From Streptomyces diastatochromogenes (GTDB lineage: Bacteria > Actinomycetota > Actinomycetes > Streptomycetales > Streptomycetaceae), in NCBI GenBank assembly GCA_026913215.1, contig JAPTYK010000001.1, positions 6,262,001 through 6,326,000 of the forward strand: a stretch of 64,000 bases of DNA, read 5' to 3'. Below the pieces are notes generated by a model. It made no database searches. It was not told the DNA's origin and saw only the letters and a program-made list of their open reading frames with translations. The position numbers were made by a program, and so were the translations under genes. Of this stretch, positions 1 to 64,000 are shown piece after piece. Positions within the stretch are counted from its first letter, which is position 1. The number at the start of each line of letters is the position of its first letter.

Positions 1-467
1 CGGCGAGCGCGGCGAGCACGAGCGAGGCGGCGCGTGCGGCCGGTGCCACGAGTGCGGCGGAAGCGGCCTGGGTGACCGCGGCGGCCGGCATCCCGTCGTC
101 GGCATCGGCGAGGCCGCGCTCCTGGAGGCGGCCGTCGAGGGACGCCCTTCGGTGTCGCCACCACCACTCCGCTCCTCGCCGACGCGATCGCCGGGCGGGT
201 CGCGGACCTGGGCCTCGCCGACCGGTACACCGGGCTCCGGCTCACCGAGGGCGCCCCGAACGGCTCTCCGCGGACCCGGAGCTCCTCCTCGACCAGCTCG
301 AACGTGCCGTGCGCGCCTGTGTCGAGCGGGACGGGGCCCGTGCCGTCGTGATCGGAGGCGGGCCGCTGGGCGAAGCGGCCGAGCGGCTCCAGGAGCGCTG
401 CGAGGTCCGGGTCGTCGCGCCGATCCCGGCGGCCTGCCGGGCGATCGCCCGCCTGCTGAGGGCCTGA
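1..467 (+). CDS. Aspartate/glutamate racemase family protein (5' end outside window, frameshifted)
   Basis: The 5' end lies outside the window. Reading across two breaks gives a C-terminal racemase-like half: P-VVGIGEAALLEAA, then FGVATTTPLLADAIAGRV, then VVIGGGPLG and VVAPIPAACRAIARLL before TGA. This order fits the Asp/Glu/hydantoin racemase family, cytosolic enzymes that epimerise amino acids or hydantoins. The breaks are at about 145 (GACGCCCTTC, one C short) and about 262 (GCGCCCCGAACGG, one C short). The segment where many family members carry the second catalytic Cys reads GGGPLG here, so activity as a classical two-cysteine racemase is doubtful. It is convergent with the next gene, 31 bp away. 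The family call is fair; the substrate is unknown. Confidence 0.6.
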   Translation, partial: ASAASTSEAARAAGATSAAEAAWVTAAAGIPSSASARPRSWRRPSRDALRCRHHHSAPRRRDRRAGRGPGPRRPVHRAPAHRGRPERLSADPELLLDQLERAVRACVERDGARAVVIGGGPLGEAAERLQERCEVRVVAPIPAACRAIARLLRA

Positions 468-498
468 GGGCCCGACGGCGGGCGGCGGGCGGCGGTGC

Positions 499-1074
499 TC
501 ACCGCTCCACCTCGATCCGCCGCAGGCACTCCGGGCCAGCGCGGGGTAGGCGGCGGCGATCGCCTCGTACAGCCGCCGCCGCAGCAGCCGCTCGGCCTCG
601 CCCCGGCCGGTCTGCCCGTACAGCCCGTCGAGGAGCGACTCGTACCGCGAGAGGGCGTGCCGCAGATAGTTCACCTGCCAGCGCGCCAGGGCCGGGGCGG
701 GGTCCGGCCCGGGCTGCGGGCCCCAGCAGGTGCCGGTGCCGCACCGCCCGCCGCTCCAGCTCGGGGCCGGGCAGCCGGGGCACCTCGATCGGCTCCGCGC
801 GGATCGCGGCCAGGACGGCGGCCCGCCGCCGCTCGGCGTGGACGCCGGGGGCCGAGGCACGGGCCCGGCGGAGCGCGGCCGCCTCGCCGAACTCGGCCGT
901 CCGCTCCACCGTCTCCACCCTCGCCAGGAGGTAGAGCCGCACCGGCGCGAGGGACCAGCGGCGCGGATCGCGCCCCTGCACGTCGGGCGTGCCGAGCAGG
1001 TCCCGCACCATCGCGTCGTTCCAGCCGCGCCGGCGCACCCCGGCGAGCGTCACATAGGTCGTACGGTCCGTCAT
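499..1074 (-). CDS. Conserved hypothetical protein, frameshifted
   Basis: Starts at ATG 1074 (MTDRTTYVTLAGVRRRGWND). The N-terminal half reads well (VRDLLGTPDVQGRDPRRWS, then a region rich in Arg and Ala). The frame is lost near 720-735 and again near 535; the recovered segments LARWQVNYLRHALSRYESLL and YEAIAAAYPALA end in PECLRRIEVER and a stop. The reconstructed protein is about 192-193 aa, soluble and mostly helical, with no signal peptide. I do not recognise a family or function. It is divergent from the FN3 lipoprotein gene. Confidence 0.5.
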   Translation of the reverse strand: MTDRTTYVTLAGVRRRGWNDAMVRDLLGTPDVQGRDPRRWSLAPVRLYLLARVETVERTAEFGEAAALRRARASAPGVHAERRRAAVLAAIRAEPIEVPRLPGPELERRAVRHRHLLGPAARAGPRPGPGALAGELSAARPLAVRVAPRRAVRADRPGRGRAAAAAAAVRGDRRRLPRAGPECLRRIEVER

Positions 1075-1205
1075 GATTCCCCCAAAGTCGACTACGGAGC
1101 GTGACGATTCCAGTGAAGCGCACCCCACTGACAACGCCCCCTTGCCGACCCTCCGCCCCCTGTGCGATATAGGTCTGGACCTTTTCGACGGACGGAGGCC
1201 GGCCC

Positions 1206-2158
1206 GTGCAACGCCCGCTCACCGCAAGCCTGTTGACCGTGCTCGCGCTCACCCTCACCGCCTGCGCCGGCACCGCCGCCCCGCGCCGAAGGACACCCGG
1301 GCGCCCACCGCCCCACCGGAGTCACCGCCACCGTCGGCAGCGCGAGCACCGTCCACGTCATGTGGAGCGCGGCCACCGACGACCGCGCCGTCACCGGATA
1401 CGCCGTCTACCGCGAGGGACGCGAGGTCAAGGACGTCCCCGCCACCACCCTGATGACCGACGTCATCGGCCTCACCCCGCCACCCGCCACCGCTTCACCG
1501 TCCGCGCCCACGACGCCGCCGGCAACGTCTCGCCCCCAGCGCCACCGTCACCGCGACCACCCTCCCCGCCGCCGCCGAGGACCGCACGCCCCCACCGCCC
1601 CGACCGCCCTCCGCGTCACCGCCGACGGCAACCGCGCCGCCACCCTCCACTGGGCCCCGGCCCGCGACGACACCCGCGTCACCGCGTACGACGTCTACCG
1701 GGCCGACACCCGCATCCACACCGTCCCCGGCACCGCCACCACCGCCCACCTCACCGGCCTGCGCCCCGGCACCGCCTACGCGTTCACCGTCCGGGCCCGC
1801 GACGCCGCCGAGAACTCCTCCCGGACAGCGCCCCCGCCGACCTCACCACCGCCCCGTCCCCGGTGCCCCGCCGAACACCGCCCCCACCGACCTCACCGTC
1901 ACGGCCGCCAAGGGCCGGATCACCCTCACCTGGACCCCGCCGCACACGGACGCCCCCATCACCCACCACGAACTCCACCTCAACGGCCGCTTCGCCACCA
2001 CCATCGTCTGGGGCACCGCCCCACCCCCCGGCCGCGCCACCTACACCTTCGACGTCCAGGACCCCCCTGGCACCCGCTACACCCTCACCCTCCGCGCCCA
2101 ACTCCCCGACGGCACCTGGGGCGACTTCTCGGCACCGAGGACGGTGACCGTCCGCTGA
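1206..2158 (+). CDS. Secreted lipoprotein with three fibronectin type III domains, frameshifted
   Basis: GTG start at 1206 with a GGAGG-type site 9-13 bases upstream. The N-terminus MQRPLTASLLTVLALTLTAC-AG is a lipoprotein signal peptide with lipobox LTAC. Three FN3 repeats follow. The first holds VHVMWSAATDDRAVTGYAVY, the second TLHWAPARDDTRVTAYDVYR with LTGLRPGTAYAFTVRARDAA, the third ITLTWTPPHTDAPITHHELH with TYTFDVQ. This is the FN3 arrangement found in actinomycete carbohydrate-active or adhesive secreted proteins, but no catalytic domain is present. Several single-base losses in C runs (about 1300, 1480, 1535, 1820, 1865) shift the frame. Likely an exported carbohydrate- or surface-binding protein; the role is inferred from domains only. 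Confidence 0.65.
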
Positions 2159-2253
2159 ACCCCCTCTCCATGGCCGGAATCGCCCCCTTTCGCCGGACGT
2201 GACGGCCCCTCACCCTGCGACCAGGGGATGCGACGGGCCGCTGGGGGGCGCCG

Positions 2254-3343
2254 ATGACCGAGCCGATCTACGTACCCGCCCTGCCCGCGCGCGTGAGCGC
2301 GCTCGCGGCCTACGACCGGCTGGCGCCGGACGTACGCACGCGCGTGGCACCGCTCTGGAGCGTCCCGCCGCGCGTCGGCGGCACCCGCGCCTCGGGCACG
2401 CGCCCGTTCCGCCCGCTCGATCCGGACCCGTCCGCACTCGCCGGCCACCTGCGGACCGCGCTGCGCCGGCTGGTGGTCGTGCAGCGCGGTCTCCCCGCCT
2501 GGGTGGACGCCTTCCACGCGGAGGACGAGCCGTGGCACCTCGTCACGGAGTTCCGGCACGGCCTGGCAGGGACCCCGCTCCGACCGGTCACCGGCGTCGA
2601 GCGGGATGTCCGGCAGCAGGTGGCGACGGCCGAGGCCGCCCGCGCGAGCGGAAACGGTCTCGGCGTCCGGGTCTTCCTGCACGCGCTCCCCGACGAGCGG
2701 ATGAGGGACGAGGTCGGTGGCCTCCTCGAACGGGTCGGGTTCGCGCACGGCCCCGTGGACCTCCTGCTCGACCTGGGAGGGGTCGTCGACGAGCACCGGC
2801 CGGCGGAGAAGTGGGCGCTGCGCGCCCTCGGCCTGCTCGGTCCCCTCCACCGCTGGCGGACGATCGCCGTGCTCGCCGGTTCCTTCCCCCGCACGTTCCC
2901 CGAGGGGTACGGAGCTCCGCTCGCGGAGGCCCAGCGATTCGACTGGGACCTCTGGCACATGCTCGTCGACGGCCCCGAACGGCCGCGCGTACGCGTCACC
3001 TACGGCGACTACGGGGCCGACCACACCGGAGGGGTCGACCGGCCGAGCACCGCGGGCGGCGGCTCGCCCTGGGGCGTCGTGCGCTACACCACCGACCGCA
3101 CCTTCCTCCTGGGCCGGGTGCCCACCCGGGGCCCCGACCACGCGGACACGGTCCGCGCGCTCGTCCGGGAGATCGTCGAGGCGGAGGACTTCCGGGGAGC
3201 GGCGTTCAGCGAGGGGGAGCGCTGGCTCGCCTCCTGCGCGGACGGATCCGGAACCGCCGGAGCGGGCACCCCGCCGTATGGCTGCGGGCCGCCACGCGCA
3301 GCACCTGTCCCAGGTCGTCCGCTGCCTGCGGCGACACTCCTGA
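2254..3343 (+). CDS. Beta-protein-like (T4 beta family) protein, frameshift near the 3' end
   Basis: ATG 2254, MTEPIYVPALPARVSALAAY followed by LAPDVRTRVAPLWSVPPR. This opening, with the later segments VDLLLDLGGVV, LGLLGPLHRWRTIAVLAGSF and SPWGVVRYTTDRTFLLGR, matches the 'beta family protein' of phages and actinomycetes. These proteins are about 350 aa and have no established biochemical function. One base is missing near 3272 (GGCACCCCGCC), after which the frame continues to RHAQHLSQVVRCLRRHS and TGA at 3343. It sits 51 bp ahead of the large hypothetical gene on the same strand. The family call is by recognition of motifs; the function is unknown. Confidence 0.55.
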
Positions 3344-3394
3344 TCCGTGGTCCTTGCCCGCCGTAACCGGCCCCCCGGAATTACCCTGGGAAGC

Positions 3395-5176
3395 GTGGCC
3401 GAGACCGTTCTCACCAACACCGGGCTCGACGGCTTCCTCGACGGAGCGCCCGAGCATCGTGACCCCGCGTTCGCGCGGGCCGCCGAAGCGGTCCTGGGGC
3501 TGCTCTGCGCTGCGCGGAGCGGACCGGGCGACGGGGCTGCCGGAGCCGACGCCGGGGCTCGTGCGGCAGCTGCTGGTCGAGGACCTGCCGACGTTCGTGT
3601 ACGCGCCGCCGGGGAGCTCGCCGCCTATCCGGCGGTCCTGGGGCGCTGGCGGCACGGTTCGACGGGGGCGCCGCGAGCGGATCGCCGGGGTGGTCGCCGA
3701 GTCCGCGCCCGACTTCGAACGGGCCATGAACGACCCGGGCAACCTCACCTGGCACCGCTGGTACGCCTCGCTCCTGCGGACCGTCGGCGCCGACCTCGCC
3801 GATCCCGAGGACGTACGGCGCAGGCTCGCCGCGCTCGACGGCGCACCGCTGCCGGACGGGGTGCACCGCGCCCACCTGATGGGCCGGACGGCCCTCGCGG
3901 ACGTCCTGCTGGCCGAGGCGCTCACGCACGCGTACGTACGGGACGCCGAGAAGCCCCCCGCCTCGGGGCCGCTGCTGACCGACCACGCCGTCGCGACCGG
4001 GATCGGGCGGCTCGCCGCCGCCCTCCAGGACCGCTGGACCGCCGCCGGGCTGGCCGAGCAGCTCGCCGGGCCGTACGCGCGGTTCGCGCCCGGACCCGAC
4101 GCCTTCCCGCACCTCGTCCTGGCCGACGCCCTCCTGGACGAGCACCTCGACTACTACGGGGACCCCGCCGCCCCCGCGCCCCCGCCGCCCGCGATCGAGA
4201 CCGGGCCCGTCGAGGAGGACGCCGACGCGCTCATCGCCGCCGTCGAGGAGCTGGCGGAGGAGGAGTTCGAGCCCTACGGGGCGAGGCTCCGCACCTGCTG
4301 TACGCGGTCTACCAGCGCGGCTGCTCCGCCGAGTCCGTCGCCCGCAAGGCCGCCGAGTACGAGGACTGGGCCGTCGACCCGGACCTGGAGGACCTGCCCG
4401 TCCCCGTACCGGACGCGGCGCCCGACGCGTACGCCGTCCCGCCGCTGAAGGAGCTCACGCGCCTCCTCGGCACGGCCGAGCCGACCGAGGACGACCGGGC
4501 CCGGCTCGAAGGACCGGCCCGCGACCTCGCCGCGGTCCTCGACCACCTCGCCGCCACCGGCCTGGTCTTCCGTACCGGGGACGCCTTCGGGCTCACTCCG
4601 CGCGGCGCGGGCGTCGTCCGCTACCTGCTCGGAGTGCGCGGGGTCGCCGCCCCGACGCCGCCGAGGCCCTCGCCTGGACCGCGCCGGACGTGGTCGCCGC
4701 CGCCGGGGGCTGGTCCGCGTCCGTCGCCGCGCGCGTGCTCGCCGACTGGCTCCACGCGCGCGTGGACACCGCCGACGCCTGGTCCCAGCTGCTCGCCGCC
4801 CTCGGCACCGTCCACGCCGGCACCGCCGAGGCGGCCGCCACCCGCGGTCTCTTCGCCGTCCTGGACACGGCCGAGGCGCCGCCCGAGGCCCTGCGGGGCG
4901 CCCTGCGCGACCCGGTCGTCGGCGCGTACGCCCTGGACGCCCTGCGGGACAGGAATGAGGAGGCGGACCCGATCCAGGTGCGGACCTCGGCCCGGGCCCT
5001 GCACGTCCTGGACGCGCTGCCCGCCAGAAGGGGCCCTGGAGTCCCGCCGCGCCGCCTTCGACGCGGCGGCTGCCGCCTGGCCCGGCGGTTCCGCCGCCCT
5101 GGTCCGCGCGATGGCCGCCGCGGACCGGCACGAGACCGAGCGGGTCCTCCGCCCGCTCGGCATCACCCTTCCGTGA
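3395..5176 (+). CDS. Large conserved hypothetical protein, several frameshifts
   Basis: The likely start is GTG 3395 (VAETVLTNTGLDGFLDGAPE). The reconstructed product is about 595 aa, acidic and helical, with no signal peptide or membrane segment. Clear stretches are AESAPDFERAMNDPGNLTWH with RWYASLLRTVG, an acidic stretch ETGPVEEDADALIAAVEELA, a winged-helix-like segment (AAVLDHLAATGLVFRTGDAF, then GLTPRGAGVVRYLLG), and a C-terminus LVRAMAAADRHETERVLRPL. Frame breaks fall near 3525, 3650, 4290, 4655 and 5030, mostly in C/G runs. The TGA stop lies in the first unit of a tandem repeat. I do not recognise the family. Confidence 0.55.
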   Translation: MAETVLTNTGLDGFLDGAPEHRDPAFARAAEAVLGLLCAARSGPGDGAAGADAGARAAAAGRGPADVRVRAAGELAAYPAVLGRWRHGSTGAPRADRRGGRRVRARLRTGHERPGQPHLAPLVRLAPADRRRRPRRSRGRTAQARRARRRTAAGRGAPRPPDGPDGPRGRPAGRGAHARVRTGRREAPRLGAAADRPRRRDRDRAARRRPPGPLDRRRAGRAARRAVRAVRARTRRLPAPRPGRRPPGRAPRLLRGPRRPRAPAARDRDRARRGGRRRAHRRRRGAGGGGVRALRGEAPHLLYAVYQRGCSAESVARKAAEYEDWAVDPDLEDLPVPVPDAAPDAYAVPPLKELTRLLGTAEPTEDDRARLEGPARDLAAVLDHLAATGLVFRTGDAFGLTPRGAGVVRYLLGVRGVAAPTPPRPSPGPRRTWSPPPGAGPRPSPRACSPTGSTRAWTPPTPGPSCSPPSAPSTPAPPRRPPPAVSSPSWTRPRRRPRPCGAPCATRSSARTPWTPCGTGMRRRTRSRCGPRPGPCTSWTRCPPEGALESRRAAFDAAAAAWPGGSAALVRAMAAADRHETERVLRPLGITLP

Positions 5177-5270
5177 CCGTGCCCCGGACCGTGCCCCGGA
5201 CCGTGACCGGGACCGTGACCGGGACCGTGACCGGGACCGTGACCGGGACCGTGCCCAGGACCGGGACACA
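5175..5270. repeat. 12-bp tandem repeat, 8 units
   Basis: Eight head-to-tail 12-base units run from 5175 to 5270. Two units read GACCGTGCCCCG, four read GACCGTGACCGG, one reads GACCGTGCCCAG and the last is degenerate (GACCGGGACACA). The array begins inside the stop codon of the upstream gene and lies between that gene and the convergent esterase gene. Units are a multiple of three and lack stops in one frame, so it could extend a reading frame. Confidence 0.9.
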
Positions 5271-5293
5271 GGCCGTGCCCGTACCCCTGCCCG

Positions 5294-6437
5294 CTACCCC
5301 GCCGTGAGGTACATCCCCGACGGCCCGGCCCCCGCCGTGTTCCGGCAGCTCTGGTTCCCCGTCGGGCGGGCGTAGACCAGGGCCAGGCAGCGGCCGAAGC
5401 CCTGCTGGCCGTAGGCGTTGGGGTGCATCGACTCCTGGACGAGGCCCTGCGTGCTCTGGCTGTCGATCCAGCGCGCCCACTCGCTCGTCGTCGCCGACGG
5501 CGGCACGGTGGCCGTCACCTGCCTGCTGGCCCTGGCGCAGACCTCACGGCCCTGGAGCGCGTCCCGCAGGTCCAGGAACTGCACGCCCTGGCCGTGGCGA
5601 CCCCTTGAGGCGGTCGGCGATCTGCGGGACCAGGGAGTCGCGGGCCCAGTCGGAGTCGGCGTTCCAGAAGGGGCAGCCGCCGGTGTTCGTACGGGCCCAG
5701 CCGCTCTCCGCGTACCGGTTCTCGGCGGCGCGCGGGATGGGGGAGGGGTACGACTGGAGCACGATCCGGTAGTCGGAGGCGGCGTACCCGGCGGCGGTCA
5801 TGACCGCCCGGATCTCGTCGACGGACCGGCCGACGTTCGCCATCACGCCGTCGATCTTCGCGTCGACCTCGGCCTGCTGGTCGTCGTGGCAGTACGAGTA
5901 CCAGACGACGTAGTCGGTCGCGCAGGTCGAGATGACGTCGGCGAAGCCGAGGTCGTTGCCGCCGATGGACAGCGCGATCAGCTTGACGTCGTTCGCGGCG
6001 GCCACCGCCGCCAGCTGGTCGGCCTGGGGCGCCTCGCCCTTGTAGGCCTCGCCGCCCTGGGAGGCGCGGAAGACGTTCTTCGTGGTCGCCCCGGAGCAGG
6101 CGAGGTTGATGAGGGAGGAGGCGATGGGCCCGGCGCTCCGCACCTCGGAGACGTCCGAGCGGTCGCAGCCGCCCGCCGTGGCGCCGTACACCCGCGACGG
6201 GTCGTACGCGCTGCCGGTCCAGGCCCGGTCGGTGCCGTTGCGGCTGCCGGAGTTGGTGAGGCTGTTGCCCAGCCAGCGGCCGGCCTCGCCGGAGACGTAG
6301 CTGTCGCCCATGGCGACGACGGCGGTGGGGCCCGTGCCGGGTGCGGCGGTGGCGGTCGGGACGGCGACGGAGGCGAGCCCGGCGGCGGTACACAGTGCCA
6401 GGAGTGCGCGCAGCGCACGGTGGGGGGTCGAAGGCAT
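5294..6437 (-). CDS. Secreted SGNH/GDSL hydrolase (esterase/lipase), one frame break
   Basis: ATG at 6437. A Sec signal peptide (RALRALLALCTAAGLASVAV, cleavage near TATAAPG) precedes the SGNH fold. Block I is VVAMGDSYVSGEAGRW with the nucleophile Ser, block III is LSIGGNDLGFADV, and block V is SMHPNAYGQQGFG with the catalytic His. Paired Cys residues suggest disulfides, as in the Streptomyces extracellular esterase/lipase group. The frame breaks near 5605-5612, in a G run, between RLKG and VQFLDLRDALQGREV; the reconstructed length is about 380 aa. Substrate not predictable; extracellular ester hydrolysis is the family role. Confidence 0.85.
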
Positions 6438-6588
6438 GGCTGTGCTCCTGCGGTATGCGGTACGCAGTGATGTGGGGGACAGCCGCCGGCCGGTGGCATG
6501 GCGGAATCTCGCACGGCGTGGCTTGTTACCGCTAGGTAGCTGCATATCTCGGTTCCGTCACGTCACCTGTGCGGCGACCGGTAACGGA

Positions 6589-6632
6589 CAGGGCTCCGCC
6601 CCGGTGCTGTGCGGCACCGGGGCGGAGCCCTG
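6589..6632. terminator. Intrinsic terminator with 19-bp perfect stem
   Basis: CAGGGCTCCGCCCCGGTGC (6589-6607) pairs without mismatch with 6614-6632 across a 6-base loop. It lies 55 bp beyond the aceB stop and before the esterase gene on the same strand. No T run follows, as is common in Streptomyces. It most likely ends aceB transcription. Confidence 0.85.
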
Positions 6633-6686
6633 GTCAGGTCGCTGTCGGCGGCTGTGCGGGCAGCCGAGTCAGCCGTACGGGGCGGG

Positions 6687-8309
6687 TCAGCCGACCAGCT
6701 GCTCGTACGCGGGAAGCGTCAGGAAGTCCGCGTAGTCCGCGTCGAGCGAGACGTGCAGGAGCAGGTCGTGGGCCTGCTGCCACTTGCCGGAGGTGAAGGC
6801 TTCCTCGCCGATCTCGGCGCGGATCGCGGCGAGTTCCTCGGCGGCGACCTTGCGGGCGAGCTCGGGGGTCGCGGTCTCGCCGTTCTCGAAGACGACGCCG
6901 GCGTTGATCCACTGCCAGATCTGCGAGCGGGAGATCTCCGCCGTCGCCGCGTCCTCCATCAGGTTGAAGATGGCGACGGCGCCGAGGCCGCGCAGCCACG
7001 CCTCGATGTAACGGACGCCGACCTGCACGGCGTTGCGCAGACCGTCGTACGTGGGCTTCGCGTCGAGCGAGTCGATGGCGATGAGGTCGCCGGGCGCGAC
7101 GGAGACGTCCTCGCGGAGGCGGTCCTTCTGGTTCGGCTTCTCGCCGAGGACGGCGTCGAAGGAGGCCATCGCGATCGGGACCAGGTCGGGGTGGGCGACC
7201 CAGGAGCCGTCGAAGCCGTCGCCGGCCTCGCGGTCCTTGTCGGCCTTGACCTTCTCGAAGGCGACCTTGTTGACCTCGGCGTCCTTGCGGGACGGGATGA
7301 AGGCCGCCATGCCGCCGATCGCGTGCGCGCCGCGCTTGTGGCAGGTGCGGACGAGGAGTTCGGTGTAGGCGCGCATGAACGGGGCCGTCATCGTGACCGC
7401 GTTGCGGTCCGGAAGGACGAACTTGGCTCCGCCGTCACGGAAGTTCTTGACGATGGAGAAGAGGTAGTCCCAGCGGCCCGCGTTCAGGCCGGCGGCGTGG
7501 TCGCGGAGCTCGTAGAGGATCTCCTCCATCTCGTACGCGGCCGTGATGGTCTCGATGAGGACCGTGGCGCGGACGGTGCCCTGCGGGATGCCGACGTAGT
7601 CCTGCGCGAAGACGAAGATGTCGTTCCAGAGGCGGGCCTCCAGGTGCGACTCCGTCTTCGGGAGGTAGAAGTACGGGCCCTTGCCGAGGTCGATCAGACG
7701 CTGGGCGTTGTGGAAGAAGTAGAGGCCGAAGTCGACGAGCGCGCCGGGCACCGGGCGTCCGTCGAAGGTGAGGTGACGCTCCTCCAGGTGCCAGCCGCGC
7801 GGCCGCATGACGACCGTGGCGAGCTGGTCGGCCGGCTTCAGGGCGTACGACTTGCCCGACCTCGGGTCGGTGAAGTCGATGTTCCGGGTGTACGCGTCGA
7901 TCAGGTTGACCTGGCCGAGGACGACGTTCTCCCAGGTCGGCGCGGAGGCGTCCTCGAAGTCGGCGAGCCAGACCCGCGCGCCGGAGTTGAGCGCGTTGAT
8001 CGTCATCTTCCGGTCGGTCGGGCCGGTGATCTCGACGCGGCGGTCGTTCAGGGCCGCCGGGGCCGGCGCGACCTTCCAGGAGTCGTCGGCGCGGATCGCG
8101 GCGGTCTCCGGAAGGAAGTCCAGGGTGGACGTGCGGGCGATCTCGGCGCGACGCTCCGCTCGGCGGGCGAGCAGCTCGTCCCGGCGCGGGGTGAACCGCC
8201 GGTGCAGTTCGGCGACGAAGGCCAGGGCGGCCTCGGTGAGCACCTCCTCCTGACGCGGGAGGGGCTCGGCATCGACGACGGCCAGGGGCGACGGCGCTGG
8301 TGCGGACAT
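6687..8309 (-). CDS. aceB: Malate synthase A
   Basis: An intact 540-aa frame with ATG 8309 and a GAAGGAAG site upstream. It condenses glyoxylate with acetyl-CoA to malate in the cytosol (glyoxylate shunt and ureide-derived glyoxylate). Visible features are MRPRGWHLEE near 168-177 (active-site Arg region) and the family signature RDHAAGLNAGRWDYLF near 269-284. Later segments are MTAPFMRAYTELLVRTCHKR and AHPDLVPIA. The length matches malate synthase A. It follows the MocA-like gene on the same strand but has its own 226-bp upstream region containing two inverted repeats that also occur before allB, suggesting shared control with allantoin breakdown. Confidence 0.95.
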   Translation of the reverse strand: MSAPAPSPLAVVDAEPLPRQEEVLTEAALAFVAELHRRFTPRRDELLARRAERRAEIARTSTLDFLPETAAIRADDSWKVAPAPAALNDRRVEITGPTDRKMTINALNSGARVWLADFEDASAPTWENVVLGQVNLIDAYTRNIDFTDPRSGKSYALKPADQLATVVMRPRGWHLEERHLTFDGRPVPGALVDFGLYFFHNAQRLIDLGKGPYFYLPKTESHLEARLWNDIFVFAQDYVGIPQGTVRATVLIETITAAYEMEEILYELRDHAAGLNAGRWDYLFSIVKNFRDGGAKFVLPDRNAVTMTAPFMRAYTELLVRTCHKRGAHAIGGMAAFIPSRKDAEVNKVAFEKVKADKDREAGDGFDGSWVAHPDLVPIAMASFDAVLGEKPNQKDRLREDVSVAPGDLIAIDSLDAKPTYDGLRNAVQVGVRYIEAWLRGLGAVAIFNLMEDAATAEISRSQIWQWINAGVVFENGETATPELARKVAAEELAAIRAEIGEEAFTSGKWQQAHDLLLHVSLDADYADFLTLPAYEQLVG

Positions 8310-8454
8310 GAACTGTCACTTCCTTCAGCGGACTTCACGGGCGGTGCGAGGCGGCCGCCGGGCGTCACGGGACGGCACGGGGTGCCGCAGGCGCCGAGAT
8401 ACGGCCGCGAGCGCCCTCTGAACTAGCAGGGGCTTCTGAACAGTGGATACTAGT

Positions 8455-8487
8455 TTCCTCATGGTGGAAGTTCAATGGTTTGTTGAT
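8455..8487. promoter_or_regulatory. Two adjacent inverted repeats upstream of aceB (candidate AllR/IclR operators)
   Basis: On the plus strand, TTCCTCATGGTGGAA (8455-8469) is followed one base later by TTCAATGGTTTGTTGAT (8471-8487). The first is a 15-base imperfect form of TTCCAC-N3-GTGGAA (its other strand reads TTCCACCATGAGGAA). The second is an imperfect form of TTCAAC-N5-GTTGAA. Both exact architectures recur before allB at 14604-14618 and 14698-14714. They lie 146-178 bp upstream of the aceB start. Binding by the IclR-type regulator encoded at 13615-14420 is inferred. Confidence 0.65.
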
Positions 8488-8535
8488 GTCGAGATTCTCC
8501 GGATCGACAGAACATGGCGCTCGGTGCCAGCCCGT

Positions 8536-9148
8536 TCACTCCAGGTGGGACAGATCCGCCTCCGTGTCGATGTCGTAGGGCTCGGCCACATCCGAGCAGT
8601 CCACCAGCGTGATCGCATCCCGGTGCGCCGCCAGATAGTCCCGTGCGCCCCGGTCGCCCACCGCGCCCTCGGCGATCTCCGGCCAGCGGTCCGCGCCGAA
8701 GAGGACCGGATGGCCCCGCCCGCCCTCGTACGAGGCCGCCGCCAGCGCGTTCCGGGAGTCGTACGCCGCGCGGACCCGGGACACGGCCTCCGGGCCGATG
8801 CCCGGCTGGTCGACGAGGAGGACGAGGGCCGCGTCCACGCCGCGCGGGTCGGCCGACAGCGAGGCGAGCCCGGCCCGGAGGGAGGAGCCCATGCCCTCCG
8901 CCCAGCGGGGGTTGTCGACCAGGACGCATCCGGGCAGCTCCGCCCGCTCCCGTACGGCCTCGGCCGAGGCCCCGAGCACCACGTGCACCACCTCGCACCC
9001 GGCCCCGCGCAGCACCCCACCGCGTACTCGACCAGCGGCCGTCCCCGGTGCGTGAGGAGCGCCTTGGGGCGGCCCCGAGCCGTCTGCCGCCCCCGGCGGC
9101 GAGCAGGAGTCCGGCGACGACGGGGCTTCGGTCATGTGTCGTTGTCAT
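8536..9148 (-). CDS. MocA-like nucleotidyltransferase (molybdenum cofactor cytidylyl/guanylyltransferase family), frameshifted
   Basis: Best start ATG 9148 (MTTTHDRSP). VAGLLLAAGGGRRLG is the nucleotide-binding opening of the MobA/MocA fold. VRERAELPGCVLVDNPRWAE, GMGSSLRAGLASL, ALVLLVDQPGIGPE and GRGHPVLFGADRWPEI are the expected later blocks, ending YDIDTEADLSHLE. Frame breaks near 9075 and 9020 fall in C/G runs. Members add CMP or GMP to molybdopterin for enzymes such as xanthine dehydrogenase, which would suit a purine-breakdown neighbourhood, though no dehydrogenase subunit lies in the window. About 204 aa after repair. The family is likely; the nucleotide used is not known. Confidence 0.75.
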
Positions 9149-9343
9149 GGGGACTGCATACCTCATGGGGCGGAATCACACGGTCGCTTGAATTCCGTAC
9201 ACCAAGGGTGGCGCGGTGGGGTGGCGAAGGAGTTAACTGACCCGCGACTCACGGCGCCCGATCGCCGTCCGGGGGGTCGGCTCGGGGTGTCCGGAGTGTT
9301 CGTCGTACGGAGTTCTGCGCACAGTGCTGTGCGGGGGAGAACC

Positions 9344-9657
9344 ATGTTGCGAGGCGTGGGGCAGAGACGAGTGACCGGCGAGGGCGTGGACCCCAGGGTG
9401 GTCGAACTGCGGTCCGCCGTGTCCCGGTTGCGGCGCGAACTGGCCGCTCACCGGGCCGAGTTCGCCGACCGGGCGATCGCCGAGAACGAGCTCGCCGCGC
9501 TGGACGCCATGGCGCTCAGCGGCGATCCCGAGGTACGGCGGCTGCGCCGCTCCCTGCTGATCGTCGCCGGCTGCGTCGGGTCCGTCAGCGCCCTCGCCGA
9601 GGGCCTCGCGGGGTCCGCCGCGCCGTCGAACTCTTCGGCCCGCCGCCTGCCGCCTGA
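9344..9657 (+). CDS. DUF5955 family protein, small, one frame break
   Basis: ATG 9344 (MLRGVGQRRVTGEGVDPRVV). The protein is about 104 aa after restoring one G near 9610 (GCGGGGTCC), ending VRRAVELFGPPPAA and TGA 9657. It has a helical Arg/Leu/Ala pattern (ELRSAVSRLRRELAAHRAEF, AIAENELAALDAMA) and a short hydrophobic stretch RSLLIVAGCVGSVSALAEG. This matches the Streptomyces DUF5955 pattern as I recall it; the function is unknown. It is divergent from the MocA-like gene across a 195-bp spacer. Confidence 0.6.
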
Positions 9658-9691
9658 GCAGAGGAACGGCCGCCCGGTCGGCAGGACCGCC

Positions 9692-9768
9692 GCCCCTGCC
9701 CGATCAGCCGCTCCGCCGCCCCTGCCCGATCGGCAGGACCGCCCCCTGCCCGATCGGCAGAACCGCCG
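9692..9768. repeat. Imperfect 24-26-bp repeat, three copies
   Basis: CCTGCCCGATC occurs at 9695, 9721 and 9745, each followed by GGCAG/AGCCG and a CCGC tail. The three direct copies fill the gap between the convergent DUF5955 and response-regulator genes. No function is evident. Confidence 0.7.
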
Positions 9769-9769
9769 C

Positions 9770-10394
9770 TTACCGCCTGATCAGCCGCCGGGCCGTCGCC
9801 GTCGCCACCGCCGCCGTGCGCGAGTCCACGCCCAGCTTCGCGAAGATGTGGACCAGGTGGGACTTCACCGTCGCCTGGCTCAGGAAGAGCGCCTTGCTGA
9901 TCTGCTGGTTCGACAGGCCCTCGCCGACCAGCTGGAGGACCTCCAGCTCGCGCTTGGTCAGGGCCTCCGCGGGGTCCGCATCCGGTCCATCAGCCGGTGC
10001 GCCACCGCCGGGGCGAGCGCCGACTGGCCGGCCGCCGCCGTCCGGACCGCCGCCGCCAGCTCCTCCGGGGCGCGTCCTTCAGGAGGTAGCCGGAGGCGCC
10101 CGCCTCCACCGCCGCCAGGATGTCCGCGTCCGTGTCGTACGTCGTCAGGACGAGCACCTTCGGGCCGCCGGGGACCGCCGTGATCGCCGCCGTCGCCTCC
10201 GAGCCGTGCATCCCGGGGCCGAACTGCAGGTCCATCAGGACCACGTCCACGTCCCCGGCGGCGGCCAGCTCCACCGCGCGCTCGGCGGTGGCGGCCTCCG
10301 CGACCACGGCGAAGTCCGGTTCGGTGTCGAGGACCGCGCGCAGGCCCGCCCGCACCACCGGGTGGTCGTCGGCGAGGAGGAGTCGGATGGTCAT
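9770..10394 (-). CDS. LuxR (NarL)-type response regulator, frameshifted
   Basis: ATG 10394 (MTIRLLLADDHPVVRAGL). Receiver domain: acidic pocket ADD, phospho-acceptor in VVLMDLQFGPGMHGSEA, Thr in VLTTYDTDADI and Lys in YLLKDAP. After breaks near 10070 and 9970 (C runs) comes a LuxR helix-turn-helix: LTKRELEVLQLVGEGLSNQQ, then ISKALFLSQATVKSHLVHI and FAKLGVDSRTAAVATATARR, stop at 9770. About 208 aa. Its start is 3 bp after the stop of the kinase gene, so the two form an operon. Targets are not known. Confidence 0.88.
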
Positions 10395-10397
10395 GCT

Positions 10398-11554
10398 TCA
10401 GGCTCCAGCGGGGAGGGGGAGGGAGACGGCGACGGCGGTGCCCTGGCCGGGCGCCGCCTCGACGGTGAACGTGCCGCCCAGCGACTCCGCGCGCGAGCGC
10501 ATCGCCGGAAGCCCGAAACCGCCGTCGGAGGAGGGGCGCACGGAGACGGGGTCGAAGCCCTGACCGTCGTCGACCACGTCCAGGGTCACCGACGCGTCCA
10601 TGAAGGAGAGGGTGATCTCGGCCCGGGAGGCCGAGGCGTGCCGCACCGTGTTCGCCAGCGCCGACTGCGCGATCCGCAGCAGCGCCACCTCGTACGGGGT
10701 CGGCAGCTCGACCGGTGTGCCGCTCACCGAGAAGCGGACCCGGGGCGCGGGCCCGGCCGGCTCGCACAGCCGCTCCAGGGCCGCCGCGAGGGAACCGTGC
10801 TCCAGGTCCGGCGGCGAGAGCGCCCGGACGAAGCGACGCGCCTCCGCCAGGTTGTCCTGCGCCGCCTCGCGCGCCCGGCCGATGTGCCCGGCGGCGGGGA
10901 GTCCGGCGGGAGCACCCGCTCGGCCGCCCGCAGCAGCAGCTGGATCGAGGACAGGCCCTGCGCGAGCGTGTCGTGGATCTCCCGCGCGAGCCGCTCCCGC
11001 TCGGCGAGCGTCCCCGCGTGCCGCTCCGCCGCCGCCAGCTCCGCCCGCGTCTCGATCAGCTCCTCGATGAGCCGCCGCCGCCGCTCGCTCTCCCGGTACA
11101 GGGCCTGGTAGCCGAGGACGGTCGCCACCGCGACCGCCGCGCCGAGCAGCGGCCCGATGAAGACCCCCGGGTTGAGCGGGGCGCCGTGTCCCACGTACGA
11201 GAGGATCGCCGCGCCCGCCGTCAGCGCCACCACCGGCAGCGACCAGCGGTCGGGGAGCAGGTGCAGCTGGAGGAAGTACAGGGGGAAGGCCAGCCAGAGG
11301 GCCTCCGGGGTGGACCAGAGCAGCACGAGCCAGGACGCTCCGAGGACCGCCAGCCAGACGGCGGCGCCCCGCTGCGAGTTCCGCACGGTCGGCAGGTACG
11401 AGCCCGCCGCGTAGACCAGGCCCGTGACCACCGCCAGCACCGTCCCGGTGGTCGAGTGCGCCTGGACCGCCGCCAGGACGAGCAGGCCGGCCATGAGGAG
11501 GTGCAGACAGAGACGCAGGGCGCGCAGGACGGGGGTGAGCGAGCGTGGATCCAT
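10398..11554 (-). CDS. Sensor histidine kinase (HisKA_3, NarL class), one frame break
   Basis: ATG 11554 (MDPRSLTPVLRALRLCLHLL). About six N-terminal membrane segments (LMAGLLVLAAVQAH, TVLAVVTGLVYAAGSYL, WLAVLGASWLVLLW and others) precede a coiled coil (RESERRRRLIEELIETRAEL). The dimerisation/phospho-acceptor motif is ERERLAREIHDTLAQGLSSI, with the His in EIHD. The ATPase domain has ALANTVRHASA (N box), VDDGQGFDP and GGFGLPAMRSRAESLGG. One break occurs near 10900, between PPDSPP and the GHIGRAREAAQDNLAEARRF region. It pairs with the regulator downstream. It is divergent from the ABC exporter genes, a common arrangement for regulating such exporters. Confidence 0.88.
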
Positions 11555-11666
11555 GATTCCTCCAGCGTAGACAGCGGGAGACAATCCGGACTCAACCGAA
11601 AGTTTGATACCGGAGCAATCCGTGGCGCGATGCCCGCGGGGCACCGCGCGGACCACTCTGGTCAGC

Positions 11667-12742
11667 ATGTTCGTGGCATGGAGAGACCTGAGATTCGCCA
11701 AGGGGCGTTTCACCCTCATGGGCACCGTGATCGTGCTGATCACGCTGCTCGTGGGACTGCTGTCCGGGCTGACCGCGGGACTCGCGCGAGAGAACATCTC
11801 CGCGATCACCGGTCTGCCCGCCGACCGGCTGGCCTTCGCGGCTCCGCCGTCGGGGCAGTCGGCCTCCTTCACCAATTCGACGGTGACGGAGGAGCAGTGG
11901 AGCGGATGGGCGAAGCGGCCCGGTGTGACGGGGGCCGACCCGCTCGGCATCCGTACCCTCAACGCCGTCGCCGGGGAGCACACCGCCGCGGTCTCCGCCT
12001 TCGGTACGGAGCCGGACGCGGGTCTCGCTCCCGCGAAGGTCGGCGCGGGAAGGCCGTCCTGTCCGAGTCGGCCGCGGAGGAGCTGGCCGTGGGCGCCGGG
12101 GACACCGTCCGCCTCGGCCCGCTGGAGGTCACCGTCACGGCGGTCTCCGGCGACGCCTCGTACAGCCACACCCCCGTGGTGTGGACCTCGCTCGACGACT
12201 GGCAGAAGGTCGGCCGCAACGGCACCGCCCCGGAGCGGGAGGCCACCGTCATCGCGCTGAGCGGCGACGGCGTCGACTGGGCCGCCGGCGACAAGGCGGC
12301 CGGCACCGAGGCCCGCACCCTCGACGGCGCGCTGACCGCCATAGGGTCCTACCAGTCCGAGAACGGCTCGCTCCAGCTGATGCGCGGCTTCCTCTTCGCG
12401 ATCTCCGCGCTCGTCATAGGAGCCTTCTTCACCGTCTGGACCATCCAGCGCAGTGGTGACGTCGCCGTCCTCAAGGCGCTCGGCGCCTCCACGCCGTACC
12501 TCCTCAAGGACGCCCTCGGGCAGGCCGTCCTCATGCTCACCGCCGGCACCCTGCTCGGCACCGCGCTCGCGGTCGGCCTCGGCGCCCTCATCAGCGGCGG
12601 GAACGTGCCCTTCGTGCTCGAACCGCTGACGGTCCTCGGCCCGGCCGGCGTGATCATCGTCCTCGGTGTCCTCGGCGCCGCCCTGTCCATCCGGCGGATC
12701 ACCGCCGTCGACCCCCTCACCGCCCTCGGGAGCGCCCGATGA
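11667..12742 (+). CDS. ABC exporter permease (MacB/FtsX type), one frame break
   Basis: ATG 11667 (MFVAWRDLRFAKGRFTLMGT). One N-terminal membrane helix (TVIVLITLLVGLLSGLTAGL), a large extracytoplasmic domain, then three C-terminal helices (FLFAISALVIGAFFTVWTI, AVLMLTAGTLLGTALAVGLG, VIIVLGVLGAALSI) give the FtsX/MacB topology. The segment DVAVLKALGASTPYLLKDAL is the characteristic coupling motif. The frame breaks near 12045 (GTCGGCGCGGGAAGG). TGA overlaps the start of the ATPase gene (ATGA at 12739). Likely exports a lipid, peptide or antibiotic-like compound under the neighbouring two-component system; the substrate is unknown. Confidence 0.88.
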
Positions 12743-13419
12743 GCCTCGTCCTCGACGCCGTCACCCTGACCTACCCCGACGGCGACGGCCGGCTCACCGC
12801 CCTCGACGCCGTCTCCCTCACCGTCCCCGCCGGTACGCTCACGGCCGTCGTCGGCCCGTCCGGCTCCGGCAAGTCCAGCCTGCTCGCCGTCGCCGCCACC
12901 CTGGTGACCCCGGACGAGGGCCGGGTCGTCGTCGCCGGTACGGACACGGCGTCGCTCACGCCGGCCGCCAAGGCGGAGCTGCGCCGGGAGCGCATCGGGA
13001 TCGTCTTCCAGCAGCCGAACCTGCTGCCCTCGCTGAGCGCGGTGGAGCAGCTCCAGGTGATGGCCCACCTCTCCGGGCGCGGGCCGAAGGCGGTCCAGGG
13101 CCGGGCGATGGACCTGCTCGACGCGGTGGGTCTGGCGGACCAGGCGCACCGGCGGCCGCACCAGCTGTCGGGCGGCCAGCGGCAGCGGGTCAACATCGCG
13201 CGGGCGCTGATGAACGAGCCGTCCGTGCTCCTCGTCGACGAGCCGACGAGCGCCCTCGACCACGAGCGGGGCGCGGCGGTCATGGACCTCCTCGCCACGC
13301 TGACGGCCGAGCGGGGCACGGCGACGGTGCTCGTCACCCACGACCGCACCCACCTGGCCCGCACCGACCACACGGTGACCGTCCAGGACGGCCGCCTGAC
13401 GGATTCAGTACGGGCCTGA
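12739..13419 (+). CDS. ABC exporter ATP-binding protein (MacB/LolD type)
   Basis: Intact 226 aa. Walker A GPSGSGKS at 39-46, Q-loop VFQQPNLLPSLS, signature LSGGQRQR at 143-150, Walker B VLLVDEP at 163-169, H-loop LVTHDRTH. The short LolD/MacB-type ATPase pairs with the FtsX-like permease just upstream, with overlapping start and stop codons. It powers export from the cytosolic face of the membrane. The stop codon lies in the first unit of a 21-bp repeat. Confidence 0.93.
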   Translation: MSLVLDAVTLTYPDGDGRLTALDAVSLTVPAGTLTAVVGPSGSGKSSLLAVAATLVTPDEGRVVVAGTDTASLTPAAKAELRRERIGIVFQQPNLLPSLSAVEQLQVMAHLSGRGPKAVQGRAMDLLDAVGLADQAHRRPHQLSGGQRQRVNIARALMNEPSVLLVDEPTSALDHERGAAVMDLLATLTAERGTATVLVTHDRTHLARTDHTVTVQDGRLTDSVRA

Positions 13420-13495
13420 GCCCCGGAGGTAGGGGCCTGAGCTCCGGAGGTAGGGGCCTGAGCCCTGGAGGTACGGGCCTGAGCCCCGGAAGGCG
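13412..13495. repeat. 21-bp tandem repeat, four units
   Basis: Four adjacent 21-base units of the form GGGCCTGAGCCCCGGAGGTAG (some divergence in units 2-4) run from 13412 to 13495. The TGA of the ABC ATPase gene is in unit 1. Each later unit repeats GCCTGAG, so the 3' untranslated region carries the stop-codon context in four copies. Units are a whole number of codons. Confidence 0.9.
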
Positions 13496-13550
13496 GGGCC
13501 GGGCCGGGAGCCACGGCGCTCGGGCCCGTCAGCCTTCGTCGGCAGGACCC

Positions 13551-13588
13551 CAGAGGCGCCGCCGGGACTTCTCCCGGCGGCGCCTCTG
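13551..13588. terminator. Bidirectional terminator, 17-bp perfect stem, CTTC loop
   Basis: CAGAGGCGCCGCCGGGA (13551-13567) pairs perfectly with 13572-13588 around a CTTC tetraloop. It sits between the rightward ABC exporter operon and the leftward allR gene, so it can serve both. Confidence 0.88.
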
Positions 13589-13614
13589 TGTCGGCCGCGA
13601 CCGCTCCGGCGGCC

Positions 13615-14420
13615 TCAGGCCTGGTTGTTGCCCGCCGTGTTGGCCAGGGCCGCCGACAGCTCGCGTGCCACTTCCTGGAGGATCGGGACGATCTTCTCGG
13701 TGGCCGCCTCGGTGACCCGGCCCGCCGGGCCGGAGATGGAGATGGCGGCGGCGGTGGGGGAGTCGGGGACGGAGACCGCGAGGCAGCGGACTCCTATCTC
13801 CTGCTCGTTGTCGTCGACCGCGTAGCCCGTCTCGCGGACCGCGACGAGCGCGTCGAGGAAGCCGTCCGGGGTGGTGATGGTCTTCTCGGTCGCGGCCGGC
13901 ATGCCGGTGCGGGCGAGCAGCGCCCGCACCTCCTCCGCCGGGGTGTGCGCGAGGAGCGCCTTGCCGACGCCGGTGGAGTGCGGCAGGACCCGGCGGCCGA
14001 CCTCGGTGAACATGCGCATCGAGTGCTTGGACGGCACCTGGGCGACGTACACGATCTCGTCGCCGTCGAGCAGGGCCATGTTCGCCGTCTCGCCGGTCTC
14101 CTCGACGAGCCGCGCCAGGTAGGGGCGGGCCCAGGTGCCGAGGAGGCGGGAGGCGGACTCGCCGAGCCGGATGAGCCGGGGGCCGAGCGCGTAGCGGCGG
14201 TTGGGCTGCTGGCGCACGTAGCCGCAGGCGACGAGGGTGCGCATCAGGCGGTGGATGGTGGGAGCGGGAGTCCGCTGCTGGCGGAGAGCTCGCTCAGCCC
14301 GACCTCGCCCCCGGCGTCGGCCATCCGCTCCAGGAGGTCGAAGGCGCGCTCAAGGGACTGGACGCCCCCGCTCGCGGCGGGTTTGGCGGCGTCGGTGGTG
14401 CTGGCGCTGGACGTCGGCAC
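13615..14420 (-). CDS. allR: IclR-family regulator of allantoin genes (AllR-like), one frame break
   Basis: The best start is GTG 14420, with GAAAGGA 6-12 bases upstream. An Ala/Ser-rich tail leads into the winged helix (VQSLERAFDLLERMADAGGE, VGLSELSASSGLPLPTIHRL, then MRTLVACGYVRQQPNRRYAL). The IclR effector domain follows, with LARLVEETGETANMALLDGD, MRMFTEVGRRVLPHSTGVGK and GYAVDDNEQEIGVRCLAV. One C is missing near 14267 (CCCACC read as CCACC). The repaired length is 268 aa. It is divergent from allB, and its spacer contains inverted repeats. In S. coelicolor the IclR regulator in this position represses ureide genes; equivalence here is inferred from context. Confidence 0.85.
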
Positions 14421-14747
14421 GTCAACGGTCCTTTCGGGGCAGGCGGGCAAGGCAGCAGCCTACCGGGCCGTCGGCCGGGGCACACGGCCCCGGTCCTGGC
14501 GTCAGCGCCGGTCAGGGGTGTTTGTCCGGTGTCGGTGACGGCCCGGAGCGGTCCGGGCCCGGCTCGCATGTGCGGAGCTACGTTCTACTGTACGGAATCC
14601 TGATTCCACTTTGTGGAAAGCTCTAAGTCGGGTTCGTCGACGGCCGATGCTGGAAGTCTGCCCTTGACGACCCGTCGCCCGGAAGTGAACACTCCTTTTC
14701 AACAGTTCGTTGAAATTCCCGTTGAAGTGCTGGAAGAAGGGGTACGG
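14421..14747. promoter_or_regulatory. allR-allB divergent control region (327 bp, no gene)
   Basis: This non-coding spacer holds GGAATCCTGATTCC (14594-14607), overlapping the perfect inverted repeat TTCCACTTTGTGGAA (14604-14618). Eighty bases further is the perfect TTCAACAGTTCGTTGAA (14698-14714), followed at once by ATTCCCGTTGAAG. A ribosome site GAAGAAGG precedes the allB GTG at 14748. It is markedly A+T richer than its surroundings. I see no small gene in it. The repeats are candidate binding sites for the divergent IclR-type protein. Confidence 0.75.
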
Positions 14748-16081
14748 GTGGACGTCAACCTGGTCCTGCGTTCGACACGCGTCATCACCCCCGAGGGGAC
14801 GCGTCCGGCGTCGATCGCCGTTTCCGGTGGGACGATCGCGGCCGTGTTGCCGTACGAGGCGGAGGTGCCGGCCGGTGCCCGTCTGGAGGACGTCGGTGAC
14901 GACGTCGTGCTGCCGGGTCTGGTCGACACCCATGTGCACGTGAACGATCCGGGCCGTACCGAGTGGGAGGGCTTTGGACGGCCACCCGTGCGGCGGCGGC
15001 GGGTGGTATCACGACGCTGCTGGACATGCCGCTGAACTCGCTGCCGCCGACCACCACGGTGGAGCACCTGCGGGTCAAGCAGGAGGTGGCGCGGGCCAAG
15101 GCGCACATCGACGTGGGTTTCTGGGGCGGTGCGCTGCCGGACAACGTCAAGGACCTGCGGCCCCTGCACGACGCGGGTGTGTTCGGTTTCAAGTGCTTCC
15201 TGTCGCCCTCGGGGGTGGAGGAGTTCCCGGAGCTGGACCAGGAGCAGCTGGCGAACTCGCTGGCGGAGATCTCCGGTTTCGACGGGCTGATGATCGTGCA
15301 CGCCGAGGACCCGCACCACCTGGCGGCGGCCCCGCAGCGGTCGGGCGGCGCGTACGCCGACTTCCTGGCCTCGCGTCCCCGGGACGCGGAGAACACGGCG
15401 ATCGAGAACCTGATCAACCAGGCCCGCCGGCTGGACGCCCGGGTGCACGTGCTGCACCTGTCGTCCTCCGACGCGCTGCCGCTGATCGCGGCGGCGAAGG
15501 CCGAGGGCGTCAAGGTCACCGTGGAGTCCTGTCCGCACTTCCTCACGCTGACCGCTGAGGAGATCCCGGACGGCGCCACCGAGTTCAAGTGCTGCCCGCC
15601 GATCCGCGAGGCCTCCAACCAGGACGCGCTGTGGCAGGGCCTGGCGGACGGGACCATCGACTGCATCGTCTCCGACCACTCTCCGTCCACCACCGACCTG
15701 AAGACCCCGGACTTCGCCTCGGCCTGGGGCGGGATCTCCTCCCTCCAGCTGGGTCTGCCCGCGATCTGGACCGAGGCGCGGCGTCGTGGGTTCGATCTGA
15801 CGGACGTGGTGCGCTGGATGTCGCTGGGTCCGGCGCGGCTGGCGGGTCTGGACCGCAAGGGTGCGATCGAGGCCGGCCGGGACGCCGACTTCGCGGTCCT
15901 CGACCCGGACGCGACGTTCACGGTCGACCCGGCCGGTCTGGAGCACCGCAACCGGATCACCGCCTACGCGGGCAAGACCCTCAACGGTGTGGTCACCGCG
16001 ACCTGGCTGCGCGGCCGGAAGATCGCGGACCACGGCACCCTCACCGAGCCCACCGGCCGCCTCCTCGAAAGGAACAACTGA
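14748..16081 (+). CDS. allB: Allantoinase, one frame break
   Basis: GTG 14748 ([20 protein letters not shown]). It hydrolyses allantoin to allantoate in the cytosol. The amidohydrolase metal site is [17 protein letters not shown], with a candidate carboxylated Lys in [17 protein letters not shown]. Other metal or catalytic residues lie in [27 protein letters not shown] and IVSDHSPS. One G is missing at about 14976 (TTTGGACGG for TTTGGGACGG); repaired length 444 aa, normal for the family. The stop is one base before the alc GTG start, so the two are cotranscribed. The inverted repeats upstream suggest IclR-family control. Confidence 0.93.
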
Positions 16082-16082
16082 C

Positions 16083-17198
16083 GTGTCGTCCATACCCAGC
16101 TTCACCGGTGACGCCAGCCCCTACGGCGGCGGCGACCCGTACGCCGACTACCGGACGGCCGACTTCCCTTTCACCCAGTACGCGGACCTCGCCGACCGGC
16201 GGCTCGGCGCGGGTGTCGTCGCGGCCAACGACGAGTTCTTCGCCGAGCGCGAGAACCTGCTGAAGCCCGAGGCCGCCGAGTTCGACCCCGAGCACTTCGG
16301 CCACAAGGGCAAGATCATGGACGGCTGGGAGACCCGCCGCCGCCGCGGCGTCTCGGCCCAGCAGCCGCACCCCACCGAGGACGACCACGACTGGGCCCTC
16401 GTACGCCTCGGCGCGCCCGGCGTCGTCCGCGGCATCGTCGTCGACACCGCCCACTTCCGCGGCAACTACCCGCAGGCCGTCTCCGTCGAGGCGACCTCCG
16501 TGGCCGGCTCGCCGTCGCCCGAGGAGCTCCTCGCCGACGACGTGAAGTGGACGACGCTCGTCCCGCGCACCGCCGTCGGCGGCCACGCCGCCAACGGCTT
16601 CGCCGTCGACGTCGAGCAGCGCTTCACGCACCTGCGCGTCAACCAGCACCCCGACGGCGGCATCGCCCGCCTCCGCGTCTACGGCGAGGTCGCCCCCGAC
16701 CCGGCGTGGCTCGGCGTCCTCGGCACCTTCGACCTCGCGGCCCTGGAGAACGGCGGCCAGGTCGAGGACGCCTCGGACCGCTTCTACTCCCCGGCCACCA
16801 ACACCATCCAGCCGGGCCGCTCCCGCAAGATGGACGACGGCTGGGAGACCCGCCGCCGCCGCGACAAGGGCAACGACTGGATCCGCTACGGCCTGGTCGC
16901 CGAGTCCGAGATCCGCGCCGTCGAGATCGACACCGCCTACCTCAAGGGCAACAGCGCCGGCTGGGCCGCCCTCTCCGTCGCGGCCGAGGGCTCCGAGGAC
17001 TGGACCGAGATCCTGCCCCGGACCCGCCTCCAGCCCGACACCAACCACCGGTTCGTCCTCGACGCCCCGGCGGTCGGCTCCCGCGTCCGGATCGACATCT
17101 ACCCGGACGGCGGCATCTCCCGCCTCCGCCTCTTCGGCTCCCTCACGGAGGCCGGCACGGCGCGGCTGACCGCCCGCCACCAGGAGCTCGGCGGCTGA
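16083..17198 (+). CDS. alc: Allantoicase
   Basis: Intact 371 aa from GTG 16083, one base after the allB stop. It cleaves allantoate to ureidoglycolate and urea, the step after allantoinase. The internal duplication of the family is visible: MDGWETRRRR and MDDGWETRRRR in the two halves, paired with HPDGGIARLRVYGEV and YPDGGISRLRLFGSL. Each half is a jelly-roll domain. Metal-binding His and Glu residues occur around VVDTAHFRGNYP and EIDTAYLKGNSAGW. Two hairpins follow the stop. Strong call. Confidence 0.95.
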   Translation: MSSIPSFTGDASPYGGGDPYADYRTADFPFTQYADLADRRLGAGVVAANDEFFAERENLLKPEAAEFDPEHFGHKGKIMDGWETRRRRGVSAQQPHPTEDDHDWALVRLGAPGVVRGIVVDTAHFRGNYPQAVSVEATSVAGSPSPEELLADDVKWTTLVPRTAVGGHAANGFAVDVEQRFTHLRVNQHPDGGIARLRVYGEVAPDPAWLGVLGTFDLAALENGGQVEDASDRFYSPATNTIQPGRSRKMDDGWETRRRRDKGNDWIRYGLVAESEIRAVEIDTAYLKGNSAGWAALSVAAEGSEDWTEILPRTRLQPDTNHRFVLDAPAVGSRVRIDIYPDGGISRLRLFGSLTEAGTARLTARHQELGG

Positions 17199-17215
17199 CC
17201 GGCTCCCCCTGAACT

Positions 17216-17282
17216 GGGCGGGTACGACACCCCGCCCGGCCCGCGAGGGCGCACCGACCCGACAGCACCGGTGCGCCCTCGC
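17216..17282. terminator. Tandem hairpins after alc
   Basis: GGGCGGG (17216-17222) pairs with CCCGCCC (17231-17237). Then GCGAGGGCGCACCG (17243-17256) pairs perfectly with 17269-17282. They lie between the convergent alc and SDR genes and probably end both transcripts. Confidence 0.8.
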
Positions 17283-17299
17283 GCCTTCCTCCTCCACGG

Positions 17300-18038
17300 T
17301 TACGCGGCGTGCCCGCCGTCCACCGAGAACTCGGCGCCCGTCACGTACCGGCCGCCGGGGCCCGCGAGGAAGGCGACCATCGCCGCCACCTCGTCCGGGG
17401 TGCCGAAGCGGCCGAGCGCCGTCATGGCGGCCTGCCCCGGGGCGTACGGTCCGTCCGCCGGGTTCATGTCGGTGTCGACGGGGCCGGGGTGGACGATGTT
17501 CGCCGTGATGCCGCGCCCGCCCAGCTCCCGCGCGAGCGCCTTCGTCAGGCCGATCAGGGCCGCCTTGCTCATCGTGTAGAGCGTCCCGCCGGGGCCCGGC
17601 ACCCGCTGGGTCATGCAGGTGCCGATCGTGACGATCCGGCCGCCTTCGGAGAAGCGCGCGGCGGCCGCCTGCGAGGCGAGGAAGGCCGCCCGGACGTTCA
17701 CCGCGAGGACCCGGTCCACGTCCGCGAGGAGAGCGACTCCAGTGGACCGAGGACGCCCGCGCCGACGTTGTTCACCAGGACGTCGAGGCGCCCGAGGGCG
17801 TCCGCCGCCCACTCCACGGCGCCCGCCGCGTCCCCGGCGTCGGCCGCGTCCGCCCGCAGGGGCAGCGCCTTGCGGCCGGCCGCCTCGATCCGCGCGGCGA
17901 CCTCCCGGGCCCGCGCCTCGTCCTGGACCCAGGTGAAGGCCACGTCGGCGCCCTCCCGGGCCAGCCGCACCGCCGTCGCCGCGCCGATCCCCGGCTGCCG
18001 CCCGTGACCAGGACCGCCGTGCCGTTCATCGTGGACAT
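17300..18038 (-). CDS. Short-chain dehydrogenase/reductase, two frame breaks
   Basis: ATG 18038 with GGAGG seven bases upstream. The NAD(P) motif is VLVTGGSRGIGAATAVRLA after restoring a base near 17995. LDVLVNNVGAGVLGPLE holds the NNxG motif. A second base is missing near 17733, before VDRVLAVNVRAAFLASQ. The catalytic Tyr-x3-Lys is in GTLYTMSKAALIGLTKAL, with the C-terminal RYVTGAEFSVDGGHAA. The repaired length of 246 aa is typical of the classical SDR family. Oxidoreductase of unknown substrate. Confidence 0.85.
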
Positions 18039-18208
18039 GCCGAAACCTCCGTGAGAAGCACCAAGTGGTTGCGGGTTCAATGAAAGTCGGCGGGGCGCCC
18101 CGACGCTGGCGGCCATCGGACACCGACCCCTCACCGATGAGTTCCGCCCGGCGGCACGGTCAGAGCTTCCAGGACACGATGGTCCGGAGAACAGAAAGGG
18201 CATCCGCC

Positions 18209-18817
18209 ATGGCCACGCTCAGCCTCACCCAGTTCCTCACCCTCGACGGCGTCATCCAGGCACCCGGCGGCCCCGAGGAGGACCCCAGCGAGGGCTTCGA
18301 GCACGGCGGCTGGTCCGCGCCGTTCGACGACGAGGACTTCGGACGGCGCGTCACCGAGATCTTCGCCCGCCCGACGGCCTTCCTGCTCGGCCGCCGCACC
18401 TACGACATCTTCGCGGGCTACTGGCCCCGGCAGACCGACCCCGACAACCCCGTCGCCACCAAGCTCAACGCCCTCCCCAAGTACGTCGCCACCACCACCC
18501 TCACCTCGGCGGACTGGGAGAACACCACCCTGCTCCGCGGCGACGTCGTCAAGGAGGTCACCGCCCTCAAGGAGAGCCTCGACGGCGAGATCCAGATGCA
18601 CGGCAGCGCCGGCCTCGCCCGGACCCTCCTCGACCACGACCTCATCGACACCCTCCACCTGCAGGTCTTCCCCGTGGTCCTCGGCACCGGCCGCCGCCTC
18701 TTCTCCGACGGGGTCCGCCCCACCGCCTTCCGCCTCACCGACGCGCGCGTCACCAGCACGGGCGTCACCCTCCACACGTACGAACTGGCCGGCCGCCCCA
18801 CGTACGGCAGCTTCTGA
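18209..18817 (+). CDS. Dihydrofolate reductase (RibD C-terminal) family protein
   Basis: Intact 202 aa; ATG 18209 with AGAAAGGG upstream. TLSLTQFLTLDGVIQAPGGP, LLGRRTYDIFAGYWP, VVKEVTALKESLDGEIQMHG and LIDTLHLQVFPVVLGTGRRL are the standard blocks of the stand-alone RibD-C/YyaP-like 'dihydrofolate reductase family' proteins. They share the NADPH-binding DHFR fold but are usually not folate enzymes. Physiological substrate unknown. It is divergent from the SDR gene and may share its spacer as promoter region. Confidence 0.85.
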   Translation: MATLSLTQFLTLDGVIQAPGGPEEDPSEGFEHGGWSAPFDDEDFGRRVTEIFARPTAFLLGRRTYDIFAGYWPRQTDPDNPVATKLNALPKYVATTTLTSADWENTTLLRGDVVKEVTALKESLDGEIQMHGSAGLARTLLDHDLIDTLHLQVFPVVLGTGRRLFSDGVRPTAFRLTDARVTSTGVTLHTYELAGRPTYGSF

Positions 18818-18931
18818 GCGGGGCGGAAGGAAAGGTGTAGCCGCCACGGGCCCGCCCGGGTACGGTGATCGCTCCGAGTGCGAGCCGCCGAAGTCTCCAC
18901 CCCGCCCCTGAAGTTGGAGAACCGGCCCGCG

Positions 18932-19865
18932 ATGTCAGCCTCGCCGTCGATCGCCGTACCCGTACCCCTCGAAGCCCCGCGCCGGGCCTGGCTCACCGAC
19001 CTGCCCGTCCTGCTCGTCGCCGTCGTCTGGGGCGCCAGCTACCTCGCGGCCAAGGGCATCACCACCGCCCACACCGTCCTCGCGGTCCTCGTGCTGCGGT
19101 TCGCCGTGGTGCTGCCCGTCCTCGTCGCCGCCGGATGGCGCAGGCTCCGGGCCCTCGACGCCGCCCAGTGGCGCGGCGCCGCGACCCTCGGGCTGATCCT
19201 CGGCGGGATCTTCCTCCTGGAGACGTACGGAGTCGTCCAGACCTCCGCCACCAACGCGGGCCTGATCATCAGCCTCACCATGATCTTCACCCCGCTCGCC
19301 GAGGCCGCCGTCACCCGCGTGGCCCCTCCCCGGGCCTTCCTCGCCGCCGCCGCGCTCTCCGTCGCCGGTGTCGTGCTGCTGACCCAGGGCGGCGGATTCA
19401 CCGCCCCCTCCCTCGGCGACCTGCTCATGCTGCTCGCCGCCCTCGCCCGTACCGTGCACGTCCTCGCGATGTCCCGGATCAAGGCGGTCCGGTCGGCCGA
19501 CTCGCTCTCCCTCACCACCGTCCAGCTCGGCTCCGCCGTCGCCGTGTTCGCCGTCATCGCCGCCTTCCCCGGCACCGGCGCCCCGCCCTGGGCCGCGGCC
19601 CTCGACTTCGGCCCGCGCGCATGGGCCGGACTGCTCTTCCTCTCCGTCTTCTGCACGCTCTTCGCCTTCTTCGTGCAGATGTGGGCCGTCCGCCGCACCT
19701 CGCCGTCCCGGGTCAGCCTCCTCCTCGGCACGGAGCCGCTCTGGGCCGCCGCCGCGGCATCGCCCTCGCCGGCGACCGCCCCGGCGTCCTCGGCCTCGCG
19801 GGCGCCGTACTGGTCCTCGCGGGGACGAGCTGGGGCCGCCGCGCCGCGAACCCGACGCCCGGTAG
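18932..19865 (+). CDS. EamA/DMT-family transporter, frameshifted near 3' end
   Basis: ATG 18932, preceded by TTGGAGAA. Ten hydrophobic segments in two halves give the drug/metabolite transporter topology: LPVLLVAVVWGASYLAAKGI, GLILGGIFLLETYG, AFLAAAALSVAGVVLL, AGLLFLSVFCTLFAFFVQ. The motif VSLLLGTEPLWAAAAA and the last helix VLGLAGAVLVLAGTSWGRR follow. A base is lost near 19755. The original stop is uncertain: TAG at 19863-19865 fits if one further base is missing; as read, the frame runs to 20004, into the convergent small gene. Likely an exporter of metabolites or amino acids. Confidence 0.8.
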
Positions 19866-19894
19866 CGACGGCCCGGCGGATCCTCCCCGCCGTC

Positions 19895-20116
19895 TCAGTC
19901 TTGCGCTATGCGGCCGGCCCCGATCACGAGGACCAGTCCGAAGACCGCGACGACGATGTTCGCGAACAGCTCCCGGCCCTCCAGGAACCCCACGTGCTCC
20001 GTGAGGAACCGGGTCAGACCCATGAAATGGAACCAGCCGCCGGTCAGCTCGCGGATCACCCCGGCGACGCCGGCCACGAGCAGCAGTCCCCCGATGCCTT
20101 CAAGAATCTTCTTCAT
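19895..20116 (-). CDS. Small two-helix membrane protein
   Basis: Intact 73 aa; ATG 20116. Two transmembrane helices: ILEGIGGLLLVAGVAGVIRE and ELFANIVVAVFGLVLVIGAG, with a short loop ELTGGWFHFMGLTRFLTEH between. Such short proteins are common in Streptomyces and have no assigned role. Convergent with the EamA gene and divergent from the histidine kinase gene. Confidence 0.7.
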   Translation of the reverse strand: MKKILEGIGGLLLVAGVAGVIRELTGGWFHFMGLTRFLTEHVGFLEGRELFANIVVAVFGLVLVIGAGRIAQD

Positions 20117-20249
20117 GAGCCGATCATGAAGAGGGCGTCCGCCCCCTCGCGTCCGCCGCTCGTCTCCGCCCGCCGATACCAAAGTACCGACCTGCGCGAC
20201 TCCGGTAGCGCGACCGCCCGTACGCCCGGTCCACCGCCTCCCACCTGCG

Positions 20250-20263
20250 TACATTGGCGGACA
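20250..20263 (+). promoter_or_regulatory. Leaderless -10 box of histidine kinase gene
   Basis: TACATT at 20250-20255 lies 7 bases before ATG 20263, the spacing expected when transcription begins at the start codon. This favours ATG 20263 over the in-frame ATG at 20254. No clear -35 is seen. Confidence 0.5.
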
Positions 20264-21473
20264 TGACTCGCACGGACCGGCAGCGCTGGCTGTTCCCCTC
20301 CCACCTGGTCGCACCGGCCGGGGACGGGGCGGCCCGGCCCCGCCGTACCGTCCGCGACTGGATCGTGGACACCTCACTCTTCCTCCTCGCGGCCTTCGTG
20401 GGTCTCCTCGCCGCCGACACCAGCGCGCAGTACACCAGCGACACCGTCGCCCTCCTCGACCAGCTGGCCGGCGCCGCCGCCTGCTGCGCCCTCTGGCTGC
20501 GCCGGCGGTGGCCCGTGGGACTCGCCGTCGGCCTCTGCCTGGTGAGCACGGTCGCCCCGGTCGCCGCGGGCGCCGTCCTCGCGAGCCTGTTCAGCGTCGC
20601 GGTACGTCGCCCCTTCCGCGAGGTCGCCTGGATCGGGGGCTCGCCCTCGCCGCCTCCGTCGCCCAGGTCTTCGTCCGCCCCGACCCCACCACCAACGTCG
20701 GCCTCTCCCTCGCCATCGGCTTCGTCCTCATCCTCCTCGTCACCGCCTGGGGCATGCTCGTCCGCTCCCGGCGCCAGCTCGTCGAGGCCCTCAGGGAACG
20801 GGCCCGCCGCGCCGAGGCCGAGGCCGAGCTGCGCGCCGTCCAGGCCCAGCGGCTCGCTCGGGAGGCCATCGCCCGCGAGATGCACGACGTCCTCGCCCAC
20901 CGGCTCACCCTGCTCAGCGTGCACGCCGGAGCCCTGGAGTTCCGGCCGGACGCCCCGCCCGAGCAGATCGCCCGCGCCGCCGGAGTCATCCGGGACAGCG
21001 CCCACGAAGCCCTCCAGGACCTCCGCGAGATCATCGGCGTCCTGCGCGCGCCCGGCGAGAACGGCGAGGGCGACCGGCCCCAGCCCACCCTCGCCACCCT
21101 CGACGCGCTGGTCGACGAGTCCCGCGAGGCCGGTGCGGAGGTCGTCCTCGACTCCACCGTCGACGACCCGGCCGCCGTGCCCGCCGCCACCGGCCGCACC
21201 ATCTACCGCATCGCGCAGGAGGGCCTCACCAACGCCCGCAAGCACGCCCCCGGCACCACGGTCACCGTCACCGTCCGGGGCCGCCCCGGCGAAGGCCTCA
21301 CCGTCGACATCCACAACCCGGCCCCCGGCGGCCCCGTCCCGCACGTCCCCGGCTCCGGCCAGGGCCTCATCGGCCTCACCGAACGCGCCGCCCTCGCCGG
21401 CGGCCGCCTGGAACACGGCCCGGCCCCCGACGGCGGCTTCGCCCTGCACGCCTGGCTGCCATGGCCGTCCTGA
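20263..21473 (+). CDS. Sensor histidine kinase (HisKA_3), one frame break
   Basis: About 403 aa after restoring one G near 20637. It opens MTRTDRQRWLFPSHLVAPAG. Four to five membrane helices (TSLFLLAAFVGLLAADT, LAGAAACCALWLRRRWPVGL, LSLAIGFVLILLVTAWGMLV) come before a coiled coil rich in RRAEAEAELRAVQAQR. The phospho-acceptor motif is REAIAREMHDVLAHRLTLLS. The catalytic domain has IYRIAQEGLTNARKHAPGT (N box), VDIHNPAPG in place of a canonical DDG, and GSGQGLIGLTERAALAGGR. The partner regulator lies beyond a 330-bp repeat tract. Confidence 0.88.
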
Positions 21474-21481
21474 CCTCCCAC

Positions 21482-21803
21482 CCGATCCCGCCGCGCACGC
21501 GCCTGCCCTTGGCCGGTACGACCTCGCGCCCGGTCCCGCTGTGCACGCGCCTGCCCATGGCCGGTACGACCTTCCGCCCGGTCCCGCCGCGCACGCGCCT
21601 GCCCTTGGCCGGTACGACCTCCTGGCCGGTCCCGCCGTGCGTACGCCTGCGCCGGGCGGGCGTGACCTCCCTGCGGTCCCGCCGCGCACGCGTCCGCCCC
21701 GGGCGGGCATGACCTTCCGGCCGGTCCCGCCGTACGCACGTCTGTCCTCGCCCGGCCCGACCTCGCGTCCGATCCCGCCGCGCACGCGGCTACCGTGGCC
21801 CCC
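21482..21803. repeat. 48-bp minisatellite, about 6.7 copies
   Basis: Units begin at 21482, 21530, 21578, 21626, 21674, 21721 and 21769, each near 48 bases, starting CCGGTCCCGCCG and containing GCACGCGCCTGCCC, GCCGGTACGACC. One unit is a base short at its C run. The tract fills the whole space between the kinase and regulator genes. All three forward frames are largely open, because 48 is divisible by three; one frame gives a 16-residue repeat like PAAHAPALGRYDLPPG. I see no start signal or known domain, so I do not call a gene. Confidence 0.92.
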
Positions 21804-22476
21804 ATGACCATCCGGCTGCTGATCGTCGACGACGACCCCCTGGTCCGTGCGGGCCTCACCTTCATGCTCGGCGGTGCAGAAGACCTGGAGATCGTCGGCG
21901 AGGGAGCCGACGGACGGGAGGTGCCCGAGCTCGTCGCCCGGCACGCGCCGGACGTCGTGCTCATGGACATCCGGATGCCGCAGGTGGACGGCCTCACCGC
22001 CACCGAACGCCTCCGTGCCCTCCCCGGAGCGCCCGAGGTCGTCGTCCTCACCACCTTCCACGCAGACGAGCAGGTGCTGCGGGCCCTGCGGGCGGGCGCG
22101 GCCGGTTTCGTCCTCAGGACACCCCGCCCGCCGAGATCGTCGCCGCCGTCCGCCGGGTCGCCGCGGGCGATCCCGTGCTCTCCCGGCCGTCACCCGCCAG
22201 CTCATGACACACGTCGTGGAGCGGCAGCCGGAGCAGCCGCGCCGGACGACGGCCGCTGCCCGCCTCGCCGGACTCGCCGACCGCGAGCGGGAGGTGGCCG
22301 TCGCGGTGGGCCACGGCCGGTCCAACGCCGAGATCGCCGCCGAGCTGTACATGGGCGTCCCCACGGTCAAGACCCACGTCTCCCGGATCCTCGCCAAGCT
22401 CGGCCTCAACAACCGGGTCCAGATCGCGCTGCTCGTCCATGACGCGGGCCTCATCGACGCGGACGAGAACGACTAG
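21804..22476 (+). CDS. LuxR (NarL)-type response regulator, two frame breaks
   Basis: ATG 21804 (MTIRLLIVDDDPLVRAGLTF). Receiver: VDDDP, phospho-Asp in VVLMDIRMPQVDGLTATERL, VLTTFHADEQVLRALRAGAA. Lys of the KD motif is recovered by restoring an A near 22117 (CTCAGGAC for CTCAAGGAC); a C is missing near 22186. The HTH is LAGLADREREVAVAVGHGRS, NAEIAAELYMGVPTVKTHVS, RILAKLGLNNRVQIALLVHD. Repaired length 224 aa. Partner of the upstream kinase. Confidence 0.88.
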
Positions 22477-22481
22477 TCGGA

Positions 22482-22494
22482 TAGTCTGCCCGGA
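22482..22494 (+). promoter_or_regulatory. Leaderless -10 box of the P450 gene
   Basis: TAGTCT (22482-22487) is separated by six bases from ATG 22494, just after the response-regulator stop at 22476. The spacing implies a transcript starting at the ATG. Confidence 0.5.
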
Positions 22495-23671
22495 TGTCCG
22501 TCATCGAACTGGGGGAGTACGGCGCGGACTTCACCGCGAACCCGTACCCCTACTACGCGAAGCTCCGTGAAGCAGGCCCCGTCCACGAGGTGCGGTTGCC
22601 CGACGGCTTCCAGTTCTGGCTGGTCGTCGGCCACGAGGAGGCGCGGGCGGCGCTCGCCGATCAGCGACTCGCCAAGTCCCCGTCCGTCATCGGCGTACGG
22701 CCGCCGGAGGAGGACGTCATCGGCGTCCACCTCCTCTCGGCGGACGGCACCGACCACACCCGGCTCCGCCGCCTGGTCACGGCCGAGTTCACCGGCCGCC
22801 GGGTCGAGGGCCTGCGCCCCCGCATCGAGCGGCTCACCCACGAGCTCGCCGACGCCATGGAACCGGCCGGCCGCGCCGACCTCGTCGACGCCTACGCGTT
22901 CCCGCTGCCGATCACCGTCATCTGCGAACTCCTCGGCGTCCCCGCCGAGGACCGCGACACCTTCCGCGGCTGGTCGAACGAGCTCGTCACCCCCACCGGC
23001 GAGCGGGGCATCCTCGACGCCCTGGAGGGCTTCGGCGGCTACCTCGACGAGCTCATCGAGGACAAGCGGGCCGCGGGACCCGACGACGACCTGCTCTCCG
23101 GCCTGATCGCCGCCCGCGCCGAGGACGGCGACCGGCTCTCCGGTCCCGAACTCCGCGCCATGGCCTACCTGCTGCTCATCGCCGGCCACGAGACCACCGT
23201 CAACCTGATCTCCAACACCGTCCGCAACCTGCTCGCCCACCCCGGGCAGCTCGCCGCCCTGCGCGCGGACCCGGACCTCCTCGACGCGACGATCGAGGAG
23301 TCCCTGCGGTACGACGGCCCGGTGGAGACCGCCACCTTCCGCGTCACCCGCGAGCCCGTCACCTACGGCGACACCGTGATCCCGGCCGGGCAGAGCGTCA
23401 TCGTGGGGATCGGCGCGTCCGACCGGGACCCGGCCCGCTTCCCCGAACCCGACCGCTTCGACATCCGCCGCGAGACCAGGGCCACCTCGCCTTCGGCCAC
23501 GGCCTCCACTACTGCCTCGGCGCCCCGCTCGCCCGGCTGGAGGGCAGGATCGCCCTCCGGACGCTCCTGGACCGCTTCCCCGGACTGGAACTCGACCCGG
23601 ACGCCGGTTCGTTGGAATGGCTGCCCGGCATGCTCATGCGCGGCACCCGTCGTCTCCCCGTCCGGTGGTGA
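22494..23671 (+). CDS. Cytochrome P450 (CYP107-like), one frame break
   Basis: ATG 22494 ([20 protein letters not shown]). The I-helix motif is [14 protein letters not shown], the K-helix ExxR is in [16 protein letters not shown], and the PERF-like region is [11 protein letters not shown]. The haem loop [15 protein letters not shown] is recovered by restoring one C at about 23477 (ACCAGGG for ACCCAGGG). 392 aa, the usual size for soluble bacterial P450s using ferredoxin partners; no ferredoxin gene is adjacent. Substrate unknown. The stop lies 4 bases from the end of the convergent dehydrogenase gene. Confidence 0.92.
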
Positions 23672-23674
23672 GCA

Positions 23675-24662
23675 CTACCGGTCCGGCCGGACCGGCCGCC
23701 GCTCCGTCGTGAGCGCTCGCAGGCCTCGGCGATCCGGAGGGCGGCCAGGGCCTCCAGGCCGTCGCAGGGGTTGGGGGCCTCGCCGCGCACCAGGCGGACG
23801 AAGGCGTCCAGCTCCGCCTCGTACGCGGGGCGAACCGCTCCAGGAAGCCCGGCCAGGGCTTGCCCGGGGCAGGAGGGCCCTGCGGTTCCACGGAGGTGAG
23901 CGGGGAGCGGTCGTCCAGGCCCACCGCGATCTGGTCCCGCTCGCCCGCGAGCTCCATCCGGACGTCGTACCCGGCGCCGTTGCACCGGGTCGCGGTCGCC
24001 GTCACCAGGGTGCCGTCGTCGAGGGTGAGGAGCGCGGCGGCGGAGGAGACGTCCCCGGCCTCCCGGAACATCGCCGGGCCCGCGTCCGAGCCCGTCGCGT
24101 ACACCTCGACGACCTCCCGCCCGGTCACCCAGCGGACGATGTCGAAGTCGTGCACGAGGCAGTCGCGGAAGAGGCCGCCGGAGAGCGGCAGGTACGCGGC
24201 GGGCGGCGGCTCCGGATCGGAGGAGACGGCCCGCACGGTGTGCAGCCGCCGAGCCGGCCCGACCGCACCGCCTCGCGCGCGGCCCGGTACCCCGCGTCGA
24301 AGCGGCGCATGAACCCAGCTGGAGCACCGTGCCCGCCGCCGCCACCGCGTCGAGCGCGGCGAGCGTCCCCGGCACGTCCAGGGCGATCGGCTTCTCGCAG
24401 AAGGCCGGCAGCCCCGCCCCGGCGGCGCGGGCGATCAGCTCCGCGTGCGCGGCCGTCGCAGAGGCGATCACCACCGCGTCCAGGGCGTGCCCGAGCAGCG
24501 CGTCCACGTCCGGCGCCGCCTCCGCGCCGAGCGCCCCGCCACCCCGGCCGCCCGGACCGGGTCCGCGTCCGCCACCACCAGCGACTCGACCTCCGGGTGG
24601 CGGGCCAGCACACCCGCGTGGAAGCTCCCGATCCGTCCCGTACCGATCAGTCCGATGCGCAT
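23675..24662 (-). CDS. Gfo/Idh/MocA dehydrogenase (inositol 2-dehydrogenase-like), frameshifted
   Basis: ATG 24662 (MRIGLIGTGRIGSFHAGVLA), a Rossmann GxGxxG opening. The family signature is AGLPAFCEKPIALD with the catalytic EKP. Further blocks are LQLGFMRRFDAGYRAAREAV, GGLFRDCLVHDFDIVRWVTG (His/Asp region) and ALLTLDDGTLVTATATRC. Breaks near 24543, 24310, 24250, 23830 and 23713 are in C/G runs. Restoring the last one gives an end ERRPVRPDR and TAG at 23675. About 330 aa. Location beside a GntR-controlled sugar importer suggests polyol or sugar catabolism; inositol specificity is not proven. Confidence 0.82.
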
Positions 24663-24787
24663 GGCCCCACCGTGGAGGCGGGCGCCCCGACTGTCAAGGA
24701 TTTGTCAGGACATCCGGACGTCACGACTTCCCGTCATCAGCTTCCCGTCGGCTTCCGGTCACCAGCACCCCGGGCTACGCTCCCCCC

Positions 24788-25546
24788 GTGCCCAAGCAGT
24801 CCGGCTCCCCCCTGCCCCCGCTCTCCGTGGACCGCACCAGTCCGGTCCCGCTCTACTTCCAGCTCGCCCGCCAGCTGGAGAGCGCCGTGGAGAACGGGAC
24901 GCTCGCCCCGGGCACCCTCCTCGGCAACGAGATCGACCTCGCCACCCGTCTGGGCCTCTCCCGCCCCACCGTCCGCCAGGCCATCCAGACCCTCGTCGAC
25001 AAGGGCCTCCTGGTCCGCCGCCGGGGCGTCGGCACCCAGGTCGTGCACAGCAGGGTCCGCCGCCCGATGGAGCTCAGCAGCCTGTACGACGACCTCGCCG
25101 CCGCCGGGCAGCGCCCCGCCACGCGGGTCCTCGTCAACCGCCTCGAACCCGCCGCGGGACCGGTCGCCGCCGCCCTCGGCGTACCGGAGGGCACCGAGGT
25201 CCGCTACCTCGAACGGCTCCGCACCGCGCACGGCGAACCCATGGCGTACCTGTGCAACCACCTGCCGGCGGGACTCGTCGCGCCCGACACCGGTCAGCTG
25301 GAGACCACCGGCCTCTACCGCGTGCTCCGCTCCGCCGCGCTCACCCTGCACAGCGCCCGGCAGGTCGTCGGCGCCCGCGCCGCGACCGCCGGGGAGGCCG
25401 CGCTGCTCGACGAGCCGGAGGGCGCCCCGCTGCTCACCATGGAGCGCGTCACCTTCGACGACACCGGGCGCGCCGTCGAGTACGGCTCCCACCTCTACCG
25501 GGCCGCCCGCTACTCCTTCGAGTTCCAGCTGATGGTCCGTCCGTAG
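24788..25546 (+). CDS. GntR-family regulator (HutC/UTRA subfamily)
   Basis: Intact 252 aa from GTG 24788 (VPKQSGSPLPPLSVDRTSPV). Winged helix: PLYFQLARQLESAVENGTLA, GTLLGNEIDLATRLGLSRPT, VRQAIQTLVDKGLLVRRRGV. The UTRA ligand domain contains EVRYLERLRTAHGEPMAYLC, LPAGLVAPDTGQLETTGLYR and AVEYGSHLYRAARYSFEFQL. UTRA domains bind small sugars or organic ligands. It is divergent from the dehydrogenase and 87 bp before the sugar ABC operon, so it probably controls both. Confidence 0.92.
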   Translation: MPKQSGSPLPPLSVDRTSPVPLYFQLARQLESAVENGTLAPGTLLGNEIDLATRLGLSRPTVRQAIQTLVDKGLLVRRRGVGTQVVHSRVRRPMELSSLYDDLAAAGQRPATRVLVNRLEPAAGPVAAALGVPEGTEVRYLERLRTAHGEPMAYLCNHLPAGLVAPDTGQLETTGLYRVLRSAALTLHSARQVVGARAATAGEAALLDEPEGAPLLTMERVTFDDTGRAVEYGSHLYRAARYSFEFQLMVRP

Positions 25547-25633
25547 CCACTCCAGGGGGCCCTCACCAGTGCCAAGACCCGCATGACCGATACTGCAATG
25601 CACGCAGAAGGACACAAAGGAGGGCACGGTCCC

Positions 25634-26650
25634 GTGACCAGGCTTCGGACAGGAGGGTACGCGCCGCAGTCGGCGCCGTGCTCGCCCTCGCACTCACCGC
25701 GGCGCTCGCCGGGTGCAGCAGCACCGGCGGAAAGCGGGCGGAGGACGCCCGCAAGGCCGCCGAGGCCCAGGGCAGGGCGGTCGTCGACACCCCCCGGTGG
25801 ACCTTCGCCATGGTGACCCACTCGGGCGACGGCGACACCTTCTGGGACATCGTCCAGAAGGGCGCCAAGCAGGCCGCCGCCAAGGACAACATCAACTTCC
25901 TGTACGCCCACAACGACGAGGCGCAGCAGCAGGCGCAGCTGATCGACTCGTACGTCGCCAAGGGCGTCGACGGGCTCATCGTCACCCTCGCCAAGCCCGA
26001 CGCCATGAAGGCCGCCGTCGAGAAGGCCGTCAAGGCGGGCATCCCGGTGATCACCGTGAACTCGGGCGCCGAGCAGTCCAAGGCCTACGGGGCGCTCACC
26101 CACATCGGCCAGGACGAGACCGTCGCCGGCGAGGCCGTCGGCGAGGAGCTCGACAAGCGGGGCAAGAAGAAGGCCCTCTGCGTCCTGCACGAGCAGGGCA
26201 ACGTCGGCCACGAGCAGCGCTGCGCCGGAGTGAAGAAGACCTTCGACGGCGAGCTCGTGAACCTGTACGTCGACGGCACCAACATGCCCGACGTCAAGGC
26301 CTCCATCGAGGCCAAGCTCCAGTCCGACAAGGACGTCGACGCCGTCGTCACCCTCGGCGCCCCCTTCGCCGACACCGCCGTCCAGGCCGCGAAGAGCGCC
26401 GGCAGCAAGGCCGAGGTCGACACCTTCGACCTCAACGCCAAGGTCGCGACCGCCCTGGAGGCCGGCACCCTCGGCTTCGCCGTCGACCAGCAGCCCTACC
26501 TCCAGGGCTACGAGGCCGTCGACCTGCTCTGGCTCTACCGCTACAACGCCGACGTCCTCGGCGGCGGCAAGCCGGTCCTGACCGGCCCCAGATCATCACC
26601 AGGACCAGGCCGCCGCGCTGAAGCAGTACGCGGATCGGGGCACCCGATGA
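25634..26650 (+). CDS. Sugar ABC transporter substrate-binding lipoprotein, three frame breaks
   Basis: GTG 25634 with AAAGGAGGG ten bases upstream. Restoring a G near 25656 joins VTRLRTGG to VRAAVGAVLALALTAALAGC, a lipoprotein signal with lipobox LAGC. The periplasmic-binding-protein-like fold (RbsB group) shows FAMVTHSGDGDTFWDIVQKG, SYVAKGVDGLIVTLAKPDAM, GIPVITVNSGAEQSKAYGAL and HIGQDETVAGEAVGEELDKR. Losses near 26588 and 26604 separate the end [20 protein letters not shown]. 339 aa repaired. It delivers a sugar to the permease that follows with an ATGA overlap. Confidence 0.9.
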
Positions 26651-27702
26651 GCTCCACCGCCCCGCCGTCGGACGGCGTCGACCACGTCGACGAACGGCTC
26701 CTGCGCACCACCCCGCTGAAGAAGCTGCTCGCCCGCCCCGAGCTGGGCTCGGTCGTCGGCGCCGTCGCCGTCTTCGTCTTCTTCGCGGTGGTCGCCGACA
26801 GCTTCCTCAAGCCCTCCAGCCTCGGCACCGTCCTCTACGCGGCCTCCACCATCGGCATCATGGCCGTGCCCGTGGCCCTGCTGATGATCGGCGGCGAGTT
26901 CGACCTCTCCGCCGGCGTCCTGGTCACCAGCTCCGCGCTGGTCTCCTCGATGTTCAGCTACCAGATGACGGCGAACGTCTGGGTGGGCGTCGGCGTCTCG
27001 CTGCTCGTCACCCTGGCGATCGGCGTCTTCAACGGCTTCATGCTGACCCGCACCAAGCTGCCCAGCTTCATCATCACGCTCGGCACCTTCCTCATGCTGA
27101 CCGGCCTGAACCTGGGCCTCACCAAGCTGATCAGCGGCACCGTCTCCACCAAGACCATCGCCGACATGGAGGGCTTCTCCTCCGCCCGGAAGCTCTTCGC
27201 CTCCGAGGCGACGATCGGCGGCGTCGAGTTCAAGGTCACCATCCTGTGGTGGTTCGGCCTCGTCGCCCTCGCCACCTGGATCCTGCTCCGCACCCGCTTC
27301 GGCAACTGGATCTTCGCGGTCGGCGGCGGCGCCGACGCGGCCCGCGCGGTCGGCGTCCCCGTCTACCGCACGAAGATCGGCCTCTACATGGGCGTGGCCT
27401 TCTGCGCCTGGATCTCCGGCCAGCACCTGCTGTTCTCCTTCGACGTCGTCCAGTCGGGCGAAGGCGTCGGCAACGAGCTGATCTACATCATCGCGGCCGT
27501 CATCGGCGGCTGCCTGATCACCGGCGGATACGGCTCGGCCATCGGCTCGGCGGTCGGCGCCCTCATCTTCGGCATGACCAGCAAGGGCATCGTGTACGCC
27601 GAGTGGAACCCCGACTGGTTCAAGTTCTTCCTGGGGGCGATGCTCCTCCTCGCGACCCTGCTGAACGCCTGGATCCGCAAGCGCGTGGAGGCGACCAAGT
27701 GA
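26647..27702 (+). CDS. Sugar ABC transporter permease (RbsC family)
   Basis: Intact 351 aa, start overlapping the binding-protein stop. Eight to ten membrane segments, including [38 protein letters not shown] (the conserved GGEFDLS motif), [38 protein letters not shown] and [17 protein letters not shown]. It forms the channel for the sugar importer. GTGA overlap with the ATPase gene indicates translational coupling. Confidence 0.94.
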
Positions 27703-28491
27703 CCACGGAGACCGCTCCGCTCGTCGAGCTGACCGACGTCAGCAAGTACTACGGCAACATCCGCGCCCTCGAAGGGGTCTCCTGGAGGTCCGCGCGGGCG
27801 AGATCTCCTGCGTCCTCGGCGACAACGGCGCCGGCAAGTCCACCCTCATCAAGATCGTCGCCGGGCTCCACCGGCACGACGCCGGCACCTTCCGCATCGA
27901 GGGCGAGGAGGTCACCCTCGCCAATCCGCGCGACGCCCTCGACCGGGGCATCGCCACCGTCTACCAGGACCTCGCCGTCGTCCCCCTCATGCCGGTCTGG
28001 CGGAACTTCTTCCTCGGCTCCGAGCCCACCAGGGCAAGGGCCCCTTCAAGCGGCTCGACGTCGAGCTGATGCGCACCACCACCCGCGAGGCCCTGCTCCG
28101 CATGGGCATCGACCTCCGGGACGTCGACCAGCCCATCGGCACCCTCTCCGGCGGCGAGCGCCAGTGCGTGGCCATCGCCCGCGCCGTCCACTTCGGCGCC
28201 AAGGTCCTCGTCCTCGACGAGCCGACCGCCGCGCTCGGCGTCAAGCAGTCCGGCGTCGTCCTGAAGTACGTCGCGGCCGCCCGTGACGAGGGCCTCGGCG
28301 TGGTCCTCATCACGCACAACCCGCACCACGCCTACCTCGTCGGCGACCGCTTCGTCCTCCTCAAGCGGGGCGCGATGGCGGCGAGCCACACCAAGGACTC
28401 CGTCACCCTCGACGAGTTGACCCGGCAGATGGCGGGCGGCAGCGAGCTGGAGGACCTGCGCCACGAGCTGGAGCGCCCGAGCGGCACGTAA
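27699..28491 (+). CDS. Sugar ABC transporter ATP-binding protein (single-domain), two frame breaks
   Basis: GTG 27699, [20 protein letters not shown]. Walker [11 protein letters not shown]-loop [16 protein letters not shown], signature [20 protein letters not shown], Walker [14 protein letters not shown], switch [10 protein letters not shown]. Missing bases at about 27781 (CTCCTGG for CTCCCTGG) and about 28031 (ACCAGGGCAAG). Repaired 264 aa; a single nucleotide-binding domain, unlike the two-domain RbsA/MglA proteins, so it probably acts as a homodimer. Third gene of the operon. Confidence 0.92.
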
Positions 28492-28527
28492 CGGCCCCTT
28501 GACACCCCACCTGGCAGAATCGAGCCG

Positions 28528-29695
28528 ATGAGTACCTACCGTGACCTCGCGCACCGGGGAGCCGCCCGCGGGACCGTGCTGCGGACCGTCGGGACCCGGG
28601 AGCGGCGCTCCCACCTGACGGCGCCCCGCGTGCCGACCGTCGGCATCGACATCGGCGGTACGAAGGTGATGGCCGGCGTCGTCGACGCCGACGGCAACAT
28701 CCTGGAGAAGCTCCGCACGGAGACCCCGGACAAGTCCAAGAGCCCCAAGGTCGTCGAGGACACCATCGTCGAGCTGGTCCTCGACCTCTCCGACCGGCAC
28801 GACGTGCACGCCGTCGGCATCGGCGCGGCCGGCTGGGTCGACGCCGACCGGGCCCGGGTCCTCTTCGCCCCGCACCTCGCCTGGCGCAACGAGCCCCTCC
28901 GCGACGCCCTCCAGGGCCGCCTGGCCGTCCCCGTCATGGTCGACAACGACGCCAACACCGCGGCCTGGGCCGAGTGGCGCTTCGGCGCCGGACGCGGCGA
29001 GGACCACCTCGTCATGATCACCCTCGGCACCGGCATCGGCGGCGCCATCCTGGAGGACGGCCAGGTCAAGCGGGGCAAGTTCGGCGTCGCCGGGGAGTTC
29101 GGCCACATGCAGGTCGTCCCCGGCGGCCACCGCTGCCCTGCGGCAACCGCGGCTGCTGGGAGCAGTACAGCTCCGGGAACGCGCTGGTCCGCGAGGCCCG
29201 CGAGCTGGCCGCCGCCGACTCCCCGGTCGCGTACGGGATCATCGAGCGGGTCAGGGGAACGTCCCCGACATCACCGGCCCCCTCATCACCGAGCTCGCCC
29301 GCGAGGGCGACGCCATGTGCGTGGAGCTGCTCCAGGACATCGGCCAGTGGCTCGGCGTCGGCATCGCCAACCTCGCCGCCGCCCTCGACCCCTCCTGCTT
29401 CGTCATCGGCGGGGGCGTCTCCGCCGCCGACGACCTGCTCATCGGCCCCGCGCGGGACGCCTTCCGCCGCCACCTCACCGGCCGCGGCTACCGCCCCGAG
29501 GCCCGCATCGTCCGCGCCCAGCTCGGCCCCGAGGCCGGCATGGTCGGCGCCGCCGACCTCGCGCGGCTCGTCGCCCGCCGCTTCCGCCGTGCCAACCGGC
29601 GCCGCGTCGAGCGCTACGAACGGTACGAGCGCTACGCCCAGGCCCTGCGCAGCGGGACCCCGGGCCGGACCGCGCGCACCCCGAGGACCCCCTTC
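28528..29695 (+). CDS. ROK-family sugar kinase (glucokinase-like), frameshifted
   Basis: ATG 28528; an Arg-rich extension of about 35 aa precedes the first conserved block PTVGIDIGGTKVMAGVVDAD (phosphate-binding). HDVHAVGIGAAGWVDADRAR and VPVMVDNDANTAAWAEWRFG (substrate Asn-Asp) follow, then MITLGTGIGGAILEDG (second phosphate loop). The ROK zinc motif is GHMQVVPGGHRCPCGNRGCW, recovered by adding a C at about 29137. Another G is missing near 29255. FVIGGGVSAADDLLI is the adenosine motif. The Arg/Tyr-rich tail VERYERYERYAQ reads straight into the next membrane-protein frame with no stop, so the 3' end is uncertain. It phosphorylates an imported hexose in the cytosol; genetic linkage to the importer supports this. 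Confidence 0.88.
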
Positions 29696-30274
29696 ATGAG
29701 CCTGCCCCACCCGTCCAGCCCGCCCCGCACACCGCGGGACAAACTGCCCGAGGACCGCCGGCACATGATCCGCCGCCGCTGGCTGACGGCCGTCATCATC
29801 GTGCTCCTCGTCGGCATCCCGGCCGGCTACCTCGTCATCTCCGCGGGCCAGAGCCGCGACAGCGGCCGCGACAAGGAACGCGAGTCCTCGGCGGCCGGGC
29901 TCCAGGACAACTGGCCCTCCCTGATGAAGCGCCGCGTCTTCGAGATCCCGATCCCCGGCGGCGCCTGGGACGTCGCCTACTACGAGACCAGCAACTGGAA
30001 GACCAGCCGCCTGTACGTCCAGTTCACGACGACCGCCGGCGGCCTCGACGCCTTCCTCGCCGAGTCCGGCACCGCCCGCTCCGCGCTCACCTCCGGCCGG
30101 ATCACCGTCGGCGAGCGCGACGCCGACATCGCCGGCTGGACCTTCGCCGACGACACCACCTGGGCCGGCACCGTCGTCACCCGCGAGCAACCGCGCCCCC
30201 GCACCGACATCACCGTCGACCTCACCGACCCCGCCTTCCCCCGGGTGTACGCGGTCTCCGCGACCAGCCCCTGA
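29696..30274 (+). CDS. Single-pass membrane protein of unknown function
   Basis: ATG 29696 with GAGGA upstream. A Pro-rich cytosolic tail, an Arg-rich anchor (DRRHMIRRRWLTA), one transmembrane helix VIIVLLVGIPAGYLVIS and an extracytoplasmic domain with AWDVAYYETSNWKTSRLYVQ and DIAGWTFADDTTWAGTVVTR. 192 aa. In the sequence as given it is in frame with the ROK kinase, so either the two are one fused protein or two bases are missing near 29650-29665 and the kinase stops at TGA 29697-29699. The extracytoplasmic domain is not one I can name. Confidence 0.7.
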   Translation: MSLPHPSSPPRTPRDKLPEDRRHMIRRRWLTAVIIVLLVGIPAGYLVISAGQSRDSGRDKERESSAAGLQDNWPSLMKRRVFEIPIPGGAWDVAYYETSNWKTSRLYVQFTTTAGGLDAFLAESGTARSALTSGRITVGERDADIAGWTFADDTTWAGTVVTREQPRPRTDITVDLTDPAFPRVYAVSATSP

Positions 30275-30287
30275 GCCGACCGGCGCG

Positions 30288-30302
30288 TTCCACTCCGTGG
30301 AC
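30288..30302. promoter_or_regulatory. Inverted repeat upstream of the methionine leader (TTCCAC-N3-GTGGAC)
   Basis: TTCCACTCCGTGGAC at 30288-30302 has a perfect 13-base core (TCCACTCCGTGGA). It differs by one base in its arms from the perfect TTCCAC-N3-GTGGAA box before allB. It lies about 29 bp upstream of the -10 box, where a repressor or activator could act. Whether the same regulator binds is untested. Confidence 0.4.
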
Positions 30303-30330
30303 GGGTGGTGGCGGAGCCTCCGGGGGGTGC

Positions 30331-30343
30331 TATGGTCCCGTCC
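30331..30343 (+). promoter_or_regulatory. -10 box for leaderless leader transcript
   Basis: TATGGT (30331-30336) lies seven bases before ATG 30344. The spacing predicts transcription starting at the leader-peptide start codon. No good TTGACN -35 is present 17 bp upstream. Confidence 0.5.
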
Positions 30344-30409
30344 ATGCAGCAGACCGCCACCCTCGCCATGATGCGAATGATGCCCCGATACTCGGAGGCG
30401 CTTCGCTAG
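30344..30409 (+). CDS. Met-rich 21-aa leader peptide (candidate attenuator)
   Basis: ATG 30344 to TAG 30407-30409, 21 codons. Five of 21 residues are Met; four lie in the five-codon run M-M-R-M-M (30368-30382), separated by a CGA codon that is rare in high-GC genomes. The start lies 7 bases after a -10 box, so it can be translated as a leaderless message. The stop codon lies in the loop of a 6-bp hairpin (GCTTCG/CGAAGC, 30400-30415). A terminator follows 26 bases after the stop. The downstream genes deal with SAM and amino-acid uptake. It is too short for domain analysis; the role as a methionine sensor is inferred from this architecture. Confidence 0.7.
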   Translation: MQQTATLAMMRMMPRYSEALR

Positions 30410-30446
30410 CGAAGCCGTGCGCGCACAGGATGCGACGGACCCTCCG
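30393..30446 (+). promoter_or_regulatory. Candidate antiterminator of the Met leader
   Basis: CGGAGG (30393-30398), inside leader codons 17-19, is complementary to CCTCCG (30441-30446), the inner part of the terminator's 5' arm, with one extra U-G pair. Pairing would block the terminator. A ribosome stalled on the Met codons ending at 30382 leaves 30393-30398 free. A ribosome that reaches the stop at 30407 covers it. This is the geometry of classical attenuation. Confidence 0.6.
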
Positions 30447-30467
30447 GAAACGGAGGGTCCGTTTTTT
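30435..30467 (+). terminator. Intrinsic terminator in the leader of the SAM hydrolase operon
   Basis: ACGGACCCTCCG (30435-30446) pairs perfectly with 30451-30462 around a GAAA tetraloop and ends in a six-T run (30462-30467). Such a canonical U-tract terminator is uncommon in high-GC genomes. It lies 46 bases before the start of the SAM hydrolase gene, so it must be read through for expression. Confidence 0.9.
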
Positions 30468-30512
30468 GTTGCCCTCGTTCGACAGAACCTCCACAGAAGG
30501 CGAAGAACCGCC

Positions 30513-31348
30513 ATGACCCGTCCACCGGTCGTCTCCCTCACCGACTGCGCCGACGCCAACGCGCTGGCCCGGCAGTCCACCCGTATCGCCACCCTGTTCG
30601 GTGCCACGCCGACCGTCCTGCCGCTGACGGGACCGGACCCGGAGGGCGCCGCCGCCCTCACCCTGCTCGACCTGCTGCGCTCCACGGACCTGATCGGCGG
30701 CCCGACGCAGCCCGTGGTGGTCCTGGTGAACATCGCGCCGCGGGACGGGCACTGGCCGAACGGCGTGCCGTTCTGCTGGTTCCGGCACGGGGAGCACCTG
30801 GTCATCAGCACGCTGAACCACCGGGTCCTCGCCCCGCTGGCGGCCTACCTGGGCCTGGAGGAGGTGCACGTCACCGACGTCCGCGAGGTGCTGGAGGCGC
30901 GGCCGAGGGCTGGGCCGAGCTGGCGCCGGCCGAGGTGGAGGAGATGGTGCGGACCCAGTTCCGCAGCCTGTGGTACGTGCCGCTGCTGGCCCGCTGGCTG
31001 GCGGACGGCCGCGAGGTTCCCGCGCGGACGCAGGCGGTGGAGCCGCCCGTCGCGCGCGAGGTGCGGGTCGCGGTCGTGGACAACTTCGGCAACTGCAAGC
31101 TGGACCTGCCGGCCGTCGAACTGCCCGGCTACGACGGCGCGAAGGGCCTGTTCGTGCACAACCGGCACGAGGGCCGCGACGTCGAGGTGCGATGTTACGA
31201 CCGGCTCCCCGACGTCCCCTACGGCGAGCCCGGAATCACGGTCGGAAGCTCCGGTGTCGGCTTCGCCGAACTGGTGGTCCGCGGCGGTTCCGCGGCCGAC
31301 GTGTTCGGTCTGCACCAGGGCGACCAGGTGTTCGATCTCACCAGCTGA
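30513..31348 (+). CDS. SAM hydrolase / SAM hydroxide adenosyltransferase (DUF62 family), one frame break
   Basis: ATG 30513 with ACAGAAGG upstream. N-terminal domain: VVSLTDCADANALARQSTRI, VVVLVNIAPRDGHWPNGVPF, HLVISTLNHRVLAPLAAYLG. C-terminal domain: VAVVDNFGNCKLDLPAVELP (the D-x-FGN motif), GLFVHNRHEGRDVEV and GFAELVVRGGSAADVFGLHQ. These fit the DUF62 family, whose members cleave SAM with hydroxide to adenosine and methionine, or with halide. One base is missing near 30900 (GAGGCGCGGCCG). About 278 aa. The first enzyme gene after the attenuator, it would release methionine from SAM, fitting a response to methionine shortage. Halogenase activity is unlikely without secondary-metabolism neighbours. 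Confidence 0.8.
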
Positions 31349-31398
31349 TATCTCTATCTCACGTCCCTTTTCCCGGACCTCTCCCGAAGGACCCCCCG

Positions 31399-32273
31399 AT
31401 GTCCCGTACCCGCATAGCCCTGGCGGCGTCCGCCGCCTCCGCCGTCGTCCTGGCGGCGGCCGCCTGCGCGCCCCAGCCGCAGAGCACCACCCCGGCGCGG
31501 CCGGTTCCGCCAAGGCCGCCGACTGCACGACCGGCAGCCCGAGCCTCCACAAGCCCGGTCAGCTGACCGTCGCGACGGACTCCCCGGCGTACGAGCCGTG
31601 GTTCGACAGCAACACCCGTCCAACGGCAAGGGCTTCGAGGCGCGGTGGCCTACGCGGTGGCCGGGAAGCTGGGCTTCGCGAAGGACCAGGTGAAGTGGGT
31701 CGTCGAGCCCTTCGCGCACTCCTACGCGCCGGGGGCGAAGTCCTACGACTTCGACATCAACCAGATCTCCATCACCCCGCAGCGCGCCAAGGCCGTCGAC
31801 TTCTCCAGCAGCTACTACACGGCCGACCAGGCCGTCCTGACGCTGAAGGACTCGAAGTTCGCCAAGGCCACGTCCCTGAGCGACTTCAAGGACGCCAAGA
31901 TCGGCGTGCAGGTGGCGACGACCAGCTACCAGGCCGTCCTGGAGCGGCTGAAGCCCTCGCAGAAGCCGAGCGTCTTCAACACCACCAAGGACGAGGTCAC
32001 CGCGCTGACGAACGGGCAGATCGACGCGATCGTCACCGACACGCCCACCGTCTTCTACCTGGCGGCGCCGAGCTGGACAACGGGAAGATCGTCGGCCAGT
32101 TCGGCTACGCGGGCGGCACCCCGGAGGAGTTCGGCCTGCTCCTGCCGAAGGGCAGCGGATACACCTCCTGCGTCGACAAGGCCCTGAGCGCCCTCAAGGC
32201 CGACGGGACCCTCGCCAAGCTGACCGAGCAGTGGCTGTCCGCCTCGGCGAACGTCCCCGAGCTGAAGCAGTAA
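31399..32273 (+). CDS. Amino-acid ABC transporter substrate-binding lipoprotein, frameshifted
   Basis: ATG 31399, GAAGGA upstream. Lipoprotein signal IALAASAASAVVLAAAACAP. The family 3 solute-binding fold shows PGQLTVATDSPAYEPWFDSN, GFEAAVAYAVAGKLGF, SYDFDINQISITPQRAKAVD, FSSSYYTADQAVLTL and a C-terminal LKADGTLAKLTEQWLSA. Frame losses near 31498, 31612, 31643 and 32070 are single bases; repaired about 292 aa. Position after the methionine leader suggests methionine or a related amino acid as ligand, but the protein belongs to the polar amino-acid family, not the NlpA/MetQ family, so this is inference. Confidence 0.87.
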
Positions 32274-32283
32274 CGGGCCGACA

Positions 32284-33174
32284 GTGGAACTCACCAAGAC
32301 GGCCGTGCCGACGTCACCGGACGACGACGCCCACCGGCCCAGCGACCACGAGCTGGAGCGCCGGCGCTTCCGCCGCTCCCGACGCCGCCGCCACACCTGG
32401 ATCTCCGCCCTGTGCACCGTCCTCGCCCTGGTGGCGGTGGGAGCGGCCGCGGTCTCCTCGCCGGGCTGGGAGCGCGTCGACAGCCTGTTCCTCGACGGCG
32501 CCGAGCTGCGCGCCGCGTTCCCCGAACTCCTGCGGGGCTTCTGGCTCAACATCCAGATGTTCCTCGTCGCCGAGGTGCTGATCCTCGTCCTGGGGCTGCT
32601 CATCGCCCTGGTGCGGGTGACCAGGGCGCCGGGCCTCCAGCCGCTGCGGCTCGCCGCGACCGTGTACGTGGACGTCTTCCGGGGCGTCCCGACGCTGCTG
32701 CTCGTCTTCCTCGTCGGCTTCGGGCTCCCCGCCCTCCAGCTCCAGGGCACCCCCACCCAGCCCTGGGTGCTCGGAGTGATCGCCCTGGTCCTGTCCTACG
32801 CCGCCTACGTCGGCGAGGTGTTCCAGGCGGGGCTGAACTCGGTCCACCCCGCGCAGCGCAACGCCGCGCGGGCCCTGGGGCTCAACCAGCGGCAGACCCT
32901 GCGGCACGTGGTCCTGCCGCAGGCGGTGCGCAACGTCGTCCCGCCGCTGCTCAACGACTTCATCGCGCTGCAGAAGGACACCGCGCTCGTCGCCGTCCTC
33001 GGCCCGCTGGAGGCGCTGCGGGCGGCGCAGATCAAGGCCGACTACGACTTCAACTACACCCCGTACCTGGGAGCGGCTCTCTTGTTCATCGCGGTGACCA
33101 TTCCGCTGACCCGCTTCGCCGACCGGCTCCAGCGGCGGGCCGCGCAGCGCACCTGGGCGGAGACGGGCCGATGA
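32284..33174 (+). CDS. Amino-acid ABC transporter permease (HisM/GlnP type)
   Basis: Intact 296 aa from GTG 32284, 10 bases after the binding-protein stop. A charged N-terminal tail (HELERRRFRRSRRRR) precedes about six membrane helices. The conserved EAA loop is YVGEVFQAGLNSVHPAQRNA followed by ARALGLNQRQTLRHVVLPQA. LNDFIALQKDTALVAVLGPL is a typical polar amino-acid permease segment. TGA overlaps the ATPase start (ATGA at 33171). Confidence 0.92.
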   Translation: MELTKTAVPTSPDDDAHRPSDHELERRRFRRSRRRRHTWISALCTVLALVAVGAAAVSSPGWERVDSLFLDGAELRAAFPELLRGFWLNIQMFLVAEVLILVLGLLIALVRVTRAPGLQPLRLAATVYVDVFRGVPTLLLVFLVGFGLPALQLQGTPTQPWVLGVIALVLSYAAYVGEVFQAGLNSVHPAQRNAARALGLNQRQTLRHVVLPQAVRNVVPPLLNDFIALQKDTALVAVLGPLEALRAAQIKADYDFNYTPYLGAALLFIAVTIPLTRFADRLQRRAAQRTWAETGR

Positions 33175-33912
33175 ACCAGCCACTCCTGCGCATCCGGGGC
33201 GTCCGCAAGCAGTACGGCTCGCGCCTGGTCCTGCGCTCGATCGACCTGGACGTCGCCGAGCACCAGGTCGTCTGCCTCATCGGCGGCTCCGGCTCGGGCA
33301 AGTCCACCCTGCTGCGCTGCGTGGACCTCCTGGAGGTCGTCGACGACGGCACCGTCCACCTGGGCGACAGCGAGCTGACCGACCCGCGCCTGGACCCCGA
33401 CGTCGCCCGCCGGCGCATCGGCATCGTCTTCCAGGCCTACAACCTGTTCCCGCACCTGAGCGTGCTGGACAACATCACGCTCGCGCCCCGCCAGGTCCAC
33501 GGCGTCCCCGCAGGCAGGCCGAGGCGCGGGCCCTGGAACTGCTGGACCGGCTCGGCCTCGCGGACAAGGCGCGGGAGCACCCCGACCGGCTGTCCGGCGG
33601 CCAGCAGCAGCGCGCCGCCATCGCCCGCGCCCTGGCCACCGAACCCGAGCTGCTGCTCTTCGACGAGATCACCTCGGCCCTCGACCCCGAACTGGTCGGC
33701 GAGGTCCTGGACGTCGTCGCGGACCTCAAGCAGCGCGGCCTGACCATCCTGATGGCCACCCACGAGATGGACTTCGCCCGGCAGGTCGCCGACCGGGTCT
33801 GCTTCCTGGAGAACGGCGTCATCGTGGAACAGGGCACCGCGGAGCAGGTCCTCACCGCCCCCGCGAGCAGGCCACCCGGCGCTTCCTCGCCCGCGCGCTC
33901 GACCGCTCCTAG
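33171..33912 (+). CDS. Amino-acid ABC transporter ATP-binding protein, two frame breaks
   Basis: ATG 33171 (MNQPLLRIRGVRKQYGSRLV). Walker A GGSGSGKST, Q-loop VFQAYNLFPHLSVLDNITLA, signature LSGGQQQRAAIARALATEPE, Walker B LLLFDEITSALDPE, switch ATHEMDFARQVADRV. One G is missing at about 33513 (GCAGGCAGG for GCAGGGCAGG) and another base near 33865. Repaired 247 aa. Note DEITSALD in place of the usual DEPTSALD. Last gene of the putative methionine-attenuated operon; a hairpin follows. Confidence 0.92.
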
Positions 33913-33919
33913 ACCGGGC

Positions 33920-33937
33920 CTCCCGGCCCGCCGGGAG
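33920..33937. terminator. Hairpin after the amino-acid ABC operon
   Basis: CTCCCGGC (33920-33927) pairs with GCCGGGAG (33930-33937) around a minimal CC spacer, eight bases after the ATPase stop. No T run. Plausible terminator. Confidence 0.5.
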
Positions 33938-34003
33938 CTGCGGGAAACCGCCGGGGGCGACCCGGCGCCGTGCGGGAGGGCGGGAGATGAGAGGGTCTTG
34001 CGG

Positions 34004-35256
34004 GTGAGCGAGACACCGACGAACACCCTGCAATACCGTGTCGACGGGCGTGAGGACGCCCCGGTCCTGGTCCTGGGACCGTCCCTCGGTACGACCTTCC
34101 ACATGTGGGACCGGCAGATCCCGGAGCTCGTCCGGGAGTGGCGGGTCGTCCGCTTCGACCTCCCGGGGCACGGAGGCGCGCCCGCGGAGCCCTTCACCTC
34201 CGTCGCCGAGCTCGGCGACCGGCTCCTCGCCACGCTGGACGCGCTCGGCGTCCAGCGCTTCGGCTACGCGGGCTGCTCCTCGGCGGCGCCGTGGGCCTCG
34301 ACCTGGCCCTGCGCGCCCCCACCGGGTCGCCTCCCTCGCCCTGGTCGCCACCTCGCCCCGGTTCGGCACCGCCGACGAGTTCCGCCAGCGCGGGGTCATC
34401 GTCCGGGCCAACGGTCTGGAGCCGATGGCCCGCGCCGCCCCCGAGCAGTGGTTCACGCCGTTCTTCGCCGGCGCGCAGCCCGCCATCGTCGACTGGGCCG
34501 TCCAGATGGTCCGGACGACCGACCCGGCCTGCTACATCGCGGCCTGCGAGGCCCTCGCCGTCTTCGACGTCCGCGGGGCCCTCGGCAACATCGGCATCCC
34601 CGCCCTGGTCCTCGTCGGCTCCGAGGACCAGGTCACCGGCCCGCCGAGGCCCGCACCCTGGTCGCCGGCATCGCCGACGCCCGGCTCGCCGTCGTCCCCG
34701 GCGCCTCGCACCTCGCCCCCGTCGAGCAGCCCGCCGCCGTCACGGACCTGCTCACCGAGCACTTCTCCAGCATCGCCCAGGAGACCGGCGGCCTGGCCGT
34801 GCCGCCGCCGCCCGCGCCGCCCGTCCCCGCCGCCGAGCCCGCCCCGGCCGCCCCGGAGGCCGAGCCCGCCGAGGCCGGCCGGCCCGACCCGTACGAGAAG
34901 GGGCTCGGGCTGCGCCGCGAGATCCTCGGCGACGCCCATGTCGACCAGGCCCTCGCCGACGACCCCGACGGGGCCTTCCAGGAGCTCGTCACCCGCTACG
35001 CCTGGGGCGAGGTGTGGAGCCGCGAGGGGCTCGACCGGCGCACCCGCAGCGTCGTCACCCTCACCGCCCTGATCGCCGGGGGCCACCGGGAGGCCCTCGC
35101 CGACCACACCCGCGCCGCCCTGCGCAACGGCCTCTCGCCCGAGGAGCTCCGCGAGATCGTCCTCCACGCGGGCGCGTACTGCGGCTTCCCCGCCGCGGAG
35201 ACGGCGCTGCGGGTGATCACCCGAGTCGTCGCGGAGGAGACGACGCCCCCGCGTGA
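34004..35256 (+). CDS. PcaD-PcaC fusion: 3-oxoadipate enol-lactonase / 4-carboxymuconolactone decarboxylase, frameshifted
   Basis: GTG 34004 (VSETPTNTLQYRVDGREDAP). The N-terminal alpha/beta hydrolase (PcaD) has VLGPSLGTTFHMWDRQIPEL, VVRFDLPGHGGAPAEPFTS, a nucleophile elbow GCSLGGAVG recovered by adding a base near 34280, and PGASHLAPVEQPAAV with the His. A Pro/Ala linker (about 34796-34890) leads to the PcaC domain: YEKGLGLRREILGDAHVDQA, EVWSREGLDRRTRSVVTLTA, LSPEELREIVLHAGAYCGFP. Such PcaL fusions act in the protocatechuate branch of the beta-ketoadipate pathway; no other pca gene is in the window. As read, the frame runs to 35314. One missing C in ACGCCCCCGCGTGA would end it at TGA 35256 (AEETTPPA), the more typical C-terminus. 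Confidence 0.88.
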
Positions 35257-35298
35257 GGACCTGCCCTTCGGATCCGGCCCGATCCGGAGGGCAGGCCC

Positions 35299-35311
35299 TA
35301 GCCTGGCCCCA
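35299..35311 (+). promoter_or_regulatory. Leaderless -10 box of the MBL-fold gene
   Basis: TAGCCT (35299-35304), then six bases, then ATG 35311. A separate promoter here supports an earlier end for the PcaD-PcaC gene. Confidence 0.45.
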
Positions 35312-35943
35312 TGAAGCTGACGAAGAAGTCCCACGCCTGTGTGCGGCTGGAGAAGGACGGCCGCACGCTCGTCCTCGACCCCGGCATGTTCACCGAGGAG
35401 GACGCCGTCCTCGGGGCCGACGCGCTGCTCGTCACCCACGAGCACGCCGACCACTTCGACGAGGGCCGGCTGCGGGCCGCCCTGGACGCCAACCCGGCCG
35501 CCGAGATCTGGACGCTGCGCAGCGTCGCCGACAAGATCTCGGCGGCCTTCCCGGGACGGGTGCACACCGTCGGGCACGGCGATACCTTCACGGCGGCCGG
35601 TTTCGACGTCCAGGTCCACGGCGAGCTGCACGCGGTGATCCACCCGGACATCCCGCGCATCACCAACGTGGGCTATCTCGTCGACGGCGCCGTCTTCCAC
35701 CCCGGCGACGCGCTCACCGTGCCCGACCAGCCCGTCGACACGCTGCTGCTGCCCGTCATGGCCCCCTGGAACAAGATCTCCGAGGTCATCGACTACGTGC
35801 GCGAGGTGGGGCCGCGCCGGGCGTACGACATCCACGACGCCCTGCTCACCGACCTCGCCCGGCCCCTCTACGACCGCCAGATCGGCGAGCTCGGCGGCAC
35901 GGACCACCGGCGGCTGTCCTCCGGCACCTCCGCCGAGGTGTGA
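35311..35943 (+). CDS. Metallo-beta-lactamase-fold hydrolase (UlaG-like)
   Basis: Intact 210 aa. MKLTKKSHACVRLEKDGRTL, then VLDPGMFTEEDAVLGADALL. The metal site is VTHEHADHFDEG, the HxHxDH motif of the fold, with later His in GELHAVIHPDIP and Asp in VFHPGDALTVPDQPVD. LLLPVMAPWNKISEVIDYVR and AYDIHDALL resemble the UlaG/YtnP-like group of metal-dependent hydrolases. Substrate unknown. It lies between the pca fusion and xthA, each with its own -10 box. Confidence 0.88.
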   Translation: MKLTKKSHACVRLEKDGRTLVLDPGMFTEEDAVLGADALLVTHEHADHFDEGRLRAALDANPAAEIWTLRSVADKISAAFPGRVHTVGHGDTFTAAGFDVQVHGELHAVIHPDIPRITNVGYLVDGAVFHPGDALTVPDQPVDTLLLPVMAPWNKISEVIDYVREVGPRRAYDIHDALLTDLARPLYDRQIGELGGTDHRRLSSGTSAEV

Positions 35944-35969
35944 CCGCGCCGACTGTCACACCCCGCCAG

Positions 35970-35983
35970 TAGGCTTGCGCCCA
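35970..35983 (+). promoter_or_regulatory. Leaderless -10 box of xthA
   Basis: TAGGCT (35970-35975), seven bases before ATG 35983, between the MBL-fold stop (35943) and xthA. Confidence 0.45.
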
Positions 35984-36762
35984 TGCGCATCGCCACCTGG
36001 AACGTCAATTCGATCACCGCCCGGCTGCCCCGGCTCCTGGCCTGGCTGGAGAGCAGCGGCACCGACGTGCTGTGCATCCAGGAGACCAAGTGCGCCGCCG
36101 AGCAGTTCCCCTTCGAGGAGCTGCGCGCCCTGGGCTACGAGGCGGCGGTCAACGCCACGGGCCGGTGGAACGGCGTGGCCCTGATCTCCCGGGTCGGCCT
36201 CGCGGACGTGGTCACCGGGCTGCCCGGCGGCCCGGAGTACGACGGCTCGACGGAGCCCCGGGCGGTCTCCGCGACCTGCGGCCCGGTCCGCGTCTGGTCG
36301 GTGTACGTGCCGAACGGCCGCGAGGTGGCCCACGAGCACTACGCGTACAAGCTGCGCTGGCTGGAGGCGCTCAAGGCGGCCGTCGCCCAGGACGCGGCGG
36401 GGGACCGCCCCTTCGCGGTCCTCGGCGACTACAACATCGCCCCGGCCGACGAGGACGTCTGGGACGTCTCCGTCTTCGAGGGCGCCACGCACGTGACGGA
36501 GCCGGAGCGGGCCGCGCTCGCCGCGCTCCGCGAGACCGGCCTCGCGGACGTGGTGCCGCGCCCCCTCAAGTACGACCACCCCTTCACGTACTGGGACTAC
36601 CGCGCGCTCGGCTTCCCGAAGAACAAGGGCATGCGCATCGACCTGGTCTACGGGAACAAGTCCTTCGCCGAGGCGGTCTCCGACAGCTATGTGGACCGCG
36701 AGGAGCGCAAGGGCAAGGGCGCCTCGGACCACGCCCCGGTCGTCGTCGACCTCGACGTCTGA
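35983..36762 (+). CDS. xthA: Exodeoxyribonuclease III
   Basis: Intact 259 aa. It acts in base-excision repair as an AP endonuclease and 3'-5' exonuclease. The EEP-fold motifs are MRIATWNVNSITARLPRLL, catalytic Glu in LCIQETKCAAE (about residue 34), VYVPNGREV, FAVLGDYNIAP (Asp-Asn pair), GMRIDLVYGN and a C-terminal KGASDHAPVVVDL with catalytic Asp-His. The length matches bacterial ExoIII/XthA. Confidence 0.95.
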   Translation: MRIATWNVNSITARLPRLLAWLESSGTDVLCIQETKCAAEQFPFEELRALGYEAAVNATGRWNGVALISRVGLADVVTGLPGGPEYDGSTEPRAVSATCGPVRVWSVYVPNGREVAHEHYAYKLRWLEALKAAVAQDAAGDRPFAVLGDYNIAPADEDVWDVSVFEGATHVTEPERAALAALRETGLADVVPRPLKYDHPFTYWDYRALGFPKNKGMRIDLVYGNKSFAEAVSDSYVDREERKGKGASDHAPVVVDLDV

Positions 36763-36830
36763 CGGCGCGAGGGGGATGATCACCGCGCGCCGGATGGCCG
36801 ACCGGCGGGTGGCGGTGCGACGCTGTTCCG

Positions 36831-37274
36831 ATGAACATCCCCTTTCTGGACAGCTGGCGCAAGCGGCACGAGCCGGAGCCCGCGGACTCTCCCCTGGCCG
36901 CGGCCTTCGACCGCGATCCGGAGGGGGTGGCCGAGCTCCTCTCCGAGTGCGAGCTGCTGCGTTCCCGCGTCGAGGAGGCCGGGGTGGCGCTGGACGACAC
37001 CCCGCGCTCCCTCGCCGAGCTGGACCAGCTGCCGCCCCGCTGGCGAAACGATCCGGAAGAGCTGCCCTGGTTCGGGAACGACGCCGGGCTCTACCTCGGC
37101 ACCGTGATCGTCCGGAACGTGCCGGGCGCCCGGTGGCAGGTGTGGCCCGGCGGCGGCCCCGTGGTGCGGCTCGCCTCCGGCCGGGAGATCCAGGTCGTCG
37201 AGGCCGGTCTCGACTGGGCGATGACGGGCGCGCCGGAGCTCTCCCAGGTGTACGCGGAGGCCTCCGAGTACTGA
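36831..37274 (+). CDS. DUF6278 family protein
   Basis: Intact 147 aa, ATG 36831 (MNIPFLDSWRKRHEPEPADS). Features: LSECELLRSRVEEAGVALDD, a Trp-rich stretch RWRNDPEELPWFGNDAGLYL, then WQVWPGGGPVVRLASGREIQ and a C-terminal QVYAEASEY. This matches the actinobacterial DUF6278 pattern as I recall it; no function is established. Small soluble protein, 68 bp downstream of xthA on the same strand and possibly cotranscribed. Confidence 0.65.
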   Translation: MNIPFLDSWRKRHEPEPADSPLAAAFDRDPEGVAELLSECELLRSRVEEAGVALDDTPRSLAELDQLPPRWRNDPEELPWFGNDAGLYLGTVIVRNVPGARWQVWPGGGPVVRLASGREIQVVEAGLDWAMTGAPELSQVYAEASEY

Positions 37275-37413
37275 GGCCCCACGGGGCTCGCGCCACCCTT
37301 CTGCAGTAAATACGGCTTATTCCGTTTTCATGCGTGTCGGGCCTGAAGTCCCTTTTTCTCCTGAATAGTTTGCGCTGACCGCGACACCGCTGAGAAACAG
37401 GGCAGGGCAGCGC
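37275..37413 (+). promoter_or_regulatory. A+T-rich control region of the glutamate-type ABC operon
   Basis: This spacer contains unusually A+T-rich sequence for the window (TAAATACGGCTTATTCCG near 37305-37322, AATAGTTTG near 37364-37372) and a short inverted repeat ACGG-CTTATT-CCGT. The ribosome site for ATG 37414 is GGCAGGG. A promoter is likely here, but I cannot place -10 and -35 with confidence. Confidence 0.4.
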
Positions 37414-38159
37414 ATGGCCGTCGTCGATCCGCTGATCGAACTGCGTGACGTCAACAAGCACTACGGCACGCTGCACGTCCTCCAGTCCATCGACCTCACC
37501 GTCGGACGCGGGGAGGTGGTCGTGATCATCGGCCCTCCGGATCCGGCAAGTCCACCCTCTGCCGCGCGATGAACCGGCTGGAGAGCGTCGAGTCGGGCGA
37601 GATCCTCATCGACGGCCGGCCCCTCCCCGAGGAGGGCAAGGCCCTCGCCCGGCTGCGCGCCGACGTCGGCATGGTCTTCCAGTCCTTCAACCTCTTCGCG
37701 CACAAGACCGTCCTCGCGAACGTCTCCCTCGCGCAGATCAAGGTCCGCAAGCGCAAGAAGGAGGAGGCCGACCGGCGTTCGCGCGAACTCCTCGACCGGG
37801 TCGGACTCGCCGCGCACGCCGACAAGTACCCGGCCCAGCTCTCCGGCGGCCAGCAGCAGCGCGTCGCCATCGCCCGCGCCCTCGCCATGGACCCCAAGGC
37901 CCTCCTCTTCGACGAGCCGACCTCCGCGCTCGACCCCGAGATGATCAACGAGGTGCTTGAGGTCATGCGCCAACTCGCCCGCGAGGGAATGACGATGGTC
38001 GTCGTCACCCACGAGATGGGCTTCGCGCGCTCCGCCGCCAACCGGGTCGTCTTCATGGCCGACGGAAGGATCGTCGAGGACCGGGCCCCGGAGGAGTTCT
38101 TCACGGCCCCGCGCAGCGAGCGCGCCAGGGACTTCCTCTCCAAGATCCTCACGCACTGA
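37414..38159 (+). CDS. Glutamate-type ABC transporter ATP-binding protein, one frame break
   Basis: ATG 37414 (MAVVDPLIELRDVNKHYGTL). Walker A GPSGSGKST is recovered by restoring one C at about 37534 (GGCCCTCCGG for GGCCCCTCCGG). Q-loop VFQSFNLFAHKTVLANVSLA, signature LSGGQQQRVAIARALAMDPK, Walker B LLFDEPTSALDPEM, switch VTHEMGFARSAANRV. 248 aa repaired. The order ATPase, binding protein, two permeases is that of the actinobacterial gluABCD uptake systems; this would be the GluA equivalent. Confidence 0.92.
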
Positions 38160-38173
38160 GCGGGGTGGCCACC

Positions 38174-39091
38174 ATGCACCGTACGCGCCGGGCCCCGGCC
38201 GCACTCGCCCTGCTGCTCGCCGTGACGGCGACGCTCGGCGGCTGCGGCAAGGAGGGCAGCCCGCCCGTCAAGGGCCCCCAGCCCGACCAACTCCCCGTCT
38301 ACCAGGTCGAGTCGGGCTTCACCCTGTCCGACTCGGCCACCTGGAACCGGGCGAGGAAACGCGGCCGGCTCGTCGTCGGCGCCAAGGAGGACCAGCCCTA
38401 CATGGGCGAGAAGGACCCGGCCACCGGCCGCTACTCCGGCTTCGACATCGAGATCGCCAAGATGATGGCCGCCTCCCTCGGCTTCGACCCGGCCCGCGTC
38501 GACTTCCGCACCATCGCCTCCGCCAACCGCGAGACGGCCCTCCAGAACGGCCAGATCGACTACTACGTCGGCACGTACACCATCAACGACAACCGCAAGA
38601 AACTCGTCGGCTTCGCCGGCCCCTACTACCAGGCCGGCCAGTCCCTCCTGGTCCGCACCGACGAGAACGACATCGACGGACCGCAGGACCTGGACGGCAA
38701 GCGGGTCTGCTCGGCCGCCGGCTCCACCCCGTACCAGCGCATCGAGAAGGACTACCCGAAGGCCGAACTCGTCGCCTACGACACCTACTCCGTCTGCGTG
38801 GACAACCTGCTGACCTACCAGGTCGACGCCGTCACCACCGACGACACGATCCTCATGGGCTACGCCGCCAAGGTCCCCGACGAACTCAAGGTCGTCGGCA
38901 AGCCCTTCTCCCGGGAGCCCTACGGCATCGGCGTCCCGCACGGCGACACCGCACTGCGCCTCGCCCTCGACGACGCCATCGCCGCCCACGAGAAGAACGG
39001 CGACTGGAAGAAGGCCTACGACGCCACCCTCGGCCTCTCCGGGGTCCCCGCCCCGCGGCCGCCCGCCATCGACCGCTACCCGGCCACCTGA
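38174..39091 (+). CDS. Glutamate-type ABC transporter substrate-binding lipoprotein
   Basis: Intact, ATG 38174 (GTG 38165 also in frame), 305 aa. Lipoprotein signal APAALALLLAVTATLGGCGK with lipobox LGGC. Family 3 solute-binding protein: SATWNRARKRGRLVVGAKED, QPYMGEKDPATGRYSGFDIE, TASANRETALQNGQIDYYVG-like core, QDLDGKRVCSAAGSTPYQRI, and paired Cys (KRVCSAAG and YSVCVDN). This resembles GluB proteins of actinobacteria. The neighbours on both sides are its ATPase and permeases. Confidence 0.92.
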   Translation: MHRTRRAPAALALLLAVTATLGGCGKEGSPPVKGPQPDQLPVYQVESGFTLSDSATWNRARKRGRLVVGAKEDQPYMGEKDPATGRYSGFDIEIAKMMAASLGFDPARVDFRTIASANRETALQNGQIDYYVGTYTINDNRKKLVGFAGPYYQAGQSLLVRTDENDIDGPQDLDGKRVCSAAGSTPYQRIEKDYPKAELVAYDTYSVCVDNLLTYQVDAVTTDDTILMGYAAKVPDELKVVGKPFSREPYGIGVPHGDTALRLALDDAIAAHEKNGDWKKAYDATLGLSGVPAPRPPAIDRYPAT

Positions 39092-39108
39092 GGACCCCCA
39101 CCGCTGAC

Positions 39109-39753
39109 ATGGACGTACTCACAGACAACTTCTCGCTCTACGGCAAGGGGTTCCTCGGAACCGTCGAACTCACCGTCTACGCCTCGGCCCTCGCCCTCGT
39201 CCTGGGCTTCGTCATGGCCTCCTTCCGGGTCGCGCCCGTCGGCTCCTTCCGGGTCATCGGCACGGTCTGGGTCACCGTCCTGCGCAACACCCCGCTGACC
39301 CTGCTCTTCTTCGCGGTCATGCTGGGCCTGCCCCGCTTCGGACTCGTCCTGCCCTTCGAGCTGTTCGCCGTCCTCGCCCTCGGCTGCTACACCTCCGCCT
39401 TCATCTGCGAGGCGCTGCGCTCCGGCATCAACACCGTCCCGCTCGGCCAGGGCGAAGCCGCCCGCAGCCTGGGCATGACCTTCTCCCAGACCCTCTCCGC
39501 GATCGTCCTCCCGCAGGCCTTCCGCACGGTCATCCCGCCCATCGGCTCCACCCTCATCGCCCTCGCCAAGAACTCGGCGATCGCGGGGGCGTTCAGCGTC
39601 ACCGAACTCCTCGGCACCTACAGGACGCTGAGCGAGCTCGGCTACGACATCGTCTGGACCTTCGTCTGGATCGCCGCCGGATACCTGATCATCACCCTCA
39701 CCATCAGCGCCCTCTTCCACCTCCTGGAGAGGCACTGGGGAGTCGCCCGATGA
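39109..39753 (+). CDS. Glutamate-type ABC transporter permease 1
   Basis: Intact 214 aa. Five or so membrane helices (LYGKGFLGTVELTVYASALA, ALVLGFVMASFRV, PLTLLFFAVMLGLPRFGL). EAA loop: FICEALRSGINTVPLGQGEA then ARSLGMTFSQTLSAIVLPQA. TLIALAKNSAIAGAFSVTEL is typical of GluC. Its stop overlaps the start of the second permease (ATGA at 39750). Confidence 0.93.
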   Translation: MDVLTDNFSLYGKGFLGTVELTVYASALALVLGFVMASFRVAPVGSFRVIGTVWVTVLRNTPLTLLFFAVMLGLPRFGLVLPFELFAVLALGCYTSAFICEALRSGINTVPLGQGEAARSLGMTFSQTLSAIVLPQAFRTVIPPIGSTLIALAKNSAIAGAFSVTELLGTYRTLSELGYDIVWTFVWIAAGYLIITLTISALFHLLERHWGVAR

Positions 39754-40607
39754 CAAGCGCAACCGCCCTGTACGACATCCCCGGACCGGCCGCCCGAAGA
39801 CGCCACCTCCTCTACGGACTGGCATCCACCGCGCTGATCCTCGCGCTGGCCGGCTGGATCCTCCATCTCCTCTTCGACACCGGCCAGTTCACCGCCGCCA
39901 AATGGACGCCCTTCGCGTACAAGGGCATCCAGGAACTGCTGCTCAGGGGCCTCGGCAACACCCTCAAGGCCTTCGCCTACGCCTCGGTGCTCTCGCTCGC
40001 CCTCGGCGCGGTCCTCGCCGCCGGGCGCCTCTCCGAGCACCGGGCGCCGCGCTGGGTCTCCACCCTGCTCGTCGAGTTCTTCCGCGCCATGCCCGTCCTC
40101 GTGATGATCTTCTTCATCTTCGTGGCGCTCAAGGTGCAGCCGCTGCCCGCGCTCGTCGCCGGACTGACCCTCTACAACGGCTCGGTGCTCGCCGAGGTCT
40201 TCCGCACCGGCGTCCACGCCGTCGCGCGCGGCCAGGGCGAGGCGGCGTACGCGCTCGGCATGCGCAAGACCCAGGTGATGACGTACGTCCTGGTGCCGCA
40301 GGCCGTCCGCGCCATGCTGCCCGCCATCATCAGCCAGCTCGTGGTCGCCCTCAAGGACACCTCGCTCGGCTTCCTCATCACCTACGAGGAGTTCCTGCAC
40401 GCGGGCAAGCTGATCGCGTCCAACCTCGACTACGACCTGCCGTTCATCCCCGTCGTGCTCGTCATCTCGCCGATCTACATCGGGATGTGCATGCTGCTCT
40501 CCTGGTTCGCCGGCTGGGTGGCCCGCAGGGAGCGCCGCAGCCCGAGGACCAAGGCCGCGGACGTCGCCCCGGCCGAACCGGAGACGCTGCTGCCGGGACA
40601 GCAGTAG
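39750..40607 (+). CDS. Glutamate-type ABC transporter permease 2
   Basis: Intact 285 aa. An N-terminal helix (GLASTALILALAGWILHLL) precedes the transport core: LGNTLKAFAYASVLSLALGA, LVEFFRAMPVLVMIFFIFVA, EAA loop VLAEVFRTGVHAVARGQGEA with AYALGMRKTQVMTYVLVPQA, and VVALKDTSLGFLITYEEFLH. The longer permease pairs with the first as a heterodimer, as in GluC/GluD. Charged C-terminal tail. Confidence 0.93.
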   Translation: MTSATALYDIPGPAARRRHLLYGLASTALILALAGWILHLLFDTGQFTAAKWTPFAYKGIQELLLRGLGNTLKAFAYASVLSLALGAVLAAGRLSEHRAPRWVSTLLVEFFRAMPVLVMIFFIFVALKVQPLPALVAGLTLYNGSVLAEVFRTGVHAVARGQGEAAYALGMRKTQVMTYVLVPQAVRAMLPAIISQLVVALKDTSLGFLITYEEFLHAGKLIASNLDYDLPFIPVVLVISPIYIGMCMLLSWFAGWVARRERRSPRTKAADVAPAEPETLLPGQQ

Positions 40608-40623
40608 GGGGCGTCACGCCCCC
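40607..40623. terminator. GGGGGCG-TCA-CGCCCCC hairpin
   Basis: A 7-bp perfect GC stem with a three-base loop begins at the last base of the permease stop. It separates the glutamate-type operon from the convergent hydrolase gene. Confidence 0.6.
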
Positions 40624-40654
40624 CGGGCCGCACCCGCCCGGCAGCAGCCGGAGA

Positions 40655-42201
40655 TCACTCCGCCCGCAGCGGGACCGACACGTACGACGGGTCGGCCGTG
40701 GGGGAGGAGAAGGTCAGCTGCGCGCCGGTCGGGTTGTGCTCGATGTAGAGCGGGTCGACGGTGTCGACGACCAGCGCGAGCCGGTGCCCGGCGGGGACGT
40801 CGTAGGCCGTCGAGAAGAGGTCGAGGTCGACGCCGAAGGGCTTTCCCGGGGTCCGGTCGTGGAAGGTGTACGGGGCGTTGCTCACCAGCTTGCCGACACC
40901 GAGGGGGCCCACGTCGTAGAGGTACGCGACGAGGGTGCCGCTCTCCGCGGTGGAGCTGACCGTGGTGTGCAGCCGCACCGTGCCGCGCACCCGCTGCGGG
41001 GCGTCGTACCGCTCCGACTGCCAGACGCCGGCGAAGGCGCGGGGGAGGAGGGGGATCGAGGCGACGGGCGGGGCCTGGAAGAACTGGTCCAGGAGGTTGG
41101 AGAGCATGACGACCCCGCCGTTCGCGCCGGAGTCCACGTTCGCCCAGATCCGCTGCGTACCGCCGAGGTCGAACTTCCGCCGGTTCGCGTCGAGGGACTT
41201 CCAGTCCGGGTAGCCCTCGTAGCCCGCGTCGGACCGCGGCTTGAGCTGGACCGGCTGCTCGCGGTCGATGCCGTTGTCGGCGCCCTTGAGGTAGCGGTCG
41301 AACCAGCGGTGGGCGCTGGTCCAGGTGTCGTTGGGCAGTCCGAGGAGGCCGGTGGCCTCGGCGGTGGCGTGGTCGCCCGGCCGGAACTCCAGCCGCTTGG
41401 GGCCGGTGAGCTTCTCGTAGAAGCTCGCGTACTGGTTGGGCGGGAAGATGGTGTCGCCCCAGGCGTTGCCGAGCATGATCGCGGCGCCGTTGGCGTTGAT
41501 CCGGTCGAGGTAGGTGGTGGCGGACCGCTTGCGGCCCCAGGCGATCATGTCCTCCTCCTTGGCCAGGTTGGAGGAGAGGAAGTCGCCCAGGATCTCCTGG
41601 AGTTCGGGCCCCGGACGGCCGGTGAGGTACCCGGCGCCGCCGAGCAGGGCGGCGGCCTGGAGGTGCTGGGTGCGGCCGCTGTAGATGGAGTCGATGAGGT
41701 CGGCCCAGCCGCTGAGCGCCGCGACGGCCTTGATCCGCGGGTCGTTCGCCGCGGCGAGCAGACTGATCCCGGCGCCGTACGAGACTCCCGCCATGCCCAC
41801 GTGCGCGGGGTCGGACGGGGTGTTCGAGAGGGCCCAGTCGATCACCTTGGAGGCGTCGGCGATGTCCTCGGGTCCCGCCGTCTCGATCTGCCCGCCGGAC
41901 TGCCAGAAGCCGCGCGAGTTGTAACTCACCACGACATAGCCGGAGTCGGCGAGCTTCTGGGCCTGCGCGAGGTACTCGACCTGGGGCACCGCCCAGCTGG
42001 TGGGCAGCACGATCAGGGGCAGGCGGGCGGCGTCGCCGGTCCCGGCGGGCGTGACGACGTTCGCCTTGAGGACGGTGCCGCCGTCCCCGGCGATGTCGAC
42101 GAAGCGGATCGAGGCGTCGGCGGCCCGGGCGGTGGGCGCGAGCCGAGGGCCGTCCCGGCCACGAGGGCGGCCGAGACGGCGAGGGCGAGGGATGGGCGCA
42201 C
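40655..42201 (-). CDS. Secreted CocE/NonD-family (Xaa-Pro dipeptidyl-peptidase-like) hydrolase, one frame break
   Basis: ATG 42201. Signal peptide LALAVSAALVAGTALG, with a base missing near 42140 before TARAADASIRFVDIAGDGGT. Alpha/beta hydrolase core: PLIVLPTSWAVPQVEYLAQA, VVVSYNSRGFWQSGGQIETA, nucleophile in VGMAGVSYGAGISLLAAAND (GxSYG). Near the third catalytic position is EFRPGDHATAEA. A C-terminal jelly-roll domain has VRGTVRLHTTVSSTAESGTL and GHRLALVVDTVDPLY, as in the CocE/X-Pro peptidase S15 family. 515 aa repaired. Extracellular acyl or peptide hydrolysis; the true substrate is unknown. Confidence 0.85.
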
Positions 42202-42275
42202 GGGGCACTCCTCACTGGGGCACTGGTGGTGGGGGGGCAGTGAAGTGAAAGTGACCCGACGGTAGCCGCGGTCCT

Positions 42276-42315
42276 TTACCCGTGGTAACTGGTCGGTAAG
42301 TTACGTGCGGGTAAC
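42276..42315. promoter_or_regulatory. Cluster of GTAAC half-sites upstream of the CocE-like gene
   Basis: The tract holds the inverted repeat TTACC-CGT-GGTAA (42276-42288), the direct pair GTAAC-N6-GTAAG (42285-42300) and the inverted pair GTTAC-N6-GTAAC (42300-42315). The half-sites are spaced by 11 bases, about one helical turn. The last repeat overlaps the stop of the upstream TPR-like gene. The gTnAC-N6-GnAAC spacing recalls GlnR-type boxes, but identity of the regulator is open. Confidence 0.45.
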
Positions 42316-43499
42316 GATTGGCCGCAGGGCCATGGCCTCCGCGAAGTCGGCGTGCGCCTCCCCGTACCGCTTGACGGCGAGGAGGAACATCGACCGGTCG
42401 GTGAGCGCGCGGGCGAGCGCGCCCGGGTCGGCGGCCGGGTGGCGGGCGAGGGCCACTCCTTCGTCGAAGGACGGCCGGAGCGATTCCTCGGCCCGGCGGC
42501 CGGAGGTCTCCCAGCGGAGCGCCCGGCGGACGGTCAGGCGGCGCTGGGCGACGATCAGTCCGGGGAGGTCGCCCGACGCGCGCAGGGCGTCCGCCCGCCG
42601 TTCGAGGGCGGGGATCGAGGCGAAGTACTCCTCCCGCAGGTCGGGGGACCATCCGTGGACCAGGTACGTCCCGAACGCGGGCCGCGGGGCGTCCGGGTGG
42701 CGGCCTGCTCGTCCGGGCGGCCCGAGAGGACGAGGAGGGTGACCCACCAGGCCTGGATGTTGCTCCAGCTCACCGGCTCGCCGTCCCGCGCGAGGCGGGC
42801 GAGCAGGGCCAGCGCCTCGTGCCGCGCGGCGGCCTCCTCGGCCCGGCGTCCGGCGGCCAGCAGCATCCCGGCGTACCGCTCCAGCTTCCACACCAGGGAG
42901 GCGAGCGGGCCGCGCTCCTCCGCCGCCCCGCTCCGGTGGTCGTCCACGAGGCGCGCGAACACCTCCAGGGCTTCCTCGCGCTGTCCGGCCGCGTCGAGTT
43001 CGGCCGCCCACGCGATCCGGGTCCAGCGCGACGCGTCGTCCGCCTCCCGCGCCGCGAGGTGCCGACCGTACAGCTCGGCCGCCTCCCCGTGCCGGCCCTC
43101 CTCGGCCAGCACGACCGCGAGGCGTCCCCACCGGCCCGCCTCCGCCAGCTCCTCGCAGACCGCACGCCCCTCGGCCCGTCGGCCGGTGGCGAACAGCCCG
43201 TGCTCGTAGCCGCTCAGGGCACGGCGCAACCGCTCCTCCCGGTTCGGCACCTCCGCGTCGAACCGACGCGCCACGTCCGCCGCCTCGCCGTACAGGGCCC
43301 GGAGGATCTCCGGATCCGCGAAATCCCGGGTCCGCTCGATCAGCGCGTCCACCAGCCTCGGCAGGTACGCCCGCGGACTCACCTCCGCCAGGACCCGGTA
43401 CGCGCCCAGCCGCTCCGGGAGGCTCGGCTCCTCCGACCCCAGCAGCAACACCCGCGCCCGCAGCACCGCGTCCTGGCTGTACTTCCCTGCGTTCCCCAT
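42301..43499 (-). CDS. TPR-like repeat protein, one frame break
   Basis: ATG 43499 (MGNAGKYSQDAVLRARVLLL). The 399-aa repaired protein is built of helix-turn-helix pairs: YEHGLFATGRRAEGRAVCEE, GRLAVVLAEEGRHGEAAELY, DAAGQREEALEVFARLVDDH, YAGMLLAAGRRAEEAAARHE, and a final DRSMFLLAVKRYGEAHADFA. These have the size and A/G/Y pattern of tetratricopeptide repeats. One base is missing near 42700. Likely a protein-binding scaffold; partners unknown. It is divergent from the P450 gene. Confidence 0.65.
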
Positions 43500-43645
43500 G
43501 TGCCCCTGTTCTCCGTGTGATGCACGACGGAGATTCTGGGAGTCGGGGACAGCCCGGACAAGGCTCCCGAACTGTGCGTTCCGTCCTACGAAAACCGTCT
43601 CTGACCTGTCATGATGGTGACGTCTTCACTCCGACGGGAGGGCCG

Positions 43646-44902
43646 GTGCAGAGCAGGAACGTCACCCCCGACGTCTTCGACCCGCGGATCTACGCCGCCG
43701 GCATCCCGCACGACCGCTTCCGCGCCCTCCGCGACCACGCCCCCGTCGCCCGGCAGGACGAGCCGGAGATCCTCGGCTGGCCCGCCGGGGCCGGGTTCTG
43801 GGCCGTCACCCGGCACGCCGACGTCGTGCGGGTGCTCAAGGACGCGGAGACGTACTCCTCGCACCTCGGCGCCACCCAGATCCGTGACCCCGACCCCGCC
43901 GACCTGCCGTTCATCCGGCGCATGATGCTCAATCAGGACCCGCCGGGACACGGGCGGTTGAGACGGCTGGTCAGCCGGGCCTTCACCCCCGGACGCATCG
44001 AGCGCTTCGCCGCGACCGCGCGGGACCGGGCCCGTGAGCTGCTCGCGGAGGCGTTCGCGGAGGGCGGCGAGGTGGACCTCGTCCGGACCGTCACCGACGA
44101 CTACGCGCTGCTCAACCTCACCGACCTGCTGGGGATCCCGGCGAGCGACCGGGGGCTCCTGCACGCCTGGACCGAACGGGTCATCGCCTATCAGGACCCG
44201 GACGAGCCGCCGGTCCTCGACGCCGAGGGGCGTCCGGTCAACCCCCGCTCGCCCGCGATGCTCGCGGAGATGTTCGGCTACGCGCAGGAGCTCGCCGCGT
44301 ACAAACGGACGCATCCGGCCGACGACGTCATGAGCGTGCTCGCGGCCTCCGAACTGGCCGACGCCGAACTGGAGATGTTCTTCTTCCTGCTGACCGTCGC
44401 CGGGAACGACACCGTCCGCGCCGCCGCCCCCGGCGGGATCCTCGCCCTCGCCGAACACCCTGCGGAACAGAGGCGGTTGTGGGAGGGAGAGGTCTCGCTC
44501 GGCACGGCCGTGGACGAACTCCTGCGCGTCCACCCGCCCGTGCTCTCCTTCCGGCGCACCGCCGCCCGCGACACCGAGCTCGCCGGGCAGGAGATCCGGG
44601 CGGGCGACAAGGTCGTCGTCTTCCACGCCTCCGCCAACCACGACGAGCGCGTCTTCACCGACCCGCACCGCCTGGACCTCGGCCGGACCCCCAACCCGCA
44701 CGTCTCCTTCGGCGACGGGCCGCACGTCTGCCTGGGCGCCCACTTCGCCCGGCTCCAACTGGGCGTGTTCTACGAGGAGATACGCGCGGCCTGCGGCGGC
44801 CTGGTCCTCGCGGGACCGCCCCGCCGACTCGTCTCGAACTTCATCAACGGCATCAAGTCGCTGCCGGTTCGGCCACTGGCGCCGTCCGCGCCGCGCTCGT
44901 GA
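43646..44902 (+). CDS. Cytochrome P450 with unusual I-helix motif
   Basis: Intact; GTG 43646 is preferred, with GGGAGG upstream (an in-frame ATG lies at 43517). About 418 aa. Motifs: C-helix DPPGHGRLRRLVSRAFTPGR, I-helix FFFLLTVAGNDTVRAAAPGG, K-helix ELLRVHPPVLSFRRTA, haem loop VSFGDGPHVCLGAHFARLQL. The usual acid in AG-x-(D/E)-T is Asp with a preceding Asn (AGNDT), as in the CYP125/CYP142-like group that often acts on steroids or terpenes. No redox partner is adjacent. The 3' end overlaps the convergent gene by 50 bases. Confidence 0.9.
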   Translation: MQSRNVTPDVFDPRIYAAGIPHDRFRALRDHAPVARQDEPEILGWPAGAGFWAVTRHADVVRVLKDAETYSSHLGATQIRDPDPADLPFIRRMMLNQDPPGHGRLRRLVSRAFTPGRIERFAATARDRARELLAEAFAEGGEVDLVRTVTDDYALLNLTDLLGIPASDRGLLHAWTERVIAYQDPDEPPVLDAEGRPVNPRSPAMLAEMFGYAQELAAYKRTHPADDVMSVLAASELADAELEMFFFLLTVAGNDTVRAAAPGGILALAEHPAEQRRLWEGEVSLGTAVDELLRVHPPVLSFRRTAARDTELAGQEIRAGDKVVVFHASANHDERVFTDPHRLDLGRTPNPHVSFGDGPHVCLGAHFARLQLGVFYEEIRAACGGLVLAGPPRRLVSNFINGIKSLPVRPLAPSAPRS

Positions 44903-45583
44903 CGTCGGCGACCAGCTCCACCACGTCGGGGCCGTACGCCTGCGAGTTGACCACCTTCAGGAGGAGGACGAAGGAGCCGTCGCGGTAGCGGCGGGCCAGC
45001 GACTCGCAGTGGCGGGCGAGATAGCGGGTCGCCGCCTGGTTGGTGATCGCCCGCTGCCCGCAGAAGAGGAACACCGGCCGGCAGTCCTCGCCCGCCATGA
45101 GCCGGGCCAGGATCACGTACTCCTCGGTGCCGGAGTCCATCCGGTAGCGCTCCGAGCCGATCAGGAACGACCCTGGTCCGGCCCCCGCTCCACGTCCGTG
45201 TTCACCGTCAGGCCGGGCAGGAGCGTCGCCAGGTGCGCGGCCGTGCGCCGGTTCGAATAGGGCCCGCCCACGCAGAACTCGGTCCGGTCGCCGAAGCCCT
45301 GGTGCGCCTGGTCGTGCTGCAATATGCGCGCGTGCGCCCCGCAGTCCTTGATGAGCGCGCAGAGTTCGAGCAGCGCGAACACGTCGTAGCGGTGCACCGA
45401 GCTGTCGCCGCCCGACTCCCTGTTCACCACGAGCAGGCACTCGGAACTCCCCGGGAGGCCGAAGAACGCCTGCTTGCGGCGGAGCCTGCGCCGCCATTGG
45501 TACGTGCGGCCCACCCAGCCGAAGGCGGCGCTCACCCCGGTCGCCAGGACCCCGAGCACGATGTTGCGGACGTCGTCGTTCAT
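44853..45583 (-). CDS. Conserved hypothetical protein, N-terminally anchored, one frame break
   Basis: ATG 45583 (MNDDVRNIVLGVLATGVSAA). A single N-terminal helix (IVLGVLATGVSAAFGWVG) is followed by basic residues (RTYQWRRRLRRKQAF) and a globular domain with SSECLLVVNRESGGDSSVHR, DVFALLELCALIKDCGAHAR and AAHLATLLPGLTVNTDVERG. Further on are DSGTEEYVILARLMA and FVLLLKVVNSQAYGPDVVEL. One base is missing near 45173. 243 aa. I recognise no named family; the membrane anchor and signal-free start suggest a cytosol-facing domain. Confidence 0.6.
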
Positions 45584-45688
45584 GGGCGCGCATGCTAGCG
45601 GCGATCCGGCATTTCGTTCGAGGCGGTCCTGACGGAAGGCGGTGCGGGAAGTTACGCTGCGCGGACGGTCGTTGACTGGAGGTTGGTA

Positions 45689-47482
45689 ATGCGTCGCTCC
45701 GCCGCTGGCAAGGTCTCCCTGCTCGCCGTCGCGGCGACGGTGCTCTCCGTGGGCGCCGCCGCGCCACCGGACACCGCCGCGCCACCGGTCAAGGAACCCG
45801 TCGCCGTCGGGTACGGCGGCGCCGTCGCCAGTGTCGACGCCGACGCCTCGGCCGCCGGCATCGAGGTGCTCCGCAAGGGCGGCAACGCGGTCGACGCCGC
45901 CGTCGCCGTCGCGGCCGCCCTCGGCGTCACCGAGCCGTACTCGGCGGGCATCGGAGGCGGCGGCTACTTCGTGTACTACGACGCGAAGAGCCGTACCGTA
46001 CGCACCGTCGACGGACGCGAGACCGCCCCGCGCACCGCCGACGCGGACCTCTTCGTCGAGAACGGCAAGCCCATCCCCTTCGAGGAGGGCCAGACCAGCG
46101 GCCTCGGCGTCGGCACCCCGGCACCCCGCCACCTGGAAGACCGCCCTCGACGCCTGGGGCAGCAAGCGGCTCGCCGCCCTGCTCGAACCCGCCGAGCGGC
46201 TCGCCCGCGAGGGCTTCACCGTGGACCCCACCTTCCGCTCCCAGACCGCCGCCAACGAGGCCCGGTTCCGCGACTTCCCCGCCACCTCCGCGCTCTTCCT
46301 GCCCGGCGGGCAGCTGCCCGTGGTCGGCTCCACCTTCAAGAACCCCGACCTGGCCCGTACGTACGAGAAGCTCGGCCGCGAAGGCGTCGGCGCCCTCTAC
46401 CGGGGGCCGCTCGCCCGGGACATCGTGAACACCGTCCGCACGCCCCCGCTCCGCGAGGGCGCCACCCGGACCGTCCGCCCCGGCGACCTGACGGAAGCCG
46501 ACCTCGCCGCGTACCGCACCGTCTTCCGCACGCCCACGAAGGTCTCGTACCGGGGGCTCGACGTCTACGGCATGGCCCCGTCCTCCTCCGGCGGCACGAG
46601 CGTCGGCGAGGCGCTCAACATCCTGGAGGGCACCGACCTCTCGGCGGCCTCCCAGGCCCAGTACCTGCACCGCTACATCGAGGCCAGCCGCATCGCCTTC
46701 GCCGACCGGGGCCGCTGGGTCGGCGACCCGGCCTTCGAGTCCGTGCCGACGCGCGGCCTGCTCTCCCAGCGGTTCGCCGACTCCCGCGCCTGCCTGATCC
46801 GCGACGACGCCGCCCTCACCAGCCCGCTCGCCCCGGCGACCCGAGCAGCCCGGTGCCGTGCGCGAGCGGCGGCACGGCCGCCCCGACCACGTACGAGGGC
46901 GAGAACACCACCCACCTCACGGTGGCCGACAAGTGGGGCAACATCGTCGCCTACACCCTCACCATCGAGTCCACCGGCGGCAGCGGCATCACCGTGCCCG
47001 GCCGGGGCTTCCTGCTCAACAACGAGCTGACCGACTTCTCCTTCGCCCCGGCGAACCCGGCCGTCCACGACCCGAACCTGCCCGGACCCGGCAAGCGTCC
47101 GCGCTCCTCGATCTCGCCGACGATCGTCCTCGACCAGCACGACCGGCCCGTCCTAGCGCTCGGCTCGCCGGGCGGCGCGACCATCATCACCACGGTCCTC
47201 CAGACCCTGACGGGCGTCCTCGACCGGGGTCTGCCGCTCGTCGACGCGATCGCCGCGCCGCGCGCCAGCCAGCGCAACCAGGCCACCACCGAACTCGAAC
47301 CCGCCCTGTGGAACAGCCCCTTGAGGGCGGAGCTGGAGTCCCTCGGGCACGGCTTCCGGCAGAACCCGGAGATCGGCGCGGCGACCGGTGTGCAGCGGCT
47401 CCCCGACGGCCGCTGGCTGGCGGCCGCGGAGACGGTCCGCAGGGGCGGCGGCTCGGCGATGGTCGTACGGCCCGCTTCCTGA
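45689..47482 (+). CDS. ggt: Gamma-glutamyltransferase, three missing bases
   Basis: ATG 45689, GGAGG seven bases upstream. Signal peptide (KVSLLAVAATVLSVGAAAPP). Large-subunit blocks: GAVASVDADASAAGIEVLRK, GGNAVDAAVAVAAALGVTEP, YSAGIGGGGYFVYYD (substrate region), SSSGGTSVGEALNILEG. The Ntn nucleophile Thr begins TTHLTVADKWGNIVAYTLTI, the processing site of the proenzyme; GSPGGATIITTVLQTLTG follows. Bases are missing near 46121, 46130 and 46838; 598 aa repaired. Extracytoplasmic cleavage or transfer of gamma-glutamyl groups (glutathione-like or ergothioneine-pathway compounds). Confidence 0.92.
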   Translation: MRRSAAGKVSLLAVAATVLSVGAAAPPDTAAPPVKEPVAVGYGGAVASVDADASAAGIEVLRKGGNAVDAAVAVAAALGVTEPYSAGIGGGGYFVYYDAKSRTVRTVDGRETAPRTADADLFVENGKPIPFEEGQTSGLGVGTPAPRHLEDRPRRLGQQAARRPARTRRAARPRGLHRGPHLPLPDRRQRGPVPRLPRHLRALPARRAAARGRLHLQEPRPGPYVREARPRRRRRPLPGAARPGHREHRPHAPAPRGRHPDRPPRRPDGSRPRRVPHRLPHAHEGLVPGARRLRHGPVLLRRHERRRGAQHPGGHRPLGGLPGPVPAPLHRGQPHRLRRPGPLGRRPGLRVRADARPALPAVRRLPRLPDPRRRRPHQPARPGDPSSPVPCASGGTAAPTTYEGENTTHLTVADKWGNIVAYTLTIESTGGSGITVPGRGFLLNNELTDFSFAPANPAVHDPNLPGPGKRPRSSISPTIVLDQHDRPVLALGSPGGATIITTVLQTLTGVLDRGLPLVDAIAAPRASQRNQATTELEPALWNSPLRAELESLGHGFRQNPEIGAATGVQRLPDGRWLAAAETVRRGGGSAMVVRPAS

Positions 47483-47486
47483 CCCG

Positions 47487-48252
47487 CTAGAGCGCCGTCA
47501 GGACGCGCGGGCCGTCGTCCGTGATCGCCACCGTGTGCTCGGCGTGGGACGCGCGCGAGCCGTCGATCGTGCGGATCGTCCAGCCGTCCCGCGCCGTGTA
47601 GTGCTCGTCCGTGCCGCCGCCGATCAGCATCGGCTCGATCGCGAGCACCATCCCGTGCCGCAGCCTCATGCCCCGGTCCGGGCGTCCTCGTTGGGGACGC
47701 CCGGGTCCTCGTGCATGGCGCGGCCGATGCCGTGGCCGCCGAAGCCGTCCGGGATGCCGTACCCGGCGGCCCGGCAGACCCGGCCGATCGCGTGGGCGAT
47801 GTCGCCGATGCGGTTGCCGACGACGGCCGCCGCGATGCCCGCCTCCAGGGCCTCCTCCGCCGCGCCGATGAGCCGGGTGTCCTCCGGGCGGGCCGGGCCG
47901 ACCGTGAAGCTGATCGCGGAATCGCCCGCCCAGCCGCCCAGCACCGCCCCGCAGTCCACGGAGACCAGGTCGCCCGGGGCGAGGCGCGTCCCGTCCGGGA
48001 TGCCGTGCACGATCGCGTCGTTCACGGAGACGCACACCACCGCGGGGAAGGGCACCGGGGCCCACTCCGGGTGGTAGTCGAGGAAGGGCGAGCCGGCGCC
48101 CGCCTCCGCGAGCACCTCGCGCGCGGCGCGGTCGAGCTCGGTGAGCGGGACGCCGGGCGCCGCCTCTCTCGTACGGCCGCCAGGGCGCGGGCCACCACCC
48201 GGCCGGACTCGCGCATGGCCGCCAGGGATTCGTTCGTCTTGATCTCCACCAT
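47487..48252 (-). CDS. map: Methionine aminopeptidase type I, two frame breaks
   Basis: ATG 48252 ([20 protein letters not shown]). Metal and substrate residues: [20 protein letters not shown] (His), [20 protein letters not shown] (two Asp), [17 protein letters not shown] (metal His), [19 protein letters not shown] (Glu), and C-terminal [17 protein letters not shown] (Glu). Frame breaks near 48170 and 47680. 255 aa repaired. It removes N-terminal Met from nascent proteins. Probably a second copy, since the essential map normally lies in the ribosomal/secY cluster (not in this window). Divergent from an XRE regulator across a palindrome. Its 3' end lies 5 bp from ggt. Confidence 0.92.
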
Positions 48253-48259
48253 GACCAAT

Positions 48260-48278
48260 TACTATACCGGTATAAGTA
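48260..48278. promoter_or_regulatory. Palindromic operator between map and the XRE regulator
   Basis: TACTATACCGGTATAAGTA holds a perfect 12-base palindrome TATACCGGTATA (48263-48274) with near-symmetric outer arms TACT/AGTA. It is strikingly A+T rich and sits 8 bases from the map start and 28 from the regulator start, so it can control both. A likely -10 for the regulator, TAGTAT (48293-48298), lies seven bases before ATG 48306. Confidence 0.7.
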
Positions 48279-48305
48279 TGGGAGGCCGGCATTAGTATGG
48301 GGAGC

Positions 48306-48560
48306 ATGGTGCGCACCCCCCTGACCCCCGAAGAGCGCGAACGCGGCGAGCGCCTGGGCCTGCTCCTGCGCGACGCGCGCGGCGAGCGGTCCATGGTCGA
48401 GATCGCCGCGGCCGCCGGTCTCTCCGCCGAGACCCTCCGCAAGATCGAGACCGGCCGGGCCCCGACCCCGGCCTTCTTCACCGTCGCGGCGCTGGCCGGG
48501 GTCCTCGGCCTCTCCATGGACGAGCTCGCGGTGCACTGCGCCCTCGCCGGCGTTCCCTAG
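48306..48560 (+). CDS. XRE-family helix-turn-helix regulator
   Basis: Intact 84 aa from ATG 48306 (ATG 48297 is also in frame). Nearly the whole protein is the Cro/[45 protein letters not shown] and [16 protein letters not shown]. There is no effector domain. The divergent methionine aminopeptidase gene and intervening palindrome suggest that it represses or activates both its own gene and map. Confidence 0.85.
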
Positions 48561-48624
48561 GCCTCAGGTCTCGGCTTCAGGCCTCGGCCTCAGGCCTCGG
48601 CCTCAGGTCTCGGCCTCAGGTCTC
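48560..48624. repeat. 13-bp tandem repeat, five units
   Basis: Five adjacent copies of GGCCTCAGGTCTC (with C/T variation) run from 48560 to 48624, from the last base of the XRE stop codon. The tract then forms a hairpin: GGTCTCGGC near 48619-48627 can pair with GCCGAGACC at 48646-48654, a possible terminator between the convergent genes. Confidence 0.85.
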
Positions 48625-48641
48625 GGCTTCGGCACCCGGCC

Positions 48642-49299
48642 TCAGGCCGAGACCGCCAGCTGGATCCGGCTGTGGCGCGGGCGCTCGATCTCGTCGACGA
48701 GGGCGAGCGCCAGATCGGCGTGGGAGATGCGGCCCGGACCGTCGATCACCGTGCCCACCGCCGTCCGGTAGCCGCCCGTCCGCTCCGCCTCCGCGTTCAG
48801 GTCCATCCCCGGCACCACCATCAGCCAGTCGAGACCCGGCCCGGCCTCCGCCGTGAGCAGCTCGAACTCGGCCACGTGCCCCTGGGAGAAGGTCCGCCAG
48901 GCCTCGGGGAAGTCGGGCGCGTCCATGATCCGCACCCCGGGGCGGTCTCCAGGGTCGTGGCGATGCCCAGGGTGAGCAGCCGCCCGACCCTGGCCTCCGC
49001 GAGCCCGGCGACCATCGCCTTCGCCGCGGCCGTGAAGAAGTCGACCGAGGGACGTCGAGCCGCGCCGCCGCGTTCACCGCCGCGTCGTGGCCCGCCGCGC
49101 GCGCCGCCACCGAGGCCGCGTCCGTCGCGTCGCCCCGTACGAGCGTGACGCCCGCCCCTTCCAGATCGCGGTGCGCGTCCGGGTCGCGGACCACCGCCGT
49201 CACCCGGTGGCCCCGGGCCACCGCCTCCGCCACGGCCGCCCGGCCGACCCGCCCGCCGGCGCCGAAGACCACGATGTTCTTGCCGCTGTCGTTGTCCAT
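48642..49299 (-). CDS. NAD(P)-binding NmrA-like protein, two frame breaks
   Basis: ATG 49299 (MDNDSGKNIVVFGAGGRVGR). The Rossmann motif GAGGRVGRAAV and the second strand VTAVVRDPDAHRDLEGAGVT, LVRGDATDAASVAARAAGHD are those of NmrA/atypical SDR proteins. LLTLGIATTLETA lacks the usual catalytic Tyr-Lys. Ends DLALALVDEIERPRHSRIQL. Bases are missing near 49050 and 48945; 219 aa repaired. Divergent from an HxlR regulator 61 bp away, the standard pairing for redox- or quinone-responsive enzymes. Confidence 0.82.
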
Positions 49300-49331
49300 G
49301 CCCGGACCGTAGAACGGGCACCCCTGGTTAC

Positions 49332-49361
49332 TTCAACGGTACTGGGCTAGCGTCGACGGCA
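49332..49361 (+). promoter_or_regulatory. Promoter and candidate operator of the HxlR gene
   Basis: TAGCGT (49348-49353) lies seven bases before ATG 49361, implying a leaderless message. Just upstream, TACTTCAACGGTA (49329-49341) is a short TAC-N7-GTA inverted repeat in the divergent spacer, where an HxlR dimer could bind. Confidence 0.4.
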
Positions 49362-49750
49362 TGACCGAGCAGCCGTCCCCGCAGCCGCTGAGCCCCTCGC
49401 TCTTCCACGACTGCGACGGCGGCCCCGCCCAGCCCATCCGGGTCGGCGGCAAGTGGACGGCGATGGTGCTGCGCTGCCTGGAGGACGGGACGCCCCGCCG
49501 CTTCTCCGAACTCCGCGTCCCCCTGCACCGGGTCACCCCCAAGGTCCTCACCGAGACCCTCCGCGCCATGGAGCGCGACGGCTTCCTCTCCCGCACGGTC
49601 CACGACGAGAACCCGCCCCGCGTCGAGTACGCCCTCACCGCCCTCGGCCGGTCCCTCCTCGTCCCGCTCGACACGGCCTGCGCCTGGGCGCGCACCCACG
49701 CCCCCGAGATCACCGAGGCCCGCAGCGCGTACGAGGGGGCCGCGTCCTAA
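49361..49750 (+). CDS. HxlR-family transcriptional regulator
   Basis: Intact 129 aa. The winged helix: PIRVGGKWTAMVLRCLEDGT, PRRFSELRVPLHRVTPKVLT, ETLRAMERDGFLSRTVHDEN, PPRVEYALTALGRSLLVPLD. HxlR proteins usually control an adjacent divergent oxidoreductase gene; the NmrA-like gene fills that role. There is no Cys in the N-terminal tail position used by some redox-sensing members except FHDCDGG near residue 14, which could serve. Its TAA stop is part of the next gene's -10 box. Confidence 0.9.
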   Translation: MTEQPSPQPLSPSLFHDCDGGPAQPIRVGGKWTAMVLRCLEDGTPRRFSELRVPLHRVTPKVLTETLRAMERDGFLSRTVHDENPPRVEYALTALGRSLLVPLDTACAWARTHAPEITEARSAYEGAAS

Positions 49751-49760
49751 GCTCCGGGCA
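49748..49760 (+). promoter_or_regulatory. -10 box overlapping the HxlR stop codon
   Basis: TAAGCT (49748-49753) contains the HxlR stop TAA and lies six bases before ATG 49760 of the F420 enzyme gene. Confidence 0.4.
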
Positions 49761-50140
49761 TGATGCCCGAAGAGCTGCGGCACGGCCGCTACGTCAGCCT
49801 GACCACCTTCCGGAAGAACGGCACGGGGGTCGCGACCCCCGTCTGGTACGCGGTGGAGGGTTCCCAGCTGTACGTGTGGACCCGCTCCGACTCCTGGAAG
49901 GTCAAGCGCCTGCGCAACGACCCCCGGGTCGAGGTCGCCGTCTGCGACGTGCGCGGCAACGTCGCCGGGGGCGCCGGGCGGTTCACCGGCACGGGCCGGC
50001 TCGTGGAGGGCGAGGAGCTGGGCCGGATCCGGCGGCTGCTCTCCCGCAAGTACACCTGGCAGTACTGGCTGACCGACGTGCCGGCCATGATCGTCCGGCT
50101 CGGCAAGCGCCCGCACACCGGGATCGTCGTGACGTTCTGA
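49760..50140 (+). CDS. PPOX-class F420-dependent oxidoreductase
   Basis: Intact 126 aa (MMPEELRHGRYVSLTTFRKN). The split-barrel flavin/deazaflavin-binding fold shows GTGVATPVWYAVEGSQLYVW, TRSDSWKVKRLRNDPRVEVA, VCDVRGNVAGGAGRFTGTGR and LLSRKYTWQYWL. These segments and the length match the small F420H2-dependent reductases of actinomycetes. Substrate not known. It is the second F420-type enzyme in the window (the LLM enzyme at 55.3 kb is the other). Confidence 0.87.
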   Translation: MMPEELRHGRYVSLTTFRKNGTGVATPVWYAVEGSQLYVWTRSDSWKVKRLRNDPRVEVAVCDVRGNVAGGAGRFTGTGRLVEGEELGRIRRLLSRKYTWQYWLTDVPAMIVRLGKRPHTGIVVTF

Positions 50141-50228
50141 AAACGGTCCGTAGTCGTCCCGTAACACGACTGCGGTCCAATACCCGCGGACCGGAAGGTT
50201 CCAGTCGACGGCGGGCAGGTGCGAAAGC

Positions 50229-51537
50229 GTGACGGTGTATCAACTCCCGGTGGAAGTCGCCGCGTTCACGGGCTGGCTGGCGGAGCTCGTCGGCCGCGTC
50301 CGGACGGACGGCGGCTGGTACGGAGTCTTCGCCGCACGCGACCCGCAGGGCCTGCGCGCCTGCCTCGACGGGACCGAGATCCCGCCCTGGGACGTCGTCG
50401 CCTCCCTCCTCCAGGACGCCGGGGAGCCCGGCGACGGGCCGTTCGCCGCCCGCGGCCGGGCCCTGTACGCGGCGGCGCGGGCGCCCACGACGGGCGGCCC
50501 GGGGAGCGGAGGCGCTCGCCGGACGCCGGGACCTCATGGAGGGCGAACGCCGGTACGCCGAGACCCGGAGCCGCGAGCTCGCGGCACGGCTCCGCGCGAC
50601 CCCGGACCCGGCACGGGCGGCCCGCCTGGAGCACGACCTCGCCTGGGCCCGCGACGACCACGCCAGGGCCACGGCCCGCGTCGGGGAGCTGACGCAGCGG
50701 CTGGCCCGGCTGGGGCGGAGCCCTCGCGCGCGGCGGACCGCGCGTCCGCTCCCGTGCCGCCCGGGGAGCCGAACCGGTTCGCGGGCCCCGTGGCCCCGCC
50801 GACGCCCCGCCGGTCCGGACGCGGAGGGCGCGGGGCCGCCAGGGCAAGCGGCGGCCCGGGGCGCCCGGTACGCCTGGCTGGAGGAGGGGCCGAGGAGCCG
50901 GTGGCGCCGATGCCCGTCCTTCCGGCCGGGGAGCGGCTCCTCGGGGCGCGCGGTTCGGCGGGGCCGCCGACACCGTCGCCGCGCCCGGGATCCCCGTCGC
51001 GGACCCCGCCGAGGCCGGCCGCGCCGCGCCAACGCGGTCTACGCGCTCCGGCGCCTGCGCGCCCAGGGCCGCAGCGGCGAGGCGCACGTCCTGCTCTGCG
51101 AGGCGCTCGGCGGACCGCCCGCCCGGCTGCCCGCCCTCGCGGCGGAGCTGCACCGGGCCGGGCTCGGCGCCGACTGGTCCACCCTGCTCTGGGAGGCGGC
51201 CTCGCTGCCGCCCGGCCGCTCGCCGCCGTCGCGGGCGCGCTCGCCGACGCGGGCCGGGCGGCCGACTGCGAGCAGCTGCTCCGGCAGGGCGTGGCCCGCC
51301 CGGTCGAGGAGCTCGCCGGGGCGTGCGCCGCGCTGCGCGCCGAGGGCCACCACCGCGAGGCGCACGCCCTGCTCACCGCGTTCGTCCGGGTCCGCACCCC
51401 GAGGACGCCGCCCGGCTCGCGGGCGCGGACCCGCACGGGCTGGTGCCCCGGCTCCTCGCCGCCGCCCGCGCGGTGTCGGCCTCCCGGAGCGCGACCTCCT
51501 CCACGCCCTGCGGGTGGCGGGTCTGACCGGGGCGTGA
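50229..51537 (+). CDS. Conserved hypothetical protein with low-complexity middle, frameshifted
   Basis: GTG 50229 (VTVYQLPVEVAAFTGWLAEL). Domain-like N-terminus (GWYGVFAARDPQGLRACLDG), a coiled-coil segment (GERRYAETRSRELAARLRAT, AARLEHDLAWARDDHARATA), a Pro/Ala/Arg-rich linker (about 50740-50930), then helical repeats: ANAVYALRRLRAQGRSGEAH, ADWSTLLWEAASLPPGRLAA, DAGRAADCEQLLRQGVARPV, CAALRAEGHHREAHALLTAF. Frame breaks near 50495, 50725, 50965, 51020, 51225 and 51400. About 437 aa repaired. Not a family I can name. Confidence 0.5.
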
Positions 51538-51554
51538 GGGAGAAGGGTCCTATC

Positions 51555-51570
51555 CGTACTGGTCAGTACG
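51555..51570. promoter_or_regulatory. Inverted repeat CGTACTG-GT-CAGTACG
   Basis: A perfect 7-bp inverted repeat with two-base centre at 51555-51570, followed by the half-site-like CGGTACGTG. It lies 166 bp upstream of the ureidopropionase gene, after the stop of the hypothetical gene. A possible operator or weak terminator. Confidence 0.4.
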
Positions 51571-51677
51571 TGTCGGTACGTGTCCGACGTGGACCACTCG
51601 GGTATGAAACATGATCGACCCGGCCGCTTCACGGCGGCGGTCTTGCTCCGGGGTGTGACGGGGCTTACGTTCTCCTC

Positions 51678-51702
51678 CTACGCACCGCGTCTACGTGCGT
51701 AG
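51678..51702. promoter_or_regulatory. Perfect palindrome CTACGCAC-N9-GTGCGTAG before the pyrimidine/hydantoin operon
   Basis: CTACGCAC (51678-51685) is mirrored exactly by GTGCGTAG (51695-51702) with nine bases between. It is 33 bp upstream of the first gene's ATG, in the promoter zone of the operon. The size suits a dimeric repressor; no regulator gene is adjacent. Confidence 0.65.
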
Positions 51703-51735
51703 AGGCTCTCTGACGCCGTGCCGAAGGAGCAGCTC

Positions 51736-52578
51736 ATGACCGACGTCGTACGCGCCGCGCTCGTCCAGGCGACCTGGACCGGCGACACCGAATCCATGAT
51801 CGCCAAACACGAGGAGCACGCCCGGGAGGCGGCCCGGCAGGGCGCCCGGGTGATCGGCTTCCAGGAGGTGTTCAACGCCCCCTACTTCTGCCAGGTCCAG
51901 GAGCCCGAGCACTACCGCTGGGCCGAGCCCGTGCCGGACGGCCCGACCGTCCGCCGGATGCGGGACCTCGCCCGCGAGACCGGCATGGTGATCGTCGTCC
52001 CCGTCTTCGAGATCGAGGACTCCGGCTTCTACTACAACACCGCGGCCGTCATCGACGCCGACGGCTCCTACCTCGGCAAGTACCGCAAGCACCACATCCC
52101 GCAGGTCAGAGGCTTCTGGGAGAAGTACTACTTCCGCCCGGGGAACGCCGGCTGGCCGGTCTTCGACACCGCCGTCGGCAAGGTCGGCGTCTACATCTGC
52201 TACGACCGCCACTTCCCGGAGGGCTGGCGCCAACTCGGCCTCAATGGCGCCCAGTTGGTCTACAACCCCTCGGCCACCTCGCGCGGCCTCTCCTCGTACC
52301 TCTGGCAGCTGGAACAGCCCGCCGCCGCCGTCGCCAACGAGTACTTCGTCGCCGCCATCAACCGCGTCGGCGTCGAGGAGTACGGCGACAACGACTTCTA
52401 CGGCACCAGCTACTTCGTCGACCCGCGCGGCCAGTTCGTCGGCGAGGTCGCCTCCGACAAGGCAGAGGAACTCGTCGTCCGCGACCTCGACTTCGGCCTC
52501 ATCGACGAGGTCCGGCAGCAGTGGGCCTTCTACCGGGACCGCCGCCCCGACGCCTACGACGGGCTGGTGAAGCCGTGA
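51736..52578 (+). CDS. Beta-ureidopropionase / N-carbamoyl amidase (nitrilase superfamily)
   Basis: Intact 280 aa from ATG 51736; AAGGAG seven bases upstream. Catalytic triad: Glu44 in GARVIGFQEVFNAPYFC, Lys118 in LGKYRKHHIPQV, Cys155 in VGVYICYDRHFPEGWRQLG. It hydrolyses N-carbamoyl-beta-alanine (or an N-carbamoyl amino acid) to the free amino acid, CO2 and ammonia, the last step of reductive pyrimidine or hydantoin breakdown. The stop overlaps the aminotransferase start (GTGA). First gene of the catabolic operon. Confidence 0.93.
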   Translation: MTDVVRAALVQATWTGDTESMIAKHEEHAREAARQGARVIGFQEVFNAPYFCQVQEPEHYRWAEPVPDGPTVRRMRDLARETGMVIVVPVFEIEDSGFYYNTAAVIDADGSYLGKYRKHHIPQVRGFWEKYYFRPGNAGWPVFDTAVGKVGVYICYDRHFPEGWRQLGLNGAQLVYNPSATSRGLSSYLWQLEQPAAAVANEYFVAAINRVGVEEYGDNDFYGTSYFVDPRGQFVGEVASDKAEELVVRDLDFGLIDEVRQQWAFYRDRRPDAYDGLVKP

Positions 52579-53854
52579 GCGGCCTGTACGACCGGCACAA
52601 GGCCGTCATCCCCGACTGGGTCGCCCTCTACTACCGCGACCCCATCGAGATCACCCACGGCGAGGGCCGCCACGTCTGGGACGCCGAGGGGCGCAAGTAC
52701 CTCGACTTCTTCGGCGGCATCCTCACCACCATGACCGCCCACGCCCTGCCCGAGGTCACCAAGGCCGTCAGCGAGCAGGCCGGGCGGATCATCCACTCCT
52801 CGACGCTCTACCTCAACCGCCCCATGGTGGAGCTCGCCGAGCGCGTCGCCGGCCTCTCCGGCATCCCCGACGCCCGGGTCTTCTTCACCACCTCCGGCAC
52901 CGAGGCCAACGACACGGCCCTCCTCCTCGCCACCGCGTACCGCCGCTCGAACCAGATCCTGGCGATGCGCAACAGCTACCACGGCCGCTCCTTCTCCACC
53001 GTCGGCATCACCGGCAACCGGACCTGGTCGCCGACCGGCCTCTCCCCGCTCCAGACCCTGTACGTGCACGGCGGCGTCCGCACCCGAGGCCCCTACGCCC
53101 AGTACACCGACGAGCGGTTCATCGAGGCCTGCGTCGCCGACCTCGAAGACCTCCTCGGCCACACCCGGGACGTCGCCGCCCTCATCGCCGAACCGATCCA
53201 GGGCGTCGGCGGCTTCACCTCCCCGCCCGACGGGCTCTACGCCGCCTTCCGCCGCGTCCTCGACCGGCACGGCATCCTCTGGATCTCCGACGAGGTGCAG
53301 ACCGGCTGGGGCCGCACCGGCGACCACTTCTGGGGCTGGCAGGCCCACGGCCAGGCCGGGCCGCCCGACATCCTCACCTTCGCCAAGGGCATCGGCAACG
53401 GCATGTCCGTCGGCGGGGTCGTGGCCCGCGCCGAGGTCATGAACTGCCTCGACGCCAGCTCCATCTCCACCTTCGGCGGCTCCCCGATCACCATGGCCGC
53501 CGGCCTCGCCAACCTCTCCCACCTCCTGGAGCACGACCTCCAGGGCAACGCCCGCCGCGTCGGCGGCCTCCTCATCGAGCGGATCCGGGCGCGGCGGCCG
53601 GAGTTCCGGAGGTGCGGGAGGTCCGCGGCCGCGGCCTCATGATCGGCATCGAGCTGACCGAACCCGGCACCGACCGGGCCAACAGGGAGGCGGCCGGCGC
53701 CGTCGTGGAGGCCGCCCGCGAGAACGGCCTGCTCATCGGCAAGGGCGGCGGCCACGACACCAGCACCCTGCGCATCGCACCACCGCTCTCGCTCACCGTC
53801 TCCGAGGCCGAGGAAGGCGCCGCGATCCTCGAACGGGCCCTCCGGTCGCTCTAG
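52575..53854 (+). CDS. Class III aminotransferase (beta-alanine/omega-amino acid type), one frame break
   Basis: GTG 52575 (VSGLYDRHKAVIPDWVALYY). PLP enzyme: TTSGTEANDTALLLATAYRR, NSYHGRSFSTVGITG, LIAEPIQGVGGFTSPPDGLY, ISDEVQTGWGRTGDHFWGWQ (PLP Asp), TFAKGIGNGMSVGGV (Schiff-base Lys). One base is missing near 53598; 426 aa repaired. It would transaminate beta-alanine or 3-aminoisobutyrate formed by the preceding amidase. Members resemble alanine-glyoxylate aminotransferase 2, so glyoxylate or pyruvate may be acceptor. Confidence 0.92.
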
Positions 53855-53901
53855 TCCGGTCCCGGCGTGGTCGGCGGTCGTCGTGAAGGGAATTCTGGGA
53901 A

Positions 53902-55293
53902 ATGACTCGGACTCTGATTACCGGCGGTCTCGTGATCACGGCCGCCGACGAGGTGCACGCGGACGTGCTGATCGAGCACGGCCGGGTGGTGGCGCTGGCG
54001 GCGCCGGGAAGCCAGCCGTGGACGGCGGACCGGGTGATCGACGCGTCGCAGAAGTACGTGATCCCGGGTGGCGTCGACGCGCACACGCACATGGAGCTGC
54101 CCTTCGGCGGCACGTTCGCCTCGGACACCTTCGAGACCGGGACGCGGGCGGCCGCCTGGGGCGGCACGACGACGATCGTCGACTTCGCGGTGCAGTCGAG
54201 GGGCGAGTCGCTCCGGGCCGGTCTGGACGCCTGGCACGAGAAGGCGGACGGGAAGTGCGCGATCGACTACGCCTTCCACATGATCATGTCGGACGTCAAC
54301 GAGTCGACGCTGAAGGAGATGCCGAAGCTCATCCAGCACGGCGTCTCCTCGTTCAAGCTCTTCATGGCGTATCCGGGGGTCTTCTACTCGGACGACGGAC
54401 AGATCCTGCGGGCGATGCAGAAGGCCGGTGACACGGGCGGCCTGATCATGATGCACGCGGAGAACGGCATCGCGATCGACGTCCTCGTCGAGCAGGCCCT
54501 CGCCCGCGGCGAGACCGACCCCCGCTACCACGGGGAGGTCCGCAAGGCCCTCCTGGAGGCGGAGGCCACCCACCGGGCCATCCAGCTGGCGCGGGTCGCG
54601 GGCTCCCCGCTGTACGTGGTGCACGTGTCGGCGGAGGAGGCCGTGGCCGAGATCGCCGCCGCCCGCGACAAGGGCCTCCCGGTCTTCGGCGAGACCTGCC
54701 CGCAGTACCTCTTCCTCTCCACGGACAACCTCGCGGAGCCGGACTTCGAGGGTGCCAAGTACGTCTGCAGCACGCCCTTGAGGCCGAAGGAGCACCAGGC
54801 GGCGCTGTGGCGGGGCCTGCGCACCAACGACCTCCAGGTGGTCTCCACCGACCACTGCCCCTTCTGCTTCGTGGGCCAGAAGGAGCTGGGCCGGGGCGAC
54901 TTCTCGAAGATCCCCAACGGCCTGCCCGGGGTGGAGAACCGCATGGACCTGCTCCACCAGGCGGTCGTGGACGGGCACATCTCGCGCCGCCGGTGGATCG
55001 AGATCGCCTGCGCGACCCCGGCCCGGATGTTCGGCCTCTACCCGCAGAAGGGCACGATCGCGCCGGGCGCGGACGCGGACGTCGTCATCTACGACCCGCA
55101 CGCGACCCAGACCCTGTCGGCCGAGACGCACCACATGAACGTCGACTACTCGGCGTACGAGGGGAAGACGGTCACCGGCCGGGTCGAGACGGTCCTCTCG
55201 CGGGGCGAGGTCGTCATCGACCGGCACACGTACGTGGGCCACGCCGGCCACGGCACGTACGTGCCGCGTTCCACCTGCCATTACCTGAACTAG
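53902..55293 (+). CDS. hydA: D-hydantoinase / dihydropyrimidinase
   Basis: Intact 463 aa. The binuclear metal site has His61 and His63 (VDAHTHMELPFGG), the carboxylated Lys152 in VSSFKLFMAYPGVFYSDDG and His in MMHAENGIAIDVLVE. VVHVSAEEAVAEIAAARDKG and VSTDHCPFCFVGQKELGRGD complete it. It opens dihydrouracil, dihydrothymine or 5-substituted hydantoins to N-carbamoyl amino acids, feeding the amidase encoded first in the operon. A GAAGGGAA site lies 47 bp after the aminotransferase. Confidence 0.95.
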   Translation: MTRTLITGGLVITAADEVHADVLIEHGRVVALAAPGSQPWTADRVIDASQKYVIPGGVDAHTHMELPFGGTFASDTFETGTRAAAWGGTTTIVDFAVQSRGESLRAGLDAWHEKADGKCAIDYAFHMIMSDVNESTLKEMPKLIQHGVSSFKLFMAYPGVFYSDDGQILRAMQKAGDTGGLIMMHAENGIAIDVLVEQALARGETDPRYHGEVRKALLEAEATHRAIQLARVAGSPLYVVHVSAEEAVAEIAAARDKGLPVFGETCPQYLFLSTDNLAEPDFEGAKYVCSTPLRPKEHQAALWRGLRTNDLQVVSTDHCPFCFVGQKELGRGDFSKIPNGLPGVENRMDLLHQAVVDGHISRRRWIEIACATPARMFGLYPQKGTIAPGADADVVIYDPHATQTLSAETHHMNVDYSAYEGKTVTGRVETVLSRGEVVIDRHTYVGHAGHGTYVPRSTCHYLN

Positions 55294-55303
55294 GAGAACC
55301 GCG

Positions 55304-56319
55304 TTGGACTTCGGACTCGTCCTGCAGACCGACCCGCCCGCCTCACAGGTCGTCGGCCTGATGCGCCGGGCGGAGCGCAACGGTTTCCGCTACGGCTGGA
55401 CCTTCGACTCCGCCGTGCTCTGGCAGGAACCCTTCGTCATCTACAGCCAGATCCTCGCCCACACCACCAAGCTCCACGTCGGCCCGATGGTCACCAACCC
55501 GGGGACGAGGACCTGGGAGGTGACCGCCTCCACCTTCGCCACCCTCAACGACATGTACGGCAACCGGACCGTCTGCGGCATCGGCCGCGGCGACTCCGCC
55601 ATGCGCGTCGCCGGCCGCAAGCCCAACACCCTCGCCCGCCTCGGCGAGGCCATCGAGGTCATCCGCGATCTCGCCGAGGGGCGGGAGGCGGAGGTGGACG
55701 GCAACCCGATCCGCATCCCGTGGATCAAGAACGGGAAACTGCCGGTGTGGATGGCGGCGTACGGGCCGAAGGCCCTCGCGCTGGCCGGGCAGAAGGCGGA
55801 CGGCTTCATCCTCCAGCTCGCCGACCCCTTCCTCACCGAGTGGATGGTCAAGGCCGTCCGGGAGGCGGCGCGGAGGCCGGCCGCGACCCCGACGCGCTCA
55901 CCATCTGCGTCGCCGCCCCGGCGTACGTGACGGCCGACGACTCGCCGGCGGCGCTGGCCCACGCCCGGGACCAGTGCCGCTGGTTCGGCGGGATGGTCGG
56001 CAACCACGTCGCCGACCTGGTCGCCAAGTACGGCGAGCACTCGTCGATGGTCCCGGAGGAGCTGACGGCGTACATCAAGGACCGGCAGGGCTACGACTAC
56101 TCCCACCACGGCCGCGCGGACAATCCGGACACCGCGTTCGTCCCCGATGAGATCGTCGACCGCTTCTGCCTCCTCGGCCCCGCCGAGGCCCACATCGACA
56201 AGCTGCGGCACCTGCGCGAGCTCGGCGTCGACCAGTTCGCCGTCTACGCCATGCACGACGACCGCGAGGGCACCATCGACGCGTACGGCTCCGAGATCAT
56301 CCCCGTCCTCACCCCGTGA
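55304..56319 (+). CDS. LLM-class F420-dependent oxidoreductase (TIGR03842-like), one frame break
   Basis: TTG start 55304 with AGGAG overlapping the hydA stop. MDFGLVLQTDPPASQVVGLM, then FRYGWTFDSAVLWQEPFVIY, VGPMVTNPGTRTWEVTASTF, ICGIGRGDSAMR-type loop and LPVWMAAYGPKALALAGQKA match the luciferase-like F420 family usually found with hydantoinase genes. One base is missing near 55872; 338 aa repaired. It may carry out a redox step on the dihydropyrimidine ring, supplying or consuming F420H2; this is inference from linkage. Confidence 0.9.
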
Positions 56320-57026
56320 GCGCGGCGACCCGGGGCCGCCACAGGCGGACGGCCCCGGCGAGCGTCAGCCAGGCCGTGGCGAACAGCCAGCCGCCTAGCA
56401 CGTCGGAGAACCAGTGCACGCCGAGGTAGACGCGGGTCAGGCCCACCGCCGCGGCCCACCCGCCGATCAGGACGAGTGGCAGGCGGGGGACGGGGAGCCG
56501 CGCAGCAGCAGGGCGGCGATCAGGAGGCCGGCGGTCAGGGCGGCCGTGGTGGCGTGGCCGGAGGGGAAGGACCAGCCGGAGGCGCTCGTGACCCAGTCCC
56601 CGGCCGGCGGGCGCGGCCGGGCGACCAGGTGCATCACGGCGTACCGGAGGGCCTGGCCGGTGCCGAGGCAGAGGGCGAGACCGGCGCGGCGGTGACGCGC
56701 CGCCGCGCGGGCCGCCCACGGCCAGACCCGCCAGGACGACCAGGGCGTACAGGAGCACCCCGGTGCCGGTGGCGGTGACGGCGCGCGCCAGGGCCAGGGC
56801 CAGGGCGGGGGCGGGGCGGTGCCGCGGGGACCAGTCGTGCAGCGCCGTGTCGACGGGCAGCGGCGCGCCCGAGCCGTGGAGCAGTACGGCGGCGAGGAGG
56901 ACGAAGGCCGCCGTGGCCGCCAGGGCTGTCAGGCCGAGCCGCCGGGCGGCCCGTTGGCGGCCCTCGGTCGGCCTCGGGGCCGGCCTCGGGGTCGTCGGCC
57001 CCTCGGACGGCCTCGCGGCTGGTCAC
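56309..57026 (-). CDS. PAP2-family phosphatase (first copy), frameshifted
   Basis: GTG 57026, overlapping the stop of the next PAP2 gene. The three phosphatase motifs appear in different frames: RYAVMHLVARPRPPAGDW (K/R-x6-RP), GWSFPSGHATTAALTAGLLI (PSGH) and RVYLGVHWFSDVLGGWLFAT (SR/RxxxxxHxxxD). About six membrane helices. Breaks near 56690, 56500 and upstream near 56880 lie in C/G runs. About 240 aa. Such enzymes dephosphorylate undecaprenyl pyrophosphate or phosphatidic acid at the membrane. The 3' end overlaps the LLM gene by 11 bases. Confidence 0.78.
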
Positions 57027-57663
57027 CGGGCGGCCAGCAGGGGCCGCAGGGGCCGCGCACCAGCCGCTCGGCGAGGGCGTCCTGCCGGCGGCGTACGGCC
57101 CACGTGGCGAGAGCGGCCACGGCGGCGCCGAGGAGGAGGCCGACGAGGACGTCGTGCGGGTAGTGCGCGCCGACCCACACCCGGGAGGCGGCCATCAGGG
57201 CCGCCGCCACCAGGGCGACCGCGCCCAGCCGGCGCGAGACGAACAGCAGGGCGACGGCCGCGGCGGCGGCGAGGGTGGCGTGGTTGCTGGGGAAGGACCA
57301 GTCGCCGGGGGCCGGGCACGCTTCGAGGACCGTCACGTGGAGCGACTGACAGGGGCGGGCTTCGCGCACGACCGACTTCAGCAGGCTGCTGACGGCGAAC
57401 GCCGCGACGGTGACCAGCGGGACGGCGAGCGCCCGCGCGGCGTGCTCCGGGCCCCGGCCGCGCGCCCGCCACCAGGCCACCAGCATGAGGACGGCGAACA
57501 GGGCCAGGCCGTAGGTGGAGTAGTCGCCGACGATCCGGTCGAGCCAGCCCGGGGCGGTCTGCGCGGTGTGGACGACGTCGAGGTAGGCGGTTCCGTCGAC
57601 GGTCGAGCCGTCGAAGGCCGACGGGTCCGCGGGGACGGTGCCCGTGGCGGTGAGGGCGGCCAT
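57023..57663 (-). CDS. PAP2-family phosphatase (second copy), one frame break
   Basis: ATG 57663, overlapping the DedA stop (TGATG). Motifs: LLKSVVREARPCQSLHV (K-x6-RP), DWSFPSNHATLAAAAAVALL (PSNH in place of PSGH), ASRVWVGAHYPHDVLVGLLL. Six membrane helices. One C is missing near 57050 (GGCCCCTGCGG), giving an end RGPLRPLLAAR. 213 aa repaired. Likely undecaprenyl-pyrophosphate phosphatase, and with the neighbouring PAP2 and DedA it forms a lipid-carrier recycling unit. The Asn in the second motif is an accepted variant. Confidence 0.85.
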
Positions 57664-58334
57664 CAGACGTTCCCGCCCGGTCGGCGGGCCCGCCGGGAGC
57701 GGGTGAGTTCCAGGGCGACGGGGACGAGGGAGACGGCGACGATCACGGCGATGATGGGCAGGAGGTAGCGGTCGACGTTCGGCACCGAGGCGCCGAGTGC
57801 GTACCCGGCGAGGACCAGGCCGACCGTCCACAGCAGACCGCCGAGCACCTGCCACGTCGTGAAGACGCGCGCCGGGACGCCGAGGACGCCGGCGAGCGGG
57901 TTGAGGACGGTCCGCACGATCGGCAGGAAGCGGGCCAGCACGATCGCCTTCGCGTACCCGTAGCGCTCCAGGATCTCCGCGGCCCGGTCGGCGCCCTCGC
58001 GGACCTTCCGGGACTTCGTCCGGGACAGGAACGCCGGGCCCGCCTTGCGGCCGAGGAGGTAGCCGGTCTGCGCGCCGGCGAGGGCGCCGGTGGCGGCGGC
58101 GAACAGCACCCAGGGCAGCGAGAGGTGGCCCGGCTGGGTGGCCGAGCCCGCGCACAGCAGGCCCGCGGTGAACAGCAGGGAGTCGCCGGGCAGGAAGAAG
58201 CCGACGAGCAGGCCGGTCTCGGCGAACAGGACGACGGCGACGCCGAGCGTCCCGAAGGCGGCGAGCAGGGACTGGGCGTCGAGGACGTTCACGGCGAGAT
58301 GCGCCGATGACGCGGCGGTCAGCGCGGGGGTCAT
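57663..58334 (-). CDS. DedA/SNARE-associated family membrane protein
   Basis: Intact 223 aa (MTPALTAASSAHLAVNVLDA). Hallmarks: VVLFAETGLLVGFFLPGDSL, LPWVLFAAATGALAGAQTGY, LLGRKAGPAFLSRTK, AIVLARFLPIVRTVLNPLAG (the R-x3-R re-entrant motif), VLGGLLWTVGLVLAGYALG. DedA proteins flip undecaprenyl phosphate and affect membrane stress. First gene of a three-gene leftward unit with two PAP2 phosphatases. Confidence 0.92.
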   Translation of the reverse strand: MTPALTAASSAHLAVNVLDAQSLLAAFGTLGVAVVLFAETGLLVGFFLPGDSLLFTAGLLCAGSATQPGHLSLPWVLFAAATGALAGAQTGYLLGRKAGPAFLSRTKSRKVREGADRAAEILERYGYAKAIVLARFLPIVRTVLNPLAGVLGVPARVFTTWQVLGGLLWTVGLVLAGYALGASVPNVDRYLLPIIAVIVAVSLVPVALELTRSRRARRPGGNV

Positions 58335-58425
58335 GGACGAAGCCCCTTCTGGTGGGCGGGAACGGGCGCCGCCGAGCGGAGGAACCGGATGCTCGACGGG
58401 TACGGGGCGGCGCCGACGGCCTATC

Positions 58426-58463
58426 CTGTCTACAGGACAGTAGTCGGTCTACTTCACTGTAGA
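58426..58463. promoter_or_regulatory. Two inverted repeats before the BlaI-like gene
   Basis: CTGTC-TACAG-GACAG (58426-58440) and TCTAC-TTCACT-GTAGA (58448-58463) lie 8 bases apart in the divergent spacer between dedA and the BlaI-like gene. They contain the TACA/TGTA cores typical of BlaI/MecI operators. Probably autoregulatory and possibly controlling dedA as well. Confidence 0.6.
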
Positions 58464-58487
58464 CGCAAAGTGGGTGGAGAGGGTTCC

Positions 58488-58862
58488 GTGACAGAGTCCG
58501 AAGGTGAGCGCAGGCCCGCCGGCGAGCTGGAGGCCAGCGTCCTCGCGGCACTGTGGGCGGCGGGCGCGCCGCAGACGGCCGCCCAGGTGAGAGCGGCGAT
58601 ATCCCAGGACCTGGCGCGCACCACCGTCGCCACCCTCCTGGCACGTCTGCACGACAAGGGGGCCATCGGCCGCCGGCCGGGCACCCGGGGATTCCTCTAC
58701 TTCGCCATAGAGGACACCAACGGCCTGACCGCCCGCCGCATGCACCGCGCCCTCGACCAGGGCGGCGACGACCGCAGCCTCGTCCTGGCCCGCTTCGTCG
58801 AGGGACTCAGCGCCGACGACGAGGCCGAACTACGCCGTCTCCTCCAGGAGGACCGCCCGTGA
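58488..58862 (+). CDS. BlaI/MecI/CopY-family repressor
   Basis: Intact 124 aa from GTG 58488, GGAGAGGG upstream. Winged helix: ELEASVLAALWAAGAPQTAA, QVRAAISQDLARTTVATLLA, RLHDKGAIGRRPGTRGFLYF; dimerisation tail LARFVEGLSADDEAELRRLL. BlaI-type repressors are inactivated by proteolysis. The stop overlaps the M56 peptidase gene (GTGA), the usual partner. Confidence 0.92.
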   Translation: MTESEGERRPAGELEASVLAALWAAGAPQTAAQVRAAISQDLARTTVATLLARLHDKGAIGRRPGTRGFLYFAIEDTNGLTARRMHRALDQGGDDRSLVLARFVEGLSADDEAELRRLLQEDRP

Positions 58863-59790
58863 TCGCCCTCCTCCTCGTCCCCTCCTGCTGCCCTGGGCCC
58901 TCCGCCCCTGGCCCGCCGGACGCTCGCCCGCGTCCGGCCGGACATCGCCCTCGTGGCGATCACCGGCGCCGCCGCCGTGCTCGCCCTCGGCGTCGTCGCC
59001 TGCCTCGGCGTCCTGCTGCTCCCGCTCGTCCTCCGCCTCCCCGGCTCCGCCGCCCTCCTGCACCTCCTCCAGCCGCTCCAGGCCGGCCCGGCGGTCCTCG
59101 TGTTCACGACCTCCGCCGTGGCGGCCGGGGCCCTCGCCGTCACCCTGATGGCGGCCGTCCGCGGCACCGCGGCCGAAGCGGCCCGGCTGCGCGCGGCCCG
59201 CCGACGAGTGGCAGGGCTTCCCGAGGCCGGGGGCATGTCCGTACTCGACGACGACCGCCCGGACGCCTTCGCGCTGCCCGGCGGCCCCGCGGCACGGGCC
59301 GGATCGTCGTCACCGCCGGCATGCTCCGCGCCCTCGACGGCCACGAGCGCGAGGCGCTCCTCGGTCACGAACGCGCCCACCTGGCGGCCCGGCACCACCT
59401 CTTCCTCGGCGTCGCGGCCCTGGCCGGCTGGTGCCACCCGGCCCTGGCCGCCGTCGTCCCGCAGGTCTCCTTCGCGGCCGAGCGGGCCGCCGACGAGGCC
59501 GCCGCACGAGCCTGCGGGGACCGCCGCCTGACCGCGCGCGCCGTCGGCCGCGCCGCCCTCGCGGCCGGTTCCCGCCCGACGGGACCGCAGCTCCCGTCCT
59601 CGCCGCGGGCGGCACCACCGGCCCGGTCCCCGCCCGGGTCAGGGCCCTGCTCACCCAGGCCCCCGCCCGCCGCGTCGTCCCCGCCCTGCTCGCCATGGTC
59701 CTGCTCTGCTCCACGGCGGCCGTCTCCTCCGCCGCCGGCGCCGTCTGGCTCCACCGGGGCGTGGAGATCGCCCAGGGCGAGCAGCCCTGA
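58859..59790 (+). CDS. M56-family membrane metallopeptidase (BlaR1-like, no sensor domain), frameshifted
   Basis: GTG 58859, coupled to the BlaI gene. Membrane helices: LVAITGAAAVLALGVVACLG, PAVLVFTTSAVAAGALAV, VVPALLAMVLLCSTAAVSSA. The zinc motif is HEREALLGHERAHLAARHHL (HERAH, an HExxH-like form) with the third ligand region FAAERAADEAAARACGDRRL. The extracellular penicillin-binding sensor of BlaR1 is absent. Breaks near 58887, 59295 and 59600. About 310 aa. It probably cleaves the adjacent repressor in response to envelope stress. Confidence 0.85.
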
Positions 59791-59800
59791 GACCGCCGGG

Positions 59801-59834
59801 GCGCGGCCGGGGCGCTCAGGACGACCGGCCGCGC
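59801..59834. terminator. Hairpin between convergent M56 and SMI1 genes
   Basis: GCGCGGCCGG (59801-59810) pairs exactly with CCGGCCGCGC (59825-59834), 14-base loop, between two convergent stops. Confidence 0.7.
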
Positions 59835-59838
59835 GGGA

Positions 59839-60360
59839 TCAGGGAAGGGGCTCGTAGGACGGGCCGTCGGGCGCGCGGTCGCGCGAGCACAGCGTCACGT
59901 CCCTTCCCTTGAGGTAGGCGAGCAGCCAGGCGCCGAACGTCATCTCGTAGAGCGTCCACGAGGGGCTGTCCATCTCCTGGACCAGCACCCGCCAGGGCGA
60001 GGAGGGCGCGTCGGGGACGCGGAGGAAGACCATCTCCCCGGTCGTGGCCGTCGCCACCGGCAGCAGCTCACCGGGGCCCGCTCCCGCCCGGCTCGGCAGG
60101 AACCCGGCCATGTCCTCCTCGCGCCAGAACTCCAGGTCCAGCCGGATGTCCTTGCCCAGTTCGTGCAGGAGGTGACCGGCGGGGTGCTTGAGGAACAGCT
60201 GCCCGTTCACCACGATCGAACCGTAGGCGTCGACGATCTCGCGGAAGTCCCCGGGGAACCGGACGCCGAGCTCCCCTTCCAGACCGGTCCACGGCGCCGG
60301 GTCCGACCAGTGGAAACGGGGTTCGCCCAAGAGGGCGCTTATCTCCGAAAGCGTTGTCAT
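59839..60360 (-). CDS. SMI1/KNR4-like domain protein
   Basis: Intact; ATG 60360 (MTTLSEISALLGEPRFHWSD), 173 aa. The domain opens with WTGLEGELGVRFPGDFREIV, DAYGSIVVNGQLFLKHPAGH, typical of SMI1/KNR4 (SUKH) proteins, and ends WTLYEMTFGAWLLAYLKGRD. SUKH proteins often act as immunity proteins to toxins or as general scaffolds; no toxin gene is adjacent. An upstream in-frame ATG at 60396 is possible but less likely (AAGGGA precedes 60360). Confidence 0.82.
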   Translation of the reverse strand: MTTLSEISALLGEPRFHWSDPAPWTGLEGELGVRFPGDFREIVDAYGSIVVNGQLFLKHPAGHLLHELGKDIRLDLEFWREEDMAGFLPSRAGAGPGELLPVATATTGEMVFLRVPDAPSSPWRVLVQEMDSPSWTLYEMTFGAWLLAYLKGRDVTLCSRDRAPDGPSYEPLP

Positions 60361-60523
60361 CCCTGCGTCCCTTCCGACACGGTGATCCGAGGACACCGTA
60401 GAGCGGCGACCGGCCCGTTCCGCCTCCCTTGACGCCCCCGCCCCGCAGGACGAGACTCCGCACGGTCAAGAACCCCACGCCCCGCACGGCCTCGTTTGCG
60501 TCCCCGAACGAAGGGTTCCGTCC

Positions 60524-62064
<1,541 letters not shown>

Positions 62065-62972
62065 GGTAGGACCAGACCCGGGTGTTCACGGCGGGGGTGT
62101 CGGTTGCGCACCCCTTCCCGTACGACACGAGGCCGACCACGTACGGCGTCCCCGCGATCGTGTGCACCAGGGGACCGCCGGAGTCGTACTGGCAGGTGTC
62201 CCGCCCCGGCGCGTACGTGCACAGCTGCGCGGCGGTGACCTGGGACATCCCCGGGCCCCGCACTCCGCGTTGCCCATCGTGCCGAGGACCACGGTCCGCA
62301 GGACCTCGGAGGTGCGCCCCGAAGGAGGTGGTGCCCCAGCCGGGCGCCTCCACCCGCACGTGGTCGAAGGTCCCGTGCGCGAAGCGGCCGGGCAGCGCGA
62401 CCGGCCGCACGTCACGGTTGAACACCACCGGCTCCGCCAGCCTGATCAGCGCGATGTCGTCCCGCTGGGTGCCGGGGTCGTAGCCGGGGTGGAGAAGGAA
62501 CGCGGCGGGGGCCGCGAGGACGACGTTCGGGCTGTCGTCCCCCCGCGTCAGGTCGTGATCCCCGAGCAGCACCCCCACCCGCGCGGTGTTGCCGTACGAA
62601 CCGGTCAGACAGTGCGCGGCGGTGAGCACGTACCGCTCACCCACCAGCGCCCCGCCGCACATCACCCGCCCTCCTCCCGGTCCACCAGCCCCACCATGAA
62701 CGGGTACTGATGCGGCCGCGCCTCCTGCCCCCGACCACCGCCTGCGCCGCCGGCGCGGCCACGAGGGGCACACCGCCGTCACCGCACCCGCGACCGCCGC
62801 CGCGAGCTTCCTTGCCCATCCCACCTGATCTCCACCCTGCCGACACCGTCTCCCGGGCCGCCGCCCGCGCGGAGACGTTTCCGCACGCCCGCCGCGACCC
62901 GCGTGGGCATCAACGACGGGCGCGCGGTGGGGTCACCTGATCATGGGTCCGGACGGGTGACCGATGGTGTGA

Positions 62973-63853
62973 TCAGCGGTCGGGGTCAGGGGCCCAGCCG
63001 GGGACGTGCGCGGCGACGGCCGCGTCCCAGGCCGGGGCGCCGCCCGGGAACGGCCAGGCGCGGGTGAGGTCGGGGAGTGGGCGAGGTCCCGGAGCCCGGC
63101 GGCCAGCCTCCGGCTCTCGTGCGCGATCCGCGCGGGGCCGAGCGGGCCGTCCAGCGCGGCGACCCGCTTCTCGTACTCGCTCACCGGACGCTCGGCGCAG
63201 AGCGCCACCCACGCGGGGTCCGGGGCCCGGGACAGGAGCAGCACCTCGGGCGGCCGCCCTCCGCGAGCGCCGCCGTCAGCCGGTCGTGGCCGTCCAGGAC
63301 CACGGGGGAGTCGAGCCCGCTGATCCACCAGGCGAACACGGGCGGCAGCACCCCCTCCCGGTACTGGCGGCGGTACGCCCGCACCCGGGGTGCCTCGACC
63401 GGCGAGAGCGCGCGCAGCGGCAGCAGGTCGCGGGCGTCCTCGACCGGGTCCCCGTAGCCGAACCAGGTCAGATGGCCCCGGTCCGGGTCGTGGGCCAGGA
63501 GCTTCGGCCAGTTGCCGTCCACGAACCAGCGGTGGACGTCCGGGGCCAGCAGCCACTCGCCCGCGTGGAGCGGCCCGCTGTCGGACGCCCTGAGCTCCGT
63601 CTCCGCGTGCGCGGCCCAGCGCGCCGTCCACTCCTCCGTGCCCGGCGCCGCGAACTCCGCGAACGCGCGCGCCCGTTCGGCCCGGAGGGGGCCAGCGGGG
63701 AGGCGTACCGGCCGGTGCGCGCGTAGTGCACCCGCGGTGGGTGGCGCGCTGCCGGGCGAAGAGCACGGGGACCCCGTCCTGGAGCAGCACCAGCCGGCGC
63801 CCGTCGGCGCACTCCATCCGCAGACCGGGCCTCACCGGCTCTTCGACACGCAT
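62973..63853 (-). CDS. Conserved hypothetical protein, frameshifted
   Basis: ATG 63853 (MRVEEPVRPGLRMECADGRR). Later blocks are WPKLLAHDPDRGHLTWFGYG, DARDLLPLRALSPVEAPRVR, AYRRQYREGVLPPVFAWWIS, GLDSPVVLDGHDRLTAALAE, SEYEKRVAALDGPLGPARIA and the end PGWAPDPDR. Frame breaks fall near 63735, 63690, 63620, 63260 and 63070. Soluble, about 298 aa, no signal peptide. I do not recognise a family. Confidence 0.55.
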
Positions 63854-63877
63854 GTCCGCACCCTACGAGGCCGACGG

Positions 63878-64000
63878 CTACGGCACCGGGAAGTCCACTC
63901 CGCGGTGGCGAACTTGGACTCCGCGAGCTCCTTCGCGCGGGTCAGTTCGTCCTCCGTGACACGGCCCTCGGCGAGGCCGTAGCGGTCGCGGAAGGAGGCG
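63878..64000 (-). CDS. C-terminus of an unrecognised protein (cut by window end)
   Basis: Only the last 40 or so codons are visible on the minus strand: SFRDRYGLAEGRVTEDELTR followed by AKELAESKFATAEWTS. With one missing C near 63893 it ends PVP and TAG at 63878. It sits 24 bases upstream of the preceding hypothetical gene on the same strand, perhaps cotranscribed. Too short to assign. Confidence 0.45.
   Translation of the reverse strand, partial: RLLPRPLRPRRGPCHGGRTDPREGARGVQVRHRGVDFPVP

Follow-up and report, generated by a model that had tools for sequence, protein, structure and literature searches.

A likely methionine-sensing transcription attenuator upstream of divergent DUF62-like genes in actinomycetes, with similar leaders at Patescibacteria-type loci

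Methionine genes are known mainly for control by riboswitches or repressors. For other amino acids, the attenuators of trp, leuS, ilvB and trpS in Actinobacteria combine a leader peptide carrying regulatory codons with an antiterminator and a GC-rich terminator followed by poly-U (PMC1262725). The leader described here has the same components, and differs in that the known examples sense Trp, Leu, Ile or Val, whereas Met is the proposed signal here. Seliverstov et al. (2005) found no conserved RNA structure before methionine operons in Actinobacteria (PMC1262725). Leader peptides with Met codons have themselves been proposed before. In Streptomyces lividans, the leader peptide metL precedes metNIQ (PMC8079986). 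Like the frame examined here, it is leaderless, contains Met codons and lies ahead of a methionine gene in a Streptomyces; it differs in its sequence (MSTTSDRTPATEATTTPGARCMCRRMCAF), in its scattered Met and Cys codons and in its target, and its authors found no typical Rho-independent terminator (PMC8079986). In C. jejuni, MetL and CJsORF19 (MMYQMR) are likewise small frames rich in Met, for which a role in regulating Met genes has been proposed (PMC11955535). These small frames have ribosome-profiling signal, and CJsORF19 precedes a D-methionine transport gene (PMC11955535), but they belong to another phylum and have another target, and no antiterminator is described in the relevant sections of that work (PMC11955535). 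Our searches of the open-licence PMC literature, which leaves subscription papers largely outside, found no description of such a Met-codon attenuator family. An initial annotation of the present locus had stated that no well-described Met-peptide attenuator was known, a statement that the S. lividans and C. jejuni predictions qualify. As for the enzyme family involved, why cells need DUF62 enzymes, which hydrolyse SAM to its precursors, has been unexplained (PMC12120602).

We examined a leader within a stretch of 64,000 nucleotides from Streptomyces diastatochromogenes, hereafter the window. Its elements and the genes that follow are listed below, with the basis for each in brackets.

30331..30336, + strand: -10 box TATGGT, proposed for leaderless transcription of the leader frame (sequence)
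30344..30409, + strand: upstream open reading frame (uORF) reading MQQTATLAMMRMMPRYSEALR and then a stop, 21 residues (translation; start and core frame kept in 49/49 leaders)
30368..30382, + strand: Met core ATG ATG CGA ATG ATG, the proposed stalling codons (sequence)
30382..30399, + strand: region 1:2 hairpin GCCCCGA...TCGGAGGC, able to hide region 2 (MFE fold)
30392..30398, + strand: region 2, TCGGAGG, the 5′ half of the antiterminator (pairs with 30441-30447)
30400..30415, + strand: small hairpin GCTTCGCTAGCGAAGC, nested inside the antiterminator (sequence, folds)
30422..30434, + strand: second nested hairpin CGCA-CAGGA-TGCG (one covarying pair)
30435..30467, + strand: intrinsic terminator, perfect 12 bp with GAAA loop and T6 (sequence, fold)
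30513..31348, + strand: DUF62-like (SAM hydrolase fold) gene (tblastn with the intact relative L008; Pfam PF20257 on L008; predicted fold)
31399..32273, + strand: solute-binding protein (SBP_bac_3) of an amino-acid ABC importer (tblastn; Pfam on the L008 copy)
32284..33174, + strand: importer permease (ORF, tblastn, Pfam on the L008 copy)
33172..33912, + strand: importer ATPase (tblastn; Pfam on the L008 copy)

In the window, TATGGT is followed after 7 nt by the ATG at 30344, and the TAG stop of the uORF (30407-30409) sits in the loop of the small hairpin. The terminator reads ACGGACCCTCCG-GAAA-CGGAGGGTCCGT at 30435-30462, with T6 at 30462-30467; its 5′ arm (30435-30446) constitutes region 3. 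CGGAGG at 30393-30398 is the exact complement of CCTCCG at 30441-30446, within that arm. These elements, from the -10 box and 21-codon frame to the terminator and the CGGAGG/CCTCCG pairing, held base by base as given in the initial annotation, apart from the distance to the next gene: the ATG at 30513 lies 45 nt past the T run rather than 46. The leader RNA (30338-30475) beat all 200 of 200 dinucleotide shuffles in folding (z -4.65), and folds of the whole leader without translation predict the terminator. Separately, the 5′ codons of the uORF at 30349-30354 have a potential pairing partner at or beyond the end of the frame (30419-30424). This pairing is GCACAC/GUGUGC in most Streptomycetaceae, is weakened in the window and is CGCCGC/GCGGCG in Kribbella; it may possibly close an untranslated leader.

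The reading that we favor, and consider likely, is that this leader is a methionine-sensing, ribosome-mediated transcription attenuator of the trp/his type. The case rests on sequence, conservation, reading frame, modelled pairings, association with one gene family and Met-related neighbours. Transcription, translation and the change in termination are inferred, without RNA or expression data; in the absence of expression data, methionine as the signal, through charging of Met-tRNA, is likewise only inferred. According to this model, transcription would start at or beside the uORF start codon. When the supply of charged elongator tRNA-Met falls short, the leading ribosome would wait on the Met core, covering region 1 and leaving region 2 open to pair with the emerging region 3, so that no terminator would form and the DUF62-like gene, plus the importer in the window, would be transcribed. 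When Met is plentiful, the ribosome would instead reach the stop and cover or pass region 2, and regions 3 and 4 would form the terminator. The DUF62-like gene would thus likely be switched on when methionine runs short. Two weak points attach to this scheme. Because the uORF needs initiator Met-tRNA, severe Met starvation may leave it untranslated. Furthermore, the region 1:2 hairpin is not the best fold in every relative, and stalls before the core would therefore also antiterminate in some of them.

A single scan of 84,980 species genomes yielded 63 loci of the DUF62-like gene, 42 in actinomycetes and 21 elsewhere. The Met run, whose presence in orthologous leaders had been proposed as a check, recurs as the core TGCGAATG[A/C]TG upstream of 41 of the 42 actinomycete loci; the sole exception, L022, has no core and also lacks the 5′ half of its gene. 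The search pattern itself contained CGA, and one of the 42 loci (L022) failed it. Together with loci from whole-genome searches, the scan provided 49 distinct leaders including the window (23 Streptomycetaceae, 2 Actinospica, 12 Kribbella, 11 Jiangella and 1 Catellatospora). All 49 have TAnnnT 6-8 nt before the start codon, 47 of them at exactly 7 nt, which fits the earlier claim of leaderless transcription, with the 5′ end itself remaining inferred. A search of each of the three frames ahead of the core for TAnnnT, 6-8 nt and ATG/GTG gave 49 occurrences in frame and none out of frame, with start-to-core lengths of 18, 21, 24, 27 and 30 nt. The stop position, a second proposed check, is also kept: it lies 26-41 nt past the core in 48/49 leaders. 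The exception is L017, whose frame runs on following a base change; several genes at the locus are broken in that genome.

The number of internal Met codons is four in 28 of the 49 leaders, five in 7 (one being L017), three in 1, two in 12 and one in 1. Met runs are extended in places, to MMM in Actinospica and MMMM in Jiangella asiatica, and Kribbella leaders carry just two internal Met codons (one in L036). TTTT follows the hairpin in 40/49 leaders; 7 of the 9 without it are from Kribbella (7/12). Outside the Met core, the sequence changes beyond recognition between the five actinomycete groups, while within Streptomycetaceae and Actinospica the RNA is nearly invariant, with a mean column identity of 89%. 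All actinomycete leaders found use the rare CGA as the spacer codon of the core (30374-30376 in the window); CGA makes up 6/159 Arg codons in a small sample from window and L008 genes. It may possibly slow the ribosome at the decision point.

Outside actinomycetes, the 21 scan loci are mostly from Patescibacteria, with hydrolase identities of 28-37%. Adding four new loci from 295 genomes of the phylum of L059 gives 25 non-actinomycete homologues, of which 15 have a Met-rich uORF before the gene in the same layout, with terminators. At the scan loci these frames contain MMRMM (L067), MMMMMMRMM (L066), MMMGMM (L059), MMMVMM (L062), MMMEMM (L063), MSMMHMM (L064), MMSMSMM (L065), MMSMTMM (L069), MEMM (L061), MFMIMGM (L056), MMM (L060) and MYM (L055), and three of the four new loci add MMM (L109), MMMAMMM (L112) and MYM (L110). 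Because the residue between the Met codons varies here (R, G, E, V, H, S, T or A), the Met codons are what the leaders share. The starts of these Patescibacteria-type uORFs were picked by eye, partly by a -10 box that is common by chance in AT-rich DNA; TAnnnT lies 5-9 nt before the chosen start in 10/15. Their Met content of 21% proves nothing alone, since they were picked for Met-richness; the fixed-rule search described below serves as the unbiased control. The other ten of the 25 loci (L048-L054, L057, L068 and L111) have no such leader. Among those with neighbours listed, several lie close behind a gene on the same strand, and L048, which has a Met-rich frame (MMAMS...) without a terminator, was scored as lacking a leader.

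Each group has a segment, some 19-28 nt past the start of the core, that is similar to the 3′ arm of the terminator and can pair with the 5′ arm. These region 2:3 pairs, assigned partly by eye, are CGGAGG/CCUCCG in Streptomycetaceae, CGGGAGGACUUC/GAGAGGCCCCCG in Kribbella, GUGCGG/CCGCAC in Jiangella and UCGGGA/UCCCGA in Catellatospora. Region 2 is invariant apart from its first pair in the 23 aligned sequences, with equivalents in the other clades. We modelled the effect of a ribosome by masking the RNA up to its leading edge at P+15 and folding the remainder to the terminator loop. The P+15 position is a value from E. coli. Region 3 pairs with region 2 at a mean of 0.63-0.81 across the five actinomycete groups when the last core codon occupies the A site; two codons later the value is 0.07-0.51, and at offset 35 it is 0.00-0.04, with a slower drop in Kribbella and Catellatospora. 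This pattern is kept for leading edges from P+12 to P+18, the boundary moving by about a codon. In the 15 Patescibacteria-type leaders, modelled pairing at the last Met is 0.71-1.00, including two leaders with hand-set arms.

Compared with shuffled spacers, this pairing is significant in combination (Fisher p = 0.0009 over the five actinomycete clade medians). For the 15 Patescibacteria-type leaders the Fisher value is 9e-14, changing to 2e-10 with automatic arms and to 2e-11 without the two hand-set loci; these values treat the loci as independent. The two loci are L061 and L065, for which automatic detection of the terminator had picked different arms, giving p 0.75 and 0.995; we then set the arms by hand. 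Single leaders are often no better than shuffles (p 0.01-0.24 in actinomycetes, 0.363 for L063 and 0.104 for L056). Plain duplex-energy shuffles are indecisive (p 0.003-0.78, highest in Kribbella), and when regions 2 and 3 were swapped between clades, a clade's own pair was not always the best. We therefore regard an antiterminator that excludes the terminator and is opened by a ribosome on the Met codons as a prediction of the model, its significance often weak in individual sequences.

Covariation in the alternative stems had been proposed as a further check, and here support is limited. The antiterminator is predicted in the five actinomycete groups and the 15 Patescibacteria-type leaders, but region 2:3 shows no covariation in the 23 Streptomycetaceae/Actinospica sequences, as its pairs hardly vary there. 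One pair of the nested hairpin at 30422-30434 does covary in this set (GC in 16/23 sequences, AU in 5/23). Across divergent clades, RNAalifold detected little covariation. The 3′ arm of the terminator tolerates G.U in L021 and L024, where regions 2 and 3 stay unchanged. Taken with the conserved Met run and stop position, the comparison supports the Met-attenuator reading of the initial annotation and extends it well beyond Streptomyces, with Met-tRNA charging still an inference.

The leader is closely tied to this one gene. Under a fixed rule (a short frame with at least three ATG in five codons and a terminator within 110 nt) applied to the 63 loci, all 32 matches fell at the leader of the DUF62-like gene (25/42 actinomycete and 7/21 other loci), with none elsewhere in 775,806 nt, a total over the two strands. 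A covariance model trained on leaders of Streptomycetaceae/Actinospica, without Jiangella, recovered five Jiangella leaders in the class sample, and its five strong matches in 295 Streptomyces genomes were the five hydrolase-bearing genomes. Weak matches of this model without a nearby Met core occurred in 2/7 genomes of the genus search (L081, L082) and 8/14 of the class search (L083, L086, L087, L089, L091-L094); we take these to be chance. The hydrolase itself is sparse, being found in 5/295 Streptomyces genomes, 1/396 of the phylum sample (the window's own), 13/394 of the class sample and 5/295 genomes from the phylum of L059. A plasmid search found nothing.

We considered and rejected a wider regulon. 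In 14 Patescibacteria-type genomes, ATGATGNNNATGATG occurs at 31 places, 30 of which were made into loci; motif frames with a terminator satisfied the strict rule in five of these, all of them hydrolase leaders (L116, L120, L130, L133 and L141). In the window's own genome, TGCGAATGMTG occurs at four places, and the other three showed no similar leader by eye, without a formal test. ATGATGNNNATG occurs at hundreds of places in seven actinomycete genomes, which were not individually assessed.

The gene under putative control is probably a divergent relative of the DUF62 enzymes. Pfam SAM_HAT_C (PF20257) matched L008 (E 1.5e-10) and 16/16 members of the homologue set A4, while SAM_HAT_N (PF01887) had no match in the Pfam scans of L008 and the homologues or in the window's genome. 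An AlphaFold2 model of the protein (pLDDT 88.3) gave 2zbv as its best match in a PDB structure search (E 3.9e-13, TM 0.65), and all 33 of 33 matches with E <= 0.001 were DUF62 SAM hydrolases, chlorinases or fluorinases. On the basis of these matches, SAM hydrolysis is the likely function. The predicted fold is thus shared with the DUF62/(R,S)-SAM hydrolases (PMC12120602), from which the protein differs in that Pfam sees only its C-terminal domain and identity is 12-22%; the (R)-SAM hydrolase model scored 19.4 bits, far under its 350-bit cut-off. Activity is undemonstrated and the catalytic residues are unmapped. For the DUF62-type hydrolase of the initial annotation, the predicted fold and the C-terminal domain held, and release of methionine from SAM is inferred.

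The operon of hydrolase and importer proposed alongside it held in part: among the loci examined, the constant target is the DUF62-like gene, with the importer behind it in Streptomycetaceae and Actinospica (L028) alone. The importer's nearest named families are those for Lys/Arg/Orn, cystine and glutamine, with most scores under the cut-off, and its substrate is undetermined; the binding protein resembles the Lys/Arg/Orn family TIGR01096 at 92.8 bits (cut-off 256). A further point, absent from the initial annotation, is that in this assembly the frame of the hydrolase is interrupted around 30899-30920, and the binding protein and ATPase are frameshifted relative to intact relatives, falling into three and two tblastn pieces. 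These frameshifts are likely assembly indels; the completeness figure of the assembly is 88.96%. Further genes at 26000-36000 of the window also appear split in the ORF list.

Two loci place the hydrolase beside Met-related genes. In L066, a Parcubacteria MAG with the leader MMMMMMRMM, metG (3424-4896; TIGR00398, 448.8 bits, cut-off 336) begins 27 nt after the hydrolase, akin to the tRNA-synthetase targets trpS and leuS of the Streptomyces attenuators (PMC1262725). In L034, from Catellatospora tritici, metK (3595-4770; TIGR01034) begins 183 nt after the hydrolase, a gap that makes a single transcript uncertain.

We weighed three rival explanations. If the stall came from the rare arginine codon CGA, or from slow translation, the Met codons would be incidental. 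The presence of CGA in every actinomycete leader despite its apparent rarity (a small sample) speaks for this possibility, as does the resemblance of the binding protein to the Lys/Arg/Orn type. However, the spacer varies outside actinomycetes, with Arg in only some leaders (CGG in L066, CGT in L067); the Met runs are shared and extended, and metG and metK are neighbours. We consider this explanation very improbable, and arginine as the main signal was rejected on the variation of the spacer residue. The nascent Met-rich peptide might instead be an arrest peptide, responding to SAM, Met or some other small molecule and acting through the same antiterminator. The spacing between the Met core and region 2 would suit any stall at the core, and the downstream enzyme family acts on SAM, but the residues that flank the Met codons are entirely different from one clade to another. 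Known arrest peptides are not like this, and this alternative also seems to us highly doubtful.

Another possibility is a riboswitch that binds SAM or Met, with a reading frame overlapping its aptamer by chance. It would account for the near-invariant RNA in Streptomycetaceae/Actinospica, and SAM riboswitches do control Met genes elsewhere. Against it, the frame is kept through length changes, and the RNA is unrelated between clades while the Met codons persist. Neither a SAM riboswitch nor any other Rfam family matched the window and nine relatives at gathering score, the only matches being at chance level (E up to 5). We consider this explanation extremely unlikely.

The distribution of the leader permits a bolder form of the attenuator reading, in which a single Met-starvation attenuator has stayed with, or travelled with, a divergent DUF62 enzyme in both Actinomycetota and Patescibacteria, and marks that enzyme as one of Met salvage from the cell's own or scavenged SAM. 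We could argue for or against this with equal force. On a tree of 35 proteins, the leader label needs 3 changes versus 8.2 in shuffles (0/500 as low); the actinomycetes form one branch (96/90), and the loci lacking a leader are mostly Microgenomates-type. One origin with losses, two origins and transfer cannot be distinguished from this protein tree. If the bolder reading is true, SAM hydrolases would have one physiological reason, and the leader would be a sensor of elongator Met-tRNA that itself needs Met-tRNA to begin translation, raising the question of how it gauges the Met-tRNA supply. A Met-codon attenuator across two phyla would add a sensing mode for methionine genes, and would be an amino-acid-specific control device in Patescibacteria, where regulation is little known. 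Induction of the DUF62-like gene in Met shortage would offer one answer, directly testable for this subfamily, to the question of why such enzymes are needed.

Two further homologues outside actinomycetes have unusual features. In L052, from a Patescibacteria MAG, a second SAM_HAT_C protein (3480-4301) directly follows the hydrolase. The homologue at L111 (genome G1063) reads through 12 TGA codons; such read-through is expected of a lineage that recodes TGA.
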